Positions 1-64,000 of a DNA stretch of 64,000 bases are shown here, piece after piece (the first letter of the stretch is position 1; every line of letters begins with the position of its first letter). Source of the stretch: Candidatus Ruminimicrobiellum bubulum (GTDB taxonomy: Bacteria; Elusimicrobiota; Endomicrobiia; Endomicrobiales; Endomicrobiaceae); the NCBI GenBank assembly GCA_017651625.1, contig JAGCCP010000007.1, forward strand, positions 1 to 64,000. The letters are read 5' to 3'. The notes under the pieces were generated by a model. That model was not told where the DNA came from, did not search any database, and saw only the letters and a program-made list of their open reading frames with translations. A program made the position numbers and the translations under genes.

Positions 1-252
1 GATGCAGTTGTTTCCACTTCTTGGTGTTTCTGTACATGCTTGGTTCAATTTCAAATCTCCGAAATCTCCCATCCAACCAGAAGGTGCAAAGTGGTTATCT
101 TTTGAAGCATTTTCTACATAAACTGCAAATGCTTTAAAAGAAGATGATGACTTTGCTGTCGTTGATGATGCTGCTTTTGGTGCTGCAAAAGCTACTGCTG
201 CTACTCCTGCCATGAAAACGGTTGCTACTAACAAGCTCATTACCTTTCTCAT
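1..252 (-). CDS. Secreted protein, N-terminal part only (runs off the window)
   Basis: The reading frame starts at 252 and stays open to base 1, so only the first 84 residues are present. An AGGAG ribosome site lies 7 bases before the ATG at 252; a second in-frame ATG at 240 is less well placed. The first 24 residues form a signal peptide (MRKV start, long hydrophobic stretch, AFA-A cleavage). An S/T/A/K-rich linker follows, then a segment with FAPSGWMGDFGD and a Cys in TETPRSGNNC. The gene lies 15 bases after the ompA-like gene on the same strand and is probably cotranscribed. The W/G/D-rich mature start resembles secreted carbohydrate-binding or surface proteins, but this is only an impression. 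The function cannot be set from this fragment. Confidence 0.75.
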   Translation of the reverse strand, partial: MRKVMSLLVATVFMAGVAAVAFAAPKAASSTTAKSSSSFKAFAVYVENASKDNHFAPSGWMGDFGDLKLNQACTETPRSGNNCI

Positions 253-267
253 TTTCCCTCTCCTTTT

Positions 268-3024
268 TTATTTTTTTGTTGGAACATACTCAACATTGGC
301 ATCCTTAGTGGTTTTGTTGCCTTCAGGATCTCTCTTCAGTATGAGTATTTCCACTCTTCTGTTCAATTCTCTTCCTGCTGCCGTCTTGTTGGTTGCAACA
401 GGATACTTTTCACCCAAACCTACCGTAGACATTCTCTTTCTGTCTACACCTAACTTCGTTAAGTAGTTGGCTACGGATCTTGCTCTTCTTTCTGACAAGC
501 CTTGGTTGTACTCATCAGAACCGTAAGCATCTGTATGACCTTCAACGCTAATGTCGTTCTTAACGTATGAATTCAATATTCTGGTTGCTTCTCTAAGTAT
601 CTTATCTGCACTAGGTTTAATATTTGTCTTATCGAAGTCGAAGAGAACTTGAGACGAGAATGACAACTTGAGTCCTCTGTCGGTAGCTTCAACTTTAAGT
701 TCAGGTGTAATCAATCTTACCTTACAAATATTAGACTTTGCTATATTTCCGAAAGGATCACTAACTATCAATTGTGCATCGTAAACATCATCAGGCAAAT
801 ATCTGTTTTCAAAATCTTTACCATTCCATTTAACTGATTCCGGACATTCACCCAAACCGCTGAATGTATATACAATCTTTGAATTCTTATCAAGCAATCT
901 GATTTCCCATGTTGCTATACCGTTTTCATCATATGCCAACGGATACAATGTTGTTTTCTGACCTTTTGAAGGCATTATTACATCCGGATCCAAGCTTAAA
1001 GAGCAAGTAGGTACATTTTCATCTTTTTCTACTCTCGGTTTGCTTCCAAACTTAAATAATCCTTCAAATATAAGTCTTACATATGTTCTTACTTCATCAA
1101 AAGTACCGAGCTCGTTTCTGCTTTCTGTAACTCCATCTATTTTTTTAACAACATAATAATCCGTTTTTCTTCCGCCGACATAATCAACACCGGCGATTAT
1201 ACATTTTGTAAATTCTCTTGAAATTTGAGCATAATAAACTTCATCGTAGGTAGCACCGAAATCTCTGTGCCAATCGTTTGGTCCCCAAACATCTTTACCG
1301 TAACCGGCTTTAAATTTATAAGGTGCTTTGTTTACTGCTAAATTTGTTTTAAAAAATCCTGTTATTTCTTTTAAGAAAACTTCTTGTGCGGTATAAGGAG
1401 ATGACAATGTTGCCGGATCTTCACCAACTTCAAAATCATAAACAATTTCATAATCATCAAAAAATATTCTTGTTAGGAATATTAATGAACCTAAATATCT
1501 GTCCGTAGGTAATGCTCCGTATACAGGACTACCGGAATAATTTTCCCAAACTATTTCACCATACTCGTTTCTATATATTTGTCTGTCTGTTCCACCCATA
1601 TATCTTGTTAATTTTATTTGTGCCGCAAATGAAAGCAACGCATCTTCTTCAGGATTTAAGTTCCAAGAATCAAGCGTATTAGGTTCATATTGATAGAACC
1701 AGGTTTCAGGTGTAGGGTCATAAGTAAATGTAAATGTAAATTCATCCGTTTCTCTGTTATCCCAACCGGTTTGAGGATTTCTCCACCATACCCATAAAGG
1801 TTGGTTCGGTCCTCTTGCGGTAGTTAAATCCGGTCCCCATCCGCTTGCTCTAGCAGGTATTGCCTGCAATAAAGGTTTTTGTCTTGTGTACGCAAAATGT
1901 CCGGTAAGTTCAGGGGTTAATGCCTGTTGAACGGAAATATCAAACTTTTGTTTATTTCCTGCAGAAATACCTTCGTATAAATAACCCATGGTAACTACAT
2001 CAAAATATAAACTTTTAGGTATTGAGATTTTTGCCGCACCACCGAAAGCATCTCCGATATTTGTTCTATCTTGTTCTATTAATATATCTGTACCGTTAGT
2101 TCCGTTAGTTACATTTCTTTTTGCAACATAGTCGTAAGTGTCACCAATTCTAAACGGTCTGAATTTTGCACCTACCTGTAAAGTACTTCCGCTTATATTG
2201 AAATCGGTACTTACTTCGGCTGTTCTCATTCTTTCACCTTCGTCACCGTAAGGAATTTCATGATCTACATAGAACAAATTAACATTACTGCCGAATATAT
2301 TTTTATATTTTAAATAAAAACCTTGTTTATAATCGGTAATCGGTTCACCGTATTGCAATTCGAAATTACCGGCTTTACCTTCCATATTTAATTGATACCA
2401 TTCCGGCATTGCTCTTCCGGTTATCATCAACAAATTATTAGGACCTGTTTCCGCCTGATAAATATTGAACAAATCTCCTTCATAACCCCAATGGTAATGA
2501 AATTGATTTCTGTTATATTGTAATTTTGCCCAATCGTTATGAATTTCTGCTTTTGCTGTATTCCACGAGAATTGTGGTATTACTTGATCTGCATCAAACA
2601 TTCTGTGAGGATGGTTAACCGTTGTCCAATATCTGCCTGCATAATCGGCTATAAACATCAAACCAAACTGTGCACTTGCCCAAGTTGCCGGTTTAAATGC
2701 AACATCGAGCCACATTGTTTGTCCCCATCTGTCTTTCCAATCTTGATCTTGCAAATATCTATCACTTGAATCGTATCTGAAATAATTGTTCATCAAGTGA
2801 GGTGTAGTATACCAACCGTCGCCTCTCTTATTAAATATACCTTCGAACATAATTTCTGCTCTAACGGCAATATCGTATACATCCAAATATTCGGCATCAA
2901 CAAAACCGGGAGTCTGCACAAAATCATTTCTCGGTTCAACAGCAGAACCTATTCCGCTTCCGGCAAATGCCAAAACTGGTATACATAAAAGAATTGCAAT
3001 AATAAATGACAACTTTTTAAACAT
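268..3024 (-). CDS. OmpA-family outer-membrane protein with large beta-barrel
   Basis: A 918-residue exported protein. Residues 1-21 are a signal peptide. Residues about 25-680 are rich in aromatic, alternating strands typical of a large beta-barrel. About 690-780 looks like a FlgD-type Ig fold (SVKWNGKDF, LPDDVYDAQL). About 794-900 is an OmpA C-terminal peptidoglycan-binding domain with FDFDKTNIKPSA, VEGHTDAYGS and the NRRVEI motif. The predicted role is to tie the outer membrane to peptidoglycan, perhaps also acting as a porin. It is much longer than classical OmpA (about 325-350 residues). The start at 3024 is supported by a promoter directly upstream (-10 at 3033-3038); no Shine-Dalgarno is visible, so the mRNA may be leaderless. 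The substrate of the barrel is unknown. Confidence 0.88.
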   Translation of the reverse strand: MFKKLSFIIAILLCIPVLAFAGSGIGSAVEPRNDFVQTPGFVDAEYLDVYDIAVRAEIMFEGIFNKRGDGWYTTPHLMNNYFRYDSSDRYLQDQDWKDRWGQTMWLDVAFKPATWASAQFGLMFIADYAGRYWTTVNHPHRMFDADQVIPQFSWNTAKAEIHNDWAKLQYNRNQFHYHWGYEGDLFNIYQAETGPNNLLMITGRAMPEWYQLNMEGKAGNFELQYGEPITDYKQGFYLKYKNIFGSNVNLFYVDHEIPYGDEGERMRTAEVSTDFNISGSTLQVGAKFRPFRIGDTYDYVAKRNVTNGTNGTDILIEQDRTNIGDAFGGAAKISIPKSLYFDVVTMGYLYEGISAGNKQKFDISVQQALTPELTGHFAYTRQKPLLQAIPARASGWGPDLTTARGPNQPLWVWWRNPQTGWDNRETDEFTFTFTYDPTPETWFYQYEPNTLDSWNLNPEEDALLSFAAQIKLTRYMGGTDRQIYRNEYGEIVWENYSGSPVYGALPTDRYLGSLIFLTRIFFDDYEIVYDFEVGEDPATLSSPYTAQEVFLKEITGFFKTNLAVNKAPYKFKAGYGKDVWGPNDWHRDFGATYDEVYYAQISREFTKCIIAGVDYVGGRKTDYYVVKKIDGVTESRNELGTFDEVRTYVRLIFEGLFKFGSKPRVEKDENVPTCSLSLDPDVIMPSKGQKTTLYPLAYDENGIATWEIRLLDKNSKIVYTFSGLGECPESVKWNGKDFENRYLPDDVYDAQLIVSDPFGNIAKSNICKVRLITPELKVEATDRGLKLSFSSQVLFDFDKTNIKPSADKILREATRILNSYVKNDISVEGHTDAYGSDEYNQGLSERRARSVANYLTKLGVDRKRMSTVGLGEKYPVATNKTAAGRELNRRVEILILKRDPEGNKTTKDANVEYVPTKK

Positions 3025-3032
3025 ACTATTCT

Positions 3033-3061
3033 ATTGTATTTTTTTAGTACTTTAAAGTCAA
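3033..3061 (-). promoter_or_regulatory. Sigma-70-like promoter of the ompA-like gene
   Basis: On the minus strand there is TTGACT, a 17-base spacer and TACAAT. The -10 box ends only 8 bases before the ATG at 3024, so transcription should start within about 1-3 bases of the start codon. Confidence 0.6.
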
Positions 3062-3089
3062 GTTTTTTAGATATTTTTTAACTATTTTT

Positions 3090-4523
3090 TTACTTTGATA
3101 TTTTCTGAATATTATATTGTCTTACAATATTATTGTTTCTTATTGTTTTTATATTATCAATATCCAAAGATAAATTAAAAATTTCGTCTATCCTGCAAGG
3201 TAAGTTTCCACTACCTGTAGGTTCATAAACAAAAGCGCCGTTCGAATAATCGAATTTTTCCGGCATACCCCAAATTTCAAATTGTGTTACCTTATGTCCG
3301 TTAGAATATCTGAAAGTTTTTATCTTGTTTTTTGTGTAATATGCTATTGAAGCTGAAAGTTGATGTTCCGGTGTAACAACAAATTCATATCCATCGTTCA
3401 ACAATTTTTCAGCCAATTCTTTATAGCCATGGAAATAGTTTGTTGCATCGGCAATTGCCGTTTTATCTGAAATTTTATCTAATGGAAGAATTGTGTATTT
3501 TGCATGAAGACCTACAATAACGGAAACGACTAAGTTAAATATCAGCGCACCTACAACAAGTCTTTGTTTTATTTTTCCGCCATCAACAAAATATTTTGCG
3601 GCAATAATCGAAAAAGTAAAATATGCGGGAATAGGCCAATTACCGCCGGGCAACCTTTTTAATGCCGTAACTACATAAAACAAAATTACGGGAACCGAAA
3701 AAGCTGCCAAATAAATATTTTTGGTTTCTTTAGAAAATAAATTTTTTGTACCTATATACAATATAGGGAAGAACAAAATTACGTTAAAAACTCCCGCCTG
3801 TGTTCCCAAATATTCAAAAATATAATTAAATCTTATACCTTCATTGGATAAACCGTGTCCTATTTGGTAAGAAAAAGAAGCCCAATCATGTTGCCAATTC
3901 CAATATATTACCGGTAAAAAGCATATAATCGAAATTATTATTCCTACATATAGCTGATAATTTTTGAACCAGTTTAATTTTTTATCCAAAAGCATATATA
4001 TACCCAAACTCATAACAAACAAACAAGCAGTATATTTCGATAACATAGATAAACCGAAAAACAGTCCTATCAAATACCAATAGTTACAATTTTTTGTATC
4101 GATTAATTTCCAAACATAATATGTTGCAAGTGACAAGAATAAAAATACAGGAGTATCCGGCGTAATAATTATTGAGGCGGTAAATAATATCGGCATGGAA
4201 TGAAGAATAACAATACTTGCACTTGCCATTGATTCATTATTAAAAAGTTTCATTACCAATTTCCAAAGTAAGAAACTTAAAATTATGGTAACTATTACAC
4301 TTGAAAAACGAACCGCTATTTCGCTGTTACTGAAAAGAGTGGTAAGTTTAATGAAATATGCAACCATCGGAGCATGGTCATAATAGCTTGGTTCAAGGCG
4401 TGTAGACCACAACCAATAATATGCTTCATCCGAATGTAACGGAATTGAAGACACAAAAAGTTTCCATAGTACGGAAACAAAAACAAAAATTATCGTATTT
4501 TTAAGATTAAATATTTTTGTCAC
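3090..4523 (-). CDS. GT39/ArnT-like membrane glycosyltransferase
   Basis: A 477-residue polytopic membrane protein of the dolichyl/undecaprenyl-phosphate mannosyl- or aminoarabinose-transferase superfamily (PMT_2). The first outer loop has the acidic motif HSDEAYYWLW followed by YYDHAPMVAYF, the known catalytic/metal loop of this family. About 9-10 hydrophobic segments follow, and a soluble C-terminal domain runs from about 360. It probably moves a sugar from a polyprenyl-phosphate donor to a lipid or protein outside the inner membrane; donor and acceptor cannot be named. The start is GTG at 4523 with GGGG five bases upstream. It overlaps the preceding PHP gene by 17 bases, so the two are translationally coupled at the end of the tol-pal transcription unit. 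Confidence 0.82.
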   Translation of the reverse strand: MTKIFNLKNTIIFVFVSVLWKLFVSSIPLHSDEAYYWLWSTRLEPSYYDHAPMVAYFIKLTTLFSNSEIAVRFSSVIVTIILSFLLWKLVMKLFNNESMASASIVILHSMPILFTASIIITPDTPVFLFLSLATYYVWKLIDTKNCNYWYLIGLFFGLSMLSKYTACLFVMSLGIYMLLDKKLNWFKNYQLYVGIIISIICFLPVIYWNWQHDWASFSYQIGHGLSNEGIRFNYIFEYLGTQAGVFNVILFFPILYIGTKNLFSKETKNIYLAAFSVPVILFYVVTALKRLPGGNWPIPAYFTFSIIAAKYFVDGGKIKQRLVVGALIFNLVVSVIVGLHAKYTILPLDKISDKTAIADATNYFHGYKELAEKLLNDGYEFVVTPEHQLSASIAYYTKNKIKTFRYSNGHKVTQFEIWGMPEKFDYSNGAFVYEPTGSGNLPCRIDEIFNLSLDIDNIKTIRNNNIVRQYNIQKISK

Positions 4524-5829
4524 AGAAACCCCAAATAATAAGCCATATCAATATAAGAGATGCGGCAGTAGGAATAATAGTTTCCGGAATCATTACATTA
4601 TTGTAAAAACTATATCTTAACAAACAGACGAAATGCAGCAAACATACTGAAAAAAAACAAGCTAAAAATAACGAAGCTATTCTTACTATTTTTATAACAG
4701 GTACTTTGTATAACAAGCCTATGAAAACAAGTATGAACATATAGAAAACCATTATGTAATTTAAATTTGTTGTAGTAACATATAAGTACACAAAATAAAA
4801 CGGTTCGAAAATATATCTTAATGTAGATTGGTTACCTTTTACATCATGTACAACTATTTTAGTTTTAGGTTTTTCCTTCATAAGTTCGAAAACAGTTTTA
4901 TTACCCTTGCTTGGTATAAGTGTCCAAACGTTCATCATATAACCGAGTCCGTGCCAATCGGTAGTTCCGAACATCGGTAAATTATTTTTATTACATATAT
5001 TTATCAACTCTTGTCTTGTTTGGTCCGATATATATCTGTAACCGCAATTATAAATTTCAAAACCGTCTATTCCCCAATCAACAAGCTGTTGTAAGTCCGG
5101 TCTGTGCCATTTCCACCAGTGAGGCATAACAACAAGCATACCTTTCGAATGAGATAAATCTATCATTTCTTTTATACTTTTTTCTTTAAAATCTTCATAA
5201 TCAAAATAAGTATCCGATAACAACAAAATAGATACTCCCTCTTTTGTTCTTATCTGTATTCCCGGGAAAATATGATCCGTTCCTACATCAACAGGTATAG
5301 TTTTATACCCTTTTGTGTTATCATGTTCTGTAACAAAATAATCGGTAAAACCGTGCCCTTTATGAAAATTTATACTTGAAACCATACTTGAAATGTTATC
5401 TCTTGAAGAAATTGTATGAGAATGAATATCCGCTATTTTATATCCGTGTATATTTGCGATTTTTGGCCCGATAACGGGAAGTATCACAACCGTGCAACAT
5501 AAAGAAACAAAGAAAAAGAATGAAAAGCAACATAAAACAATAGTATTTTTTAATTTAAAATTTTTATATCTGCAAAACAGGATTGTACCTAAAACCAACC
5601 ATACTAACCAAGATGCTAAAGCAAAAACATATCCGGTTCTTTCCATGGTTAAAATGTAATATGCAAAAGCATAAAAAGGTTCTGTGAAAAATCTTAAGAC
5701 CGGCCACTGCAAAATGACATTGTTCAACCTTTCTCCGGTTGCAACATCAATAATGTTCGAACTGTAAAAAATAATATTTAATACAACAGAAATGATTATT
5801 ATAAAGATAAAAGTATATATTCTTTTCAT
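4507..5829 (-). CDS. Membrane protein with a PHP-type metallohydrolase domain
   Basis: A 440-residue protein in three parts. About four membrane segments occupy residues 1-125. A soluble PHP (polymerase and histidinol phosphatase) domain spans about 130-325. A second group of membrane segments fills about 335-437. PHP metal-site motifs are visible in order: DIHSHT, FVTEHDN, VVMPHWWKWH, and TTDWHG. The family hydrolyses phosphoesters with a trinuclear metal centre, so this may be an envelope-facing phosphatase or phosphodiesterase. It lies 9 bases after tolR and overlaps the GT39 gene by 17 bases, which suggests an envelope-glycan or lipid-carrier role. The exact substrate is unknown, and the membrane-sandwiched layout is unusual. 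Confidence 0.75.
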   Translation of the reverse strand: MKRIYTFIFIIIISVVLNIIFYSSNIIDVATGERLNNVILQWPVLRFFTEPFYAFAYYILTMERTGYVFALASWLVWLVLGTILFCRYKNFKLKNTIVLCCFSFFFFVSLCCTVVILPVIGPKIANIHGYKIADIHSHTISSRDNISSMVSSINFHKGHGFTDYFVTEHDNTKGYKTIPVDVGTDHIFPGIQIRTKEGVSILLLSDTYFDYEDFKEKSIKEMIDLSHSKGMLVVMPHWWKWHRPDLQQLVDWGIDGFEIYNCGYRYISDQTRQELINICNKNNLPMFGTTDWHGLGYMMNVWTLIPSKGNKTVFELMKEKPKTKIVVHDVKGNQSTLRYIFEPFYFVYLYVTTTNLNYIMVFYMFILVFIGLLYKVPVIKIVRIASLFLACFFSVCLLHFVCLLRYSFYNNVMIPETIIPTAASLILIWLIIWGFCDKNI

Positions 5830-5838
5830 TTTAACAGG

Positions 5839-6255
5839 TTAACTGTTTTGCTTTTTACTTGGAACATCTATAGCCAAACCAAACTTTGAAACACCGGCTT
5901 TTTTAGCTTTATCCATAACATTTACGATTAAATCGTACTTTATTTCTTTGTCACCTTTTATAACAACAGGTCTGTCCGGATATTTCGTTGTTTTTTCTTT
6001 TATTGTTTGTTCCAAAAATTCGTTGTGTAACTGTGTTCCGTCTATATATACAAAACCGTCTTTATCTATGGATATTTCTATAATTTTATCTTCACGATTT
6101 TCGGTAGTTTCCGTAGCTTCCGGCAAGTTCACTTTTATTTGATGCTGTGATAACATAGGAGTGGTTATCATGAATATAATAAGAAGTACTAAAACAACAT
6201 CGGTAAACGGAGTAATATTTATATCTGCAACAACTTTTTTTCTCTTATCTGACAT
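5839..6255 (-). CDS. tolR: TolR/ExbD-family proton-channel subunit
   Basis: 138 residues with the ExbD/TolR layout. A short cytoplasmic N-terminus ends in DINITPFTDVVLVLLIIFM, where the membrane helix carries the conserved proton-relay Asp. A periplasmic domain follows with DGFVYIDG and RPVVIKGDKE. With TolQ it forms the inner-membrane motor that energises the Tol-Pal link during cell constriction. It is called tolR rather than exbD because tolB, pal and cpoB are next to it. It lies 10 bases after tolQ and is followed by the PHP membrane gene. Confidence 0.92.
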   Translation of the reverse strand: MSDKRKKVVADINITPFTDVVLVLLIIFMITTPMLSQHQIKVNLPEATETTENREDKIIEISIDKDGFVYIDGTQLHNEFLEQTIKEKTTKYPDRPVVIKGDKEIKYDLIVNVMDKAKKAGVSKFGLAIDVPSKKQNS

Positions 6256-6265
6256 ACCGTCAACC

Positions 6266-6901
6266 TCAATTCTTAATTCCTTCTATAATTTCTTTTAATG
6301 CGGAAATAACATATTCCATTTCAACAACAAACTTATCTATAGATCTTGAAAAGAAGTTAAATGCCACAACGGCAGGAATAGCAACACACAAACCCGCAGC
6401 TGTTGCAATCAATGATTCGGACACACCTCCGATAACTACGGAAATACCACCCGAACCGGCTAAAGAAATATCATGGAATGAACGAATGATACCTAAAACA
6501 GTTCCGAACAATCCTATATAAACCGATACTGCACCTATTGTTGCTAGTATGGTTGTATATCTTTCTAACTTTACAACTTCGTTAGCAATCGTTCTTTTCA
6601 TAGCTTGCTCTATATTGGAATTACCGACTTCAGCATATCTTTTAAGACCTGCTGCAACCGTATTAGATACGGGACAATCTAATAATAAGCAATATCCTAT
6701 TAAAACATTAATATTACTTTTATGTTCTATAGTTTTTTTTGCTCGTTTTAGTAATTCTTCTACATCAACATTGGATTTTCTTGAAAATTCAATAATTTTT
6801 AATATAATCACAGACACAGATACAACAGATATTGTTAACAATAAGTATAATGTCCAACCGCCTAGAGATAAAATTTCAAAAATACTCTTGCCTGCAAACA
6901 T
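6266..6901 (-). CDS. tolQ: TolQ/ExbB-family motor subunit
   Basis: 211 residues, typical for TolQ/ExbB, with three membrane helices: about 12-35, 115-140 and 160-185. The MotA/TolQ/ExbB signature is visible: IGAVSVYIGLFGTVLGII and then ESLIATAAGLCVAIPAV. It forms the pentameric stator around TolR and couples proton flow to movement of the TonB/TolA-like protein encoded upstream. The start at 6901 has AAGGAAA a few bases before it. It is 19 bases downstream of tolB. Confidence 0.93.
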   Translation of the reverse strand: MFAGKSIFEILSLGGWTLYLLLTISVVSVSVIILKIIEFSRKSNVDVEELLKRAKKTIEHKSNINVLIGYCLLLDCPVSNTVAAGLKRYAEVGNSNIEQAMKRTIANEVVKLERYTTILATIGAVSVYIGLFGTVLGIIRSFHDISLAGSGGISVVIGGVSESLIATAAGLCVAIPAVVAFNFFSRSIDKFVVEMEYVISALKEIIEGIKN

Positions 6902-6920
6902 AATATTTCCTTTCCTTTTT

Positions 6921-8228
6921 TTATAAACTTAACCCTTGAGACCATGTAGGAGTAAATGATTCTCCCCTTGTTTCAACCAACTTTCTTACTCCGGTTCCAT
7001 CTATTCCCATAATGTATATTTCACTTCTTCCGGAACGGTTTGATGCGAAAGCTATAAACCTTCCATCTTGTGACCATGTAGGATTTTCATTATTTCCCTG
7101 ACCTTCCGTAAGTCTTATAATTTTTTGTTTAGGTAAATCATATAAGAATATATCAAAATAACTATTATATTTCATTGTGAAAGCTATTTTATCACCTTTA
7201 GGTGACCATGTAGGAGAATCACAATGACCTTTTGTAGACAATCTTCTTATATTTGCTCCATCAACATCCATTATATAAATCTGCGGGTAACCTGCTCTAT
7301 CGGATATAAATACAATTTCTTTACCGCTTGGTGAAAAAGAAGGACTCGTATCAATATATTTTCCTTCGGTCAATCTTCTTACAACAGAACCCTTATTATC
7401 TAACAAGTACAAGTTAGGATAAACACCTCTGGACAATGTTGCAACCAAAGTTTTTCTGTCCGGAGAGCATGATGTAGGTGAATTTAATCCTTGAATTGTT
7501 GATAAAGCTTTTCTTTTGTTTTTAGCAATATCCAATATGAATAAGTCCGGATTGTTATACAAATAAGATGTGTATATTAATTGCGGTTTATTTGGAACCC
7601 ATTTAGGCAAAACGTTTAATCTGTTATCTTTTGTTAATCTTCTTAAATTGTAACCATCATAATCTACAACATATATTTCTTTAAATTTTGTGCTGTTGTT
7701 AATAAAAGCAATCTTAGAACATGCAATACCTTCTTCACCGGTAAATCTCTTAACTATTTCATCGTTTATTCTGTGAGCAACGTATCTGTAATTTTTAACA
7801 CTTCCACCGTATCTGTCTTCCCAAATAAGTTGCTGACTTTCTATATCGTACAGTTTAACACTTACAATAAGTTTTGTTTGTTCGATAATGGATATTGATC
7901 CTGTTACTAAAACGGAAACACCTTTATCCATCCAATACGCAAATTGTGAATCCAAATCGAATTTATAAGATGAGTTTGCAACGGCAACATTGAAATGTCT
8001 TGATAAAATCAAATCCGCTTCCAACGTATCTTTGAATTCTCTGGACAAATTCATTTCTTCAAAGAAACCGTTTACAGGAACAAATTCGGACAAACCGATA
8101 CTTGCTCTGCTTGATGTTCCGGACAAAGACAAATAAACATCGTTTTCTGCATAAGATGCAGAAACGAAAAAACATAAACAAAAAACAACAATAATAGCAC
8201 TTATATTTTTAACGAAATTTAAATTCAA
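6921..8228 (-). CDS. tolB: TolB periplasmic beta-propeller protein
   Basis: 435 residues. Signal peptide 1-27 (VSASYA), an N-terminal alpha/beta domain to about 165, then a TolB-type propeller with repeated WSPKGDKIAF, FSPSGKEIVFIS and WSQDGRFIAF motifs. TolB binds Pal and links it to the inner-membrane complex. The start codon appears to be TTG at 8228: AGGAG lies 6-7 bases before it, the signal peptide begins there, and there is no in-frame ATG near. The first 20 bases overlap the end of the tonB/tolA-like gene. Confidence 0.93.
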   Translation of the reverse strand: MNLNFVKNISAIIVVFCLCFFVSASYAENDVYLSLSGTSSRASIGLSEFVPVNGFFEEMNLSREFKDTLEADLILSRHFNVAVANSSYKFDLDSQFAYWMDKGVSVLVTGSISIIEQTKLIVSVKLYDIESQQLIWEDRYGGSVKNYRYVAHRINDEIVKRFTGEEGIACSKIAFINNSTKFKEIYVVDYDGYNLRRLTKDNRLNVLPKWVPNKPQLIYTSYLYNNPDLFILDIAKNKRKALSTIQGLNSPTSCSPDRKTLVATLSRGVYPNLYLLDNKGSVVRRLTEGKYIDTSPSFSPSGKEIVFISDRAGYPQIYIMDVDGANIRRLSTKGHCDSPTWSPKGDKIAFTMKYNSYFDIFLYDLPKQKIIRLTEGQGNNENPTWSQDGRFIAFASNRSGRSEIYIMGIDGTGVRKLVETRGESFTPTWSQGLSL

Positions 8229-8892
8229 AATAAACTCCTAAATTATCTTCATTATAACTTTCGGGCAACTCTGGAAACGGGCTTGCCAACTCCACCGCCC
8301 TTATAGCATTTTGATCAAAAACATCATCGCCCGAAGACTCTTTTATTTTTATGTCGGTAGCATATCCTCTTCTGTTTATTTTAAAATAAACAACCGCTCT
8401 ACATGCGGATATACTACTTGACCACTGCCAATACTTACTAATCTTTTTTACTATCGCATTTGTATAATAAGAAAACTTAAAATTTTTGTTTTCTAACATT
8501 ATACCTTTTGAAGAATACGTTGTACCACCGCTCGGTTTTGGTGTCTCCGTCTTTGGGGTACTTGTTTCTACCGGTTTTTCAACCGCTTTTTTTTCTTCAA
8601 CTTTATTTTCTTTTTTCTTTACGGCAATATCACTTTTTACAACTTTATTTTCTTTTTTCTTTACTTCTTGTTTAGGTTTTACTTCTTCTGCCGGCGGTAC
8701 AACAGGCTCAACTTTTTTATCTTCAGGCATTTCCTCTACTACATTGTTGACCGGCGAATAAAACGAAACATCAAACGGAACTTGCACAAAAACGTTCTGT
8801 TTACTGTTTTTATACAAAACCGTACAAATAACCGAACTATGAATAATCATCGAAAAAATTATACAAGGAACTAACTTATCTACTCTTATCAT
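8209..8892 (-). CDS. TonB/TolA-like energy-transducing protein
   Basis: 227 residues. One N-terminal membrane helix (about 9-28), a long K/E/P/V linker (about 55-125, with VKKKENKV repeated twice), and a C-terminal TonB-type domain (about 135-227: SISACRAVVYFKINRRGY, ESSGDDVFDQNAIRAV). In this setting it should play the TolA part, spanning the periplasm between TolQR and TolB/Pal. The C-terminal fold is closer to TonB than to classical TolA, so the name is left open. It overlaps cpoB by 17 and tolB by 20 bases, consistent with strict coexpression. Confidence 0.85.
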   Translation of the reverse strand: MIRVDKLVPCIIFSMIIHSSVICTVLYKNSKQNVFVQVPFDVSFYSPVNNVVEEMPEDKKVEPVVPPAEEVKPKQEVKKKENKVVKSDIAVKKKENKVEEKKAVEKPVETSTPKTETPKPSGGTTYSSKGIMLENKNFKFSYYTNAIVKKISKYWQWSSSISACRAVVYFKINRRGYATDIKIKESSGDDVFDQNAIRAVELASPFPELPESYNEDNLGVYFEFKFR

Positions 8893-9577
8893 TTGTATAA
8901 ATTTTTATTTTTTCCTTCGCAGTAAAAGCTTCTGCGGTCTTAGGATAATCCGTTAATATTGTCTGCAAAATAATAACAGCATCATTTTTTCTATTTAACA
9001 ATTCCAAACACAAAGCCATCTTTAATCTTGCAGCAGGAATCAACTTAGATTGAGAATACTCTTCTTCTACCTTTTTGTACTCTTCATAGGCTTCGGAATA
9101 CTTTTCTTGAGAATACAAAGATTCGGCAATATAATACTGTGCTTGTTCTGCCAAATCATGATCTTTATACTGTTTAAGGAAAGATTTAAAACCGACTATA
9201 GCAACTTCATACTTACTTAACAAAAAATCATTGTAAGCATTTTCATACATTTTTGAAGGCAATTGCATATTTTTAGAACTATCGCCACTGCCACTATTTT
9301 GATTTTTAACAGCAACTTCAAGATCTTTTAAATCTTGAGAAAGTTTAGATGTTTTCTTATACAATTCTTGAATGGATGCACTCGATACATCCGTATTTAC
9401 CAAATTCTCATCGTATTTGGAATACATCTCCGCTTGTTTCGCTTCCAACGCGGCATACTTTAATTGAAGTTTTGAAACTTCTTTCTTCAAATAATCAATA
9501 TCCGATTGAGATGCCACTTGCTCCATACATCCAAACAAGAAAAGTATAGGAAATAATGCTGCTAAAAATTTAAACAT
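8876..9577 (-). CDS. cpoB: CpoB/YbgF-like Tol-Pal accessory lipoprotein
   Basis: 233 residues. The N-terminus ends in a lipobox-like LFLFGC (Cys17), so it is probably a lipoprotein, whereas E. coli CpoB is soluble. A coiled coil follows (about 25-90, with SDIDYLKKEVSKLQLKYAAL), then tetratricopeptide-type repeats (about 105-225: AYNDFLLSKYEVAIVGFKSF, YYIAESLYSQEKYSEAYEEY). In E. coli CpoB coordinates Tol with peptidoglycan synthesis at the septum. The gene lies 18 bases after pal and overlaps the tonB/tolA-like gene. Confidence 0.86.
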   Translation of the reverse strand: MFKFLAALFPILFLFGCMEQVASQSDIDYLKKEVSKLQLKYAALEAKQAEMYSKYDENLVNTDVSSASIQELYKKTSKLSQDLKDLEVAVKNQNSGSGDSSKNMQLPSKMYENAYNDFLLSKYEVAIVGFKSFLKQYKDHDLAEQAQYYIAESLYSQEKYSEAYEEYKKVEEEYSQSKLIPAARLKMALCLELLNRKNDAVIILQTILTDYPKTAEAFTAKEKIKIYTNDKSR

Positions 9578-9595
9578 TTTTATGACTTATTAATG

Positions 9596-10132
9596 TTATT
9601 TTATTACTTTTGTTTCTGCTCTTCTGTTCTTAGCCCAACCTGCTTCATTGTGTCTGTTATCTTGAGGCATTTCTTCTCCGTAAGAAATAGTAGCTATTCT
9701 GTCCGGGCTAACACCTAATTGAACATAATACTCTTTTACTTTTACGGCTCTTTTTTGACCTAATGCCAAGTTATATTCCGTAGTACCTCTTTCGTCGCAA
9801 TGACCTTCTACAACTACATTTATTGAAGGATTATCTTTTAAGAATTGAGCATTTTCCTTCAATGTTTTCATTACAGATTGAGGAACTGAACTGCTATCAA
9901 AAGAGAAATATACTGTTTCAAGAACTATTTTAGAATCAAATTCCGTACCTCTTATTGCAGGTTCCTGAGAAAATTCTTCAGGTTCCAATAATGCGGCTTC
10001 CAAATCTGAAACTTGTTCTGCTTGTTCTTGGTCTTCACCGAGCTCATCTTCCGGTGCAACAGTTTGTTTCTTTGCACAAGAATTTACAACCAAACACAAA
10101 AACAACACACCAAACATTAAAACTTTTTTCAT
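9596..10132 (-). CDS. pal: Pal, peptidoglycan-associated lipoprotein
   Basis: 178 residues. Lipoprotein signal with Cys19 (LVVNSC), an acidic linker (EDELGEDQEQAEQ), then an OmpA-type domain from about 72 with VYFSFDSSSV, VVEGHCDERGT and NRRAETKV. It anchors the outer membrane to peptidoglycan through the Tol system. The start at 10132 is set by AGGAG 9 bases upstream and the strong promoter at 10182-10211. It is the first gene of the unit pal-cpoB-tonB/tolA-tolB-tolQ-tolR-PHP-GT39. The usual E. coli order puts tolQR first and pal near the end. Confidence 0.94.
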   Translation of the reverse strand: MKKVLMFGVLFLCLVVNSCAKKQTVAPEDELGEDQEQAEQVSDLEAALLEPEEFSQEPAIRGTEFDSKIVLETVYFSFDSSSVPQSVMKTLKENAQFLKDNPSINVVVEGHCDERGTTEYNLALGQKRAVKVKEYYVQLGVSPDRIATISYGEEMPQDNRHNEAGWAKNRRAETKVIK

Positions 10133-10181
10133 TTGTACCTCTCCTAAAAATATTTTTTACCACATTAATTTTTACTTAGTG

Positions 10182-10211
10182 ATTATATATAATAAGTTCA
10201 ACCATTGTCAA
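10182..10211 (-). promoter_or_regulatory. Promoter of the tol-pal operon
   Basis: Minus strand: perfect TTGACA (10206-10211), 18-base spacer, perfect TATAAT (10182-10187). This predicts a start near 10175 and a leader of about 43 bases before pal. Confidence 0.7.
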
Positions 10212-10262
10212 ACTTTTTTATCAATATAAAATTAATAAATTTAAACTATTTTAAAAATATCT

Positions 10263-11906
10263 TTAATTCTGATTTTCCAGGAACTTTTTTATGGAAACCT
10301 TAGTAAATTTATTTTCTATATCATCGTTTACCGAATTTGTATAAAATTCTTCTATTTCATATATGCCTTGAGCCAACAAATATTGTTCTAAATTCTTGAA
10401 ATAGTACTTATCTTTTTGTAATTCTTTGAAAATTATAACATTTTTGTTCCCTCTTTCTTTTATATGTGTGGTTATATTTTTCTTTCCTTCAAATGTTTTG
10501 ATAAATGTTTTTTGCTCAAAAGGGTTTACTAACATTAAACAGATAAGGATCAATAATAGCCCCCAAATTTTTTTATTTTTTATTTCCAACATGATATAAA
10601 TCGAAAAATAGTAAAAAAGTATCATTATAATGCCCGGAACGGCAAAAAACACCACCGAATAATCTAGTGTGGCAGAATAATTTATGATATATAAAACAAA
10701 TTTAAAGATATATGATAACACAATTGATACAGATAACGAAACATAGTAAGACATGAAAGTTGATATATAAAACACAAAAAACAGTCCGATAATTACAGGA
10801 ATTATCGGAACTATTATTAAATTTAAAATAAAAGAAATAACCGATAATTTACCAAAATAAAACACAAGTAACGGAATAAGTGCCATTTGAGCCGATATAG
10901 TAACACAAGCTATATCCCAAACATATTTAACATATCTGTTTTTTATTTTACCGAAACACATACTGAACTTTGGATACAAATATAACAAACCGAAAGTTGC
11001 CAAAAAGGAAAGTTGAAAACTTGCCGTAAACAAACTTTGCGGATTAAATATTAAAATTACAAACGCGGATAGTGCCAAAGCATTATATATTAACGGTTCC
11101 CTGTTAAGCATAAGTGCAACAAGCAAACAAGAAAACATTATTGCCGCTCTTATTGCCGGAGGGTTTGCTCCGGTTAACAAGACATAAAAAAATAATGCAG
11201 GTATTGTTAAAATGTAAATATAATTTAATTTTAAACCTAACAACTTAAAACAAAACATAAATATCACTGCACAAAAACCTATATGAAGTCCGCTTATAAC
11301 CAAAATATGTATAAGACCTGTATTAATGAAATCTTCTTTTATATCTTTATCCAAGTCAGATTTATTTCCTGTAATCATAGATTTTAATACGGAAGAAACA
11401 GGCTCTCTAAAGAAAGTATCTGTTGTGTTTTCTATACTGTTTCTTATTCTAAATGACATTTGCTTTATCTTGTTCGGTTGTTTATCAACCAACTCAAAAT
11501 TTTGCTGATAAAAAATCGTATAGACATTTTCTCTTTGAAGATACAAATTGTAATCAAAAATATTAGGAAATATCGGCTTTTCCGGAACGTTTAGTTTACC
11601 TGAAACAAAAACAATGTCCCCGTAATTTATGTTGTATGCCGTTGAAGCATAAACAAGTGTTTTTTCTTTTTTTATATTTTGTCCATCTATGTTATAAACT
11701 TCCAATATGAATTGCTGCTTTTCATCTTTTTGTATAGGTTCGGTTACAACTTTACCGGTAAGTTCGGTTACTTGTTTACTTGTGTTATTTATTAAAAAAC
11801 TATTTTTTTCAGGAGAAAACATTCCTAAATAGTTTAAAACAATAATTATAAATATATAGATAATTAAAATTGAAATTATCGGTCGGTTAAATATTATTTT
11901 TTTCAT
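10263..11906 (-). CDS. comEC: ComEC/Rec2-family DNA-uptake channel, lacking the nuclease domain
   Basis: 547 residues. N-terminal membrane helix; a DUF4131-type OB domain (about 40-150, with GDIVFVSGKLNVPEKPIFPN); then the Competence membrane domain with GLIHILVISGLHIGF and NPPAIRAAIMFSCLL. ComEC forms the inner-membrane pore for single-stranded DNA during transformation. Many ComEC proteins add a metallo-beta-lactamase-like domain (700-800 residues in all). Here only about 100 residues follow the last helix and no HxHxDH motif is seen. The start overlaps the stop of the upstream TMTC-like gene by 4 bases (ATGA), so the two are coupled. Confidence 0.85.
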   Translation of the reverse strand: MKKIIFNRPIISILIIYIFIIIVLNYLGMFSPEKNSFLINNTSKQVTELTGKVVTEPIQKDEKQQFILEVYNIDGQNIKKEKTLVYASTAYNINYGDIVFVSGKLNVPEKPIFPNIFDYNLYLQRENVYTIFYQQNFELVDKQPNKIKQMSFRIRNSIENTTDTFFREPVSSVLKSMITGNKSDLDKDIKEDFINTGLIHILVISGLHIGFCAVIFMFCFKLLGLKLNYIYILTIPALFFYVLLTGANPPAIRAAIMFSCLLVALMLNREPLIYNALALSAFVILIFNPQSLFTASFQLSFLATFGLLYLYPKFSMCFGKIKNRYVKYVWDIACVTISAQMALIPLLVFYFGKLSVISFILNLIIVPIIPVIIGLFFVFYISTFMSYYVSLSVSIVLSYIFKFVLYIINYSATLDYSVVFFAVPGIIMILFYYFSIYIMLEIKNKKIWGLLLILICLMLVNPFEQKTFIKTFEGKKNITTHIKERGNKNVIIFKELQKDKYYFKNLEQYLLAQGIYEIEEFYTNSVNDDIENKFTKVSIKKFLENQN

Positions 11907-13501
11907 TTATTAATTTTTTGAAGTTCTTGCAAATATTGTTTGTACCCGTCATCGTATGGGTCTTCTTGAACGGCAAGTTTTGCATATTCTATGGCTTTAT
12001 TTATATCTTTATCTCTTTTTAGATATATAGTACTTAAGTTCCTGTAACATTGTGCTTTCCCTATTCCGCTTTCTAAAGACTTCTTATACAATTCTTCCGC
12101 CTCATCCATATAGCCTTCATAATAATATATCAATGCCAAATCGGTGTTGAAAAGATTTTCCCAATAAGCGTTCCCGCTATGATTATTTAAAGATATTGTT
12201 TTTTTTAATAGCTCTTTTGCTTTGTCAAAATTACCGCTTTCAAAATGCAATCTTGCCAACCAATAAACAGCACCATGGTAATTAGGTGCATCTAAATATG
12301 CATTTGAGAAATATATCATTTTATTTTGATATTTATCTTGCTGATTGAAAGAATAGAAACCGTAATAAAAGAACAATACAATGTACAGAGCCAGTAAATA
12401 TTTTGTTAATGCTTTATATTTTGTTGTCAATTTATAAATTATATGTGCCAATAATAATACAATTCCAAATAAAGATATTATTAATCTATGATTTAAATAA
12501 ACATAATCTTGTAACAAAAATGTGGTAATTAAACCTGCTATAAACCAAATCATCGAAAACAATAATATCTTTATATTCAATATTTTTTTGTAGCATGAAA
12601 ATAAAACAATAATCAATAAAATTATATCCACAACAATATTTTTAAATACTAAACCGATATCATATAGCATAATCGGAATATAAGACGGAATAAAAAATTT
12701 ATACAGATAAGTACTGATACCGGTAATAAAATTATTAAGACATAACGACATATTGGTGAAATAATATTTCATGCCTACGGCTTGAACGGAAACATTTCTC
12801 AAATAAAAATAAATTATTACAATCGGTACATATATCAAAATATTTTTAAATATTTCTTTTTTGTTTAACTTATAATCAAAACAAAAAATAAACATCACGT
12901 ATACAAATAACATCAACAGTGCCGTCTCTTTCGTAAATAGTGCTACAGTCCAAAACAAAATGTATGCCAACAAATTCATAAATGAATTATTCTTCAAATA
13001 TTTAACAAAAAATATGAACGATAAAAATATAAATATTGCAAGCAAAGTATCATTTCTTGCCGGTATCCACGCAACACATGATGTTAATATCGGATGAACC
13101 GACACCAACAATATTAAAAGTTTTAATATTGTTCTGTTTGCATTTAACTTTAATAAAAAGATATACATCGAATATAATGCCAGTATAAATAGTATTATGT
13201 TTGTTAAATGATATATTTTTGTATTTAAACCGAATGTCGTTGTTTCCAATAAAAACGATAAATTTAAAATTGGCCTATAATATTGAAAATCACCGGAATA
13301 ATAACATGATGTTACGAATAATTGAGGAATATTTTTTAAATTTGAGAGAAATTCTGTTTTCTCTAATATCAGACTATTATCATCATGATATGTAAAATCA
13401 AAATTTATACTTTTACCGTACAAACAAAAAACCACCGCGGTTAAAAGTAAAAAGAAAAATATTTCTGATTTAATTGTTGCATATAATTTTTTATTTAACA
13501 T
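11903..13501 (-). CDS. TMTC-like membrane protein with TPR tail (copy 3 of 3 in transcription order)
   Basis: 532 residues. A polytopic membrane domain (about 1-400) opens with a shared LLTAVVFCLYGKSINFDFTY, followed by a HDD acidic loop, then VHPILTSCVAWIPARND, the layout of TMTC/GT-C-type O-mannosyltransferase relatives. The C-terminal 100 residues hold TPR-like helices (DLALIYYYEGYMDEAEELY, QCYRNLSTIYLKRDKDINKA). The probable role is transfer of a sugar from a lipid carrier to protein or glycan outside the membrane; this is inference. Two blocks, 12995-13069 and 13388-13459, are identical at the DNA level to the neighbouring paralogue. It overlaps comEC (4 bases) and copy 2 (11 bases). Confidence 0.72.
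   Translation of the reverse strand: MLNKKLYATIKSEIFFFLLLTAVVFCLYGKSINFDFTYHDDNSLILEKTEFLSNLKNIPQLFVTSCYYSGDFQYYRPILNLSFLLETTTFGLNTKIYHLTNIILFILALYSMYIFLLKLNANRTILKLLILLVSVHPILTSCVAWIPARNDTLLAIFIFLSFIFFVKYLKNNSFMNLLAYILFWTVALFTKETALLMLFVYVMFIFCFDYKLNKKEIFKNILIYVPIVIIYFYLRNVSVQAVGMKYYFTNMSLCLNNFITGISTYLYKFFIPSYIPIMLYDIGLVFKNIVVDIILLIIVLFSCYKKILNIKILLFSMIWFIAGLITTFLLQDYVYLNHRLIISLFGIVLLLAHIIYKLTTKYKALTKYLLALYIVLFFYYGFYSFNQQDKYQNKMIYFSNAYLDAPNYHGAVYWLARLHFESGNFDKAKELLKKTISLNNHSGNAYWENLFNTDLALIYYYEGYMDEAEELYKKSLESGIGKAQCYRNLSTIYLKRDKDINKAIEYAKLAVQEDPYDDGYKQYLQELQKINK
12995..13069. repeat. 75-base block identical between two TMTC-like paralogues
   Basis: Identical to 14550-14624. It encodes the region around the PARNDTLLAIFIFLSFIFF motif. 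A second shared block is 13388-13459 = 14943-15014 (72 bases, the first membrane helix). The flanking DNA is clearly more diverged, which points to gene conversion rather than uniform recent duplication. Confidence 0.85.
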
Positions 13502-15056
13502 TTTTTATTTCATTTTCCAAAGATAATAAATATTTTTTATACTCATCGTCATATTGGTCTTCCCGAACTGCAAGTCTTGCATATTCTATGGCTTTATTTA
13601 TATCTTTATCCCTTTTTAAATAAATTATACTTAAATTTCTGTAACATTGCGCTTTATTTATTCCGCTTTCCACAGACTTATTATACAATTCTTCCGCTTT
13701 ATCCATATCTCCTTCACGATAATATATCAAAGCCAAATCCGAATAATATACACAATTTGTCTTTTGTAAAAATTCTTTTGCTTTTTCATAGTTACCGTTT
13801 TCAATGTACAGACATGCCATCCAGTAACAAGTAGAACTACTGTCAGGAGCATCTATATATGCATTAATCTTAAAATTAATCTCATCTCTATATTTATTTT
13901 GAAACGAAAAAGAATAACTAAAACAGAATATAAATACTAAACAAAACAAGAATACAAAAATATATTTAATTTTCTTTAAGCATATAATTTTATCCATAAT
14001 CAATGCAACCATCATAACTATAGCGGAAATAGGTATTACAACTCTATGATTTAAAACGCTGTATTCTTTCAACAAAAATGTAGGTAATAAAAATAAGATC
14101 AGTATTGATATACACCATACAAACTGTTTTTTTGTAACAAGTTTTTTATACAAGGATATTGTTATGAACATAATGGCAACAAACACAATTAAAAAGCCGA
14201 AAAATTCAAATTTGTAATCATAAGCTATGACATGAATATCCAAAGTTATTAACTGATACAAATACATGAATAAGCCGAAAAATAAATTTCGCAGATACTC
14301 GCTAACACTTATAGTATTACTTAACAATCCGGTCCCCGGCACATAAAAAAATCTTAAACAGAAATAAATCAAAAGTATCGTAGCAAATAGCAATACATTC
14401 TTTATAATCTCCCTTTTATTTAATCTATACTCAAAGCACCATATAAACAGAGGAAACAAAAATAAAACTATCAAAGCGGTTTCTTTTGTAAATATTGCCA
14501 TCGCCCAAAACAAAATGTATAACAACAAATTCTTAAAAGAATTGTTTTCCAAATATTTAACAAAAAATATGAACGATAAAAATATAAATATTGCAAGCAA
14601 AGTATCATTTCTTGCCGGTATCCAAACTACACAAGAAGTAAGTATCGGATGAACTGCTATCAATACCAAAACAAATTTTAATACTGTTTCATTTAATTTT
14701 AATTTTTTTAAGAAAACATACATCAAATACAGCGATAATAAAAACAAAATTATATTTGTTAAATGGTATATTTGCTTATTAAACCCGAATAATGATGTTT
14801 CAAGCAGGAAAGATAATTTGAGAACTGGACGATAATACTGAACATCTTTTGAAAAATAAACAGATGTTTTAAACAAATCCGGCACATTATCAATATCAGA
14901 TAAAAATTCTATATTGTCTAAAACCAACAAATCGTCATCAAAATATGTAAAATCAAAATTTATACTTTTACCGTACAAACAAAAAACCACCGCGGTTAAA
15001 AGTAAAAAGAAAAACAAATTTGATTTTAGAAAAAGATATATTTTACTATCCTTCAT
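13491..15056 (-). CDS. TMTC-like membrane protein with TPR tail (copy 2)
   Basis: 521 residues, same plan as its neighbours: a first helix containing FFFLLLTAVVFCLYGKS, an acidic YFDDDLL loop, HPILTSCVVWIPARND, about ten membrane helices, and a TPR tail (DLALIYYREGDMDKAEELYN, NLSIIYLKRDKDINKAIEYA). It is closest to the 11903-13501 copy and shares with it two blocks of identical DNA, 14550-14624 and 14943-15014, embedded in more divergent sequence. It overlaps its neighbours by 11 bases on each side. The ATG at 15056 lies in the last codons of the preceding copy, so translation is probably coupled. The acceptor is unknown. Confidence 0.72.
   Translation of the reverse strand: MKDSKIYLFLKSNLFFFLLLTAVVFCLYGKSINFDFTYFDDDLLVLDNIEFLSDIDNVPDLFKTSVYFSKDVQYYRPVLKLSFLLETSLFGFNKQIYHLTNIILFLLSLYLMYVFLKKLKLNETVLKFVLVLIAVHPILTSCVVWIPARNDTLLAIFIFLSFIFFVKYLENNSFKNLLLYILFWAMAIFTKETALIVLFLFPLFIWCFEYRLNKREIIKNVLLFATILLIYFCLRFFYVPGTGLLSNTISVSEYLRNLFFGLFMYLYQLITLDIHVIAYDYKFEFFGFLIVFVAIMFITISLYKKLVTKKQFVWCISILILFLLPTFLLKEYSVLNHRVVIPISAIVMMVALIMDKIICLKKIKYIFVFLFCLVFIFCFSYSFSFQNKYRDEINFKINAYIDAPDSSSTCYWMACLYIENGNYEKAKEFLQKTNCVYYSDLALIYYREGDMDKAEELYNKSVESGINKAQCYRNLSIIYLKRDKDINKAIEYARLAVREDQYDDEYKKYLLSLENEIKNVK
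14943..15014. repeat. 72-base block identical between two TMTC-like paralogues
   Basis: Identical to 13388-13459. It encodes the first membrane helix and the start of the acidic loop. The third copy (about 16735-16810) is similar but carries several differences. Confidence 0.85.
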
Positions 15057-16824
15057 TTTTTTTATTTTCTAATAATTTTAAATATTGTTTATACTCATCG
15101 TTATAAGGCTCTTCCAGAACGGCAAGTTTTGCATATTCTATGGCTATATCAATATTACCGCTTGCTTCATACAACCTGCCTAAATTGTACATATATTGCA
15201 CATTTTTTTTATCAAATGATAACAGATTAGACAAAATATTTATTGCCTCTTTGTAATATCCTGCTTTTGCATATATTATTGCCATATTTTCCTGTGCATT
15301 GGTATTATACGGCCTTAATTTATGTGCTTGTTGCCCGTAAAATAATGCCTTATCAAGTTCGTTTTGTTCATAATATATTTTGCTCAATTCCCTACAACAT
15401 ACATATTGTGTTTCCTCTTTTTGTGTCGGAAGAAGTTCAATATATAGTTCTTCCGCTTCTTTTATTTTTCCCTGTTTATAGAGAATCTGTGCCATTCTTG
15501 TTTTTCCCGCTATAAACTCAGGATATTCTTCTACTATTTTTTTTGCTATTTCCATAGCCTTATCATAATCTTTTTTATACATATAATCCTGCAGTATAAC
15601 ACTTTGAACTATCGGGCTGTTTCCTGCATATTTTTCGGAATATTTGATATAAGATTCCGATGTAGAATATTTGTTTGCCTGTAAAGACGAATTAAAACAA
15701 AGGATTCCAAATAAAAGAATATAAACTGTTACGAATAATTTTTTATACTTAAAATATATTTTTTCCAAAAGTTTGCACGATACCAATATCACGGCAAACA
15801 ATGGTATTAAAATTCTATGAAACAGCAATAAATAATTGCTTTTCAAAAACAAAAATGTGGGTAAAAGCCATACGATAAACCAAACCAAGCAAAAAAATAA
15901 AACTTTAAAAGAAATCATTTTTTTTCGATACATAACATACAGTATCAAAAATGAAAAAATGTATGATATCAAATGCAAAACTTTATTTATGTTAAGAGTA
16001 TCCACCATTATCGGAATATCAAAGAAATTAAAAATTTTGTAAATAAAATAAGCGTATCCGTAAATAACATTATCGAAATAATCTTTAAAATATATTATAT
16101 GCTCACCCATTTTAACCGCACGAACGGAAACAGATCTTAAACAGAAATAAACTGCAAACACACAGAAAAAGATAAAAAGATTTTTTAGAGTTTCTTTCTT
16201 GCTCAACTTATAATCAAAACAATATATGAACAGAATATACAAAAACATAACAAATATCGCAGATTCTTTTGTAAGCAACGATATTGTAAAAAAAGAAATA
16301 TACAGCGCCAAATTTGTCAACGAATTATTTTCTAAATATTTGATAAAAAATATAAAAGATAAAAATACAAATACCGCAAGTAAAGTGTCGTTCCTTGCCG
16401 GCACCCAAACAACACTCGATGAAAGTATTGGATGAACACAAATCAATATCATCAACAGTTTTAATACTGTTTTATTTGTGTTCAGTTTTGATAAAAAAAC
16501 ATACATCAAATATAATGCCAAAATAAACAATATTATATTTGTTATGTGATAAATTTTTGTATTGTTATAAAACAAAATTGCTTCTATCGAAAAAGACAGT
16601 GTTAAAATAGGTCTGTAATAATAATAGTTTTTTGATAAATAAGCGGATGTTGTAAATAAAGACGGTATATTTTTCCACTGAGACAGATAATTTATATTAT
16701 TTACTATTAAAGAGGCATCATCATGGTTTGTAAAATCAAAATTTATACTTTTTCCGTACAACAAAAAAACTATTGTCGTTAAAAGTAAAAAGAAAAACAA
16801 ATTTGATTTTAAAAATTTTAACAT
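15046..16824 (-). CDS. TMTC-like membrane protein with longer TPR tail (copy 1)
   Basis: 592 residues if started at ATG 16824, where the first helix LKSNLFFFLLLTTIVFLLYG aligns with the paralogues. An in-frame TTG at 16851 would add nine residues without a ribosome site. It carries the acidic NHDDASLIV loop and HPILSSSVVWVPARND, then about ten membrane helices. The C-terminal region (about 400-590) holds four or so TPR units, about twice the tail of the two downstream copies. It is the most diverged of the three and the first in the operon copy 1, copy 2, copy 3, comEC. Extra TPR units suggest a different partner or acceptor. Confidence 0.72.
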   Translation of the reverse strand: MLKFLKSNLFFFLLLTTIVFLLYGKSINFDFTNHDDASLIVNNINYLSQWKNIPSLFTTSAYLSKNYYYYRPILTLSFSIEAILFYNNTKIYHITNIILFILALYLMYVFLSKLNTNKTVLKLLMILICVHPILSSSVVWVPARNDTLLAVFVFLSFIFFIKYLENNSLTNLALYISFFTISLLTKESAIFVMFLYILFIYCFDYKLSKKETLKNLFIFFCVFAVYFCLRSVSVRAVKMGEHIIYFKDYFDNVIYGYAYFIYKIFNFFDIPIMVDTLNINKVLHLISYIFSFLILYVMYRKKMISFKVLFFCLVWFIVWLLPTFLFLKSNYLLLFHRILIPLFAVILVSCKLLEKIYFKYKKLFVTVYILLFGILCFNSSLQANKYSTSESYIKYSEKYAGNSPIVQSVILQDYMYKKDYDKAMEIAKKIVEEYPEFIAGKTRMAQILYKQGKIKEAEELYIELLPTQKEETQYVCCRELSKIYYEQNELDKALFYGQQAHKLRPYNTNAQENMAIIYAKAGYYKEAINILSNLLSFDKKNVQYMYNLGRLYEASGNIDIAIEYAKLAVLEEPYNDEYKQYLKLLENKKNEG

Positions 16825-16870
16825 AAGCTTTATTAAATTAAAATACACCAAATCGCAAAGCGATTTAAGA

Positions 16871-16975
16871 GACCTTAAGATTTAAGACGAAACGAAGTAT
16901 TTGCCGATTGCAGTGTGCATAAGAATTAGCACATAAAAGAGGCAAATACAAAGTTGTAGTCTAAATATTAAGGTC
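16871..16975. repeat. Family C long imperfect hairpin upstream of the TMTC-like operon
   Basis: GACCTTAAGATTTAAGAC (16871-16888) pairs with GTCTAAATATTAAGGTC (16959-16975). Inside, AACGAAGTATTTGCC pairs with GGCAAATACAAAGTT, and a small TGTGC/GCACA stem sits near the loop. The mini-hairpin AAATCGC-AAA-GCGATTT adjoins it at 16850-16866. No gene is seen in 16825-16987. Confidence 0.6.
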
Positions 16976-16987
16976 GATATAAATATT

Positions 16988-19096
16988 TTATTGTAATGAT
17001 GACAAATTAACAAACGAATTAAATTTCTCGGTAATATAATTGATTAACGATATTCTGTTAATTTTTATATTTTCATCTTCGCACATAACCATAACTTTTT
17101 CAAAGAAGTTATCCAAATACGGTTTTATATCGTTAAGTTTGTTTATTGCATTTGCATAATCTTTTTTGGAAAGTAACTCTTCCAACTGTTTATCTATAAC
17201 AACATACTGGTTATATAAATTCTGTTCAGGTTCTTCTTTCAACAAATCTGTTTTAACAATATCGGAAATATTTAGTTTTTGTTTCTTTGCCTGATTTAAA
17301 ATGTTGCTTGCTCTTTTGAATATTGTTGTGATAGATTCAAAAGAGTTTTCTTTTCTTAAGTTTTGTAAAGCGTCGAGTTTTTTCTTTATATCACCCAAAA
17401 CTTTTAAGCCTAACTTTTGCGAAGGAATGATAACCGCTTTGACTTCATCGAATTTGTAACCTTCGTTTTCATAAATATTTTCTATTCTGCTCCAGAAAAA
17501 TTTTACAAGTCTTTGTTTTGCCGTAGCAAAAGTATCTTTTTCCTTAATTTTTTCAGGTAAAGAATTTAAGGCAATATCTAAAATTTTTTCAAAATCGGTT
17601 TCCGGCAAAAATTCTCTTATCATTCTAACAATACCGATTGCCATTCTTCTAAGTCCGTAAGGATCCGCGGAACCTGAAGGTTCCAAACCTATAGCAAAAT
17701 CCGCAGCAACGGTATCAATTTTATCCGCTAAAGAAACAACTACGGACAAAATGTTTTCCGGTAAAGTTCCCGAAGCCGATAAAGGCCAATAATGTTGTTC
17801 TATAGCTTTTGATATTTCGTCACTTTCCCCTGCAACTTTAGAATAAATTCTTCCCATTATTCCTTGAAGTTCGGGATATTCAAAAACCATTTCGCTAACC
17901 AAATCGGTTTTAGATAAATCTATAACTCTCGTTAAAGTATCTTTATTTATGTTTAACTTATTTTCTTCGTTTATAAAATTTGCAACAGCTTTTATTCTTG
18001 TAAGTTTTTCGTAAACAGTTCCTATTTCTTTTTGGAATATAAGCCCTTTTAATCTTTCAATAGACTGTTCAAAAGGTTTCTTTATATCGTTATCGTAAAA
18101 GAAGACTGAGTCTTCAAGTCTTGCAACAACAACTTTCTCGTAACCTGCTCTGACTATATCCAAATTATCTGATTTACCGTTTCTTACATTAATGAAATAG
18201 TTTGTTAATTTGCCCATGGAATCTTTAACGGCAAAACATTTTTGTTGTTTCTTAAGACAAGTTATAAGAACTTCCGGAGGAAGCTTCAAATATTTTTCGT
18301 TAAACTTACACAATACCGCGGTAGGATATTCTACAAGTTGGTTAACTTCATTAACCAAGCTTTCGTCCAATATCGCTTTAGCGGAAATACTGTTTGCAAC
18401 CTCGTTTATTGAAGCTATTATTCTTTGTTTTCTTTCATCTTGATCTACCAAAACACAGTTATTTTGCAACGTTTCTTTATAAACATCCGCAGATTCTATA
18501 ACGATAGGTTTTGTTGTTAATGTGTGTAAGCCGATAGTTTTGTTTGAAGATTTTATTGCACCGTCAGCTAACGAAAATTTTATTATCTTATCGCCGTACA
18601 TAGCAACTATTGTTCTTATAGGTCTTGCAAACTTTAAACAGGAACTCTCCCATACCATTGTTTTAGGAAAATATATTTTTTGAATAATTATCGGAAATAT
18701 TTCGGCTAAAATGTTTGTTACTTTTTCACCTTTAATTTCTTTTGAATAAGTATAATATTGACCTTTCGGAGTATCTTTTATAACAAGTTGTTCCGGTTTT
18801 ACTTGATGTTTGTTTGAAAATCCGAGTATTGCCTGTGTCCAGTTACCGTTAGCATCTTTACCTGCTTTTGCGGATGGTCCGTTAAACTCTTGAACACTAT
18901 CTTTACTTTTTTCTTCAACATCCGCTATCGTTAAAACAAGTCTTCTCGGTGTAGCATAAGTTTTTATTTCGCCGAAACCTACCATTTTTTCGGTCAACAT
19001 ATCGTTAACAAACTTTTGCATTTGTTCAAGTGCGGGTGCAATATATGAAGAAGGTATTTCTTCCGTTCCTATTTCAAGTAAAACATTTTTAACCAT
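16988..19096 (-). CDS. glyS: Glycyl-tRNA synthetase beta subunit
   Basis: 702 residues, close to the usual 690. It begins VLLEIGTEEIPSSYI, typical of GlyS, and carries ATPRRLVLTI, the GSADPYGLRRMAIGI motif at about 500, and a C-terminal helical anticodon-binding region. GlyS binds tRNA-Gly, and GlyQ supplies the catalytic class II core. The two genes are in order glyQ-glyS on the minus strand, separated by a family A palindrome (19138-19268). AGAGGA precedes the ATG at 19096 at normal spacing. Confidence 0.95.
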   Translation of the reverse strand: MVKNVLLEIGTEEIPSSYIAPALEQMQKFVNDMLTEKMVGFGEIKTYATPRRLVLTIADVEEKSKDSVQEFNGPSAKAGKDANGNWTQAILGFSNKHQVKPEQLVIKDTPKGQYYTYSKEIKGEKVTNILAEIFPIIIQKIYFPKTMVWESSCLKFARPIRTIVAMYGDKIIKFSLADGAIKSSNKTIGLHTLTTKPIVIESADVYKETLQNNCVLVDQDERKQRIIASINEVANSISAKAILDESLVNEVNQLVEYPTAVLCKFNEKYLKLPPEVLITCLKKQQKCFAVKDSMGKLTNYFINVRNGKSDNLDIVRAGYEKVVVARLEDSVFFYDNDIKKPFEQSIERLKGLIFQKEIGTVYEKLTRIKAVANFINEENKLNINKDTLTRVIDLSKTDLVSEMVFEYPELQGIMGRIYSKVAGESDEISKAIEQHYWPLSASGTLPENILSVVVSLADKIDTVAADFAIGLEPSGSADPYGLRRMAIGIVRMIREFLPETDFEKILDIALNSLPEKIKEKDTFATAKQRLVKFFWSRIENIYENEGYKFDEVKAVIIPSQKLGLKVLGDIKKKLDALQNLRKENSFESITTIFKRASNILNQAKKQKLNISDIVKTDLLKEEPEQNLYNQYVVIDKQLEELLSKKDYANAINKLNDIKPYLDNFFEKVMVMCEDENIKINRISLINYITEKFNSFVNLSSLQ

Positions 19097-19137
19097 TTTT
19101 ATTCCTCTTATTTTTCAAAAAAAATATTTTATATTTT

Positions 19138-19268
19138 TTGAAGATTAGATGATTTGAAGATTGGAGGATTGGAAGCTAAGTTGTAAAATTTGCTTTGCAA
19201 ATTTTGTTATTATTTAGTTCTCCTCTTTTCCTTCCATTCTTCTATTCTTCTAATCTTCCACTCTTCCA
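19138..19268. repeat. Family A palindromic element, copy A1 (glyQ/glyS gap)
   Basis: Purine-rich arm GAAGATTGGAGGATTGGAAG on the left; pyrimidine-rich arm of CTTCCA/CTTCTA units on the right. The core is TTGTAAAATTTGC-TTT-GCAAATTTTG then TTATTATTTAG (perfect mini-hairpin 19185-19205). The right arm runs past the stop of glyQ and encodes its last few residues. Confidence 0.8.
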
Positions 19269-20104
19269 AATTGTTTCATATACCCTTCAGCCACCATCTT
19301 CGCCAAAGTCCTAACTCTCAAAACATAACTTACTCTTTCCGATACGGAAATTGCACTTCTTGCATCGAGCAAGTTAAACAAATGAGAACATTTCATAACT
19401 GCATCGTAAGCAGGTAAAACGAGATTTTGTTCTACAAGTTTTTTTGCTTCCGCTTCCCAATCGTTAAAATGTTGTAATAACATTTTTGTATCTGCAACTT
19501 CAAAATTATATTTTGACCATTGTCTTTCATCTTCCAAATGTACATCTCCATAAGTTACGTCGTCTGTCCACATTAAATCATATACAGAATCTTTCTTTTG
19601 AGAATACATTGCGAGTCTTTCAAGTCCGTAAGTAATTTCTGCGGAAATAGGATTTAATTCTATACCGCCAACCTGTTGGAAATATGTAAACTGCGTTGCT
19701 TCCATACCGTCTATCCAAACTTCCCAACCGAGTCCCCAGGCTCCAAGTGTAGGAGATTCCCAATCGTCTTCAACAAATCTTATATCGTGTTCTTTAGGAT
19801 CAAGACCTATTGCTTTTAAACTGTTCAAATATAATTGTTGAACATTTTCAGGTGCAGGTTTCAATATAACCTGAAACTGATAATAGTGTTGTAATCTGTT
19901 AGGATTTTCACCGTATCTTCCGTCTGTAGGTCTTCTTGAAGGTTCAACATAAGCAACTTTCCAAGGGTTAGGTCCTAAACATCTTAAAAAAGTTGCAGGG
20001 TTAAACGTTCCCGCACCTTTTTCCAAATCGTAAGGTTGCCATATTAAGCAACCTTCTTTTGCCCAATACTTATGTAATCTCATAATAATTTCTTGAAAAT
20101 TCAT
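19250..20104 (-). CDS. glyQ: Glycyl-tRNA synthetase alpha subunit
   Basis: 284 residues if started at ATG 20104 ([14 protein letters not shown]), chosen because AAGGGG lies six bases before it; an upstream in-frame start at 20128 has no ribosome site. Class II core motifs are clear: [40 protein letters not shown], and [20 protein letters not shown]. It activates glycine and works as a heterotetramer with GlyS. The C-terminus (FGRVED) is encoded by the arm of palindrome A1, so the element has replaced or extended the natural end of the gene. Confidence 0.95.
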
Positions 20105-20202
20105 TTTGTACCCCTTATAACTATACAAACAATTTTATTTTAAATATTAAAAGTTTATTATAACATTTTATGAAATTAATGTATATAAATCATATTAAAA
20201 AA

Positions 20203-20232
20203 TTTAAATAATTTTTATAAAAAATGTATAAT
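20203..20232 (+). promoter_or_regulatory. Candidate promoter of the exonuclease gene
   Basis: TATAAT at 20227-20232 with a weak TTTAAA 18 bases upstream. A start near 20239 would exclude the ATG at 20224 and favour the one at 20260. Confidence 0.35.
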
Positions 20233-20259
20233 AAAATAAATAATATTAAAGGATTATTG

Positions 20260-20856
20260 ATGATACCTTCACCGATTTTAACAAACAAGCCGGATAACCT
20301 TGTTTTTTTGGATATCGAAACAACAGGCTTATCCATGGAACATGGTGCAAGAACTTGCGAAATAGCAATGTTAAAAGTTTCAGGTGATACAGAAACCGAA
20401 TTTTGTACACTTGTAAACCCCGGTTGTTCTATCCCCGAATTTTCTTCAAGTATTCACGGCATAACAACCGATATGGTTAAAGATGCACCGAAATTTTGTG
20501 ATATCGCAAAAGATATTTCAAATTTTATAGAAGGTTTTGTTTTGGTTTGTCACAATGCATACTTCGATTTAAATTTTGTTTCTAAAGAAATAATGGAAAG
20601 CGGTATCAATTCACCGGAAATGTATTTTTTGGATACTTTAATCATTTCAAGACAATATTTTTCTTTTGAATCCAACAAACTCGGTGACATTGCAAGAATT
20701 TTGGATATAGAAGTAAGCCAGGCACACAGAGCTATGGCAGATGTACTGACAATGAAATCCATATCAAAATATTTGTTTGCTAATCTTTACAGGAAAGGTA
20801 TTGATACTTTAGAACCTTCTTATTTCGAACAATCACTAAATATCAAAAAGAAATAA
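20260..20856 (+). CDS. DnaQ-like 3'-5' exonuclease (DEDDh family)
   Basis: 198 residues from ATG 20260, chosen over ATG 20224 because AAGGA lies six bases before it and a TATAAT overlaps the earlier ATG. ExoI motif VFLDIETTGLS at about residue 14-24, ExoII HNAYFDLNFV, and ExoIII HRAMADVLTM are all present. This family includes the proofreading epsilon subunit of DNA polymerase III and stand-alone nucleases. With no polymerase or UvrC domain attached, either role is possible. It is transcribed divergently from glyQ, and its stop abuts the stop of cimA with no gap (20856/20857). Confidence 0.85.
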   Translation: MIPSPILTNKPDNLVFLDIETTGLSMEHGARTCEIAMLKVSGDTETEFCTLVNPGCSIPEFSSSIHGITTDMVKDAPKFCDIAKDISNFIEGFVLVCHNAYFDLNFVSKEIMESGINSPEMYFLDTLIISRQYFSFESNKLGDIARILDIEVSQAHRAMADVLTMKSISKYLFANLYRKGIDTLEPSYFEQSLNIKKK

Positions 20857-22413
20857 TTATTTTTTTAGAAGTTTATATTCAACAGAATCGGATAGAGCCT
20901 GCCAACAAGCATCGATGATATTTTCACTTACACCGATTGTTCCCCAACTTTGTTTTTTATCTTTAGTTTCTATCAACACTCTAACTCTTGCGGCAGTATT
21001 TGCATCGGAGTTAATTACTCTTACTTTAAAGTCTGTAAGCAAAACATTTTTTATTTCCGGGTAAAATTTTATTAATGCTTTTCTTAAACATTTATCCAAA
21101 GCATTTACCGGACCTTCACCTTCGGCAACGGTATGTTCTTCTTTACCGTTAACATCCAACTTAACGGTAGCTTCGGAAACTATCGAACCGTCCGCATTTT
21201 TTTCTACACTTACTCTGTAACTTTTTAATGTAAAAAAATCTTTACATTTGTTTTCCACTTTTTTTGTAAGTATATAAAAAGAGCCGTCGGCATTTTCGTA
21301 TTGATAACCTTCATTTTCTTTTTCTTTAACTATATTTATTATTCCGCGAAGATTTTTATCTTTTTCCAAATCCATTGCCAACTCGTCGGCTTTTGAAACG
21401 ATGTTGCTTTTGCCCGATAAATCACTAACCAAAATGTTTCTTCTGTTTCCTACATGTTTAGGATTTATTTGTTCATAAGTTCTTGAATCTTTTTTTATTG
21501 CCGACACGTGAACACCTGCTTTATGTGCAAAAGCATTTCTGCCGACATAAGGTAAACAATCGTTCGGAATTAAATTTGCTATTTCATCAACATATCTTGA
21601 AAGTTCTGTAATATTTTTTAAATTTCTTACAGGAACACAACGATATTTTCCTTTTAATTGTAATGAAGGAATTATGGAACACAAATTTGCATTACCGCAT
21701 CTTTCACCTATACCGTTTATCGTTCCTTGTACCATTTCACAACCCGACAAAACCGCCATTATGGAATTTGCAACCGCACACTCGCAATCGTTATGAGCAT
21801 GTATTCCGAACTTTGTATCGGGAAACTCTTTAATTGTTTCTTTAACTATTTTTTCAATATATGAAGGAAGCACTCCGCCGTTTGTTTCACATAAACAAAC
21901 GTAATCGGCACCGGCATCAATTGCCGCTTTTATTGTTTGAAGTGCATATTTTTTATTGTGTATATATCCGTCAAAATAATGTTCCGCATCGTATATAACT
22001 TCAAATTTTTTCGACTTTAAAAACGATATGGTATCACTTATCATATTAAGATTTTCTTTTAAAGAAGTTTTAAGTGCATACTTAACATGTAAATCCCACG
22101 ATTTTCCGAATATACATACAACTTTTGCTCCGGACTCAACGATTTTCTTTAAATTGTTATCGTCTTCCGCTTTTAATCCCGCTCTTCTTGTAGAACCGAA
22201 AGCTACCAACTTGGAATGTTTAAACTTGTTTTTTGCAAGTTGGAAAAATTCTTCATCTTTGGGATTTGATCCGGGCCATCCGCCTTCTATGTAAGAGATA
22301 CCAAACTCATCGAGAGCAGATGCTATTTTCAGCTTATCTTCAACCGAAAAAGAAATACCTGCTCCCTGACTGCCGTCTCTTAAAGTTGTATCAAATATTT
22401 TTATCTGCTTCAT
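20857..22413 (-). CDS. cimA: Citramalate synthase
   Basis: 518 residues, the usual CimA length. HMGL-like barrel from residue 3: IFDTTLRDGSQGAGISFS, EGGWPGSNPKDEEFF, HAHNDCECAVANSI (metal ligands), GERCGNANLCSII. A C-terminal LeuA-type regulatory domain follows (about 380-515; VTVAEGEGPVNALDKCLR-type region). It condenses pyruvate and acetyl-CoA to citramalate, the threonine-independent entry into isoleucine. It is called CimA rather than LeuA from the RDGSQ/GGWPGSNPKD pattern. It is last in thiE-thiC-thrB-lysC-cimA; a family A palindrome separates it from lysC and no clear Shine-Dalgarno is seen. Confidence 0.88.
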   Translation of the reverse strand: MKQIKIFDTTLRDGSQGAGISFSVEDKLKIASALDEFGISYIEGGWPGSNPKDEEFFQLAKNKFKHSKLVAFGSTRRAGLKAEDDNNLKKIVESGAKVVCIFGKSWDLHVKYALKTSLKENLNMISDTISFLKSKKFEVIYDAEHYFDGYIHNKKYALQTIKAAIDAGADYVCLCETNGGVLPSYIEKIVKETIKEFPDTKFGIHAHNDCECAVANSIMAVLSGCEMVQGTINGIGERCGNANLCSIIPSLQLKGKYRCVPVRNLKNITELSRYVDEIANLIPNDCLPYVGRNAFAHKAGVHVSAIKKDSRTYEQINPKHVGNRRNILVSDLSGKSNIVSKADELAMDLEKDKNLRGIINIVKEKENEGYQYENADGSFYILTKKVENKCKDFFTLKSYRVSVEKNADGSIVSEATVKLDVNGKEEHTVAEGEGPVNALDKCLRKALIKFYPEIKNVLLTDFKVRVINSDANTAARVRVLIETKDKKQSWGTIGVSENIIDACWQALSDSVEYKLLKK

Positions 22414-22430
22414 AACACTAAAATAATGAA

Positions 22431-22546
22431 GATTTGAAGATTGGATGATTGGAAGTTAAGTTGTAAAATTTGCTTTGCAAATTTTGTTATTATTTAGTTC
22501 TCCTCTTTTCCTCTAATCTTCTACTCTTCTAATCTTCTATTCTTCA
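22431..22546. repeat. Family A palindromic element, copy A2 (lysC/cimA gap)
   Basis: Arms GAAGATTTGAAGATTGG and the CTTCTAATCTTC series enclose the same core as A1 (AAAATTTGC-TTT-GCAAATTTT, TTATTATTTAG). It is nearly identical to A3 over more than 80 bases. A separate mini-hairpin AAAATTGC/GCAATTTT lies next to it at about 22547-22569, touching the lysC stop. Confidence 0.8.
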
Positions 22547-22566
22547 AAAATTGCTTTTAGCAATTT

Positions 22567-23796
22567 TTATTTTTTGTTAAGTTTGAATCCTTTATGCAAT
22601 TCGTTTACTGCTTTATTCAAATCAACTGAATCTATAACACAAGAAACTTTTATTTCGCTTGTTGAAATCATTTCGATGTTTATTTTGTTCTTAGCTAAAA
22701 TATCAAACATCTTGGATGCAACACCTGCATGAGTTTTCATACCTACACCGACAACGGAAACTTTTGCAACATGCTCATCGCAAGTTACTGTTTGTGCGCC
22801 CAACTGTTTTGCTAACTCATCAACTTTTTGTTGAGTTTTTTTCATATCCACTTTGCTTACTGTAAAAGAAATATCATTCTTTTTATCTAAAGCTGCAGAC
22901 TGAATAATCATATCTACGTTAATACCGAGTTTTGCAATGGAACTGAATATTTTTGCTGCCATTCCCGGAACATCGGGCAAATCTATTAAAGAAAATTTTA
23001 CTTGATTTTTATCAAACGTTACTGCTGATACCATAAGGTCTTCCATTTTTTTTCTCCCTATTTTTTCTTCGTTTACTATATAAGTACCTTCTTTATCGGA
23101 AAAAGTCGATCTTGCATGAATTTCTATTCCGTAATTCTTTGCAACTTCTATACTTCTTGTTTGCATAACCTGCGCACCAGAACCTGCCATTTCAAGCATT
23201 TCTTCATAAGATATCAAATCTATCTTTCTTGCATCTTTTACTACTCTCGGATCTGTCGTAAAAATACCTTCAACATCGCTGTAAATTTCGCAAACATTTG
23301 CTTTCATTTGTGCGGCAAGTGCAACAGCGGTTAAATCTGAACCGCCTCTGCCTAAAGTTGTAATATCACCGTCTTTATTCATTCCCTGGAATCCTGCAAC
23401 GATGACAATATTTCCTTTATCCAACAACGAAAAAATCTTTTTAGGATTTATTTTCTTTACTCTTGCTCTTGTGTAAGCGTCATCGGTAGAAATTCCTGCC
23501 TGAAAACCGGTTAAGGATATTGCTTTATGTCCCATAGCTTGTATTGCCATTGCAAGAAGCGATATAGACATCTGCTCACCTGTTGCAAGAAGCATATCCA
23601 TTTCTCTAGGGTTTGGATCTGCCGTAATTTCTTCACATCTTGTAATTAAATCATCGGTAGTATCTCCCGGAGCCGAAACAACAACAACAATTTTATTGCT
23701 ACCTTTTTTTCTTGCAATAATCTTGTTTGCAACATGTTTCATTTTGTCGCTGTCTGCTACCGAAGAACCACCAAACTTCATCACGATTAATGCCAT
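22567..23796 (-). CDS. lysC: Aspartate kinase
   Basis: 409 residues from ATG 23796 (MALIVMKFGGSSVAD), fixed by AGGAG seven bases upstream. Kinase domain 1-245 with KFGGSSVAD, TTLGRGGSDLTAVALAA and the regulatory EMAGSGAQVM region; two C-terminal ACT domains (about 265-405). It phosphorylates aspartate at the head of lysine, threonine and methionine synthesis; the ACT domains usually give feedback control by lysine and/or threonine. Its partner thrB is directly upstream, with family A copy A3 in between. Confidence 0.95.
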   Translation of the reverse strand: MALIVMKFGGSSVADSDKMKHVANKIIARKKGSNKIVVVVSAPGDTTDDLITRCEEITADPNPREMDMLLATGEQMSISLLAMAIQAMGHKAISLTGFQAGISTDDAYTRARVKKINPKKIFSLLDKGNIVIVAGFQGMNKDGDITTLGRGGSDLTAVALAAQMKANVCEIYSDVEGIFTTDPRVVKDARKIDLISYEEMLEMAGSGAQVMQTRSIEVAKNYGIEIHARSTFSDKEGTYIVNEEKIGRKKMEDLMVSAVTFDKNQVKFSLIDLPDVPGMAAKIFSSIAKLGINVDMIIQSAALDKKNDISFTVSKVDMKKTQQKVDELAKQLGAQTVTCDEHVAKVSVVGVGMKTHAGVASKMFDILAKNKINIEMISTSEIKVSCVIDSVDLNKAVNELHKGFKLNKK

Positions 23797-23829
23797 TTTA
23801 CTTCTCCTAAAAATTGTTTCACAATTTTT

Positions 23830-23942
23830 GATGATTAGAAGATTGGAAGTTAAGTTGTAAAATTTGCTTTGCAAATTTTGTTATTATTTAGTTTTCCGCT
23901 TTTCCTCTAATCTTCTACTCTTCTAATCTTCAAATCTTCTAA
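23830..23942. repeat. Family A palindromic element, copy A3 (thrB/lysC gap)
   Basis: Starts directly after the thrB stop in transcript orientation. It has the same core as A1 and A2, with arms AGAAGATTGGAAG and the CTTCTAATCTTC series. The mini-hairpin AAAATTGT-TTC-ACAATTTT at about 23810-23829 sits between it and the lysC ribosome site. Confidence 0.8.
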
Positions 23943-23943
23943 A

Positions 23944-24882
23944 TTATATTTTTTCTGCTCCGTTTTTATCAAAACTCAAAATAAAAGTTTTTGTAGGAAC
24001 AGTTTCTTTTTTCCATATTTTTGCCATTGCTTTTGCAACCTTTTCAGTTTTACTGTTATCACAAAAAGCTATCATTGAAGGACCTGCTCCGGATAAACAT
24101 GCACCGTAAGCACCTTCTTTAACCGCGGTATCTATCAATTTCTGCATAACCGGAATTAATTTTGATCTGTAAGGTTGATGAATTTTATCTTGCATTGCTT
24201 CATTTAAAAGTTTGAAATCGTTTGTGCAAAATGCCTTTGTAAGTAATGCTACTCTGGATATATTAAAAACTACATCTTTTCTATCATATTTGGAAGGTAA
24301 AATGTTTCTGGATCTTTCCGTTGCAAGTTCAAAACCCGGAGTACAAACAACGGCTTTTATTTTCGGTATAGGCAACTTTATAACATCTATCATATCGTTA
24401 CCTTGATTTATTGATATACATACTCCGCCGTAAAATGCAGGTATTATGTTATCGGGATGACCTTCGAGTTTTACACCGAGTTGTGCCATTTCACCCAACG
24501 TTAATTTGTTTCCGCATATTTGGTTTGCGGCTATTATTCCTGCCGCTCTTGCCGCGGAAGAAGAACCGAGTCCTGAACTTAAAGGAATATTGTTTGTAAG
24601 TTTTATGTTAAAACTTTTCAAACTGTATTTATCGTTTTGATCGAGCAACATAAAAACAGCATCCATTGCTTTCCACAAAATATTTCTTTCATCTTTAGGC
24701 AAAATTTTTCTTCCTTCACCTGCTACAACAAATTTTGCTTTCTTCGGGTCTTCGGCAACAGATACTTCCAACTCGTTATACAACGATAAACTTGCACCCA
24801 AAACATCAAATCCGGGACCTAAATTTGCCGTAGTTGCCGGTACTCTTACTTTTACTGTTTTACACATGGTTGCTTTTTTCAT
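23944..24882 (-). CDS. thrB: Homoserine kinase
   Basis: 312 residues, GHMP-kinase family. VPATTANLGPGFDVLG at the N-terminus, the ATP-binding loop PLSSGLGSSSAARAAG at about 100-115, and the C-terminal ACLSGAGPSMIAF motif. It phosphorylates homoserine on the way to threonine. The start overlaps the stop of thiC by four bases (ATGA), so the two are coupled although they belong to different pathways. No threonine synthase gene is in view. Confidence 0.93.
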   Translation of the reverse strand: MKKATMCKTVKVRVPATTANLGPGFDVLGASLSLYNELEVSVAEDPKKAKFVVAGEGRKILPKDERNILWKAMDAVFMLLDQNDKYSLKSFNIKLTNNIPLSSGLGSSSAARAAGIIAANQICGNKLTLGEMAQLGVKLEGHPDNIIPAFYGGVCISINQGNDMIDVIKLPIPKIKAVVCTPGFELATERSRNILPSKYDRKDVVFNISRVALLTKAFCTNDFKLLNEAMQDKIHQPYRSKLIPVMQKLIDTAVKEGAYGACLSGAGPSMIAFCDNSKTEKVAKAMAKIWKKETVPTKTFILSFDKNGAEKI

Positions 24883-26153
24883 AGATCTTCATCCCTCATT
24901 GAACAAAATTCACCGCACATCGAACATGTATCTTTTAAGTTCGGTTTTATTTTTGCTCTTTCTTTATCAAACTTTATCGGGTCCAAACAAAACTCTCTTT
25001 GTTTTTCCCAGTTTCTTTCTTTTCTGTATTTTGACATCTGATAATCCTTCTCTTTTGCACCTTTAACGTTTTTTACGATATCTGCGCTGTGAGCTGCGAT
25101 TCTTGAAGCGATAACACCTTCTCTTACATCGTCAACATCCGGCAATCTTAAATGTTCGGCCGGTGTAACATAGCAAATAAAATCTACACCGTAACTTGCT
25201 GCCATTGCACCACCGATTGCCGAAGTAATATGATCGTATCCCGGAGCAATATCAGTAACCAAAGGCCCTAAGAAATATAAAGGACTGTTATGTGTTAACC
25301 TTTTCGCAAGTAAAACATTCGACTGAATTTGGTTTATAGGAATGTGTCCCGGACCTTCAATCATAACTTGAACACCTTCTTTTCTTGCTCTTAATGCAAG
25401 TTCACCGAGTATTGAAAGTTCGGCAAGTTGAGGACCGTCTGTTGCATCGGGATTACCGCCCGGTCTGAACCCGTCACCCAAACTTAATGTAATATCATAT
25501 TTTTTTGCTATCTTTAAAAGTCTGTCATATTGTTCATAATAAGGATTTTCTTTTTTGTTTGCTTTTATCCATTTAACTAAAAATGAACCGCCTCTGCTGA
25601 CTACTCCCATAAGTCTCGGTTGTCTGTCCATCATTGAAACGGTTTCCCGGTTAACTCCGCAATGTATAGTCATAAAATCAACACCTTCTTCAGCTTGTTG
25701 TTCTATAACATCAAACATAAGTTCCGGATCCATCTGTGAAATTTTTTTCTTTCCGCCTCTAATCGTTTGACTTGCAACCTGATATATAGGAACAGTTCCC
25801 ACTTGAACAGGACACTGTGCCAAAATTTCTTTTCTCATCTCTACCAAATTTCCTCCGGTAGACAAATCCATTATGGCATCTGCTCCGTACTGAACGGCAA
25901 CTCTCATTTTTTCAAGTTCTTCTTCTATGCTTATGTGATCGGGAGATGTACCTAAATTTGCATTTATTTTTGTCTTAAGGCCCGCACCGATAGCTCTGGG
26001 CAACTTTTGTATTCTTTTAACATTTTTAGGAATAACTATTGTGCCTTCACTTATCCCTTTTATAATAAAATCGGTTGATACCTGCTCATACTTTGCAACT
26101 TCTTCAACTTCTTTTGTTACAATATTTTGTTTAGCCTGATCTACTAAAGTCAT
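24879..26153 (-). CDS. thiC: Phosphomethylpyrimidine synthase
   Basis: 424 residues, the compact form of ThiC. The radical-SAM-like 4Fe-4S site is at the very C-terminus, C-SM-C-GEF-C (about 411-419). Other hallmarks are NANLGTSPDHISIEEEL, MTIHCGVN, VSRGGSFLVKWI and LGDGFRPGGNPDATDGPQ. It converts aminoimidazole ribotide to hydroxymethylpyrimidine phosphate in thiamine synthesis. AAAGGA precedes the ATG. It lies 42 bases after thiE and overlaps thrB. I see no TPP riboswitch upstream of thiC or thiE. Confidence 0.96.
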   Translation of the reverse strand: MTLVDQAKQNIVTKEVEEVAKYEQVSTDFIIKGISEGTIVIPKNVKRIQKLPRAIGAGLKTKINANLGTSPDHISIEEELEKMRVAVQYGADAIMDLSTGGNLVEMRKEILAQCPVQVGTVPIYQVASQTIRGGKKKISQMDPELMFDVIEQQAEEGVDFMTIHCGVNRETVSMMDRQPRLMGVVSRGGSFLVKWIKANKKENPYYEQYDRLLKIAKKYDITLSLGDGFRPGGNPDATDGPQLAELSILGELALRARKEGVQVMIEGPGHIPINQIQSNVLLAKRLTHNSPLYFLGPLVTDIAPGYDHITSAIGGAMAASYGVDFICYVTPAEHLRLPDVDDVREGVIASRIAAHSADIVKNVKGAKEKDYQMSKYRKERNWEKQREFCLDPIKFDKERAKIKPNLKDTCSMCGEFCSMRDEDL

Positions 26154-26195
26154 ATTACTTTCCTTTATCTATATTTTTCTGTCGTTTCTATACCT

Positions 26196-26834
26196 CTATA
26201 CTTCTGTACTTCTATACCTCATAATTATTTCTTTTATTTCTTGTGCTTCTTTTTTTATATCTTGTGCTCCGCACACCGCTCTTACAACCGCGACACCGTC
26301 GGCACCTGCTTTAATAACTTCACCGACATTTGTTTTATCTATACCGCCGATAGCAATAACAGGTTTTGTAATGTTTGCGGTTCTTATTTTTTTTAAAACT
26401 TCCAAACCTCTAACATTAACTTCAGGCTTTGTCGTTGTCGGAAAAATCGCACCGCAACCGATATAGTCTACCGGTAACTTATTTGCTTCAACAACTTTAT
26501 CATAACCGGATGCAGAAATTCCCACAATCTTATTTTCACCCAAAACTTTTCTTGCATACGAAACAGGTAAATCGGTTTGTCCTAAATGTACACCATCGCT
26601 ATTTGAAATATCGGCAATATCCACTCTGTTATTTACGGTAAAATACACATCGTATTTGCTGCAAATCTGTTGCAATTTCAGTGAAAGATCAAACAGGTCC
26701 TTATCAGACATTTTTTTGTCTCTAAGTTGAATCATATCCGCTCCGCCCTGACACGCAAGTTCAACTTGTTTCTCATAAGAAATGTCATCTCTCGGACAAG
26801 TAATACATAATAACTTTATTTCTCTTTTTAGCAT
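26196..26834 (-). CDS. thiE: Thiamine-phosphate synthase
   Basis: 212 residues, usual for ThiE. TIM-barrel with GGADMIQLRDKKMSDKDL, YFTVNNRVDIADIS, GVHLGQTDLP, and VIAIGGIDKTNVGEVIKAG phosphate-binding end. It joins the pyrimidine and thiazole halves of thiamine phosphate. First gene of thiE-thiC-thrB-lysC-cimA, with a promoter (TTGATT-17-TATAAT) at 26864-26892 and a leader of about 23 bases, too short for a TPP riboswitch. Confidence 0.94.
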   Translation of the reverse strand: MLKREIKLLCITCPRDDISYEKQVELACQGGADMIQLRDKKMSDKDLFDLSLKLQQICSKYDVYFTVNNRVDIADISNSDGVHLGQTDLPVSYARKVLGENKIVGISASGYDKVVEANKLPVDYIGCGAIFPTTTKPEVNVRGLEVLKKIRTANITKPVIAIGGIDKTNVGEVIKAGADGVAVVRAVCGAQDIKKEAQEIKEIIMRYRSTEV

Positions 26835-26863
26835 ATCAAATTCAAACCTAAAATAACTTTTAA

Positions 26864-26892
26864 ATTATACTAACTCATATACTAAAAATCAA
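26864..26892 (-). promoter_or_regulatory. Promoter of thiE-thiC-thrB-lysC-cimA
   Basis: Minus strand TTGATT (26887-26892), 17 bases, TATAAT (26864-26869). This predicts a start near 26857. Confidence 0.6.
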
Positions 26893-26917
26893 GAAAAAAA
26901 TTGCTCCGCAACTTTAG

Positions 26918-27062
26918 AAGATTGGAGGCTTGGAAGATTAGAGGAATAGAAGAAAAATTGATTTTTTACTTTGTAAAAACTCTATTTACAAACAAAAATC
27001 ACATAGTGATTTTTACATCTTAGCTTCCAATCTTCTATTCTTCCAATCTTCTATTCTTCCAA
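26918..27062. repeat. Family A palindromic element, copy A4 (between divergent thiE and waaA)
   Basis: Left arm GAAGATTGGAGGCTTGGAAG then AAGATTAGAGGAATAGAAG; right arm CTTCCAATCTTC repeated with CTATTCTTCC. The centre differs from A1-A3: it holds two mini-hairpins, TTTTTAC-TTT-GTAAAAA and AAAAATCAC-ATA-GTGATTTTT. It fills most of the 287-base gap between the two divergent promoters; no gene is seen there. Confidence 0.75.
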
Positions 27063-27063
27063 G

Positions 27064-27092
27064 TTGCCTTTAATGGCTGTTTTATATATAAT
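27064..27092 (+). promoter_or_regulatory. Promoter of waaA and the following heptosyltransferase
   Basis: TTGCCT (27064-27069), 17 bases, TATAAT (27087-27092). The predicted start is near 27099, just after the arm of palindrome A4. Confidence 0.5.
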
Positions 27093-27121
27093 AGTTAAAA
27101 TTATTATCCGGTTTTTTGGTA

Positions 27122-28372
27122 ATGCTTAACATACTACTTGTTTTTTATAATTGTTTACTTTTAATATTTTTGGTTCCTATACTTTTGGCGATTGTTTTGG
27201 CAGGCAAAAAAAATCGTCAAGAATTCTTTTATTGTATTAAAGAAAGACTTTCACAATGGAACATTCCGCAACTTGATAAAAACAAAAAAACCGTTTGGAT
27301 ACATTGCGCATCTTTAGGTGAAGCTAAAGCCGTTGAACCTATGATTCCATACTTAAAAGAGCACAATATTATAGTTTCTACAATAACAAAATCCGCAAGA
27401 GAATATGTTGCAAAAATCAAAGGAATTTCTTATTTTGCTCTTGCACCCGTAGATGTTTATCCGTTTATATCATCAATATTAAATAAAATTAAACCGGATG
27501 TTCTTATACTTATAGAAACAGAATTTTGGCCGAGCATGATAACCCATGCACATAAAATAGGAACAAAAATGATTACCGTTAACGGCAGGATTTCTAAAGG
27601 TGCATATCCTTATTACAGATTAACAAAATTTTTCTGGAAACCGTTTTTAACTCTTATAGATTACATTTCCGTAAGAAACGAACACGATTATAAAAGATTT
27701 CTTTCTTTAACGGATAACAAAGAAAAAGTCGGTATCACCGGCAATATAAAATACGACAGAGATTTTACAAGCGAAACAATAACAAAAGAGAATTTGTTTC
27801 TTAATACAGACGATTTAATTTTAACCGCAGGCAGCACAAGAGAAGGTGAAGAAGCAATACTGTTAAAAATTTTTGTACAACTAAAACCGATTTTTGAAAA
27901 TTTAAAGTTGATTATCGCACCAAGGCACATTGCAAGAGTAAACGAAATTTGTTCGTTAGTAAAGAAGAATGATTTATCTTTTGAACTTTTTTCAAAGTTA
28001 ACCGACAAGAAAAAAGATGTTATTATTATAGATGTGTTCGGAAAACTACAAACAATATATTCAATATCCGATATAGTTTTTATAGGCGGTTCTATGGTAA
28101 ACAAAGGCGGGCAAAACCCTATAGAAGCAGCAGCATATTCAAAGCCTATAATATTCGGGAAATACATGTACAATTTTGAAAACGAATCTGCATCGTTAAA
28201 AAATAACGGAGCATTCGAAGTAAATACAAAAGAAGAATTTTATGAAACGGCAATAAATCTTTTAAGCGATAAAGTACTCAGAGAAGAGTCCGGCAAAAAA
28301 GCTTTGGAAGTAGTTAAAAATCAAAAAGGTGCTATAGAAAAGAATATTAAAATAATTAAAGAGTATTTATAA
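27122..28372 (+). CDS. waaA: Kdo transferase (3-deoxy-D-manno-octulosonate transferase)
   Basis: 416 residues from ATG 27122; a TTG two codons earlier (27116) is possible and neither has a clear Shine-Dalgarno. N-terminal membrane anchor (residues 3-25), then a GT30 two-domain fold: IHCASLGEAKAVEPMI, LILIETEFWPSMITHA, VNGRISKGAYPYYRL, ITGNIKYD, and GGSMVNKGGQNPIEAA near the C-terminus. It transfers Kdo from CMP-Kdo to lipid A precursor at the inner membrane. The next gene is a GT9 heptosyltransferase sharing one base (TAATG), so this is an LPS inner-core pair. Confidence 0.93.
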   Translation: MLNILLVFYNCLLLIFLVPILLAIVLAGKKNRQEFFYCIKERLSQWNIPQLDKNKKTVWIHCASLGEAKAVEPMIPYLKEHNIIVSTITKSAREYVAKIKGISYFALAPVDVYPFISSILNKIKPDVLILIETEFWPSMITHAHKIGTKMITVNGRISKGAYPYYRLTKFFWKPFLTLIDYISVRNEHDYKRFLSLTDNKEKVGITGNIKYDRDFTSETITKENLFLNTDDLILTAGSTREGEEAILLKIFVQLKPIFENLKLIIAPRHIARVNEICSLVKKNDLSFELFSKLTDKKKDVIIIDVFGKLQTIYSISDIVFIGGSMVNKGGQNPIEAAAYSKPIIFGKYMYNFENESASLKNNGAFEVNTKEEFYETAINLLSDKVLREESGKKALEVVKNQKGAIEKNIKIIKEYL

Positions 28373-29439
28373 TGGCAAATGAAATTACAGAACTTTTAAA
28401 AAACAGTTCAAAACCTAAAATATTGATAGTTCAACCCAGCAGAATGGGCGACATAATATTTGCTTTACCGGCAGTTACGCAAATAAAAAAAACTTATCCC
28501 AATGTACATATCAGTTGGATAGCCGACGAAAGATGTGCCGAAATAATAACCGAAAATCCGTTAATAGATAATTTAATTGTGTTTGACAGAAGACATATAA
28601 CTCTTTCTTACTTAAAAAAGATGTACAAAATTTTAAGAGCGGAAAAATTTGATTTAAGTATAGATTTTCACGGACTTTTCAAATCTGCATTTATAGTTAA
28701 AATGGCAGGTGCAAAATATAAACTTGCATCTTCTTCCACAAACGGTATGAGAGAACTGTCCTGGTTATTTTCAAAAGAAATTAAACCGGAAACAGTAAAC
28801 ACACATTGTATCGAAAGACATTTGGCTGTAGCAAAATATCTCGGTTGCCCCGTAGATACGGACAACTTGGAATATAGTTTACATGTAGATGAAAAATATA
28901 TAAACGAAGTTAAAGAAATACTGAAAAAAGAAAATATAGATTTAAACAAAAAAATAGTTTTGGTTCATCCCGGCGGAGGATGGATATCAAGAAGATGGCA
29001 AAGTGAAAAGTTTGCGCAAACCATAGATTTGATAAACGAAAATTACGATGTTAATGTAATGCTTATCGGTGGCAAAGAAGGCGGCGCAAGTGAAAAAGGT
29101 CTTGATGAAGAGATAATATCTTTATCCAAAACTAAAATAACTAATCTTACGGGCAAACTTACATTAAAACAGTTAATGGCAATATTTAAACTTGCGAGTT
29201 TATTTTTGGCAAACGAGGCAGGTCCTATGCATATAGCAACAGCACTAAAAGTTCCCGCAGTTGCAATTTTAGGTCCCACGGATGCTAAAAGAACAGGCCC
29301 TTTCAAGGGAAATACTACTGTTATTCAGAAAAAAGTTGATTGTCAGCCGTGCAGGAACAGGACTTGTACGAAAGTGGATTGTATGAAGCTTGTTTCCGTT
29401 GAAGATGTTTTTAATGCAATTAAAAACATCTTGGGTTAA
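28372..29439 (+). CDS. GT9 heptosyltransferase, WaaF/WaaC type
   Basis: 355 residues. KILIVQPSRMGDIIFALPAV at the N-terminus and NEAGPMHIATALKVP near 285 are GT9 hallmarks; VLVHPGGGWISRRW marks the nucleotide-sugar half. It adds heptose from ADP-heptose to the LPS inner core. It is coupled to waaA by a one-base overlap. C-terminal Cys cluster CQPCRNRTC resembles that of the 50321-51292 protein. I cannot say whether it is heptosyltransferase I or II. Confidence 0.88.
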   Translation: MANEITELLKNSSKPKILIVQPSRMGDIIFALPAVTQIKKTYPNVHISWIADERCAEIITENPLIDNLIVFDRRHITLSYLKKMYKILRAEKFDLSIDFHGLFKSAFIVKMAGAKYKLASSSTNGMRELSWLFSKEIKPETVNTHCIERHLAVAKYLGCPVDTDNLEYSLHVDEKYINEVKEILKKENIDLNKKIVLVHPGGGWISRRWQSEKFAQTIDLINENYDVNVMLIGGKEGGASEKGLDEEIISLSKTKITNLTGKLTLKQLMAIFKLASLFLANEAGPMHIATALKVPAVAILGPTDAKRTGPFKGNTTVIQKKVDCQPCRNRTCTKVDCMKLVSVEDVFNAIKNILG

Positions 29440-29448
29440 GGATATATT

Positions 29449-29691
29449 ATGGAACTGAAAAAGGGAATATATAAACATTTCAAAGGTGACTATTATTTTG
29501 TTGAAGATGTTGCGACACATAGTGAAACAGGTGAAAAGTATGTAGTGTACAGAGCATTGTACGGAAATACCGGTTTATATATAAGACCTTACGATATGTT
29601 CACTTCGGAAGTTAATCACAAAAAATATCCGGATGTTAAACAGAAGTATAGATTCGAATTTCAGAACATTAAAAGCAAAAAGAATATTTAG
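29449..29691 (+). CDS. DUF1653 small protein
   Basis: 80 residues: [36 protein letters not shown] and the DMF motif identify the DUF1653 family. Its role is not known; the fold is a small beta-barrel. AAGGA precedes the ATG. It ends 2 bases before a complex palindrome that also backs onto the convergent gph gene. Confidence 0.9.
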
Positions 29692-29692
29692 C

Positions 29693-29979
29693 GAAACGGA
29701 TTTATCTTTTAAATTCTAACTTCGTATTTGTCTCAATCGAGTACCAACCGCTTCGCTTTCTTTTATGTACACTTCATTCGCCAAATACTTCGTTATAATT
29801 TAAAATTTTGAAATCCTTTGAAAGCCAACAACGACAAAAGAGAAAAAGATATTTAGATAGATTCCGGATCAGGTCCGGAATGACAACGACTGGATTGCCA
29901 CGGCACTTGCAGTGCCTCGCAATGACACCTCTTTCCGCTGTTGTTAGCTCTCAAAGAATTTAAAAGATAAATCCGTTTC
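29693..29979. repeat. Nested palindrome filling a convergent intergenic gap
   Basis: The outer ends are a perfect 25-base inverted repeat, 29693-29717 and 29955-29979 (GAAACGGATTTATC...). A second inverted pair lies inside: 29817-29842 (TTTGAAAGCCAACAACGAC...) and 29929-29955. Between the outer and inner left arms sits a family C-like hairpin (29718-29794), and at the centre a family B double hairpin (29857-29927). No gene is seen in 29692-29990. Confidence 0.8.
29857..29927. repeat. Family B double hairpin, copy B1
   Basis: First hairpin TTCCGGATC-AG-GTCCGGAA followed by TGAC; second GGATTGCCACG-GCACT-TGC-AGTGC-CTCGCAATGACA. It lies at the centre of the nested palindrome. Confidence 0.75.
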
Positions 29980-29990
29980 TCTAAAACAAT

Positions 29991-30644
29991 TTAATTATTA
30001 ATTATTGTTGGTATATCTTTAGGACTGGTTGCAATATAGTCGGTTCCGTACTCTTTTAATTTTTCAAGAGAAGAATATCCGTAAAGAGTACCTATGACTT
30101 TTATACCCGCATTTTTGGCTACCATTATATCGTTTGCACCGTCACCGACCATAATAACATCTTCTTTATTTAAAGAAAATTTTTTCAATATTTCGTATAT
30201 CGGTAACGGATTAGGCTTTTTCTCTTTAAAAGAATCCCCACCGTAAATTTCGGTAAAATATTTTGATAAACCAAGCGTTTCTAAAATCTGTTTTGAAAAC
30301 CTTTCATCTTTGTTGGACAACAATACTTTCGGTTGGGAAATGCTTGAAAGCATATCTGAAACATCTTTGTACGGCAAGGTTTTGTCCGTTAAATGTTTTG
30401 CATAATTATCTTTAAACTTTCTAACAGCCGTGTCGAACTCACTACCTTCAAGTTCGGTTAAAACGGCTTTTACAAGAGCAGTTATTCCGCTACCCAGATA
30501 AGAAGCAACCTCATCTACGGGTAGCGGACCAAAACCATATTCGTGTCTTACAAAATTTACTGCATCTGTTAAATCGTATTTAGAATCTATTAATGTTCCG
30601 TCTAAATCAAATATAACAAGTTTTATATTATTCTTTAAAACCAT
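29991..30644 (-). CDS. HAD phosphatase, phosphoglycolate phosphatase-like
   Basis: 217 residues, HAD subfamily I with a helical cap. Motif I VIFDLDGTLIDS (Asp nucleophile at about 12), motif II LLSNKDE, motif III KKPNPLPI, motif IV MVGDGANDIMVAKNAG. Gph and related phosphatases (pyrophosphatase PpaX, sugar phosphatases) look alike, so the substrate is not certain. It overlaps the end of glgP by 10 bases, which hints at a sugar-phosphate role. Confidence 0.78.
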   Translation of the reverse strand: MVLKNNIKLVIFDLDGTLIDSKYDLTDAVNFVRHEYGFGPLPVDEVASYLGSGITALVKAVLTELEGSEFDTAVRKFKDNYAKHLTDKTLPYKDVSDMLSSISQPKVLLSNKDERFSKQILETLGLSKYFTEIYGGDSFKEKKPNPLPIYEILKKFSLNKEDVIMVGDGANDIMVAKNAGIKVIGTLYGYSSLEKLKEYGTDYIATSPKDIPTIINN

Positions 30645-33244
30645 TTAATTATGCCCGGAATATATTCTACTTTGTCCATATATTGCGGAACAACTCTTAT
30701 TGTATAACCGCAATGACCTACTATCCTTGTAGGAACTTCAAGTTCATATATATATGTTCCGTCTTGTTCTTTTGAAACCATTTTCATATTTTTAAATGTT
30801 TCATCACTTAACACATTTTTTGTATTTAAATATCCTGCATAAACTTGAACAAAAATATCTTCAGGAGCAATTCCCGCCAAATTAACTCTGGCTCTTATTT
30901 TTAACGGTTCTCCTATCTTAATTGTTTTTGAACCGGTATTATCATCCGTACTTATAATAGAAACTCTGTTCCAATTTCTTTCTATATTGCTCTGCCAATC
31001 TGTTTTTTTCTTTGCAAGTTCGTAGTTGTTCTCTTTCATCTTTTCGGTCAATTCCATGGAAGGAACATAGAATTTTCTTGTATAGTCTTCAATCATTCTG
31101 TTTGTATTAAACATAGGACCTATAGTTTGCATACAAGCTTTCATTTTTGTTATCCAACCTCTTGGCAAATCATCTTGACCTCTATCGTAGAACAACGGAA
31201 CTATTTCTTTTTCCAACATTTCATATATTGATCTTGATTCCATTTCATTTTGATATTCCAAATCGTTATAAGTATCTGTTGAACCTACAACCCAACCGTT
31301 TTCTCCGTTATAACCTTCACACCACCAACCGTCAAGCACACTGAAATTTATTGCGCCGTTAACTGCAGCCTTCATTCCGCTTGTACCCGATGCTTCCTGA
31401 GGTCTTAAAGGATTGTTCAACCAGATATCTACACCCTGAACCAAATAGTGAGCAACGTTCATATCATAATCTTCCAAGAACACTACTTTATATTTCAAGT
31501 CAGGATCGGAAGTTAAAGCAACTATACTTTTTATAATTTCTTTACCTTTATCATCTTTCGGATGAGCTTTACCTGCAATAATTATTTGAACAGGTCTTTC
31601 TTTATTTGTAAGAATTTTTTTAATTCTATCGAGATTTCTGAATATTAAGTTACCTCTTTTATATGTTGCAAATCTTCTTGCAAAACCGATTGTTAATGCT
31701 TCCGGATCTAAAACTTCATCGGCATAAGCTATCATATGTTTTGAAAGGCCTCTTCTTTCCAACTGCATTTTTAATCTGTTTCTTGCAAAAGATACAAGTC
31801 TTTCTTTTCTTCTTTCATGACTTCTCCAAAGTTCAGCATCAGGAATATCTGCAACTCTTTGCCACAAAGTCTGATCTGATGGTTCGTCTATCCAATCGTC
31901 TCCGATATATCTTTGGAACAAACCTGCAAACTCGTAAGATATCCAAGTGTTTGTATGAATACCGTTAGTAATATGTGTAATAGGAATTTCTTTTCTTGGA
32001 AGTTCCGGCCAAACATTCTGCCACATTTCTCTTGATACTGTTGCATGTAATCTTGAAACGCCGTTAGCTTTACCGCAAGCTTTAAGTGCAAGAATTGTCA
32101 TCGAAAAATCTTTTTCCATATTTTCAACTTTCAAATCTCTGCCTAAAGCCAAGAATTGTTCTCTGGATAATTCCAATTCTCTGTACAAACTTTCGAAATA
32201 TGTTGAAACTAGTTGTGAAGAAAATACTTCGTTACCTGCAGGAACAGGAGTATGTGTTGTGAACACACAGTTTGCTTTAACAACTTTTTGTGCCTGTTCA
32301 AAAGATAAACCTTTATTCTTCATCAACATTCTCATTTTTTCCAATAATAAAAATGCGGAATGCCCTTCATTGATATGTATTACGGAAGGATCGATATTTA
32401 AAAGTTCCAAAACTTTCATACCGCCGACGCCCAACAATTTTTCCTGCTTAATTCTCATCTCTTTGTCACCGCCGTAAAGTTCACCGGTAATAGTTCTGTC
32501 TTCAGGAGAATTCTTATCGAAATCCGTATCCAATAAATAAAGTGCAACTCTACCTACTTGAACTTTCCAAATTCTTGCAAATACTCTCGGTGAACGAGGC
32601 AAGGATATTTCTATCGATAAAGGATTACCGTTTTCATCTGTCAAAAGTTGCATAGGCATACTGTAAAAATGGTTAACTTTATATTCTTCTATCTGCCAAC
32701 CGTCAATACTTAAATGCTGTTTAAAGTATCCGTTTCTGTACAATAAACCGATACCTACCAAAGGAAGTCCCATATCACTTGCGGATTTTAAATGATCTCC
32801 GGATAAAACTCCCAAACCTCCGGAATATATAGGCAAACTTTCATGAATAGCAAACTCTGTAGAAAAGTATGCGATTTTTTTATCTTTATATTCAGGGAAA
32901 GTTTTATCAAACCAAGTAGGAACAGACATATATTTGTCAAGTTCAGCTTTAACTAATTTCATGTGAGAAATAAAACTTGTATCATCTGCAAGTTCTTCCA
33001 ATCTTTCTTGTTTTACAAGTCCCAACATTGCTTTAGGACTATGATAAGATTCTTCCCATACATCTCTGTCTAATCTTCTAAACAATTCTACTGCATCACT
33101 GTTCCAGCACCACCACATATTTTCGGAAATGGTCGCAAGATCCTGTAAACTTTCCGGTAAAGAAGGTGTAACTACAAAACTTTTCGCCTTTATCGCTGTA
33201 AAAGTTTCCTGGCTTTCATTAAACAAATCATTGTTTTTCAACAT
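30635..33244 (-). CDS. glgP: Alpha-glucan (glycogen) phosphorylase
   Basis: 869 residues, the long GT35 form typical of Thermus/Thermotoga-type phosphorylases. AYFSTEFAIHESLPIYSGGL near 110, INEGHSAF, ITHITNGIHTNTWIS and the pyridoxal-phosphate site EASGTSGMKAAVNGAINFS at about 640. It releases glucose-1-phosphate from glycogen or maltodextrins. AAGGAG nine bases upstream fixes the start. It follows the cdaA/micro-ORF pair on the same strand and overlaps gph. Confidence 0.94.
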   Translation of the reverse strand: MLKNNDLFNESQETFTAIKAKSFVVTPSLPESLQDLATISENMWWCWNSDAVELFRRLDRDVWEESYHSPKAMLGLVKQERLEELADDTSFISHMKLVKAELDKYMSVPTWFDKTFPEYKDKKIAYFSTEFAIHESLPIYSGGLGVLSGDHLKSASDMGLPLVGIGLLYRNGYFKQHLSIDGWQIEEYKVNHFYSMPMQLLTDENGNPLSIEISLPRSPRVFARIWKVQVGRVALYLLDTDFDKNSPEDRTITGELYGGDKEMRIKQEKLLGVGGMKVLELLNIDPSVIHINEGHSAFLLLEKMRMLMKNKGLSFEQAQKVVKANCVFTTHTPVPAGNEVFSSQLVSTYFESLYRELELSREQFLALGRDLKVENMEKDFSMTILALKACGKANGVSRLHATVSREMWQNVWPELPRKEIPITHITNGIHTNTWISYEFAGLFQRYIGDDWIDEPSDQTLWQRVADIPDAELWRSHERRKERLVSFARNRLKMQLERRGLSKHMIAYADEVLDPEALTIGFARRFATYKRGNLIFRNLDRIKKILTNKERPVQIIIAGKAHPKDDKGKEIIKSIVALTSDPDLKYKVVFLEDYDMNVAHYLVQGVDIWLNNPLRPQEASGTSGMKAAVNGAINFSVLDGWWCEGYNGENGWVVGSTDTYNDLEYQNEMESRSIYEMLEKEIVPLFYDRGQDDLPRGWITKMKACMQTIGPMFNTNRMIEDYTRKFYVPSMELTEKMKENNYELAKKKTDWQSNIERNWNRVSIISTDDNTGSKTIKIGEPLKIRARVNLAGIAPEDIFVQVYAGYLNTKNVLSDETFKNMKMVSKEQDGTYIYELEVPTRIVGHCGYTIRVVPQYMDKVEYIPGIIKWF

Positions 33245-33274
33245 ACTCCATATCTCCTTATAACAACTCTCTTA

Positions 33275-33391
33275 TTATAACTTTACATATGCCCAAAACA
33301 GTAGGGCAAGACACAAAGAAATAAGTTTTAATTGCCAATTATTTAATATTGCTTTTCTTATAGTTTTAAAATTTACTTTTCTTATTTTCAT
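33275..33391 (-). CDS. 38-residue CdaR/YbbR-like membrane micro-ORF
   Basis: Starts at ATG 33391, overlapping the cdaA stop by 4 bases (ATGA), and ends with TAA at 33275. The product has a basic N-terminus (MKIRKVNFKTIRKAI), then NNWQLKLISLCLALLFWAYV, which is the classical first membrane helix of CdaR/YbbR-type regulators. It then stops: the extracytoplasmic YbbR repeats are missing. CdaR genes normally follow cdaA and encode 300-480 residues. This is either a degenerated remnant or a functional one-helix regulator of CdaA. The intact start, coupling and clean membrane helix favour a translated product, but that is inference. Confidence 0.6.
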   Translation of the reverse strand: MKIRKVNFKTIRKAILNNWQLKLISLCLALLFWAYVKL

Positions 33392-34152
33392 AGTACATTT
33401 GCCTTTTGTGTATATCTGTTTGTTAATGTTTCCAATAAGTTTTCGGTACTTACTTTTTCTATTTTCCCGTCAACACAAATCGATATGTTACCTGTTTCTT
33501 CCGATACTACAACAACTATCGCATCCGTTGTAGCCGACAAACCTATACCAGCTCTGTGTCTTGTTCCCAAATGCTTAACTTCTATTTCCGTACTTATGGG
33601 CAACACACAACCGGCAGCTTCTATTTTTTCATCTTTTATTATAACTGCACCATCGTGAATAGGTGCTTTTGTATTAAATATAGACAACAACAATTCGTGG
33701 GTTACTTTAGCATCAAGTCTTATACCTGTTTCGGTATAATTTTTTAATCCCATATCTTTTTCGAGAACTATTAAAGCTCCCATTCTTATTTTACTCATTT
33801 CTGTAGCAGCTTCAACAATTTCCGACATAAAATCAGATTTTATCTTTGTTCTTATGGAAAAAAGTTTACTTCCTATTTTGGCAAGCGCATATCTGATTTC
33901 CGTTTGAAAAACTACTGCCAATATAACAACGGCTGCAAGCCAAAACTTACCCATAATCCACGACAAAGTTTCTAAATGTAAAACATCTCTTGCTATAATG
34001 GTAACAGCAACAAGCACAATAAGACCTATAACAATTTGTATTGTTCTTGTTCCTTTAATAACTAGCAATATTCTGTAGAAAATATATGTCAATATAAGAA
34101 TATCTAAAATGTTTGCAATATAAACATTCCAAATATGTGTTACAAGTTCCAT
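33388..34152 (-). CDS. cdaA: Diadenylate cyclase CdaA (c-di-AMP synthase)
   Basis: 254 residues: three membrane helices (about 10-80), then the DAC (DisA_N) domain with IHDGAVIIKDEKIEAAGC (DGA motif) and LGTRHRAGIGLSATTDAI (RHR motif). It condenses two ATP to c-di-AMP, controlling osmolyte transport and wall homeostasis. It shares one base with folP upstream and couples to the CdaR-like micro-ORF. A c-di-AMP system in a diderm with LPS is less common but known. Confidence 0.94.
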   Translation of the reverse strand: MELVTHIWNVYIANILDILILTYIFYRILLVIKGTRTIQIVIGLIVLVAVTIIARDVLHLETLSWIMGKFWLAAVVILAVVFQTEIRYALAKIGSKLFSIRTKIKSDFMSEIVEAATEMSKIRMGALIVLEKDMGLKNYTETGIRLDAKVTHELLLSIFNTKAPIHDGAVIIKDEKIEAAGCVLPISTEIEVKHLGTRHRAGIGLSATTDAIVVVVSEETGNISICVDGKIEKVSTENLLETLTNRYTQKANVL

Positions 34153-35339
34153 TATATTCCCCTTATAGAATTAACAACTTTTAGAGCATTAACGGTTTCT
34201 TTTACATTGTGCACTCTTAAAATGTCTGCACCGTTCATAACGGAAACCATATTTGCTATTGCCGTTGCAAGTTGTCTTTCTTTAAAATCTTCCGTTCCCA
34301 ACACTTTTGCCAAAAAACTTTTATTCGAAAGTGCCATAAGCACGGGAACATTTAAAGATTTAAATTCAAACAATCTTTTCATTATAAGCAAATTATCTTC
34401 AACCGTCTTACCAAAACCTATACCGGGATCAACAATTATCGATTCTTTGTTTATCCCGTTATCTAAAGCAAAATTCAACTGTTTTGATAAGAAGTTAAAT
34501 ATATCACTTAATGTATTATTATATCTTATATTTTGTTGCATCGTCAAAGGGTTTTTCTTCATATGCATCAAAATTACGGCCGCTTTATTTTTTGCAACTG
34601 TTTTTGCCATACTTTTATTCTTGTATCTCAGTGCATAAATATCGTTTATTATGTCTGCACCTTCATCTAAAGCAACCGTTGCAACTTCCGGTTTATATGT
34701 ATCTACCGATACCGGCATTTTAGATTTTTTTCTGAACATTTTTAAAAATTTTTGTATTTTTTCTGTTTCCTGTTTAACAGGAACAGGTCTTGAACCGGGT
34801 CTTGTAGATTCCGCACCGACATCAATAATATCCGCACCGTCTTTTTGCATTTGCAATGCAGCCTCTACCGCAACATTTATATCTTCTATACCGTTTTTAA
34901 AGAAAGAATCAGGAGATAAATTTATTATACCCATTACAAGAGTTTTGTTTAATGATATTTTCCTTTTTGCACAAACTATTTGTCTTAATTGAAAAGAATT
35001 TATATCCGATATTTGTTTGGATAAAACTTTTAAGCCGAACGGCTGTTCTTTAATTTTCGAAGTTAATTTTTCTATTTGGTTTTGGTTAGCACAGATAACA
35101 ACATTTGATTTCCCTTTTTTAAACAAAGATACATCTTTACTTACGGCAACATCACATCCGCAAGACAACGCTTCTTGCTTTAAAACACTTGCTGCTCTGT
35201 TATCTATATCTTCGACTAAAAAAGAGTTGCCGACAATTTTCTTTGCAAGTTTTTTGTAAACATATTCATCACATTTTGAACTTGCAACAATTTTCACGGC
35301 ATCTTCTATGGTATCTGCTTTTACTTTTTTTACAATCAT
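34152..35339 (-). CDS. folP: Dihydropteroate synthase with N-terminal extension
   Basis: 395 residues against about 280 for the usual enzyme. The DHPS barrel begins near 125 with TLVMGIINLSPDSFF, then ADIIDVGAESTRPGS, VSVDTYKP, IVDPGIGFGKT and a closing DILRVHNVKET. It joins p-aminobenzoate to pterin pyrophosphate in folate synthesis. The first 115 residues are a separate alpha/beta domain of the sort seen in some long archaeal and bacterial DHPS proteins; its function is unknown to me. It is transcribed ahead of cdaA. Confidence 0.92.
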   Translation of the reverse strand: MIVKKVKADTIEDAVKIVASSKCDEYVYKKLAKKIVGNSFLVEDIDNRAASVLKQEALSCGCDVAVSKDVSLFKKGKSNVVICANQNQIEKLTSKIKEQPFGLKVLSKQISDINSFQLRQIVCAKRKISLNKTLVMGIINLSPDSFFKNGIEDINVAVEAALQMQKDGADIIDVGAESTRPGSRPVPVKQETEKIQKFLKMFRKKSKMPVSVDTYKPEVATVALDEGADIINDIYALRYKNKSMAKTVAKNKAAVILMHMKKNPLTMQQNIRYNNTLSDIFNFLSKQLNFALDNGINKESIIVDPGIGFGKTVEDNLLIMKRLFEFKSLNVPVLMALSNKSFLAKVLGTEDFKERQLATAIANMVSVMNGADILRVHNVKETVNALKVVNSIRGI

Positions 35340-35415
35340 TTTTTTAACGACAATAACAACCTTTTCAAATTTTATTTATTGTAGATATTTTACTAAAAAT
35401 ATTAAGCAAATACCA

Positions 35416-35450
35416 TAAAAAAAACGGGAAGAAAATTTTTCCCGATTTTT
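35416..35450 (-). terminator. Rho-independent terminator
   Basis: CGGGAA/TTCCCG hairpin with an A-tract on the plus side (U-tract on the minus transcript). It would stop minus-strand transcription from the outer-membrane protein pair before folP. Confidence 0.6.
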
Positions 35451-35460
35451 AATGTTTTTA

Positions 35461-35523
35461 TAGATTCCGGATCGAGTCCGGAATGACAAACAGATGGATT
35501 GCCACGCTTCGCTCGCAATGACA
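35461..35523. repeat. Family B double hairpin, copy B2
   Basis: TAGATTCCGGATC-GA-GTCCGGAATGAC then GGATTGCCACG-CTTCGC-TCGCAATGACA. Same two-hairpin layout as B1 and B4. Confidence 0.75.
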
Positions 35524-35640
35524 AAAAATCACATACCTTATTCTTGGTTTACGAAGAGTTTTCAAGTTTTTGAATTAGAACGAAGTATTCTGTGTTTTTT
35601 AAGATTATCGATAGAATTTAAGGACAGCAGAAATTCGTTT

Positions 35641-35775
35641 CTAAAAATTATCTTTGATAATTTTTAGAGCGACGATAGATTTTGAATTTAGACAAGGCAA
35701 CAGCACGGTGAAGTTTACACTAAAAGGTAAATGAACCGTGCTGTAACAAAGTATAAATTCAAAAGATAATGTCGC
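35641..35775. repeat. Mini-hairpin plus family C-like long hairpin downstream of the OMP gene
   Basis: 35641-35667 is a perfect 12-base palindrome CTAAAAATTATC-TTT-GATAATTTTTAG. 35669-35775 is a long hairpin: GCGACGATAGATTTTGAATT pairs with the segment ending GATAATGTCGC, and inside it ACAGCACGG pairs with CCGTGCTGT. The element ends 5 bases from the OMP stop. 35524-35640 holds related, more degraded sequence (AACGAAGTATTCTG) and no gene. Confidence 0.65.
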
Positions 35776-35780
35776 AATAA

Positions 35781-36386
35781 TTATATATTAAACTTGTAAC
35801 CTACATTAACCGATGTTATATTATATTGTATATCCCCTAACTGTATGCCATCTTCTTTCAACTTTCCATTACATGATGAGAATATAAGTTCAACAAACAC
35901 AGCATCTTTTATTGTTACACCGAAACCTGCTCCCAAGTATAGACCTCTATCTATTGATAAAGCATCACCCTCAATTTCAGTATCGGTTCTTCCAAAACTT
36001 AAACCAAATTGGCCTATTAAATACAAGCTTGTAAATATATTAGATTCAATTTTTGCTTCGGGTTTTATTGCTACATAAATATTCGTTGTTCCGCCGCTAA
36101 TTTTAGAGTTTGATTTTGAATCCGTATCAAACACATAGTTTGCACCGAAACCTATGGACAAGTTATCACTTGTTCCGTAAAAGAATTCTGCACCTAACAT
36201 AAAGGGCATATCAGTTTTTAATTCATAAAACACATCATCCGCACCCGATATCATAGCACCACTAACAGCTACATTACTGTTTACACCTAAACCTAATTTT
36301 GCATTTATAGATGTATCTCCTTTTGCTGCAAATGCAGGTACTACAAGTGCTGCCGCTAACAACAAACCTAATAAACTTTTTTTCAT
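35781..36386 (-). CDS. Small outer-membrane beta-barrel protein (paralogue 1)
   Basis: 201 residues. Signal peptide with VVPAFA-AKGD cleavage; then alternating strands of an 8- to 10-stranded barrel (LGAEFFYGTSDNLSIGFGAN, TTNIYVAIKPEAKIESNIF, LYLGAGFGVTIKDAVFVELI) ending in aromatic YKFNI, the usual outer-membrane C-terminal signal. It is clearly paralogous to the next gene upstream. The function is not recognisable; such barrels serve as porins, adhesins or structural proteins. AGGAG lies before the ATG. The 81-base gap to its paralogue contains a family B half-element (B3). Confidence 0.8.
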   Translation of the reverse strand: MKKSLLGLLLAAALVVPAFAAKGDTSINAKLGLGVNSNVAVSGAMISGADDVFYELKTDMPFMLGAEFFYGTSDNLSIGFGANYVFDTDSKSNSKISGGTTNIYVAIKPEAKIESNIFTSLYLIGQFGLSFGRTDTEIEGDALSIDRGLYLGAGFGVTIKDAVFVELIFSSCNGKLKEDGIQLGDIQYNITSVNVGYKFNI

Positions 36387-36413
36387 TATATTTTTCTCCT
36401 TATATATTTTTCA

Positions 36414-36440
36414 TAGATCCCGTATCAAGTACGGGATGAC
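36414..36440. repeat. Family B half-element, copy B3
   Basis: TAGATCCCGTATC-AA-GTACGGGATGAC: only the first hairpin of the family is recognisable; the second is degraded (CCACCGCGG). Confidence 0.65.
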
Positions 36441-36467
36441 ACCGCCACCGCGGTTTCAACAACTGAA

Positions 36468-37070
36468 TTACAATGCAAATTTATAACCTATATTAAATGT
36501 TGTTGCCGTATATTGAACATCTATAGTTTGTCCTTCATATTTTCCGGAACCGTTAGATGATGAGAATATAAATTCAACAAACACAACATCCTTTATTGTC
36601 ACACCAAGACCTGCACCTAAATATATTCCGTTATCTATTGAGTTAACCCAATCTCCTTCGGAAACATCCATTCTTACCATAGCCAAACCCAACTGACCTA
36701 CTGCATATATACTTGAAAATATATTTGATTCAATTTTTACTTCGGGTTTTACTGCTACATAAATATTTGTTGTTCCTGCTTTTACTTTTAATTCTTCGTA
36801 ATTTGTTTCAGAATCTAAAATATAGTTTGCACCGAAACCTACAGACAAGTTATCCATTAGCCCGTAAAAAAATTCTGCACCTAAAGAAAACGGAGTTTTT
36901 GCCTTAAAACCATAATAAGTATCACTTGACATGTGTTCTCCACCAGTCCATTTTGCACTGTTACTTACACCTATTCCCAACTTTCCATCGATATACATAT
37001 CTCCTTTTGCTGCAAATGCAGGTGCTACCATTGCTACTGCCAACAAGACTGCTACTAACAACTTTCTCAT
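36468..37070 (-). CDS. Small outer-membrane beta-barrel protein (paralogue 2)
   Basis: 200 residues. Signal peptide VAPAFA-AKGD almost identical to its paralogue, then LGAEFFYGLMDNLSVGFGAN, TTNIYVAVKPEVKIESNIF, IYLGAGLGVTIKDVVFVEFI, and a C-terminal YKFAL. The conserved strands and divergent loops suggest surface loops under different selection. GGAGG six bases upstream gives a strong start. It stands with its paralogue between folE and folP, genes that are usually adjacent to each other or to cdaA, so the pair looks inserted. Confidence 0.8.
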   Translation of the reverse strand: MRKLLVAVLLAVAMVAPAFAAKGDMYIDGKLGIGVSNSAKWTGGEHMSSDTYYGFKAKTPFSLGAEFFYGLMDNLSVGFGANYILDSETNYEELKVKAGTTNIYVAVKPEVKIESNIFSSIYAVGQLGLAMVRMDVSEGDWVNSIDNGIYLGAGLGVTIKDVVFVEFIFSSSNGSGKYEGQTIDVQYTATTFNIGYKFAL

Positions 37071-37130
37071 TTACTGCCTCCGTTTATATAAATTTACTTT
37101 AATGATAATTTATAATTTACAATTAACTAA

Positions 37131-37200
37131 TAGATCCCGCATCAAGTGCGGGATGACACGACACCGGATTGCCACGCCGACAAGTCGGTTCACAATGACA
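37131..37200. repeat. Family B double hairpin, copy B4
   Basis: TAGATCCCGCATC-AA-GTGCGGGATGAC then GGATTGCCACG-CCGAC-AA-GTCGG-TTCACAATGACA. The stem bases differ from B1 and B2 but remain paired. It touches the folE stop. Confidence 0.75.
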
Positions 37201-37205
37201 AATTT

Positions 37206-37790
37206 TTAATCTTTTAATAATGAAAGGGCTTCGGATCTTGTTCTTGCATCTTTCAAGAATATGCCTCTCATTGCGGAAGTTATCATTTTTGCTCCGGGTT
37301 TTCTTACCCCTCTCATCGTCATACACAAATGTTCTGCTTCAATTACAACCATTGCACCTTTCGGTTGAACGGTTTTCATTATTGTGTCTGCAATTTGTTC
37401 GGATAATCTTTCCTGCAACTGCAATCTGTGAGCAAACGCTTCTACAACTCTTACCAATTTTGAAACACCGACTATTCTGCCCTTTTTAGGCAAATATGCT
37501 ATATGCACTTTACCGGAAAAAGGTAACAAGTGATGTTCGCACATTGAATAAAGTTGTATATCTTTAACGATAACTATTTCTTCATATTCTTCTGTTTGAT
37601 AATGAACGGAAATTATATTGTCGATATCTTCGTTGTAACCGTCAAAAAATTCTTCGTAAAATTCCGCTACTCTTTCGGGAGTTCTTTTTATCCCTTCTCT
37701 CTTTGTATCTTCACCGAAAGCTTCCAACATCATCGATACCGCTTTTTGAAATTTTTGTTTGTTAAATGTTTTTTTTGTTTTATTTTTCAT
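37206..37790 (-). CDS. folE: GTP cyclohydrolase I
   Basis: 194 residues, normal for type I FolE. Zinc/active-site motifs [20 protein letters not shown] and the second Cys in [10 protein letters not shown] are present. It converts GTP to dihydroneopterin triphosphate, the first step of folate synthesis; folP in the same region supplies a later step. It overlaps the end of ftsH by 11 bases. Confidence 0.95.
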
Positions 37791-39906
37791 TGTTATCTTC
37801 TTCTTTGTTATCTATTTTTGCAAATAAATCGTTCTGAAAATTTTCCGTTTTGGTTTTTCTTACTCTTTTTACTTTCAACTGTTCTTCTTTTTTCTCTTCT
37901 TTAACTTCTTTTTTTTCTTCAACTTTTTCTTCTTGTTTAGGTTCTTCTTGTTTTACTTCTTCTTTTTTCGGTGTTTCAGTTTCAGTCTCAGCTTTAATTT
38001 CAGGTTCCGGTTTTGGTTCTTGTTTCGGTTCGGGTTTTATTTCCGGTTCAACTTTCGGTTCTTCAGTAACAACTTCTTTTTTCGGTTCCGATTCCATCGG
38101 TTCCAACTCTTCACCGTTCATTATCTTGTTAACTTGTTCGCCGTTTAAAGTTTCTCTTTCTATTAAAGCTTTAACTAAATTATCTAATTTGTCTCTGTTG
38201 TCTTCCAATATTTTTTTCGCTTTATTCTTTGCGGTTGTAACTATATTTTTTACTTCTTCATCTATAAGTTCGGCTGTTTTGTTCGAATGTTTTTGTGTTC
38301 TTGAAATATCTCTGCCTAAAAATACTTCTTCCGTATCTTTTTCCAAAGCAAGAGTTCCTATTTTATCGCTCATACCAAATGCCGTAACCATTTTTGTAGC
38401 AATTTGTGTTGCTCTTGAAATGTCGTTTGAAGCACCGGTTGTAATATCACCGAACACAAGTTCTTCTGCAACTCTGCCGCCCATAAGAATTGCAAGTCTG
38501 CCTTCTATTTCGGATTTTGAACTTAAAAATTTGTCTTCCAAAGGAACTTGCAATGTGTAACCTAATGCTCTACCGCTTGCCATTATCGTAACTTTATGAA
38601 CAGGATCCATATTCGGAATCACTTTTGCAACTATGGTGTGTCCCGCTTCATGATAAGCAATAATACTTTTTTCTTTATCGGATATAACTCTTGATTTCTT
38701 TTGAGGACCTGCCATTATTTTATCTATAGCTTCCTCAAAACATTTCATGTTAACCGATTGTAAATTTTTTCTTGCCGCAAGAAGCGCTGCTTCGTTTGCA
38801 AGGTTAGCTAAGTCCGCACCCACAAAACCGGGCGTTCTTCTTGCCAAAACTTTTAAATCAACTTCTTTATCTGTTTTAATATTTTTTACATGAACTTTTA
38901 AAATTTCTTCCCTGTCTTTTAAGTCGGGAGTATTAACTACTACTTGTCTGTCGAATCTTCCGGCTCTAAGCAAAGCGGGATCCAAAACGTCTGGTCTGTT
39001 TGTTGCAGCAATTATAATAACACCTTCTTTCGTATCAAATCCGTCCATTTCAACAAGGATTTGGTTTAATGTTTGTTCTCTTTCATCGTTACCGCCGCCG
39101 AGACCTGCACCTCTGTGTCTTCCCACGGCATCAATTTCATCTATAAAAAGTAAGCATGGTGCATTTTTTCTGCCTTGTTCAAACAAATCTCTGACTCTTG
39201 AAGCACCTACACCTACAAACATTTCAACAAATTCCGAACCGCTTGAAGAAAAGAAAGGAACTCCTGCTTCACCTGCAACAGCTTTTGCAAGTAAAGTTTT
39301 ACCTGTTCCCGGAGCACCTGCAAGTAAAACACCTTTAGGGATTTTACCGCCGAGCTTTTGGAACTTTGAAGGATTTTTTAAAAACTCGACTATTTCCTGT
39401 AACTCTTCTTTTGCTTCTTCGCACCCTGCAACTTCTTTAAAAGTTATTTTTTTACCGTTATCTGCAAGTTTTGCTTTACTTTTAGCAAAAGTCATTGCTT
39501 GTTTTCCGCCCGCAGACATTCCTCTCATTATCCATAACCAGAAAAGTATTAAAAGTATTATAGGTCCCCAACTGAAAATCAAAGGTCCGAGCCACCCGTT
39601 TTGTGCTTTACCGGAAAACTTTTGTACCTTATTGTTTTCCATATCTTCTACAAGTTTAGGATCTTCCAAAGGAACGGTTTTGAACTTTCTTTGGTTACCT
39701 TCACTATCCGTAAACTCACCTTCTATCAATTCGGGAGTAACAACGGCATTTATAACTTTCCCCTCTTTAACACTTTGCTTGAATTGGGAATACGGCATTT
39801 CTTCAATATTGGATTTTTTTGTGGAACTATGCATAAACAACACTAATATAACAGTCAAAATTATCCAAAATGTAATGCCCCAAGAATCTTTTTTCTTCAT
39901 GTTCAT
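37780..39906 (-). CDS. ftsH: FtsH ATP-dependent membrane metalloprotease
   Basis: 708 residues. Two membrane helices (about 10-27 and 105-127), AAA+ domain with Walker A GAPGTGKT (197-204), Walker [29 protein letters not shown], and the zinc site HEAGH (419-423). It degrades membrane and regulatory proteins. The last 90 or so residues are an E/K/P-rich low-complexity tail ([18 protein letters not shown]-type repeats), longer than usual. Order hpt-ftsH-folE matches a conserved bacterial neighbourhood. Confidence 0.96.
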
Positions 39907-39921
39907 AAACTACACACCTCT

Positions 39922-40431
39922 TTATATAACACCTATATAAGGTAAACCTCTGTATTTACCGTTATAATCTAATCCGTAACCTACAACAAACTCATTATTT
40001 ACTTCAAAACCGAAATAATCGATTTTGATATTTTTAAATTTTTCGACTTTCTTGTTTATTAATGTACATATTTTTACACTGTTCGCTTTTCTTTTAATAA
40101 ACAAATCTCTTATATACGAAAGAGTTCTGCCGCTGTCGCAAATATCTTCAACAAGTAAAACATCTTTACCTTTTATATCTATAACCGTATCACACAAAAA
40201 CTTTATTTTACCCGACGACTTTTTACCTTTGTATGATGCAACTCTTATAAAATCTATTTCAAAATCTACACTTAATTTTCTTATTATATCACTGCAAAAA
40301 ACCACACTTCCCGACAAAACAGATACTACAACCAACTTCTTGTTTTTAAAATCTTTGTTTATCTGTTGTGCAATTTTTGTTACTTTATTTTTTATTTTGT
40401 TGCTTGAAATTAAAACTTTTATCTTTTTCAT
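39922..40431 (-). CDS. hpt: Hypoxanthine phosphoribosyltransferase
   Basis: 169 residues, type I PRTase fold. The PRPP-binding motif [15 protein letters not shown] is intact, preceded by [17 protein letters not shown]. It salvages hypoxanthine and/or guanine. First gene of hpt-ftsH-folE, with a promoter at 40460-40488 and a leader of about 22 bases. tilS, which often precedes hpt in this cluster, is absent. Confidence 0.9.
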
Positions 40432-40459
40432 TATTTTTTCAATATATTTTTATCTTTAA

Positions 40460-40488
40460 ATTATAACGAAAAACAATATAGAAATCAA
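40460..40488 (-). promoter_or_regulatory. Promoter of hpt-ftsH-folE
   Basis: Minus strand TTGATT (40483-40488), 17 bases, TATAAT (40460-40465). It has the same boxes as the thiE promoter. Confidence 0.6.
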
Positions 40489-40499
40489 GAAGGGAACAA

Positions 40500-40638
40500 C
40501 AGAAAATAGCTTATAGCTGAAAGCTTAAAGTTTAAAGTTTCTTGTAAAAATCACTTTGTTATTTTTTATTGTTTATTAAAAATTTTTGTTTTATAAAATT
40601 TTACCGCAAACTATAAGCCATAAGCTGTAAGCTTTAAA
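40500..40638. repeat. Palindromic intergenic element related to family A
   Basis: Arms AGCTTATAGCTGAAAGCTTA and AAGCCATAAGCTGTAAGCTT enclose a degraded mini-hairpin (GTAAAAATCACTTTGTTATTTT). The centre resembles the family A core but the arms use a different repeated word (AAGCTTA-type instead of GAAGATTGG). Confidence 0.6.
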
Positions 40639-41808
40639 CTAAAATATTTTCAGTATTGCGAATTTAAGATATTCCGTTTCCGGCATCGATATAAGTATAG
40701 GATGATCTTTTGCCTGAGTTGATAATTCTAAAAATACGGCCCTTTTCCCTGCTTTTGAAACAGCTTCCTGTAACATTTTCTTAAAATCACTCATAGATAA
40801 ATGATGTGAACAAGAACTTGTAGCAAAAATACCGCCGTTTTTTAATAATCTTATGGCTTGTTCGTTAAGTTTAGCATAATGTTTGTATCCGGCATGAAAA
40901 TCTTTTTTACTTTTGATAAGTCCTGGAGGATCAATATTTACTACTTCATAGTTTTCTGCTTGTGCCTGATGCGAACAAATATATTCCTGAGCATCCGCAA
41001 CTATAGCATTAAAATTTTTATATCCGTTAGCTTCGTAATTTTTGTTTGCCATTTCAAGGGCAGGTCTTGAAGAATCTACAAATATAACTTCTTTTGCGCC
41101 GCCCTTTAACGCATTAAGGCCGAAAGAACCTGTATGTGTAAAACAATCTAACACTTTTTTCCCGCTACAATATTTTTGAAACAATTTTCTGTTATCTCTT
41201 TGATCAAAGAAAAAACCGGTTTTTTGTCCCGACTTTATGTTCACATAATACTTTATATCGTTTTCCGTAATTAATATATCGTCGGGAATTTTACCGGAAT
41301 ATATTTCGTTTTCACCGGACAAATTTTCAAGTTTCCTTAAATGTGAATCATTTCTTACCATTATACCTTTCGGGTTTATCACTTCTTGAACGGCATCCAA
41401 TATATCGTGTTTATTATTGTCTGCACCGGCACTAACAAACTGTGCAACACAATAATCTTCGTACTTATCAAGAACGAATCCGCTTATATCGTCACTTTCA
41501 CCGTAAACTACTCTAAATGAGTTTTGGTTAGGATACAAACTTTTTCTTAAATCGTAAGCTTTTTGTATTCTTTCTTTCCAAAATCTCGTATCAACAATTT
41601 CGTTTTTTCTTGATATTAATCGAAAAGCTATTAAAGAGTGAGGATTATAAAAACCTATACCGATAAAATTGTTGGAACCGTCGTAACATTCCACAATTTC
41701 ACCTGTTTGCGGTTTAGCGAAGACATCTTTTATTTCGTTGGAAAATACCCACTGATGTCCCGACTTTACCCTTTTTTCTTCACCTTTCTTTAATACTATA
41801 CTTTTCAA
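40639..41808 (-). CDS. RlmI-like 23S rRNA (cytosine-C5) methyltransferase
   Basis: 389 residues. An N-terminal PUA domain (1-75; SGHQWVFSNEIKDVF) is followed by a class I SAM fold: VLDCFTHTGSFGLNALKGGA (SAM loop), VFVDSS-type acidic strand, and the catalytic-region VVNIDPPGLIKSKKDF. This is the YccW/RlmI (COG1092) family, which methylates 23S rRNA C1962 in E. coli; the site here is assumed. The start appears to be TTG at 41808, with AGGAG eight bases upstream and no nearby ATG. Confidence 0.88.
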   Translation of the reverse strand: MKSIVLKKGEEKRVKSGHQWVFSNEIKDVFAKPQTGEIVECYDGSNNFIGIGFYNPHSLIAFRLISRKNEIVDTRFWKERIQKAYDLRKSLYPNQNSFRVVYGESDDISGFVLDKYEDYCVAQFVSAGADNNKHDILDAVQEVINPKGIMVRNDSHLRKLENLSGENEIYSGKIPDDILITENDIKYYVNIKSGQKTGFFFDQRDNRKLFQKYCSGKKVLDCFTHTGSFGLNALKGGAKEVIFVDSSRPALEMANKNYEANGYKNFNAIVADAQEYICSHQAQAENYEVVNIDPPGLIKSKKDFHAGYKHYAKLNEQAIRLLKNGGIFATSSCSHHLSMSDFKKMLQEAVSKAGKRAVFLELSTQAKDHPILISMPETEYLKFAILKIF

Positions 41809-41827
41809 AAAAATACTCCTAAACTGC

Positions 41828-41956
41828 TGAAGATTGGATGATTTGAAGATTGGAAGATTGGAAGTTCAGATGTAAAAATCGCTTTGCGATTTTGTTATTA
41901 TTTATCTTTCCTATTCTCTTCTAATCTTCTACTCTTCCATTCTTCTAATCTTCTAA
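41828..41956. repeat. Family A palindromic element, copy A5 (glyA/rlmI gap)
   Basis: Arms GAAGATTGGATGATTTGAAG and the CTTCTAATCTTCTACTCTTC series. The core is GTAAAAATCGC-TTT-GCGATTTTG then TTATTATTTAT: the stem bases changed from TTTGC/GCAAA to ATCGC/GCGAT while pairing is kept. The arm includes the stop codon of glyA. Confidence 0.8.
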
Positions 41957-43188
41957 TATACAGGGAATTGTTTGCACAATGCCGTAACATCTTTTTTAAC
42001 TTCAGCTATAACTTCTTCATTGTTAATATTTTTCAATACTTTAACTATCCAATTTGCAATTTTTATAACTTCGTTTTCTTTCATTCCTCTTGTTGTAATT
42101 GCAGGTGTACCGATTCTTATACCGGAAGCTATCATCGGCTTTGCAGGATCGTAAGGAATTGTGTTTTTGTTTGCTGTTATTCCTGCTTTTTCCAATGTAA
42201 TTTGTGCATCTTTACCGGTAACATTTAAAGGTCTTAAATCTACCAAGAACATATGTGAATCCGTTCCGCCGGAAACGATTCTTAAACCGCCTTCAGCCAA
42301 CGTTTTTGCAAACACTTTTGCATTTGCCGCAACTTGTTTTTGATATTCTTTAAATGAAGGTTGTAATGCTTCTTTAAATGCAACAGCTTTTGCTGCTATA
42401 ACGTGCATTAAAGGTCCGCCTTGTGTTCCCGGGAAAACTGCGGAATTTATTTTCTTTGCCAAATCTTCCCTATTTGTCATAATGATACCGCCTCTCGGGC
42501 CTCTCAATGTTTTGTGTGTTGTTGTTGTAACTACATCTGCAAAAGGAACCGGTGAAGGATATACTCCCGCAGCTATAAGACCTGCATAGTGAGCAATATC
42601 TGCCATAAAGTACGCACCTACGGAATCGGCAATTTTTCTGATTCTTTCCCAATCCCATATTCTTGAATATGCACTTGCACCCGTAACTATCATTTTAGGT
42701 TTGCATTCTTTTGCTATTTTTTCCAATTCATCATAATCTATAACTTCTGTATCTTTGTTTACTGTATAAGGAACGATTTTAAAGAATTTACCTGAAAAGT
42801 TCATCGGATGGCCGTGTGACAAATGTCCGCCGTGGTCCAAGCTCATACCTAAAACGGTATCACCTGCTTGAAGCAAAGCCATAAATGTTGCCATGTTTGC
42901 TTGTGCTCCGGAATGCGGTTGAACATTTACGAATTGGCATCCGAACAATTGTTTTGCTCTTTCTATAGCTAAAGTTTCTACTTTATCTACAAATTCGCAA
43001 CCGCCGTAATATCTTCTTCCGGGATATCCTTCGGCATATTTATTTGTTAAAACAGAACCTTGTGCTTGCATAACAGCTTTAGATGTGTGGTTTTCAGAAG
43101 CAATAAGTTCGATATTGTTTTCTTGTCTTTGATGTTCTTCTTCAATGATGTTTGCAATTTCCAAATCAACTTTCTTTAAATCTTCCAT
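41953..43188 (-). CDS. glyA: Serine hydroxymethyltransferase
   Basis: 411 residues, standard length. [50 protein letters not shown] and the pyridoxal-phosphate lysine motif [14 protein letters not shown] (about 225) are present. It interconverts serine and glycine and charges tetrahydrofolate with one-carbon units, linking to folE/folP. AGGAG lies before the ATG. It is followed by palindrome A5 and rlmI. Confidence 0.97.
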
Positions 43189-43254
43189 GTTATACTCCTA
43201 TATCAAAAATTTTATTATAAATTATTTTATGATTATATAATATTTACAGCAAAA

Positions 43255-43285
43255 AAAATAGGAAGAATTTTATTCTTCCTATTTT
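43255..43285 (-). terminator. Strong terminator after the LPS/yrdC operon
   Basis: Perfect 14-base arms (AAAATAGGAAGAAT / ATTCTTCCTATTTT) with a TTT loop and an A-run on the plus side, giving a U-tract on the minus transcript. It is downstream of yrdC and palindrome A6 and upstream of glyA. Confidence 0.75.
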
Positions 43286-43293
43286 ATAAAAGC

Positions 43294-43438
43294 TGAAGAT
43301 TTGATGATTTGAATATTGGATGATTGGAAGTTGAGATGTAAATTTGCTTTTCAAATTTTATTATTATTTAAATTTTCCTCTTTTCCTCTAATATTCTACT
43401 CTTCCATTCTTCCATTCTTCCATTCTTCTAATCTTCTG
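43294..43438. repeat. Family A palindromic element, copy A6 (after yrdC)
   Basis: Arms GAAGATTTGATGATTTGAA and the CTTCCATTCTTC series repeated four times. The core is GTAAATTTGC-TTT-TCAAATTTT then ATTATTATTTAA, the most degraded core of the six. It begins just after the yrdC stop. Confidence 0.75.
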
Positions 43439-43441
43439 TCG

Positions 43442-44065
43442 TTATATGTATTCCAACAACTTCTTACAATCCAAACAACCTTTTCTTATAACAACATACG
43501 GGAACTTCACCATATCTATTACCGTAGATTCAAACGAAAACTCACATTTACCGCCATCAACTATTAAATCTATTTTACTGTCGAAATAATCTATTGCTGT
43601 TTGGGCTGTTTTTGCACTGTCTTTACCGGAAATGTTTGCCGATGTTGTCATCAAAGGTACATTATATTTTGCCATAATATCTAAAAGTATTTTGCAATTC
43701 GGTATTCTTACGCCCAAATTGTCTCTGCCGCCTATCAACATCTTTCCAAGTTCGGTAGTAGGCAAAATTAATGTAAGTTGCCCCGGCCAAAACTCCATTA
43801 CAATTTTATCTATACCTTTAGGGAATATAACAAACTTTTTCAATGTTTCGATATTATCGGACATCAATATTAAAGGTTTTCTTGCCGCCCTGTGTTTGAG
43901 TTTGTATATTTGTTTTTGACCTTCAAAGTTAAACACACTTGTCATTATTCCGTAAACGGTATCCGTAGGCAAAACAACTATACCTTTATTTTTCAAAATA
44001 TCGTTTGTCGTTTCTATAACAAATTCGTTACTTTCTTTTTTTGTACTTATTATCTTCGTCTTCAT
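43442..44065 (-). CDS. Sua5/YciO/YrdC-family threonylcarbamoyl-AMP synthase
   Basis: 207 residues. KNKGIVVLPTDTVYGIMTSV at the N-terminus, AARKPLILMS, the GQLTLILPTT core and SANISGKDSAKT fit the YrdC/TsaC fold. The family makes threonylcarbamoyl-AMP for the t6A37 tRNA modification. Short form without the Sua5 C-terminal domain. It is the last gene of the long minus-strand envelope operon, 10 bases after the DUF3108 gene. Confidence 0.9.
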   Translation of the reverse strand: MKTKIISTKKESNEFVIETTNDILKNKGIVVLPTDTVYGIMTSVFNFEGQKQIYKLKHRAARKPLILMSDNIETLKKFVIFPKGIDKIVMEFWPGQLTLILPTTELGKMLIGGRDNLGVRIPNCKILLDIMAKYNVPLMTTSANISGKDSAKTAQTAIDYFDSKIDLIVDGGKCEFSFESTVIDMVKFPYVVIRKGCLDCKKLLEYI

Positions 44066-44075
44066 TTTATAAATC

Positions 44076-44954
44076 TTATTCTATGGTTGTTTCTTCTTGT
44101 TCTGAAGAAATTTCTTTAGCTATATTTTCTTCCTGTTTTATTTTGTTTTCTGTTTTATATGTAGACAATTCTGCACATATCGATCCAACAGGAATTTTGG
44201 ATCTCATTTGCACCGGCATTTTTCTATCATCGTTTGTTACCCAAACTTTTAACTTTCCTTTAGCTTTAAATATTCCGGCATCTTCTCTAAGCATAGGTTG
44301 CAATATTAAACAATCGAAAGTTCCGGCTTCAACTTTAACGGTTTCTCTGCCTATAACTTTAGTTTTTAAAGGCCATGTATCATCTCCTGAATGAGCTTCA
44401 AAAACGTACTCTTTACCTACTTCCAAATCCATAGTTCTCATATAATATAATGAAGATATTACATCTTGTACCCACTGAACAGTATCACCATATTTCATTG
44501 TACCATCATCGTTTCTTGCAAATCTTGCATTTTGGTGATTAAAATCAAGTTGTTCGAACTTTTTCCAACCGCCTTCGGAAATATTTGTAAGGTATCTTAA
44601 TGAACATAAACTTTCGGTATCTATCCAAGATTGGTTTGTATCTCTTACTTTAAAAAATGAATCAAAAAACGGAGCTGATTTTGCTTCGGAATAAACATGG
44701 TATGCCGATCTTCCGTTAACATCTTCAATTCCTTTAATTTCCAATGTACCTTTACCTACTTTAACAAATTTCCAATAAACATCAAAAACCAAATTTTCTT
44801 TTTCCGGTAACTCTCCGCTTTGTTGTCTCCATTGAAAATCGGGACTATACTCAAAAAATTCTTTTGTTGCAGATACGTTTGTGTTCTTTTGAGCATAAAT
44901 AGGTAATGTTATAAGTACTGCCATTATTACAAATTTAATTTTTCTCATAATCAT
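44076..44954 (-). CDS. DUF3108 periplasmic protein
   Basis: 292 residues with a signal peptide (ALPIYA-type, residues 1-21). The mature part matches DUF3108: ENLVFDVYWKFVKVGKGTLE, SAPFFDSFFKVRDTNQSWID, VEAGTFDCLILQPML and KLKVWVTNDDRKMPVQM. The family is exported and of unknown function; a lipid- or glycan-handling role is possible from its beta-rich fold and its place in an LPS operon. GGAGG lies nine bases before the ATG at 44954. It overlaps gmhB by 20 bases. Confidence 0.86.
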   Translation of the reverse strand: MIMRKIKFVIMAVLITLPIYAQKNTNVSATKEFFEYSPDFQWRQQSGELPEKENLVFDVYWKFVKVGKGTLEIKGIEDVNGRSAYHVYSEAKSAPFFDSFFKVRDTNQSWIDTESLCSLRYLTNISEGGWKKFEQLDFNHQNARFARNDDGTMKYGDTVQWVQDVISSLYYMRTMDLEVGKEYVFEAHSGDDTWPLKTKVIGRETVKVEAGTFDCLILQPMLREDAGIFKAKGKLKVWVTNDDRKMPVQMRSKIPVGSICAELSTYKTENKIKQEENIAKEISSEQEETTIE

Positions 44955-45507
44955 TTTTTATAACCTCCACCGTTTGACTTAAACTTCTTACAACTGCTAA
45001 AGGTTTTTGCTTTTCATCTTTCACTTTTGCAAACTGCTTTTTGCCGTGCCCCGTAAGAACCAAAATTCCTTTTCCGCCGAAATTGTAACCGAAGATATAA
45101 TCTCTTACACTGTCACCTATCATATAAGACTTTTTAAGATCTATGTTCAGCTCTTTTGCCGCTTTCAGCGCCATCCCAATTTTCGGCTTTCTGCATTCAC
45201 AGTTGTCATTCGGACCGTGCGGACAATAATACATTCCATCTACTTTCACTTTCAATTTCTTTAGCATCTCTATTAATTTAGAGTTGATTTGTTTCAATTT
45301 TGTTACAGTAAAATATTTTCTTGCAATACCGGACTGGTTTGTTACTATAACAAGTTTGAATCCCATCTCTCTAAATTTGAGTAGAGGTTTTTCTATATGT
45401 TTATATAACTTAATTTGTTTTTCGTCACTTAAATAGTTTTTATCGTAATTTATTGTTCCGTCTCTATCCAAAAATATTGCCGGTGATAACTTTTTTTTAC
45501 TTTTCAT
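44935..45507 (-). CDS. gmhB: D-glycero-D-manno-heptose 1,7-bisphosphate 7-phosphatase
   Basis: 190 residues, HAD-IIIA. FLDRDGTINYDKNYL, VTNQSGIARKYF, the zinc loop CPHGPNDNCECRKPKIGM and YMIGDSVRDYIFG are all typical of GmhB. It makes heptose-1-phosphate for ADP-heptose, the donor for the GT9 enzymes nearby. It overlaps lpxK by 11 bases and the DUF3108 gene by 20. Confidence 0.92.
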   Translation of the reverse strand: MKSKKKLSPAIFLDRDGTINYDKNYLSDEKQIKLYKHIEKPLLKFREMGFKLVIVTNQSGIARKYFTVTKLKQINSKLIEMLKKLKVKVDGMYYCPHGPNDNCECRKPKIGMALKAAKELNIDLKKSYMIGDSVRDYIFGYNFGGKGILVLTGHGKKQFAKVKDEKQKPLAVVRSLSQTVEVIKNDYEKN

Positions 45508-46537
45508 TATTTATACCCAATAAAGATTTTATTTCTTTTTCAAATTTTTCTTTTCCGCTATCAAAAGATATCGAAACGTTTACTATATATATTTTTTCTT
45601 TCATATCCATATCTGTTACTTCATTTATTTTTACGGCATCTTTTGCGGTTGTTATAATATTTTCGTTAGTATCTAAAACGGTTAAAATATCGGTTATATC
45701 TTTTGCTTTATACTTATGATGGTCCGAAAAAAACACTTTATCTTTTATTTTCAAACCTAAACTTGTGACCGTATTTACAAAATTGTCCGGTGAACCTATT
45801 GCCGAAACAACAACAAAAGAATTCTTTTCTTTAAATGAATCAAAATCTTCAACCTTATCATTATCGCACATATTCACAACATCATAATTTTTGCAAGATG
45901 TTTCTAAAGGAAATTCGTTTTTTATATTAAATATTTCCTCTTTTATACAATTAAGAGTATCTTTGGATACCAAATTACAATTTGTTAAAGCTATTAATTT
46001 GGCTCTTTTAAGTGCCGATTTTTTTTCTCTTAAAATACCGGACGGAATAGTCATTCCGTTACCGAACGGATTTAAAGAATTTATACATACTATATCCAAA
46101 TCTCTTTTTAGTTTCCAATGTTGAAATCCGTCATCTAAAATAAAAACATCAGGATTATATTGTTCCGCAAGTTCCGCACTTTCAATTCTATCGGCACCTA
46201 CAATTATCGGGCAATTAACACGACATGCCATCATATAAGGTTCATCTCCGGAAACGGAAACGTTCGATAAAATATTGTATTTATCTCTTACTATAACATT
46301 TTTTACATTGATGTCTTTTCTGGCATATCCCCTGGATAATATTACGGGAGTTTTACCTAAACTTAAAATGTATTCGGCAACTTCAATAGTCATAGGAGTT
46401 TTACCGCTACCACCCCATGTAATATTGCCGATACTTATAACAGGTTTATACAATTTTTTAGATCTCGTTAAAATTCTGTTAAGTTCGGATAAGAAATGAT
46501 AAATTATTGTTAGCGGATATAATAAATATTTAAGCAT
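45497..46537 (-). CDS. lpxK: Tetraacyldisaccharide 4'-kinase
   Basis: 346 residues. N-terminal membrane helix, Walker A in ISIGNITWGGSGKTPMTIEV, RGYARKDI, FILDDGFQHWKLKRD and the FSDHHKYK region all match LpxK. It phosphorylates the lipid A disaccharide. It sits between gmhB and a GT4 glycosyltransferase with overlaps on both sides, confirming an LPS operon. Confidence 0.94.
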   Translation of the reverse strand: MLKYLLYPLTIIYHFLSELNRILTRSKKLYKPVISIGNITWGGSGKTPMTIEVAEYILSLGKTPVILSRGYARKDINVKNVIVRDKYNILSNVSVSGDEPYMMACRVNCPIIVGADRIESAELAEQYNPDVFILDDGFQHWKLKRDLDIVCINSLNPFGNGMTIPSGILREKKSALKRAKLIALTNCNLVSKDTLNCIKEEIFNIKNEFPLETSCKNYDVVNMCDNDKVEDFDSFKEKNSFVVVSAIGSPDNFVNTVTSLGLKIKDKVFFSDHHKYKAKDITDILTVLDTNENIITTAKDAVKINEVTDMDMKEKIYIVNVSISFDSGKEKFEKEIKSLLGINNEK

Positions 46538-47636
46538 TTAATATACTCTCGTATATTTTGGTAAGGTTTTCAACAAATTTCTGTTTTGTAAAAGTTTCTT
46601 TAACGAAATTGTGTCCGTCAATACCCATATTTTTTGCAAATACTTTATCGTCCATTATCTTTTTAATTGCTTCTATCAATTTATCAACATTTCGCGGCGG
46701 TATAAGTATTCCAGTTTTACCGTCTATTACAGTTTCCGGATTTCCGCCTATCGTTGTTGTAATTACGGGTATTTGTTTAAATTGTGCTTCCAAATTTACA
46801 TTTCCGAACCCTTCGGTATCACAGGATAACAAACAAAATATGTTCATTGTTTTTAAATATTTCGGAATATCTGATTGATAACCGACAAAATAAAAAATGT
46901 CATCTACTTTAAATTTTTTTGCATATTCTTCTTGCAATTTTTTACCTGCACCGTCACCTACAATAATGCATCTGATATCGGGATACTGATCTTTTAATTT
47001 TGCGACCGCTTCTATAAGATATTGTTGACCTTTACCTTCTAAAGATACTATATTTGATACTGTTCCTATAACAAACTTATTTTCCAGGTTATATTCTTTT
47101 ATTATGTCACTGCAATCAACTTCTTTTTCAAATTTATCTGTATCAAATGCATTGTACAAAACACTTATTTTTTGTTCTGGTGCATTTTCGTATTTTATTA
47201 AATTGTTTTTAACGACTTTTGAAACGGTTAAAACTTTATCGGCAATTTTGTAGTGCCATTTTGCATACCATTTATGTCTTGTATCTTGTCTTCTGTGAAG
47301 AACGACTTTTATATTTTTAAAAAACAGTTTCATTAGCAAAGCTGTCCAATAAAGTTTACCTTGATGAACATGAAGTATTTTTACATTTTCTTTTTTTATG
47401 ATTTTTATTAACTTTATTACTCCGGTTGGAGTAAACGTTCCTCTACATGTAAAATCAGCGACCATAACATTTTTCTTTTTAGATTCTTCATACAGAAAAC
47501 TGTTTTTAGGAGCGGCAATAACAGGTTCAAACTTTTGACTTAACTGTTTAAGATTTACTGCCGTAAGCAAAGTTTGTTTTTCGGCACCGCCTATTGTTGT
47601 AGATGAAAACAAATGTAAAACTTTTATTTTTTCCAT
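46530..47636 (-). CDS. GT4 glycosyltransferase
   Basis: 368 residues, GT-B fold. HLFSSTTIGGAEKQTLLTAV at the N-terminus, DTEGFGNVNLEAQFKQIPVI with the nucleotide-sugar-binding E, and a GNPETVIDGKTGILIPP loop. It probably adds a sugar to the LPS core. The donor is not recognisable. It is 1 base from the PIG-L gene and overlaps lpxK by 8 bases. Confidence 0.87.
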   Translation of the reverse strand: MEKIKVLHLFSSTTIGGAEKQTLLTAVNLKQLSQKFEPVIAAPKNSFLYEESKKKNVMVADFTCRGTFTPTGVIKLIKIIKKENVKILHVHQGKLYWTALLMKLFFKNIKVVLHRRQDTRHKWYAKWHYKIADKVLTVSKVVKNNLIKYENAPEQKISVLYNAFDTDKFEKEVDCSDIIKEYNLENKFVIGTVSNIVSLEGKGQQYLIEAVAKLKDQYPDIRCIIVGDGAGKKLQEEYAKKFKVDDIFYFVGYQSDIPKYLKTMNIFCLLSCDTEGFGNVNLEAQFKQIPVITTTIGGNPETVIDGKTGILIPPRNVDKLIEAIKKIMDDKVFAKNMGIDGHNFVKETFTKQKFVENLTKIYESILNA

Positions 47637-47637
47637 A

Positions 47638-48351
47638 CTATAAAATTTTCTTTACCAATGAAACATATTCACTGCTTGTAGCTTTAAAAAAGGCTTCACA
47701 ATGTTGTGTATTTTTACCTTTTACTACAGACCAATACTTTGATATTGATTCTGCCATAGTGACATAATCTCTTGTTGCCGTTTGTGTTTTATAACAATCT
47801 ATGGCCTGTTTTTTTTGTTCCCATTGTTCGCTGATATCAACAATAACGTTTGGTATTAATGTTGTCCATACCGAATAAGCATATATCATCGCTTCAATTG
47901 TTTTATTTTTATAAGCTTTTGCAAATGCTCTCGATATTGCAATATGATCTTGATGATTATCTATCATAAACGGTAAAAAAATTATATCCGGTTTTACTCT
48001 GTTAAACAGTTCTGTAAATCTGTCTGCAAGTAAACTTGTATTCTTATATAAAGATCTTATATCAAATTGTAAGAAATGACTTATTCTTGCACCCAATATT
48101 TTAGCTGCATCTTTGGCTTCATACATTCTTTTTTCACCACCGGAAGTACAAAAAGCTATTTCAAGTCTTCCTCCGGCTTTTGTATGCTTAATAAGAGTTC
48201 CGCCGCACCCGATACTTTCATCATCTTGATGAGGAGCAATCACAAATACTTTTTTACCGGGCAACTCTTCTTCCAACGGTAAAGAATATTTCAAAAAAGG
48301 TTGTATGTATTCATACATCCTAAAAACACTTCTGTAACTTGCATATTTCAT
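47638..48351 (-). CDS. PIG-L/LmbE-family deacetylase
   Basis: 237 residues. The zinc motif VIAPHQDDESIGCGG (PHxDDE) is intact and FMIDNHQDHIAISRAF supplies the third ligand. The family removes N-acetyl groups from sugars such as GlcNAc-lipids or bacillithiol precursors. Among LPS glycosyltransferases it may trim an N-acetylated core sugar. The substrate is inferred only from context. Confidence 0.88.
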   Translation of the reverse strand: MKYASYRSVFRMYEYIQPFLKYSLPLEEELPGKKVFVIAPHQDDESIGCGGTLIKHTKAGGRLEIAFCTSGGEKRMYEAKDAAKILGARISHFLQFDIRSLYKNTSLLADRFTELFNRVKPDIIFLPFMIDNHQDHIAISRAFAKAYKNKTIEAMIYAYSVWTTLIPNVIVDISEQWEQKKQAIDCYKTQTATRDYVTMAESISKYWSVVKGKNTQHCEAFFKATSSEYVSLVKKIL

Positions 48352-48372
48352 AAAATCCTCTTAACCGGAATA

Positions 48373-49401
48373 TTAATAAACTTTAATATCGGCATTTGCT
48401 TTCAATTCCGATATAAGTTTATCGTATTCTATTTGTATGTTTTGTTTATATATTATGTCGGATATTGAATCTTTTATATCATCAAACTCTATAGGCATTT
48501 TTGCTTTCTTTTCTTCTACTCTGAAAAAATGGTATCCGTTAGTTGTTTGTACAGGCTTTTTATTATAATCTCCTACCGGTAAAGCAAAAATAACTTTTGC
48601 AACTTCAGGTGTAACATCTTCTTTTAAAACAAAACCCAAATCACCTTTCTTTTGTCTAAGTACTTGATCGTCGGAATACTTTTCGGAAAGTCTTGCAAAG
48701 TTCATATCCTGTAAAGCCAACTCTTTTTTCAACTCTTTAATTTTTTCGTCAACGGTTTTCTTTTGCTCTTTTGAAAAACTGTCGGAATATTTTATAAAAA
48801 TTTGTCTTATTTTAACTTGTTCGGAATAATTCCTTTTTAAATTGTTTGCAACGGAAGAAACAAGTTTATCTTCTTGTATTGAAAGATCTAAATCCTGCCC
48901 TTTTATTTTTGATATAACATTATTATAGAAATTTTTTAATTCTTCATCTGTAGGGTTATGTGCTCTGTTTTTAATTTCGGTTGATACATACTTTATTTTC
49001 ATTAAAGATTCTTTTATTTCCTGTTCAAGTTCTTTTTTTGTTAAACCTTGATTTTTTAAATCTTTCTCGAAATCTTTTTCGGTTTTAAAATTAGATTTTA
49101 TTTTATTTATTGCCGAATCAAGATCTTCTTTTAAAATTTCGGTACCTGCTTTTTTTGCTGCATCTATTAAAAGTATTTCTTCTATTTTTTGATTAACTAT
49201 TTTATTTGCAAGGATTGTTACATTTTCTTCCGTTTTCTTTTCTTCGGGCAATACAGCAAAATCCTGTTGCAATATTTTGTTTACAAAAGTTTTTGTTATA
49301 TCTTTACCGTTAACGGTTGCTATAACATCAGACTTTTCCTCAGCATTAACAAAAGTTGCTAAAAATACAAATAACGACATTACTAAAAAAAGTTTTTTCA
49401 T
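48373..49401 (-). CDS. Periplasmic peptidyl-prolyl isomerase, parvulin/PpiC type
   Basis: 342 residues. Signal peptide (VFLATFVNA), SurA-like helical N-domain (NKIVNQKIEEILLIDAAKK), and a parvulin domain at about 195-300 (IRQIFIKYSD, LSEKYSDDQVLRQKKGDLGF, YHFFRVEE). It should act as a SurA/PrsA-type chaperone for outer-membrane proteins. It couples by a 4-base overlap to the upstream GT9 gene. Confidence 0.88.
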   Translation of the reverse strand: MKKLFLVMSLFVFLATFVNAEEKSDVIATVNGKDITKTFVNKILQQDFAVLPEEKKTEENVTILANKIVNQKIEEILLIDAAKKAGTEILKEDLDSAINKIKSNFKTEKDFEKDLKNQGLTKKELEQEIKESLMKIKYVSTEIKNRAHNPTDEELKNFYNNVISKIKGQDLDLSIQEDKLVSSVANNLKRNYSEQVKIRQIFIKYSDSFSKEQKKTVDEKIKELKKELALQDMNFARLSEKYSDDQVLRQKKGDLGFVLKEDVTPEVAKVIFALPVGDYNKKPVQTTNGYHFFRVEEKKAKMPIEFDDIKDSISDIIYKQNIQIEYDKLISELKANADIKVY

Positions 49402-50333
49402 TTTATGTTCTCCAATATATCATTTGCTATGATATTTTTTGCACTGTTCTTTTTTATAATTATATGATTTTGTAACGGTCTCGGTCCTATTTGTGAAGGA
49501 TCGGTATTACCATATAATGCAATACATTTTATGCCCAAACTTGCAGCTAAATGCATTGTGCCGGAATCTATTCCTATAAACATTTTTGCTTTACTTATAA
49601 GAGCACTAAGTTCAATAAGTCCGTTTTCCGGACAAAACATTTTTACATCTTTTGATACATATTTCATTATTTTCATTGCGGACTCTTGTTCCCATTGCGC
49701 ACAAACAACAACCACGTTCTTTTTCATCTGTGCAAGTTTATTTAAAGTTTCTATCCAAACTTCTCTTCTTAAACATTTTTCCTGTCTTCTTTTACTTGCG
49801 CCGAAAGATACAACGTAAAAATCTTTATTTAACATTTTGTTGTCTTCCAACCAGAAAGATACTTTGACATCGGATTCTCTGTTCACTTTTAAAATATTTA
49901 AATAATCTTTTTGAACATTGTCTATACCCACAGACTTTGCAAGTACAATATTGTTATTAAGCGAAGGAACTCCTATTTTTTCCACTTTTTCGGTTAACAA
50001 AAAACTTAAACTTGCCGTTTTAAAACCTACTCTGTTTTTTATTTTTGAAAAATATGCTAAAAGCAATGTTTCGGGCGATTCCGAAAACATTACGGCAGTA
50101 TCGATTTTTTCTTTTCTTATCGCGGCAAGCAAATCTATTTCCGCACCGAGTGAACCGACTTTCAGAAAGATTTTATCTACAAGTTTTGTAGATTCCAACA
50201 AACCGGCAAGATTTTTTCTTGCTACGCAATAAATCTTTATGTTGGGATATTTTTCTCTTGTAGCTTTTAATACCGGCAAACTAAACAAAAGGTCTCCCAA
50301 CTGATTCATATGAAAAAATATTATTTTATCCAT
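49398..50333 (-). CDS. GT9 heptosyltransferase-like protein
   Basis: 311 residues. FHMNQLGDLLFSLPVLKATR is the GT9 N-terminal motif, and MFIGIDSGTMHLAASLGIKC the heptose-donor region. Transfers heptose or a similar sugar to the LPS core. It lies between another GT9 gene (13-base overlap) and the PPIase. It lacks the C-terminal Cys cluster of the other two GT9 proteins. Confidence 0.87.
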   Translation of the reverse strand: MDKIIFFHMNQLGDLLFSLPVLKATREKYPNIKIYCVARKNLAGLLESTKLVDKIFLKVGSLGAEIDLLAAIRKEKIDTAVMFSESPETLLLAYFSKIKNRVGFKTASLSFLLTEKVEKIGVPSLNNNIVLAKSVGIDNVQKDYLNILKVNRESDVKVSFWLEDNKMLNKDFYVVSFGASKRRQEKCLRREVWIETLNKLAQMKKNVVVVCAQWEQESAMKIMKYVSKDVKMFCPENGLIELSALISKAKMFIGIDSGTMHLAASLGIKCIALYGNTDPSQIGPRPLQNHIIIKKNSAKNIIANDILENIK

Positions 50334-51292
50334 TCTTTTACACTCTCAAAAACAATATTCGGCGTTATTTGTTCCAAACATTTTTCTTTATCAAATTTAC
50401 ATTTGCCTCTGCAAGGACTACAATTTAAATTTGCAGATATCACTTTTGAATTATTTCCGTAAGGTGCTGTTTCTTTTATATCCGAACCGCCGAAAATAAA
50501 AATATTTTTAGTACCTATTGCATTTGCCAGATGCATTGCACCCGTATCGGCACCTACAGCAATTTCACATACCGATAAAATATCAGACAACTCTTTTATA
50601 TTTGTTTTTCCGCACAAATCAATTACGTTATTTGTATTTATTTTACCATAATCGGCTTGTGAACCTAAAACAGTAATCTTTATACCTTTATTTAAAGATT
50701 TTATCATATCTGACAAAATAATATAATTGCTACTGTTCCAAGTTTTTGTTTTTCCTCTTGAAAAAGGAACAAAAGCAACGATTTTGTCACCTTCTTTTAT
50801 TCCGTATTCACTTAACATATTATAAGGGGTACCATTTATACCTATATTGAAAGAGGGTTCATATTTTTCTTTTGTTATATAACTTAAAGAATTTAAATTT
50901 CTTTTAACCGCATTTTCGTTTTTATTTCTTTTGTAAGGTTCTTTTATAAAAAGCCAACTTAATTCTTTCATTCCGCTAACACCGATTTTTTGTTTAGCAT
51001 TTAACAACTTACAAAATACGGCTGTTCTTAAAAGGCCCTGCAAATCTATAACCAAATCGTAATTTTCTTTATTACATTCTTTAAGTGTTTTAAAAAAAGC
51101 TTTCAAACCGCCTTTCCTATCCCAACATTTTATACTATTAATATTAGGAAATAATTCAACAACCTGTTTCCATTGTGTGAAAACAAGCCAATCTATTAAA
51201 CTATCTTTCCATTTACTTTTGATAGCTTGCAATATAGGGTTTGCCTGAATGATATCACCAAACGAACTCGGCTTAACAATTAATATTTTCAT
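50321..51292 (-). CDS. GT9 heptosyltransferase-like protein
   Basis: 323 residues from ATG 51292 (MKILIVKPSSFGDIIQANPI); the longer frame to 51322 would need a TTG. Motifs VGADTGAMHLANAIGTKN and C-terminal CSPCRGKCKFDKEKC resemble the waaA-linked GT9 protein. The Cys cluster could bind metal. First gene of the long envelope operon GT9-GT9-PpiC-PIG-L-GT4-lpxK-gmhB-DUF3108-yrdC, divergent from the M23 peptidase gene. Confidence 0.87.
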   Translation of the reverse strand: MKILIVKPSSFGDIIQANPILQAIKSKWKDSLIDWLVFTQWKQVVELFPNINSIKCWDRKGGLKAFFKTLKECNKENYDLVIDLQGLLRTAVFCKLLNAKQKIGVSGMKELSWLFIKEPYKRNKNENAVKRNLNSLSYITKEKYEPSFNIGINGTPYNMLSEYGIKEGDKIVAFVPFSRGKTKTWNSSNYIILSDMIKSLNKGIKITVLGSQADYGKINTNNVIDLCGKTNIKELSDILSVCEIAVGADTGAMHLANAIGTKNIFIFGGSDIKETAPYGNNSKVISANLNCSPCRGKCKFDKEKCLEQITPNIVFESVKEWIK

Positions 51293-51346
51293 AACAAAAT
51301 TACCAATAATAAATAATACCAATATTTTACAAAAATATAAAACATA

Positions 51347-51375
51347 TTGAAATATTAATCTTTTTGTGTTATACT
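51347..51375 (+). promoter_or_regulatory. Promoter of the M23 peptidase-bactofilin operon
   Basis: TTGAAA (51347-51352), 17 bases, TATACT (51370-51375). The -10 box ends 11 bases before the ATG at 51387, so the leader would be about 4-5 bases. Confidence 0.6.
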
Positions 51376-51386
51376 TTTAAGACTTT

Positions 51387-52331
51387 ATGGCAAAATTTAT
51401 TATAAAGATTAAAGACCTTCTTGGGGAACTAAGAAGGAAGGTCACTGTTGTTTTCATTCCTCATGGGAAAATTAAACCGCTTAAATTTAATTTTTCCATG
51501 TTGTTTCTTGTTGTTGCGTTTTTCGGTTGGACAGGTATAACTTTGTGGGCAGGGTTTGTATCCGGCAAACATATAGACTACTTAACCATAAAAGCGGACA
51601 ATAAAATAATGAAAGCCCGAATGCTTTTCTTTGCAGACCAAATAAAAAAGTCTAAAGAAATGTTGGCTCAGGTAAAACAAAACGATGACCATATTCGTTC
51701 ACTTTTGGCAATGGATTCCAAAAGAATAATAATTGAAAACGATTTGGGTGCCGGAGGTCCTACACCTATAGAATCGAGTGCATTGTCCATGTTGTTATCC
51801 GGTAAGATAGATACTATAGATTACCAGGAAATATCAAAACAATCTTTTGAGTTGCTCGAAGAATATAAAGCTTCGATGAAAAGTTATTCCGAAGTTATAA
51901 ACCATATAGCAAAACAGAGAGAAATGTTCAGATATACTCCTTCAATATGGCCTTGTAAAGGGATAATATCTTCTCCTTACGGAATAAGATTTCATCCTAT
52001 TTTCAATACAAAGTTTTTCCACCCTGCAATAGATATTGCAAACAAAAGAGGTACTCCCATACTAGCTACAGCCGACGGGGTTGTTGCTTTTGCAGGTTGG
52101 ATGAGAGGTTACGGTAACGTTATAGCTATAGAGCATGGTCATAAATACAGAACAGTTTATGCTCATTTGGCAAAAATGTTAGTAAAAAAAGGTGAATTAG
52201 TAACTAAAGGACAAGAGATTGCAAAAATGGGAAACACGGGAAGATCAACCGGTCCGCATGTTCATTATGAATTACATCTTAACAAAAGGCCTATAAATCC
52301 GATGAAATATTTAAGTAGTTATTTAAACTAA
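51387..52331 (+). CDS. M23-family (LytM) peptidoglycan endopeptidase
   Basis: 314 residues. Cytoplasmic basic N-terminus, one membrane helix (about 37-58), a coiled coil (about 70-180), and a C-terminal LytM domain. The zinc site is intact: HPAIDIANKRGTPILA (HxxxD) and GRSTGPHVHYELHLN (HxH). It cuts peptide cross-links in peptidoglycan. The gene is followed 13 bases later by a bactofilin gene, the pair known from Helicobacter and Myxococcus cell-shape loci. The ATG has no Shine-Dalgarno. Confidence 0.93.
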   Translation: MAKFIIKIKDLLGELRRKVTVVFIPHGKIKPLKFNFSMLFLVVAFFGWTGITLWAGFVSGKHIDYLTIKADNKIMKARMLFFADQIKKSKEMLAQVKQNDDHIRSLLAMDSKRIIIENDLGAGGPTPIESSALSMLLSGKIDTIDYQEISKQSFELLEEYKASMKSYSEVINHIAKQREMFRYTPSIWPCKGIISSPYGIRFHPIFNTKFFHPAIDIANKRGTPILATADGVVAFAGWMRGYGNVIAIEHGHKYRTVYAHLAKMLVKKGELVTKGQEIAKMGNTGRSTGPHVHYELHLNKRPINPMKYLSSYLN

Positions 52332-52343
52332 AGGTAAAAAAAC

Positions 52344-52733
52344 ATGAATAAGAAAAAACAAAAATTATTTGATACAATAGAAACATTAGTAGGAAACGGC
52401 TCAACTTTTAGAGGAGAGATTAGCGCAACAAACAGTATAAGAATCGACGGTACTTTAATCGGTAGCGTTAAAGAAGCCGCAAATGTAATAGTAGGAGAAA
52501 ATGCGAAAGTAAAAGGTAACATTTGTGCAAATTATGTTGTAGTTGATGGCATTGTTGAAGGAAACATTACAGCAACGGAATCTATAGAATTGTTAGCTAA
52601 ATCTAAGGTTACGGGCGATATCACAACTACTCTTTTATCAATAAACGAAGGTGCAATTTTTAAAGGCAAAAGCGTGATGCTTGAAAAAGAAGAAAATATT
52701 GAGGAAATTGAAGGAACTGAAGAAATTATATAG
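52344..52733 (+). CDS. Bactofilin
   Basis: 129 residues. The central beta-helix repeats (GEISATNSIRIDGTLIGSV, GNICANYVVVDGIVEGNI, GDITTTLLSINEGAIFKG) are those of bactofilins (DUF583). It polymerises into membrane-associated filaments and positions the peptidoglycan hydrolase encoded just upstream. A short acidic tail (ENIEEIEGTEEI) closes the protein. AAAGG precedes the ATG. Confidence 0.94.
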   Translation: MNKKKQKLFDTIETLVGNGSTFRGEISATNSIRIDGTLIGSVKEAANVIVGENAKVKGNICANYVVVDGIVEGNITATESIELLAKSKVTGDITTTLLSINEGAIFKGKSVMLEKEENIEEIEGTEEII

Positions 52734-52750
52734 GAGAGGGCAACACAACC

Positions 52751-53410
52751 ATGATGAACTTTTTTAGAAAACATAAAGTAGCTATTATTTTAATAATACT
52801 TGTAGGATTTTTCGGAGGAACATTTATAGCCGGTTTCGGAGTATCAACTTTCGGAAACAGCGCATCTTCTTTTGATACGGCAGCAGTTATTAACGGTAAA
52901 AAAATTCCTTATAAATATTATTACAGTTTATATAATAATACTTTTAACTTACTAAGAAGTTCCGGACAAAATGTTAGCGATGAATTAATGAGACTTACAA
53001 AAAGTCAAATATTAAGAAACCTAATCCAAGACGAACTTATTTGGCAGCAAACAAAAAAATACGGAATAACGGTAAGCGATAACGAACTTGCCAACGATAT
53101 TCAAAGTTATCCGTATTTCTTAAATGAAGATGAAAAATTTGATAGCAGAAGATATTATCAATTCTTAAATAATTTGAGAATGTCTCCTAAAGATTATGAA
53201 ACATTAAGAAGAAAACAAATCGCATCTAATAAATTACAAATGCTTATTGCATCGGCAGCAAGAGTATCTTCATCGGAAGTAGAAATGAAGAAAGCTTCAA
53301 ATATAGCGGAATTGACACAAATAAAGGCTAACGAAGTATTAAATGATTGGTTTGATAATGTAACAAAGAATTCAAAGATACAAATTTTGTTGGATGAAAA
53401 CGGAGATTAA
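52751..53410 (+). CDS. PpiD/SurA-N-like membrane-anchored protein without PPIase domain
   Basis: 219 residues. One N-terminal membrane helix (AIILIILVGFFGGTFIAGFG), then a SurA_N/PpiD-type chaperone domain: AAVINGKKIPYKYYYSLYNN, LRNLIQDELIWQQTKKYGIT, and MSPKDYETLRRKQI. Full PpiD has about 600 residues with a parvulin domain; here the protein ends where that domain should start. It could be a stand-alone periplasmic holdase or a clean truncation. It is third in the M23-bactofilin operon, and its stop lies 3 bases from the convergent maf stop. Confidence 0.78.
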   Translation: MMNFFRKHKVAIILIILVGFFGGTFIAGFGVSTFGNSASSFDTAAVINGKKIPYKYYYSLYNNTFNLLRSSGQNVSDELMRLTKSQILRNLIQDELIWQQTKKYGITVSDNELANDIQSYPYFLNEDEKFDSRRYYQFLNNLRMSPKDYETLRRKQIASNKLQMLIASAARVSSSEVEMKKASNIAELTQIKANEVLNDWFDNVTKNSKIQILLDENGD

Positions 53411-53413
53411 ACT

Positions 53414-53980
53414 CTACTTCAAACAAACTCCGAATTTTTTTAATTCTTTTTTTAATCTTATATACGGCAATCCTACTACAGTATAGTAGTCGCCGTATAT
53501 TTTTTTTACGAAACAATCGTCCTTATCTTGAACGGCATAAGAACCGGCTTTATCCATATGTTTACCGAACAATTTTTGTAATTGTTCATAAGGTAACTTT
53601 TGCATTCTGACAACAGCAACATCATAGAAAATTACTTTTTTATTATCGCTGATTATAGAAACACCTGTATACACTTTGTGCAAACTTCCGTTCAGTTCTT
53701 TTATTATTTCAACGGAATGTTTTTTGTTTCTCGGTTTACCTAAAATTTTACCGTTTAGAACAACTATTGTATCCGAACCTATAACAATACTTCCCGGATG
53801 TTGTTGCTTAACATTTTCCGCTTTTTTATAAGATAAATATTTTACTATCGATGAAGGCCTTTTTAAATTATGTTTTTCATCGATACTGCTGGGTATTATA
53901 TCGAATTTAAGTCCCCACTTTTTTAATAATTCTATTCTTCTGGGAGATAGTGAAGCCAATATTATTTTTTTATTTTGCAT
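53414..53980 (-). CDS. maf: Maf-family nucleotide pyrophosphatase
   Basis: 188 residues. LASLSPRRIELLKKWGL at the start, IVIGSDTIVVLNGKILGKPR in the centre, and YAVQDKDDCFVKKIYGDYYT near the end match Maf. It hydrolyses non-canonical nucleoside triphosphates (dTTP/UTP or modified nucleotides) and affects septation. It overlaps cutA by 11 bases. Confidence 0.92.
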   Translation of the reverse strand: MQNKKIILASLSPRRIELLKKWGLKFDIIPSSIDEKHNLKRPSSIVKYLSYKKAENVKQQHPGSIVIGSDTIVVLNGKILGKPRNKKHSVEIIKELNGSLHKVYTGVSIISDNKKVIFYDVAVVRMQKLPYEQLQKLFGKHMDKAGSYAVQDKDDCFVKKIYGDYYTVVGLPYIRLKKELKKFGVCLK

Positions 53981-54287
53981 ATTCTTTTATCCAATTTAAA
54001 TAATCTTTATTTGCATTTATATCTATACAAACAATTTCCGGAACTTCATAAGGATGTATTTTTTCTACTTCTTTAACTATTTTATTAAAGTTACTTTTTA
54101 TCGTTTTTGCAACCAACAAATGTTCGTTACTTTTACAAACTTTATTTTCCCACCAATAAACAGATTTTATTTTAGGAATTATGTTTACACACGCTACTAA
54201 TTTTTTATCTAACAAAAAATCAGTTATATTGTTTGCTACTCTCATATTAGGAACCGTAATAAAAATCGATATATATTTTTTATTCAT
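53970..54287 (-). CDS. cutA: CutA-family protein
   Basis: 105 residues from ATG 54287 (MNKKYISIFITVPN). The frame stays open further upstream, but those codons lie inside the tRNA-Asn gene, so the longer version is rejected. KKLVACVNIIPKIKSVYWWE and HPYEVPEIVCIDI are CutA hallmarks. CutA forms a stable trimer linked to divalent-cation tolerance; its true role is unclear. It is probably cotranscribed with the tRNA 20 bases upstream and with maf. Confidence 0.92.
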   Translation of the reverse strand: MNKKYISIFITVPNMRVANNITDFLLDKKLVACVNIIPKIKSVYWWENKVCKSNEHLLVAKTIKSNFNKIVKEVEKIHPYEVPEIVCIDINANKDYLNWIKEYAK

Positions 54288-54307
54288 TTTTTTCCACAAA
54301 TAAAAAA

Positions 54308-54379
54308 CTCCGACAGTAGGACTCGAACCTACAACCCTCCCGTTAACAGCGGGATGCTCTACCATTGAGCCATGTCGGA
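54308..54379 (-). tRNA. tRNA-Asn (GTT)
   Basis: Cloverleaf reads TCCGACA acceptor, GCTC/GAGC D-stem, anticodon stem TCCCG-CTGTTAA-CGGGA with GTT at 34-36, and GGTTCGAGTCC T-arm; acceptor closes with TGTCGGA and a G discriminator, typical for Asn. CCA is not encoded. A TATAAT lies at 54406-54411 upstream. cutA starts 20 bases downstream, so cutA-maf may be read from the tRNA promoter. Confidence 0.95.
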
Positions 54380-54463
54380 ATCAATTACTCATCTGCTATT
54401 CAAATATTATAGGTAAGTATTTTACACTTTTTTTTTACAAAATGCAAGTATTTACAAAAAATA

Positions 54464-54496
54464 AAAAAGCTCCGATAAAAAATATCGGAGCTTTTT
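54464..54496 (-). terminator. Terminator after the H1-like gene
   Basis: AAAAAGCTCCGAT / ATCGGAGCTTTTT hairpin flanked by A and T runs. It is placed 13 bases after the stop of the H1-like gene and could act in both directions. Confidence 0.8.
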
Positions 54497-54508
54497 ATTT
54501 ATTTCAAC

Positions 54509-54889
54509 TTATTTCTTTTTTGATTTTTTGCAAGCTTTCTTTGCGCAAGCTTTCTTTGCAACTTTTTTAACTGCTTTCTTTGCAGTTTTTTTTGCAACTT
54601 TTTTAACTGCTTTTTTAACTGCTTTTTTTGCAACTTTTTTTGCTTTTTTAGCTTTTTTTCTTTTCTGTCCGCCTCTTGACATTTTTGCTCTTGAGATATC
54701 ACCGTTCTTATCCAAGAAATAGAGGAAACCAGATTCTTTCTTTACACCTGCTTTAGCAACTTTGCTGGTTTTTCCGCCTTTCTTTCCGCCTCTTGCCATT
54801 ACAGATCTTGAAACATCACCATCTTTGTCGATGAAGTAAAGATAACCATCTTCTCTTTTTACGCCAAGTTTAGCAACTTTTTCTGCCAT
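54509..54889 (-). CDS. Histone H1-like basic protein with a duplicated N-terminal motif
   Basis: 126 residues in two parts. Residues 1-77 hold two copies of one unit: KREDGYLYFIDKDGDVSR then MARGGKK, and KKESGFLYFLDKNGDISR then MSRGGQK. Residues 78-126 are almost only Lys and Ala with KKAVKK/KKVAKK steps, as in histone H1 tails, and two Cys near the end. It should bind DNA or RNA by the tail; the duplicated YLYFIDKDGD unit looks like a small folded module of unknown role. AGGAGG eight bases upstream of the ATG is one of the strongest ribosome sites here, and a terminator follows, so it is likely highly expressed. I do not recognise a named gene. Confidence 0.8.
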   Translation of the reverse strand: MAEKVAKLGVKREDGYLYFIDKDGDVSRSVMARGGKKGGKTSKVAKAGVKKESGFLYFLDKNGDISRAKMSRGGQKRKKAKKAKKVAKKAVKKAVKKVAKKTAKKAVKKVAKKACAKKACKKSKKK

Positions 54890-54953
54890 TTTTCCATCCT
54901 CCTAATTAAATTTGACTACTTAACTTATTACTATTAAAACCAAGAAGTTTAAA

Positions 54954-55163
54954 CTATTTTGTTACTGACGGTTCTTTCTTAGTTATAATTTTATCCTTCA
55001 ACCAACTATCAACAACTTCTTTTGAAAATCTGTACTGTTTGCCAATCTTTGATGCAGGAATTTTTTTCTTTTTTATTAAGTTATATATTGTAGATCTTCC
55101 GATACCGAGATATTCTGCTAACTCTTTGATATCCATAACTTGTTTATCGTTTTTATTTTCCAT
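54954..55163 (-). CDS. Excisionase-type helix-turn-helix DNA-binding protein
   Basis: 69 residues from ATG 55163, or 74 from GTG 55178; neither has a clear ribosome site, though GAG lies about ten bases before the ATG. The MerR-like/HTH_17 core ELAEYLGIGRSTIYNLIKKK with a following IPASKIGKQYRFSKEVVDSW wing is intact. Such proteins act as small regulators or recombination directionality factors. No integrase is nearby, so a chromosomal regulator is more likely. It is 64 bases ahead of the H1-like gene on the same strand and may be cotranscribed with it. Confidence 0.82.
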   Translation of the reverse strand: MENKNDKQVMDIKELAEYLGIGRSTIYNLIKKKKIPASKIGKQYRFSKEVVDSWLKDKIITKKEPSVTK

Positions 55164-55205
55164 TTGTTTATCACTCACTACTTTTATTTTTTAATTACAA
55201 GCATT

Positions 55206-55234
55206 ATTTTATTTTTTTTATTTTATTTTGTCAA
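55206..55234 (-). promoter_or_regulatory. Promoter of the HTH (and probably H1-like) gene
   Basis: Minus strand perfect TTGACA (55229-55234), 17 bases, TAAAAT (55206-55211). This predicts a start near 55199, before both candidate start codons. The surrounding gap 55179-55392 is extremely AT-rich and holds no gene. Confidence 0.6.
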
Positions 55235-55392
55235 TAGTTATTTTTTATTATTCTTTTTTTTATTTTCTTATTAAATTAATTTTGTTATTACTAAAATTTT
55301 TTGTTTATTACTATAACTTATGTTTTATACTGCTTTATTGTTTTATTTTACTATTTGTTATTAAACATTATTATTTCTTATATGTCAAGTAT

Positions 55393-55421
55393 TTTACTTT
55401 TTTTTTATTTAGTAGTATAAT
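55393..55421 (+). promoter_or_regulatory. Promoter of the amidohydrolase gene
   Basis: TTTACT (55393-55398), 17 bases, TATAAT (55416-55421). The -10 box ends 10 bases before the ATG at 55432, so a leaderless or near-leaderless mRNA is predicted. Confidence 0.5.
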
Positions 55422-55431
55422 CTTATCTATT

Positions 55432-56223
55432 ATGGATATAATAGATTTCCATACTCATATGTGGCCCGAGAAAGTCGCAGAAAAGGCCAAAGAATATTTG
55501 GCACAATCTTTTAAAATGCCTATGACGGCACTCCCAATCGAAAAAAATGTTTTAGAAGAGATGGATAAAAACGGTGTTACAAAAAGTGTAATAGCGTCTG
55601 TTGCTTCACGCCCTAGCCAAGTTGAACATATAAATAATTGGTTATTCGGTTTGAACTCCGATAGATTCATAAAATTTGCATCTTTACATCCGTTTTATGA
55701 AAAATGGTCTTACGAACTTGACAGAATAAAAGATAATGCTCAGGGAATAAAAATCCAACCTGAATTTCAAATGTTTTATATTGATGATGAAAGAGTGTTT
55801 CCGATGTATGAAAAAATTCAAAAATTACAAATTCCGCTTCTGTTTCATTGCGGATACGAATTATCGACCGGATTAACTCAAGCAGGACCAAAACAAATGT
55901 TAAATGTAAAAAAGCATTTTCCCGAGATAACATTTGTCGCCGCACACATGGGCGGATTTAAATTATGGGACGAAGTTGAAAATTCAATCATAGGTGACGA
56001 TTATTTTTATATCGATACTTCCTCAGCTTTATCTTTTATGAAAGAAGATCAGATCTACAGATTTTTAAATAAACATAACAAAAATAAAATTTTGTTCGGA
56101 ACAGATTTTCCCGTAGGTAATCATAAAAAAGAAATAGAATTAATTAAAAATTTAAATATAGATGAAGAATTCAAAGAAAAAATTTTTCATTTAAATGCAG
56201 AAAAACTTTTAAACTTAAAATAA
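55432..56223 (+). CDS. Amidohydrolase-2 family metal-dependent hydrolase
   Basis: 263 residues from ATG 55432 (MDIIDFHTHMWPEK); the frame is open to 55228, but that part is T-rich non-coding sequence containing the promoter. Motifs: IDFHTHMW (two metal His), LLFHCGYE, FVAAHMGG, and LFGTDFPVG (catalytic Asp). The family includes decarboxylases and amide or lactone hydrolases; the substrate is unknown. Its stop touches the ATG of the next gene. Confidence 0.85.
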   Translation: MDIIDFHTHMWPEKVAEKAKEYLAQSFKMPMTALPIEKNVLEEMDKNGVTKSVIASVASRPSQVEHINNWLFGLNSDRFIKFASLHPFYEKWSYELDRIKDNAQGIKIQPEFQMFYIDDERVFPMYEKIQKLQIPLLFHCGYELSTGLTQAGPKQMLNVKKHFPEITFVAAHMGGFKLWDEVENSIIGDDYFYIDTSSALSFMKEDQIYRFLNKHNKNKILFGTDFPVGNHKKEIELIKNLNIDEEFKEKIFHLNAEKLLNLK

Positions 56224-56805
56224 ATGTTTAAAAATGTTTATTTATTTTTATTTTTTATATATATGTTAACATCTTGCTCTAGTAATGATCTAATCAAAAA
56301 TAATTCCATTGTTTGTTTCGGTGACAGTTTAACCTACGGATATGGTGCAACCAACGGACAAACATATCCTTATTTTTTACAACAATATACAGAGTTTCCC
56401 GTAATAAATAAAGGTATCAACGGAAACACATCAAAAAACGGATTAGACAGAATAGATGACATATTACAATTTAAAAATTCTATTGTAATAGTAGAATTCG
56501 GTGCTAACGATTTTTTTCAACAAATTCCGATTTCCGAAACTAAAAAAAATATGACAATGATTGTCAACAAATTAAAACAAAACAACGACATTGTTGTTCT
56601 TGTTTCTATCGAAGATAAACAATTGAGTCAATTATATAACATGTTAAAATCTTTAGCCAAAGAACAAAATGTTTTGTTTGTAGAGGGTATATTAAACAAA
56701 ATTTGGGATAACAGCAATTTACTTTCCGATGATGTCCACCCTAATTCAAACGGTTACAAATTGGTTGCGGATAAAATCTATAAAGGCATCAAACATTTGC
56801 TTTAA
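56224..56805 (+). CDS. SGNH/GDSL-family lipoprotein hydrolase (TesA-like)
   Basis: 193 residues. Lipobox MLTSC (Cys18) makes it a probable lipoprotein. Block I FGDSLTYGYG (Ser35), block III IVEFGANDFF, and block V SDDVHPNSNGYK (Asp/His) give the SGNH catalytic set. It should be an esterase, thioesterase or lysophospholipase in the envelope. It starts directly at the amidohydrolase stop. A mini-hairpin (56806-56822) follows its stop at once. Confidence 0.86.
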   Translation: MFKNVYLFLFFIYMLTSCSSNDLIKNNSIVCFGDSLTYGYGATNGQTYPYFLQQYTEFPVINKGINGNTSKNGLDRIDDILQFKNSIVIVEFGANDFFQQIPISETKKNMTMIVNKLKQNNDIVVLVSIEDKQLSQLYNMLKSLAKEQNVLFVEGILNKIWDNSNLLSDDVHPNSNGYKLVADKIYKGIKHLL

Positions 56806-56990
56806 AAATCGCAAAGCGATTTCTTGTTTATAGCTTTTCGTTTGTGGTTTGCAGTTTGTTGTAAAAATTCACAAAGTGAATTTTTTAATAATTATCAGAA
56901 ATTTTGCCCCGCAAAATTTAACATTAAACTATAAACTGTACTTTCTATACATCCATGCATCCATTCCTCAAATTTTACTCCGTAAAATTT
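56806..56990. repeat. Cluster of four mini-hairpins with three-base loops
   Basis: AAATCGC-AAA-GCGATTT (56806-56822), AAAAATTCAC-AAA-GTGAATTTTT (56863-56885), AAATTTTGC-CCC-GCAAAATTT (56899-56919) and AAATTTTAC-TCC-GTAAAATTT (56970-56990). Between them lie weaker inverted words (GCAGTTTG / ATAAACTGT). No gene is seen in 56806-57051. Confidence 0.8.
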
Positions 56991-56994
56991 CTAA

Positions 56995-57023
56995 TTGAAT
57001 ATTTTTTATAAAATATATATAAT
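56995..57023 (+). promoter_or_regulatory. Promoter of nfnAB
   Basis: TTGAAT (56995-57000), 17 bases, TATAAT (57018-57023). The predicted start is near 57030 with a leader of about 22 bases that includes GAGAAAG before ATG 57052. Confidence 0.6.
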
Positions 57024-57051
57024 TTTTGAAATTTATAATGGTGAGAAAGAT

Positions 57052-57903
57052 ATGTTTAAGATTATAAAAAAAGAAGTTTTATCGTCAGTAATTAAAAGTT
57101 TTGAAATCGAAGCTCCGGATATTGCAAAAAATATTAAATCCGGTCAATTTATAGTTTTGAGATTGCACGAAAAAGGTGAAAGATTTCCGTTAACCGTTGC
57201 GGGCAAAAACTTGGAAAAAGGAACTATAAAAATAATATTTCAAGAAGCAGGTAAATCAACAACCGAACTCGGCAACTTGAAAGAAGGCGACTATATAAGA
57301 GATATCGTCGGACCCTTGGGGAAACCTACCGAAATAGAAAATTTCGGAACAGTTGTTGCGATGGCTGGTGGAGTCGGAACTGCGGAACTTTTACCTGTTA
57401 TAAGTGATTTATTAAAAGCAGGTAACAAAGTTATTACCATTGTTGGTGCAAGAAACAAAGATTTGTTGTTGCTACAAGATGAACTTAAAGCAAACTCAAC
57501 CGAACTTTTAACTGCTACCGACGACGGCTCTTACGGGATAAAAGGTTTTGTTACTAACGTTTTAGCAGATGTAATAAAAAGAGAAAAAGTTAATATAGTT
57601 TATGCAATCGGACCGGTTCCGATGATGAAAGCAGTATCTAACATAACAAAAGAACACAACTTAAAAACTCTTGTATCGTTAAATCCTATAATGGTAGACG
57701 GAACGGGAATGTGCGGTGCATGCAGAGTAAGTGTAGATAAAAAAATAAGATTTGCTTGTGTGGACGGACCTGAATTCGACGGACATTTAGTGGATTGGGA
57801 CGAACTTACAAGCCGTTTAAAAGCATTCAAAGAAAATGAAAAAATAGCTTTAGAAAAATATAAAAATATTCTTAACATGGAGTGCAAATGCCACAAAGAA
57901 TAA
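57052..57903 (+). CDS. nfnA: NfnA-type ferredoxin-NADP reductase / sulfide dehydrogenase subunit
   Basis: 283 residues from ATG 57052; an earlier in-frame TTG at 56995 is part of the -35 box. FAD-binding domain (QFIVLRLHEKGERFPLTV), NAD-binding VVAMAGGVGTAELLPVI, and a C-terminal 2Fe-2S site in GTGMCGACRVSVD and FACVDGPEFDGHLVDW. With NfnB it forms the electron-bifurcating NADH-dependent ferredoxin:NADP oxidoreductase, or the related SudAB enzyme. It overlaps nfnB by 16 bases. Confidence 0.88.
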   Translation: MFKIIKKEVLSSVIKSFEIEAPDIAKNIKSGQFIVLRLHEKGERFPLTVAGKNLEKGTIKIIFQEAGKSTTELGNLKEGDYIRDIVGPLGKPTEIENFGTVVAMAGGVGTAELLPVISDLLKAGNKVITIVGARNKDLLLLQDELKANSTELLTATDDGSYGIKGFVTNVLADVIKREKVNIVYAIGPVPMMKAVSNITKEHNLKTLVSLNPIMVDGTGMCGACRVSVDKKIRFACVDGPEFDGHLVDWDELTSRLKAFKENEKIALEKYKNILNMECKCHKE

Positions 57904-59258
57904 AGATGGTCGAAAGAGACCCTAACGTAAGAAATAAAGATTTTGAAGAAGTAAATTTAGGATATAGCGACGAGCAAGCATTAACGGAAGCAAAAAGATG
58001 TTTGCATTGTAAAAATCCTATGTGTGTAACCGGATGCCCCGTAGAGGTTGATATTCCTGCATTCATACACGAATTGGCAAACAACAACCCTGCCGGTGCA
58101 ATAAAAGTTATTAAGACAAAAAGTAACTTACCTGCAGTTTGCGGTAGAGTTTGTCCTCAAGAAAAGCAGTGTGAAAGCAAATGTATATTAGGTATCAAAC
58201 AAGAACCTATAGCTATAGGTAATCTTGAAAGATATTCTGCAGATTGGGCTGCAAAAAACATTAAAGAAGAAAAGTTTGATATAAAACCTAACGGAATAAA
58301 GGTTGCTGTTATCGGTTCCGGTCCTGCAGGTCTTACTTGTGCCGGAGATTTGGCAAAATTAGGTTACGATGTTACGATATTTGAATCGTTACATGATAGC
58401 GGCGGAGTTTTAAGATACGGTATTCCGGAATTCAGATTACCGGTAGCAGTTTTAGATAAAGAAGTAGATTCGTTGAAAAAGCTCGGAATAAAATTTATAT
58501 TTAACTATTTAATAGGCAGAACAAAAACCGTAGAAGATTTGTTTAACGAAGGATTCAAAGCAATATTTGTAGGAACAGGTGCAGGACTACCAACGTTCCC
58601 CGGAGTTGAAGGTGAAAATCTTAACAACATTTATTCGGCAAACGAATTTTTAGTTAGAATAAATTTAATGAATGCTTTCCAGTTCCCGGAATATGACACT
58701 CCGGTACATAAAGGTAAAAATGTTGTTGTTATCGGTGGCGGAAACACGGCAATGGATTCCGTAAGAACGGCAAAAAGAATCGGAGCAGAATCCGTAAAAT
58801 TGTTGTATAGAAGAACACAAAACGAAATGCCTGCAAGACTTGAAGAAAGAAAGCATGCTTTGGAAGAAGGTATTGAGTTCATAGAATTAACGGCACCTAA
58901 AAAATTCATTTCCGATGATAAAGGATTTGTAAAAGCGGTAGAATGTGTAAAAATGCAATTGACTGAACCTGATGCTTCAGGAAGAAGAAAACCGGTGGAA
59001 ATCGAAGGTTCAAACTTTGTAATAGAAACAGATTTGGTTATACTTGCATTAGGATTAAATCCTAACCCGATATTACCTTCATTAACAAAAGGTTTACAAA
59101 CAGATAAAAAAGGTCATCTTATAGTTGACGACAAATTTATGACAACAAGAGAAGGAATATTTGCAGGTGGCGATATAGCCGGTGGTAGCACTGTTATTCA
59201 AGCTATGGGTATGGGTAAACAAGCCGCGAAAAATATTCATACATACTTAACAAAATAA
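57888..59258 (+). CDS. nfnB: NfnB-type GltD-like flavoprotein subunit
   Basis: 456 residues from ATG 57888, set by GGAG five bases upstream. N-terminal iron-sulfur domain CLHCKNPMCVTGCPVEVDIP and CGRVCPQEKQCESKC, then FAD-binding VAVIGSGPAGLTCAGDLAKL and NADP-binding VVVIGGGNTAMDSVRTAKRI. It resembles the glutamate synthase small subunit but is identified by its NfnA partner. It links NADPH, NADH and ferredoxin pools, as expected in an anaerobe. Confidence 0.88.
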   Translation: MPQRIKMVERDPNVRNKDFEEVNLGYSDEQALTEAKRCLHCKNPMCVTGCPVEVDIPAFIHELANNNPAGAIKVIKTKSNLPAVCGRVCPQEKQCESKCILGIKQEPIAIGNLERYSADWAAKNIKEEKFDIKPNGIKVAVIGSGPAGLTCAGDLAKLGYDVTIFESLHDSGGVLRYGIPEFRLPVAVLDKEVDSLKKLGIKFIFNYLIGRTKTVEDLFNEGFKAIFVGTGAGLPTFPGVEGENLNNIYSANEFLVRINLMNAFQFPEYDTPVHKGKNVVVIGGGNTAMDSVRTAKRIGAESVKLLYRRTQNEMPARLEERKHALEEGIEFIELTAPKKFISDDKGFVKAVECVKMQLTEPDASGRRKPVEIEGSNFVIETDLVILALGLNPNPILPSLTKGLQTDKKGHLIVDDKFMTTREGIFAGGDIAGGSTVIQAMGMGKQAAKNIHTYLTK

Positions 59259-59275
59259 TTAACTTAATCAATAAC

Positions 59276-59312
59276 AAAAAAACAGGGATAATAAAAATCC
59301 CTGTTTTTTTTT
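59276..59312. terminator. Bidirectional terminator between nfnB and the RCC1 gene
   Basis: AAAAAAACAGGGAT / ATCCCTGTTTTTTT hairpin with T-run on one side and A-run on the other. It serves both convergent genes. Confidence 0.85.
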
Positions 59313-59327
59313 GTTGTATAGATAATA

Positions 59328-61037
59328 TTAATTTAAATCCCAGTCTTGAACATCACACTGATCGTAATAATTGTTACCTGCAAAAACTGTTGTTCCGTTA
59401 CCTTTTAATCCTATTGTATAATTTAGTCCCGCAGATATTTCTGTTATATTTTGCCAATCTTCAACATCACATTGTCCATAGGAGTTATCTCCTGTAGAAA
59501 TAACAGTCCCATCTTTTCTGAGACCTACAGTATGTTCTTCTGCAGCAGATATTGCAACTATATTTTCTCTACCTGCTATATTACATTGCCAATTGGAATT
59601 ATTACCTACTGCAACAACAGTTTTATTTTTTAATAAACCTACGGTATGATATTGCCCTGCAGAAATTTCAATAATACCACCCCAATCTCTAACATCACAT
59701 TGTCTGTTTTTATTATTACCAACAGCAACAACCGTTCCGTCTTCTTTTAATCCAACGGTATGATATCCCCCGGCCGATATTGCCACTATCTCTTTCCACT
59801 TTGTCACACCGCACTGTCCAAACAGATTATCACCTACCGCAATAACAGTTCCGTCTTCTTTTAATCCGACAGTAAAATCTTTTCCTGCGGATATTGCAAC
59901 TATGTGTTCCCATTTCGAAACATTACACTGTCCGTAATAATTGTTACCGCAAGCAACTACAGTTCCGTCTTTTTTAAGACCGACAGTATGACAATTACCG
60001 GCAGATATCGAAACTATATCGTGCCAATGCGAAACATCACATTGCCCGTTATCGTTATTCCCGCAAGCAATCACCGTTCCGTTTTTCTTTAATCCGACGG
60101 TATGATATCCTCCTGAAGCCAACGATTTATATTTTGTACTTTTTATTTTGTATATTGCTTTATATTTGCAGAGTTTACTTATTCCTTTAAACATTATTGA
60201 ATTTTGGACATCTATTATTTTTTCTGTTTTCATTCCCAAATGTTTAACATTAAAAGCGGTTAATTCTTTTTCAAAATTGTCATTTACGGAAAACATTGGT
60301 TCTATTACAAATTGATACTGTGTTTGTAACATTAGTTCAACGTTTTCTTTTCCGATACCTAAAAAATCGTATTCCAATGAGTATTTATTCTTATTGTATT
60401 TTATATTCATAATAAAATCGCTAACATTCATTTCGTCTATGGATATTAATTTTGCTTTTTGTTCTTCTTCGGAATAAAATTTTTCGGATTGAAAATATTT
60501 TAATTTTTCCGTAAATGGTGCCGTAACATATATCATCGAATATAATATCTCGTTTTCGTTTTCGGATAAATCTCTTTTTTTGTTCTCTTCCAAACTTTCC
60601 TTTTTTCTTTCTATTCTTTCTTTATACTCATCCGCGGTTTCCCACTGACTCCTTTTTATACTGTTATACGACAACTTTATCTGCTCATCGTAAAAAGATA
60701 TTATTCTCTTTTTATTCTTTTCCAGTATCTTTTCGAATTCATCTGTTAATTCTGTTATTTCCTGCTTTACTTTTACAGCTTCTTGTATTACCTGTTGTAT
60801 AGTAATATCTTCATTACCATCCCATTCATCTATCATTAGTTGGGCTTTTTCTTCCAATCTCTTTGTTTCAATTTGAGTTTCAAGATCTATCTTTTTTATA
60901 ACATCTTTTTCTTGTTCTATTTGTATATTTAGTTCCATCAACTCTTGCTTTATTTGTCTTTGTTTTTGAGTTTGTTGTGCAAAACATATGCCGCTAAACA
61001 AAATTGTCATTATTGCAAATAAAATAAACTTTTTCAT
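59328..61037 (-). CDS. Secreted protein with coiled-coil N-half and seven RCC1-like repeats
   Basis: 569 residues. Signal peptide (SGICFA-QQ). Residues about 22-165 are a Q/E/K-rich coiled coil; about 170-305 is a beta-rich middle. Residues about 308-569 are seven repeats of 38 residues, consensus HTVGLKxDGTVxAxGNNxxGQCxV then a Trp and ISAG. This is the RCC1/BNR-type seven-bladed propeller. Each blade has the same Cys, so seven Cys may lie on one face. The protein is exported and likely anchored or oligomeric through the coil; its ligand is unknown. A promoter lies at 61090-61118. Confidence 0.82.
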   Translation of the reverse strand: MKKFILFAIMTILFSGICFAQQTQKQRQIKQELMELNIQIEQEKDVIKKIDLETQIETKRLEEKAQLMIDEWDGNEDITIQQVIQEAVKVKQEITELTDEFEKILEKNKKRIISFYDEQIKLSYNSIKRSQWETADEYKERIERKKESLEENKKRDLSENENEILYSMIYVTAPFTEKLKYFQSEKFYSEEEQKAKLISIDEMNVSDFIMNIKYNKNKYSLEYDFLGIGKENVELMLQTQYQFVIEPMFSVNDNFEKELTAFNVKHLGMKTEKIIDVQNSIMFKGISKLCKYKAIYKIKSTKYKSLASGGYHTVGLKKNGTVIACGNNDNGQCDVSHWHDIVSISAGNCHTVGLKKDGTVVACGNNYYGQCNVSKWEHIVAISAGKDFTVGLKEDGTVIAVGDNLFGQCGVTKWKEIVAISAGGYHTVGLKEDGTVVAVGNNKNRQCDVRDWGGIIEISAGQYHTVGLLKNKTVVAVGNNSNWQCNIAGRENIVAISAAEEHTVGLRKDGTVISTGDNSYGQCDVEDWQNITEISAGLNYTIGLKGNGTTVFAGNNYYDQCDVQDWDLN

Positions 61038-61089
61038 ATTACTTTCCGATTCGTTTTATCTATCCTAATTATTAAATTACAAGTTAAAT

Positions 61090-61118
61090 ATAATACTATC
61101 TTATTTAATAAATTGCAA
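61090..61118 (-). promoter_or_regulatory. Candidate promoter of the RCC1 gene
   Basis: Minus strand TTGCAA (61113-61118), 17 bases, TATTAT (61090-61095). The rest of 61038-61268 is AT-rich and I see no gene in it. Confidence 0.4.
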
Positions 61119-61268
61119 CTTAATTCTTTATTTTCATCATATATATTGTACAACGTTTTAATCGTATAAAGTATATTATATTATACACTAAATCATATAA
61201 TATATAATTTATAATGCATTATATTTTTAAAGCACATACTTTCAGAGTAAGTAAACAAATCAACCATT

Positions 61269-61727
61269 TCAGGCATTTAGATACTTTACGGGGATTTTGA
61301 CTATACATTTTTTTACTGTCTTTTGACAGCATAAAGGGGCATGAGTATCTTCCGGGAAAAATATTGCAAATTCCCCTTTCTTTAAATTTATGTATGTGTC
61401 AGGAATGTTTGAATAAAAAGATATATCTTTTTTAGAATTATACTTTTTTAATACTTTAAACTTCCTATCAAAAAATTTCCAACCTATTTTTTCTTTACCC
61501 GAAATAACATACTGTAAATCTATATACTTTTTATGCTTTTCCAATACTTGCTCTTTTTTAGGTTTTGGCTCACAAGTTTGAACTATAGCATAAATACTTT
61601 TTGTTATATTATATTTACCATCTAAAGTTTTAGAATTAATATTTTTGTTTATATAATCAAAAACTATATCTAACTGTGGAAAAAAATTTAATATATTCTT
61701 ACAATTCTTTACTGATGATACTAACAC
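61269..61727 (-). CDS. YhcH/YjgK/YiaL-family protein
   Basis: 152 residues. LEKHKKYIDLQYVISGKEKI, INLKKGEFAIFFPEDTHAP and the final KCIVKIPVKYL match the YhcH/YiaL (DUF386) cupin-like family, associated with sialic acid or other sugar-acid metabolism (for example anomerase-type roles). The start is GTG at 61727 after a GGGGGAG ribosome site. Metal-ligand His residues (KHKKYID, THAP) are present. No sugar catabolic partner is near. Confidence 0.82.
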   Translation of the reverse strand: MLVSSVKNCKNILNFFPQLDIVFDYINKNINSKTLDGKYNITKSIYAIVQTCEPKPKKEQVLEKHKKYIDLQYVISGKEKIGWKFFDRKFKVLKKYNSKKDISFYSNIPDTYINLKKGEFAIFFPEDTHAPLCCQKTVKKCIVKIPVKYLNA

Positions 61728-61786
61728 CCTACTCCCCCTCTTTGCTGTTTCGCCGTTAATTATACATTGTAAATTATAAATTGTCG

Positions 61787-62830
61787 TTAAAACGCTTCCA
61801 TCAACGTAAAATATGTTGCTTGCGATTCATTCGAAAACGCAAAATCTATTCTAAAATTCATTCTAGGATTATCTTTTATCTTTATTCTCAGTCCAAAACC
61901 GCTGGCGGTTTTTATTTCGTTTAAATCCACATCTTCCAAACTATCGTAAACATTTCCTACACCGGTAAATAACGCTAACCATATACTATTGGTTATTTTT
62001 ATTTTAAGTTCCGGCTGAAAAGTTAATAATATATTGTCTACAAATCTATTGGCATAAAAACCTCTTAATATATTAGATCCTCCTAAAGCAGGCAATGTTT
62101 GTACCGGAGCAATTCCATTTATAAACTCACTATAAAGTTGATAAGAAAACAATATTTTCTTTTCATAAATATAAAAATAATTTCTAAAATCAAACTTTGT
62201 TATCGAATAATTATATTTACTTCCGAATCTATTATTATAAAGGAGATAATCAGCTCTCATTAATATTCCCTTTGTAGGATATATATTGCTGTTTCTTGTA
62301 TCGAATTTGGCTTTAAATCCAAAACCGGAAATAACTCCGTCCGTTTTACAATATTGAAGTTGTCCGTCGTCATCCGTATCTTGTACGGTCATATCCGATA
62401 AATCGTATTGTATACCGAACATCAAATTTTCTAATATTTTTCTTGAAAAGCCTACTCCAAAACTGCAAGCTCTGTTAACAAATTCTTCTTCATTATCCTT
62501 TATGGTATTATTACCTACACCATAAAACTTTCTTAAAAAATTTGTATAAATAACTTTACCTTCCAACAAATAATTTTGATTATCAAAATAAAGTGAAGGT
62601 GCAGCTCCTATAGAAAACTGATTTTTTAATGTATATAAGGCAAACAGGTTCAGTGATGAAAAATATTTATGTTCATCTTTCTTGAAATTTAATATATCGG
62701 TAAAAACCAAACCTAAACTTGTTTCCGGAGCATAAAAAGGGAACAAGAAAAAAATATTTTTCGATTGACTATAAACATTCGATGAAAGTAATATTAATAT
62801 TAGTGATATTGTTATAAGAATTTTTTTCAT
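61787..62830 (-). CDS. Omp85-superfamily barrel without POTRA domains
   Basis: 347 residues. Signal peptide (LLSSNVYS-QS). The rest is the bacterial surface antigen (D15) barrel: FDTRNSNIYPTKGILMRADY, LPALGGSNILRGFYANRFVD with the LRGF lid-lock motif, and a C-terminal TYFTLMEAF. BamA and TamA carry POTRA repeats before the barrel; none fits here. Such short relatives may insert lipids or proteins or act in patatin-like export. It follows the CDF transporter with a 4-base overlap. Confidence 0.84.
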   Translation of the reverse strand: MKKILITISLILILLSSNVYSQSKNIFFLFPFYAPETSLGLVFTDILNFKKDEHKYFSSLNLFALYTLKNQFSIGAAPSLYFDNQNYLLEGKVIYTNFLRKFYGVGNNTIKDNEEEFVNRACSFGVGFSRKILENLMFGIQYDLSDMTVQDTDDDGQLQYCKTDGVISGFGFKAKFDTRNSNIYPTKGILMRADYLLYNNRFGSKYNYSITKFDFRNYFYIYEKKILFSYQLYSEFINGIAPVQTLPALGGSNILRGFYANRFVDNILLTFQPELKIKITNSIWLALFTGVGNVYDSLEDVDLNEIKTASGFGLRIKIKDNPRMNFRIDFAFSNESQATYFTLMEAF

Positions 62831-63723
62831 TTATTTTGTTTACTCTCTATTTCATTAAATGGTTCCAAATGTATAAGTACATCCAAAATATCTTCGTTCG
62901 ATTTCATAAGATTTAATTTTACTTCTTCGGAAATATCGTGCCCTTCTTGAACCGAAATATGACCATCAACCAATATGTGCATATCAACAAAAAAAGTTTC
63001 ACCTGCTTTTCTTGTTCTTATATCGTGAACTTCTCTAACATCTTTTGTTTGTAATGCAATCTGTTCTATTTTAGATAAAGTTTCACTATCTACACTTTCA
63101 TCTAAAATATTCAATATAGACTTTTTAAATATTTTATATGCAGGATAAATAATAAATACAGATACCACAATAGCACCTATAGCATCAAGCCATATTAGTT
63201 TAGGGAATATTGCTGCTATTATAATTACTATTGCTACAGGTAAAGAACTTATTGCATCTGACCTATGATGCCAAGCATTAGCTTTTACCGCCGGAGATTT
63301 TAATATATTTGCTTTTTTTACCGTATATCTATAAAGCCACTCTTTTGATATTATAGATAACATTGCACCGACAAATGCCACTAAACTCGGAGACTGTATA
63401 TCGTTTTGTTTCAATGCCAGTATAGCTTTAGTAAAAATAGATATACCTACTAAAGCAAGTGCTATAGCAATAAAAATTGTAACCAACAATTCTATTTTTC
63501 TGTGCCCGTATTGATGTTCTTCATCCGCGGGAGCTAACCAATATTTTACACCGAAGATTATAGATAAATCTGTCGCCAAATCGGAAAAACTGTGAACACC
63601 ATCGGCTATTAATGCCTGACTATTACCCACATATCCTATAACAAGTTTTGTTATTGATAAAAACAAGTTTACTACTATTCCAACAACGGTAACATTTTTT
63701 ATTTCTTTTTCTTTATTTTCCAT
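62827..63723 (-). CDS. Cation diffusion facilitator (CDF) metal efflux transporter
   Basis: 298 residues. Six membrane helices; metal sites ADGVHSFSDLATDL (HxxxD) and NAWHHRSDAISSLP (HxxxD); C-terminal cytoplasmic ferredoxin-like domain with VREVHDIRTRKAGETFFVDM and HISVQEGHDISEEV. It exports Zn2+, Fe2+ or Mn2+ in exchange for protons. It is coupled at both ends, to the SpoU methylase (11-base overlap) and the Omp85-like barrel. Confidence 0.92.
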   Translation of the reverse strand: MENKEKEIKNVTVVGIVVNLFLSITKLVIGYVGNSQALIADGVHSFSDLATDLSIIFGVKYWLAPADEEHQYGHRKIELLVTIFIAIALALVGISIFTKAILALKQNDIQSPSLVAFVGAMLSIISKEWLYRYTVKKANILKSPAVKANAWHHRSDAISSLPVAIVIIIAAIFPKLIWLDAIGAIVVSVFIIYPAYKIFKKSILNILDESVDSETLSKIEQIALQTKDVREVHDIRTRKAGETFFVDMHILVDGHISVQEGHDISEEVKLNLMKSNEDILDVLIHLEPFNEIESKQNK

Positions 63724-64000
63724 TTAATTGTTTTGAAACCTCATATATAGCAACGGAACAAGCTACTGCTGCATTTAAAGATTGAGATTTTCCCCACATA
63801 TCTATTTTTATTTTATTATCAACAATATCCAAAACTTCTTTATTTATACCGCTACCTTCATTACCTATTATTATTGCGGTATTATCTTTAAATTTAAATT
63901 TCGATAAAGAGTTGTCAGTATCCAACGAAAAAGCACAAGTATTTATTTGCTTTTGTTTCATTTTATATATTAAAGAAACTATATCACATTCCTGAATTAT
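63713..64000 (-). CDS. SpoU/TrmH-family RNA 2'-O-methyltransferase, C-terminal part
   Basis: The frame is open from 63713 to the window edge with no stop, so the ATG at 63961 is internal and the gene begins outside. The 95 residues seen hold SPOUT motif 2 (AIIIGNEGSGINKEVL) and motif 3 (MWGKSQSLNAAVACSVAIYE), which bind SAM through the trefoil knot. It methylates a ribose in tRNA or rRNA; the target cannot be told from this part. Confidence 0.88.
   Translation of the reverse strand: MIQECDIVSLIYKMKQKQINTCAFSLDTDNSLSKFKFKDNTAIIIGNEGSGINKEVLDIVDNKIKIDMWGKSQSLNAAVACSVAIYEVSKQLNGK

What the first reader, a model, noticed from the sequence alone, without database searches (positions are those of the whole stretch)
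11903..16824. Homogenised triplet of TMTC-like membrane/TPR proteins coupled to comEC
Three overlapping genes share one design. Two of them carry blocks of 75 and 72 identical bases (first helix and PARND region) inside otherwise diverged sequence, the signature of gene conversion. Tail length differs. Coupling to a ComEC-type channel by ATGA suggests a shared envelope process, for example glycosylation of a pilin or uptake component.
Basis: partly seen in the sequence, partly recalled or inferred. Interest (0 to 1): 0.5.

Follow-up and report, generated by a model that had tools for sequence, protein, structure and literature searches.

The report
Pilus-linked TMTC-like glycosyltransferase tandem array
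Three neighbouring membrane-enzyme genes in an Endomicrobia-type bacterium, two of them partly overwritten by copying from each other, look like sugar-attaching enzymes that travel through evolution with the bacterium's pili rather than with the DNA-uptake gene beside them.

Summary
Genes A, B and C overlap and run into comEC. A and B share exact blocks of 75 and 72 nt (longest run in 5,000 codon shuffles: 47 nt), plus one of 34 nt. Gene conversion is supported: A is closer overall to its counterpart in a congener (66% aa) than to B (55%), yet in the blocks A=B at 100% while that counterpart matches A at only 86% and 77%. An array at the same place in another genus shows a 422-nt tract. The predicted structure is a GT-C glycosyltransferase fold with a C-terminal TPR domain. 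The proteins resemble eukaryotic TMTCs (DD, YRP, RxD, KE motifs) but lack DUF1736 and several TMTC motifs. The comEC tie is only an operon tie: comEC persists where the array is gone. What tracks these genes in the bacterial family is the type IV pilus: 22 of 22 genomes with a full-length PilB-type ATPase have at least 3 TMTC-like matches, 15 of 15 without have 0-1. comEC and GT2 enzymes do not track it; another GT-C does so only partly. Best reading: periplasmic TPR/GT-C protein glycosyltransferases serving the pilus. Substrate and sugar are unproven.

The parts
11903..13501 (-). gene A: TMTC-like GT-C protein, 532 aa, C-terminal TPRs
13491..15056 (-). gene B: TMTC-like GT-C protein, 521 aa; PMT_2 hit over cut-off; AF2 model pLDDT 86, pTM 0.86
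15046..16824 (-). gene C: TMTC-like GT-C protein, 592 aa from ATG (601 aa from TTG at 16851), longer TPR tail
12995..13069 (-). conversion tract 1 in A (75 nt, PARND = RxD motif region); identical to 14550-14624 in B
14550..14624 (-). conversion tract 1 in B
13388..13459 (-). conversion tract 2 in A (72 nt, first membrane helix); identical to 14943-15014 in B
14943..15014 (-). conversion tract 2 in B
11980..12013 (-). shorter identical block (34 nt) in the TPR end of A; identical to 13577-13610 in B (P=0.008, weaker)
13577..13610 (-). shorter identical block (34 nt) in the TPR end of B
10263..11906 (-). comEC (DUF4131 + Competence domains), start codon overlaps the stop of A (ATGA); operon neighbour, not shown to share the function

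Best explanation
A, B and C are inner-membrane GT-C glycosyltransferases. Their active site opens to the periplasm and their C-terminal TPR arm is most likely periplasmic too. They would take one sugar from a polyprenyl-phosphate carrier and put it on proteins of the type IV pilus pathway (pilins, pseudopilins, or surface proteins that depend on that machine), with the TPR arm and the divergent membrane middle region choosing the acceptor. The three genes arose by tandem duplication between glyS and comEC. The site holds 0 to 3 copies among relatives, and A and B have exchanged short pieces by gene conversion, which keeps the catalytic segments alike while the middle region (residues about 226-405, 31% aa identity between A and B) drifts apart. 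comEC is mainly a passenger of the operon. Shown: array, conversion, predicted GT-C fold, motifs, synteny, co-occurrence with PilB. Inferred: glycosyl transfer, sugar, acceptor, topology.
For: GT-C fold: AF2 model (pLDDT 86.3, pTM 0.86) aligns over 315-349 residues at Z 16.3-21.6 to OST/STT3, PglB, AglB, ArnT, Pmt1-Pmt2, Pmt4, ALG12 and AftD. TPR at about 405-521. In 11 of 11 aligned proteins the DD, YRP and KE motifs and the late HR are invariant; the R of RxD is in 10 of 11 and an acidic +2 residue in 11 of 11. Conversion; a 422-nt run in G026:C104 with G016 as comparison. Pilus link: 22 of 22 family genomes with PilB-type T2SSE (E<1e-100) have at least 3 TMTC-like matches, 15 of 15 without have 0-1. 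TMTC-like versus PF07963 pilin counts: rho 0.85 in 37 genomes, 0.54 within the 22 PilB+. Controls: comEC 19/22 vs 13/15 and GT2 medians 12 vs 11 do not track; another GT-C does not at E 1e-10 (21/22 vs 14/15) or 1e-40 (21/22 vs 12/15, p 0.28). G007 (2.0 Mb, 97% complete) has no PilB-type ATPase, one pilin and no array, yet keeps comEC, glyS and 15 GT2 genes. A weaker TMTC-like gene follows the pilus genes in 4 genomes of two genera, one follows a pilin in G013, and one follows pilin-prepilin peptidase in G045. A DPM-synthase-like GT2 exists in the genome (83 bits to 5mlz).
Against: No enzyme activity or glycan is shown. In this genome no TMTC-like gene is seen beside a pilin (the contig of one, C2, ends where congeners have a pilin about 4-6 kb away) and its pilus operon carries none. 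Across 16 genomes 8 of 87 listed TMTC-like places lie within 10 kb of a pilin, against 3.7 expected (P=0.037, not independent); within 2 kb, 1 against 0.9. The control GT-C, held to near-ortholog matches (E 1e-100), is also commoner with PilB: 20/22 vs 7/15, p 0.006, so shared loss in host-bound lineages is not excluded. The perfect split uses thresholds set after seeing the data, and only 3 well-supported independent contrasts exist (all concordant, sign test p=0.25). Outside the family all 24 sampled genomes have a PilB-type ATPase but only 16 of 24 have a TMTC-like match at 1e-10, so pili do not need these enzymes in general. PMT_2 passes its cut-off only in B among the three.
Confidence: 0.46

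Rival explanations
1. The proteins are GT-C glycosyltransferases for surface polysaccharide or lipid A (ArnT-like), and their match with PilB only reflects loss of many surface functions in host-bound lineages.
For: The nearest folds include ArnT (Z 18.7-18.9). One paralog (C57) lies among sugar-nucleotide and GT2 genes (function names recalled from the sequences). The lineages without PilB include small genomes. Close matches to the window's ArnT-like GT-C are also rarer without PilB (7/15 versus 20/22 at E 1e-100).
Against: GT2 numbers do not follow the TMTC-like genes (rho 0.27, partial -0.03). At the threshold that separates the TMTC-like genes perfectly (1e-40) the ArnT-like control is 21/22 versus 12/15. 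G007, G015 and G028 have genomes of 1.9-2.2 Mb yet lack PilB and the expansion.
Confidence: 0.28
2. The proteins act with ComEC in DNA uptake, as the first reader suggested from the ATGA overlap.
For: Tight glyS-TMTC-comEC order in 8 of 10 contiguous loci, in three genera. comEC and C both evolve faster than their neighbours (dN 0.12 and 0.14 versus 0.01-0.07 between G000 and G010). Pili can serve DNA uptake.
Against: comEC is beside glyS without any TMTC-like gene in G003 and G007. It is found in 13 of 15 genomes without the expansion. Three further TMTC-like genes, plus one weak match, lie elsewhere in this genome. In the other family genomes glyS and comEC were on different contigs or far apart (contig ends may hide some).
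Confidence: 0.12
3. They are not enzymes any more but TPR scaffolds that help assemble the pilus or secretion machine (PilW/Tgl-like), using a dead GT-C membrane domain as anchor.
For: The TPR part gives weak hits to PilW and Tgl models, far below their cut-offs. Co-occurrence with PilB.
Against: The candidate catalytic residues are invariant or nearly so and one exact A/B block covers the RxD region.
Confidence: 0.1
4. The identical blocks are an assembly artefact or plain purifying selection, not gene conversion.
For: The blocks lie in the best conserved parts; the genome is a draft in 58 contigs.
Against: Selection on protein does not keep 49 of 49 codons identical where dS is otherwise about 1.2-1.6; the counterpart in G001 differs in both blocks. 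Completeness is 100, contamination 0.04. A second case exists in G026, though that genome is 9% contaminated.
Confidence: 0.05

Closest known systems
Eukaryotic TMTC1-4 O-mannosyltransferases (PMC7801869, passages read)
   Same: GT-C membrane part followed by TPRs; DD in the first loop, YRP end of motif M2, RxD (here PARND), KE of motif M4, late R of motif M7.
   Different: No DUF1736 hit, no S-H-K of M2, no DW (M5) and no conserved PxxP (M6) seen in the alignment, no E or Y of M7; bacterial, tandem, beside comEC.
ArnT / PMT enzymes (PF13231 PMT_2)
   Same: Same fold over about 340 residues; B passes the PMT_2 cut-off.
   Different: C-terminal TPR arm (the MIR domains of PMTs and the tail of ArnT are recalled); only 10-13% identity to the ArnT, Pmt1-Pmt2 and Pmt4 chains.
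Pilin O-glycosylation enzymes of Neisseria and Pseudomonas (PglL/PglO, TfpO, TfpW; recalled, listings only)
   Same: Proposed job: adding sugar to pilins on the periplasmic side from a lipid carrier.
   Different: Those are not TPR proteins (recalled); here there are several paralogs per genome and few are near a pilin gene.

Membership tests
GT-C glycosyltransferase superfamily | GT-C fold | tested here: met
   Z 16.3-21.6, 315-349 aligned residues, rmsd 4.1-4.8 to OST, PglB, ArnT, PMT and other GT-C chains
GT-C glycosyltransferase superfamily | acidic motif in the first extracytoplasmic loop | tested here: met
   D40-D41 invariant in 11 of 11
GT-C glycosyltransferase superfamily | sugar transfer from a polyprenyl-phosphate carrier | not testable with these tools
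   only a DPM-synthase-like GT2 was found in the genome
TMTC family | DUF1736 domain | tested here: not met
   no such hit among 11 proteins at E 0.001 nor for A, B, C at E 1
TMTC family | C-terminal TPR array | tested here: met
   at E 0.001 the commonest TPR models hit 9 of 11 proteins
TMTC family | motifs M1-M7 of PMC7801869 | tested here: not met
   M1, M3 and the KE of M4 present; M2 and M7 partial; M5 and M6 not seen (one search read)
Pilin glycosyltransferase | co-occurrence with the pilus machine | tested here: met
   22/22 versus 0/15 in the family; but 8 of 24 genomes outside it have a PilB-type ATPase without a TMTC-like match
Pilin glycosyltransferase | gene beside the pilin or in the pilus operon | tested here: inconclusive
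   seen in G013, G045, G016, G020, G026, G029, not in this genome; 8 of 87 within 10 kb, 3.7 expected
Pilin glycosyltransferase | modified pilin | not testable with these tools
   needs mass spectrometry
Gene conversion between tandem paralogs | identity confined to tracts and younger than the split from the ortholog | tested here: met

The most novel reading that the evidence does not exclude
Endomicrobia carry a multi-gene set of TMTC-like O-glycosyltransferases dedicated to the type IV pilus. Catalytic segments are shared among copies by gene conversion while acceptor-reading parts diverge, so that different paralogs mark different pilins, in step with the large pilin sets (56-89 genes) of some congeners. 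This would be a bacterial counterpart, and a possible forerunner, of cadherin O-mannosylation by TMTCs.
Probability: 0.23. Interest if true: 0.72.

Novelty: new variant of a known kind. Interest (0 to 1): 0.5.

Why it matters
As far as I recall, bacterial GT-C/TPR proteins are common but rarely given a role. A clean co-occurrence with the pilus ATPase in one bacterial family, including large genomes that lack both, gives a testable role. It would also bear on where TMTC-type protein O-mannosylation came from. The array is a compact case of gene conversion acting on catalytic segments.

Tried and rejected
Rejected: a uniform history of A and B; homogenisation of all three genes (C has only short runs); a functional tie to ComEC as the main story; strong physical linkage to pilins (8 of 87 within 10 kb, 3.7 expected; 1 versus 0.9 within 2 kb). 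The 87 places are those that one search listed for 16 genomes; its list was cut, and two second pieces of the same gene (in G020 and G024) were left out of the count.

Recurrent conversion in all arrays: no. Of 13 tandem or neighbouring pairs tested, one shows long runs (G026:C104, 422 and 93 nt), one a 37-nt run (G034:C50, P=0.0005), one a 24-nt run (G034:C42, P=0.0125) and ten nothing unusual (P at least 0.15).

Phylogenetic sign test: too few independent contrasts (3 on starred branches, 5 on the best tree). G002, G008, G009, G011, G021 and G031 of the family are not in that tree: no glyS match, except G011, whose 187-residue match was not fetched. Within the two genera that vary, the chance of the observed split is 1 in 330, ignoring relatedness inside the genus.

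Control GT-C: at E 1e-10 it does not follow PilB (21/22 vs 14/15), but that count takes in more distant GT-C proteins; at 1e-40 it is 21/22 vs 12/15 (p 0.28) and at 1e-100 20/22 vs 7/15 (p 0.006).

TMTC-like counts are numbers of matches, so genes broken over contigs count more than once in fragmented genomes. An earlier count gave 13/15 for the control GT-C at E 1e-10; the computed figure is 14/15.

Papers: TMTC in bacteria (11 listed), Elusimicrobi + pilin, Ruminimicrobium, pilin glycosylation + tetratricopeptide + GT-C (12 of 16 listed), OST + pilin + TPR domain (none), E. minutum genome (10 of 78 listed), gene conversion + pilin glycosylation, TfpO/TfpW. From the titles and abstract starts listed none described pilus-linked TMTC-like enzymes; passages were read in PMC7801869, PMC8809381 and PMC11257099 only.
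Full report
The window lies in an unnamed draft genome of 1.88 Mb (58 contigs, completeness 100, contamination 0.04). The named records nearest to its array are Elusimicrobia/Endomicrobia MAGs, among them sheep-rumen and red-deer ones, and Candidatus Praeruminimicrobium purgamenti (record titles). Gene order on the minus strand is glyQ, glyS, C, B, A, comEC, pal and a Tol-type cluster (glyQ, glyS and the Tol-type names are recalled from the sequences; OmpA/Pal and TPR domains).

Observation. C, B, A and comEC overlap by 11, 11 and 4 nt. A and B are 56% identical in protein and 67% in DNA but share exact runs of 75, 72 and 34 nt; 5,000 shuffles of codon columns gave a longest run of 20 on average and 47 at most. 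A versus C and B versus C have runs of at most 34 nt. So two of the three genes are homogenised, in patches.

Gene conversion. The first gene after glyS in congener G001 is closest to A (66% aa, against 55% for A-B). In the first-helix block A and B are 100% identical while that gene differs at 14% of sites; in the PARND block it differs at 23%. Synonymous divergence of A-B is about 1.2 overall and 1.6 at residues 39-144, with no change at all in 49 codons of the two blocks. The exchange is therefore younger than the A/G001 split. In genus g7, G026 has two genes at the same place with an exact 422-nt run and a 93-nt run, where the corresponding two genes of G016 are about 72% alike. Ten of 13 pairs tested show nothing unusual.

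Copy number and comEC. Where glyS and comEC directly flank the site on one contig (10 genomes), they enclose 3 genes in G000, 1 in G005, G006, G010 and G020, 2 in G016, G026 and G029, and none in G003 and G007; G001 is split over contigs with at least 2. In the other family genomes with both genes found, glyS and comEC lie on different contigs or far apart; contig ends may hide some, and in two genomes of the same order, G040 and G042, they are 8-9 kb apart. comEC survives without the array and without the pilus ATPase (13 of 15). The operon tie is tight, but it is not evidence of one shared process.

What the proteins are. Pfam sees TPRs in all three, and PMT_2 over its cut-off only in B. The AF2 model of B (11-sequence alignment; pLDDT 86.3, pTM 0.86) matches GT-C enzymes with Z 16.3-21.6 over 315-349 residues (OST/STT3, PglB, AglB, ArnT, Pmt1-Pmt2, Pmt4, ALG12, AftD), and the last 115 residues match TPR domains at Z about 15. 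Foldseek alone ranked TPR proteins first. Of the seven TMTC motifs in PMC7801869 (passages read), DD, RxD and KE are present, YRP and the late R partly cover two more, DW and PxxP were not seen, and DUF1736 is absent. Placing the model's helices on the sequence with the positive-inside rule puts DD, YRP, RxD, KE and HR and the TPR arm on the periplasmic side; this is inference by eye. I call them TMTC-like, not TMTCs.

Pilus link. I counted TMTC-like matches (query B, E 1e-10), N-methylation pilins (PF07963), T2SSE ATPases (PF00437), GT2 (PF00535), comEC and the ArnT-like GT-C of the same window (3090-4523) in the 37 family genomes among the 61 of the relatives set. TMTC-like and pilin numbers correlate at rho 0.85 (0.80 with genome size held) and 0.54 inside the PilB+ group. 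A full-length PilB-type ATPase (E<1e-100) is in 22 genomes, and exactly those have 3-11 TMTC-like matches; the other 15 have 0 or 1, none better than 8.8e-32. comEC and GT2 do not follow. The control GT-C does not at E 1e-10 or 1e-40 but does in part at 1e-100 (20/22 vs 7/15, p 0.006), so the specificity is good but not absolute. On a glyS tree with 31 family genomes both traits change 5 times and together; 3 contrasts on well-supported branches are all concordant, too few for significance. G007 is the most telling: 2.0 Mb, 97% complete, comEC and glyS adjacent, but no PilB-type ATPase, no array and one pilin.

Linkage. In G016, G020, G026 and G029 a more distant TMTC-like gene follows the pilus genes. 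In G013 a 574-aa relative follows a pilin; in G045 one follows pilin and prepilin peptidase. Domain checks of chosen members (PilB, PilC, PilM and secretin in this genome's operon; the TMTC-like genes of G016, G045 and G013; prepilin peptidase; pilin) are. In this genome the pilus operon (L116) has none. Over 16 genomes, 8 of 87 listed TMTC-like places lie within 10 kb of a pilin against 3.7 expected, so linkage is a minor support.

Donor. Of 25 GT2 matches in the genome, five proteins were profiled and two compared with solved structures. One (C54:115484-115978) has dolichol-phosphate mannose synthase of known structure as its best match (83 bits) and another the glycosyltransferase sll0501 (159 bits; GtrB-type, recalled). 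A lipid-phosphate sugar donor is plausible; which sugar is unknown.

Literature. [quoted passage not shown] PMC8809381 (passages) reports comEC expression and partial pilus systems in termite Endomicrobium. Neither mentions this array in the passages seen.

Verdict.

Noticed in passing
G004, G006, G008 (congeners): 56-89 matches to the pilin N-methylation motif in genomes of 1.4-1.5 Mb, against 9 in this genome; a large pilin expansion.
   Followed up: partly
G000 contigs C6, C11 and C27: Four of the nine pilin hits of this genome lie within 700 bases of a contig start, so pilin repeats may have broken the assembly and the pilin number may be underestimated.
   Followed up: no
window 16845-16990: Long palindromic element between glyS and gene C (RNA fold z -7.3), with 16 further full or partial matches in the genome, so probably an interspersed repeat; also present at the same place in G010 at 76% identity. 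A terminator-like hairpin lies at its gene-C end.
   Followed up: partly
window 10263-11906 and 15046-16824: comEC and gene C are far more diverged from G010 (dN 0.12 and 0.14) than glyS, pal, tolB and exbB (0.009-0.017).
   Followed up: partly
window 10182-10211: Perfect sigma-70 consensus (TTGACA-18-TATAAT) on the minus strand between comEC and pal, which suggests pal starts its own transcript; promoter-like matches overall are no more frequent than in shuffles.
   Followed up: no
window 3090-4523: A second GT-C protein (ArnT-like, no TPR hit) in the same Tol-type gene cluster; a match at E 1e-10 in 35 of 37 family genomes, at 1e-100 in 27 of 37.
   Followed up: partly
G000 C57:68138-69709 (L078): TMTC-like paralog near what look like a prolipoprotein diacylglyceryl transferase gene, two GT2 genes and sugar-nucleotide enzymes (names recalled from sequence); a similar order is seen in L074 and L075.
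   Followed up: partly
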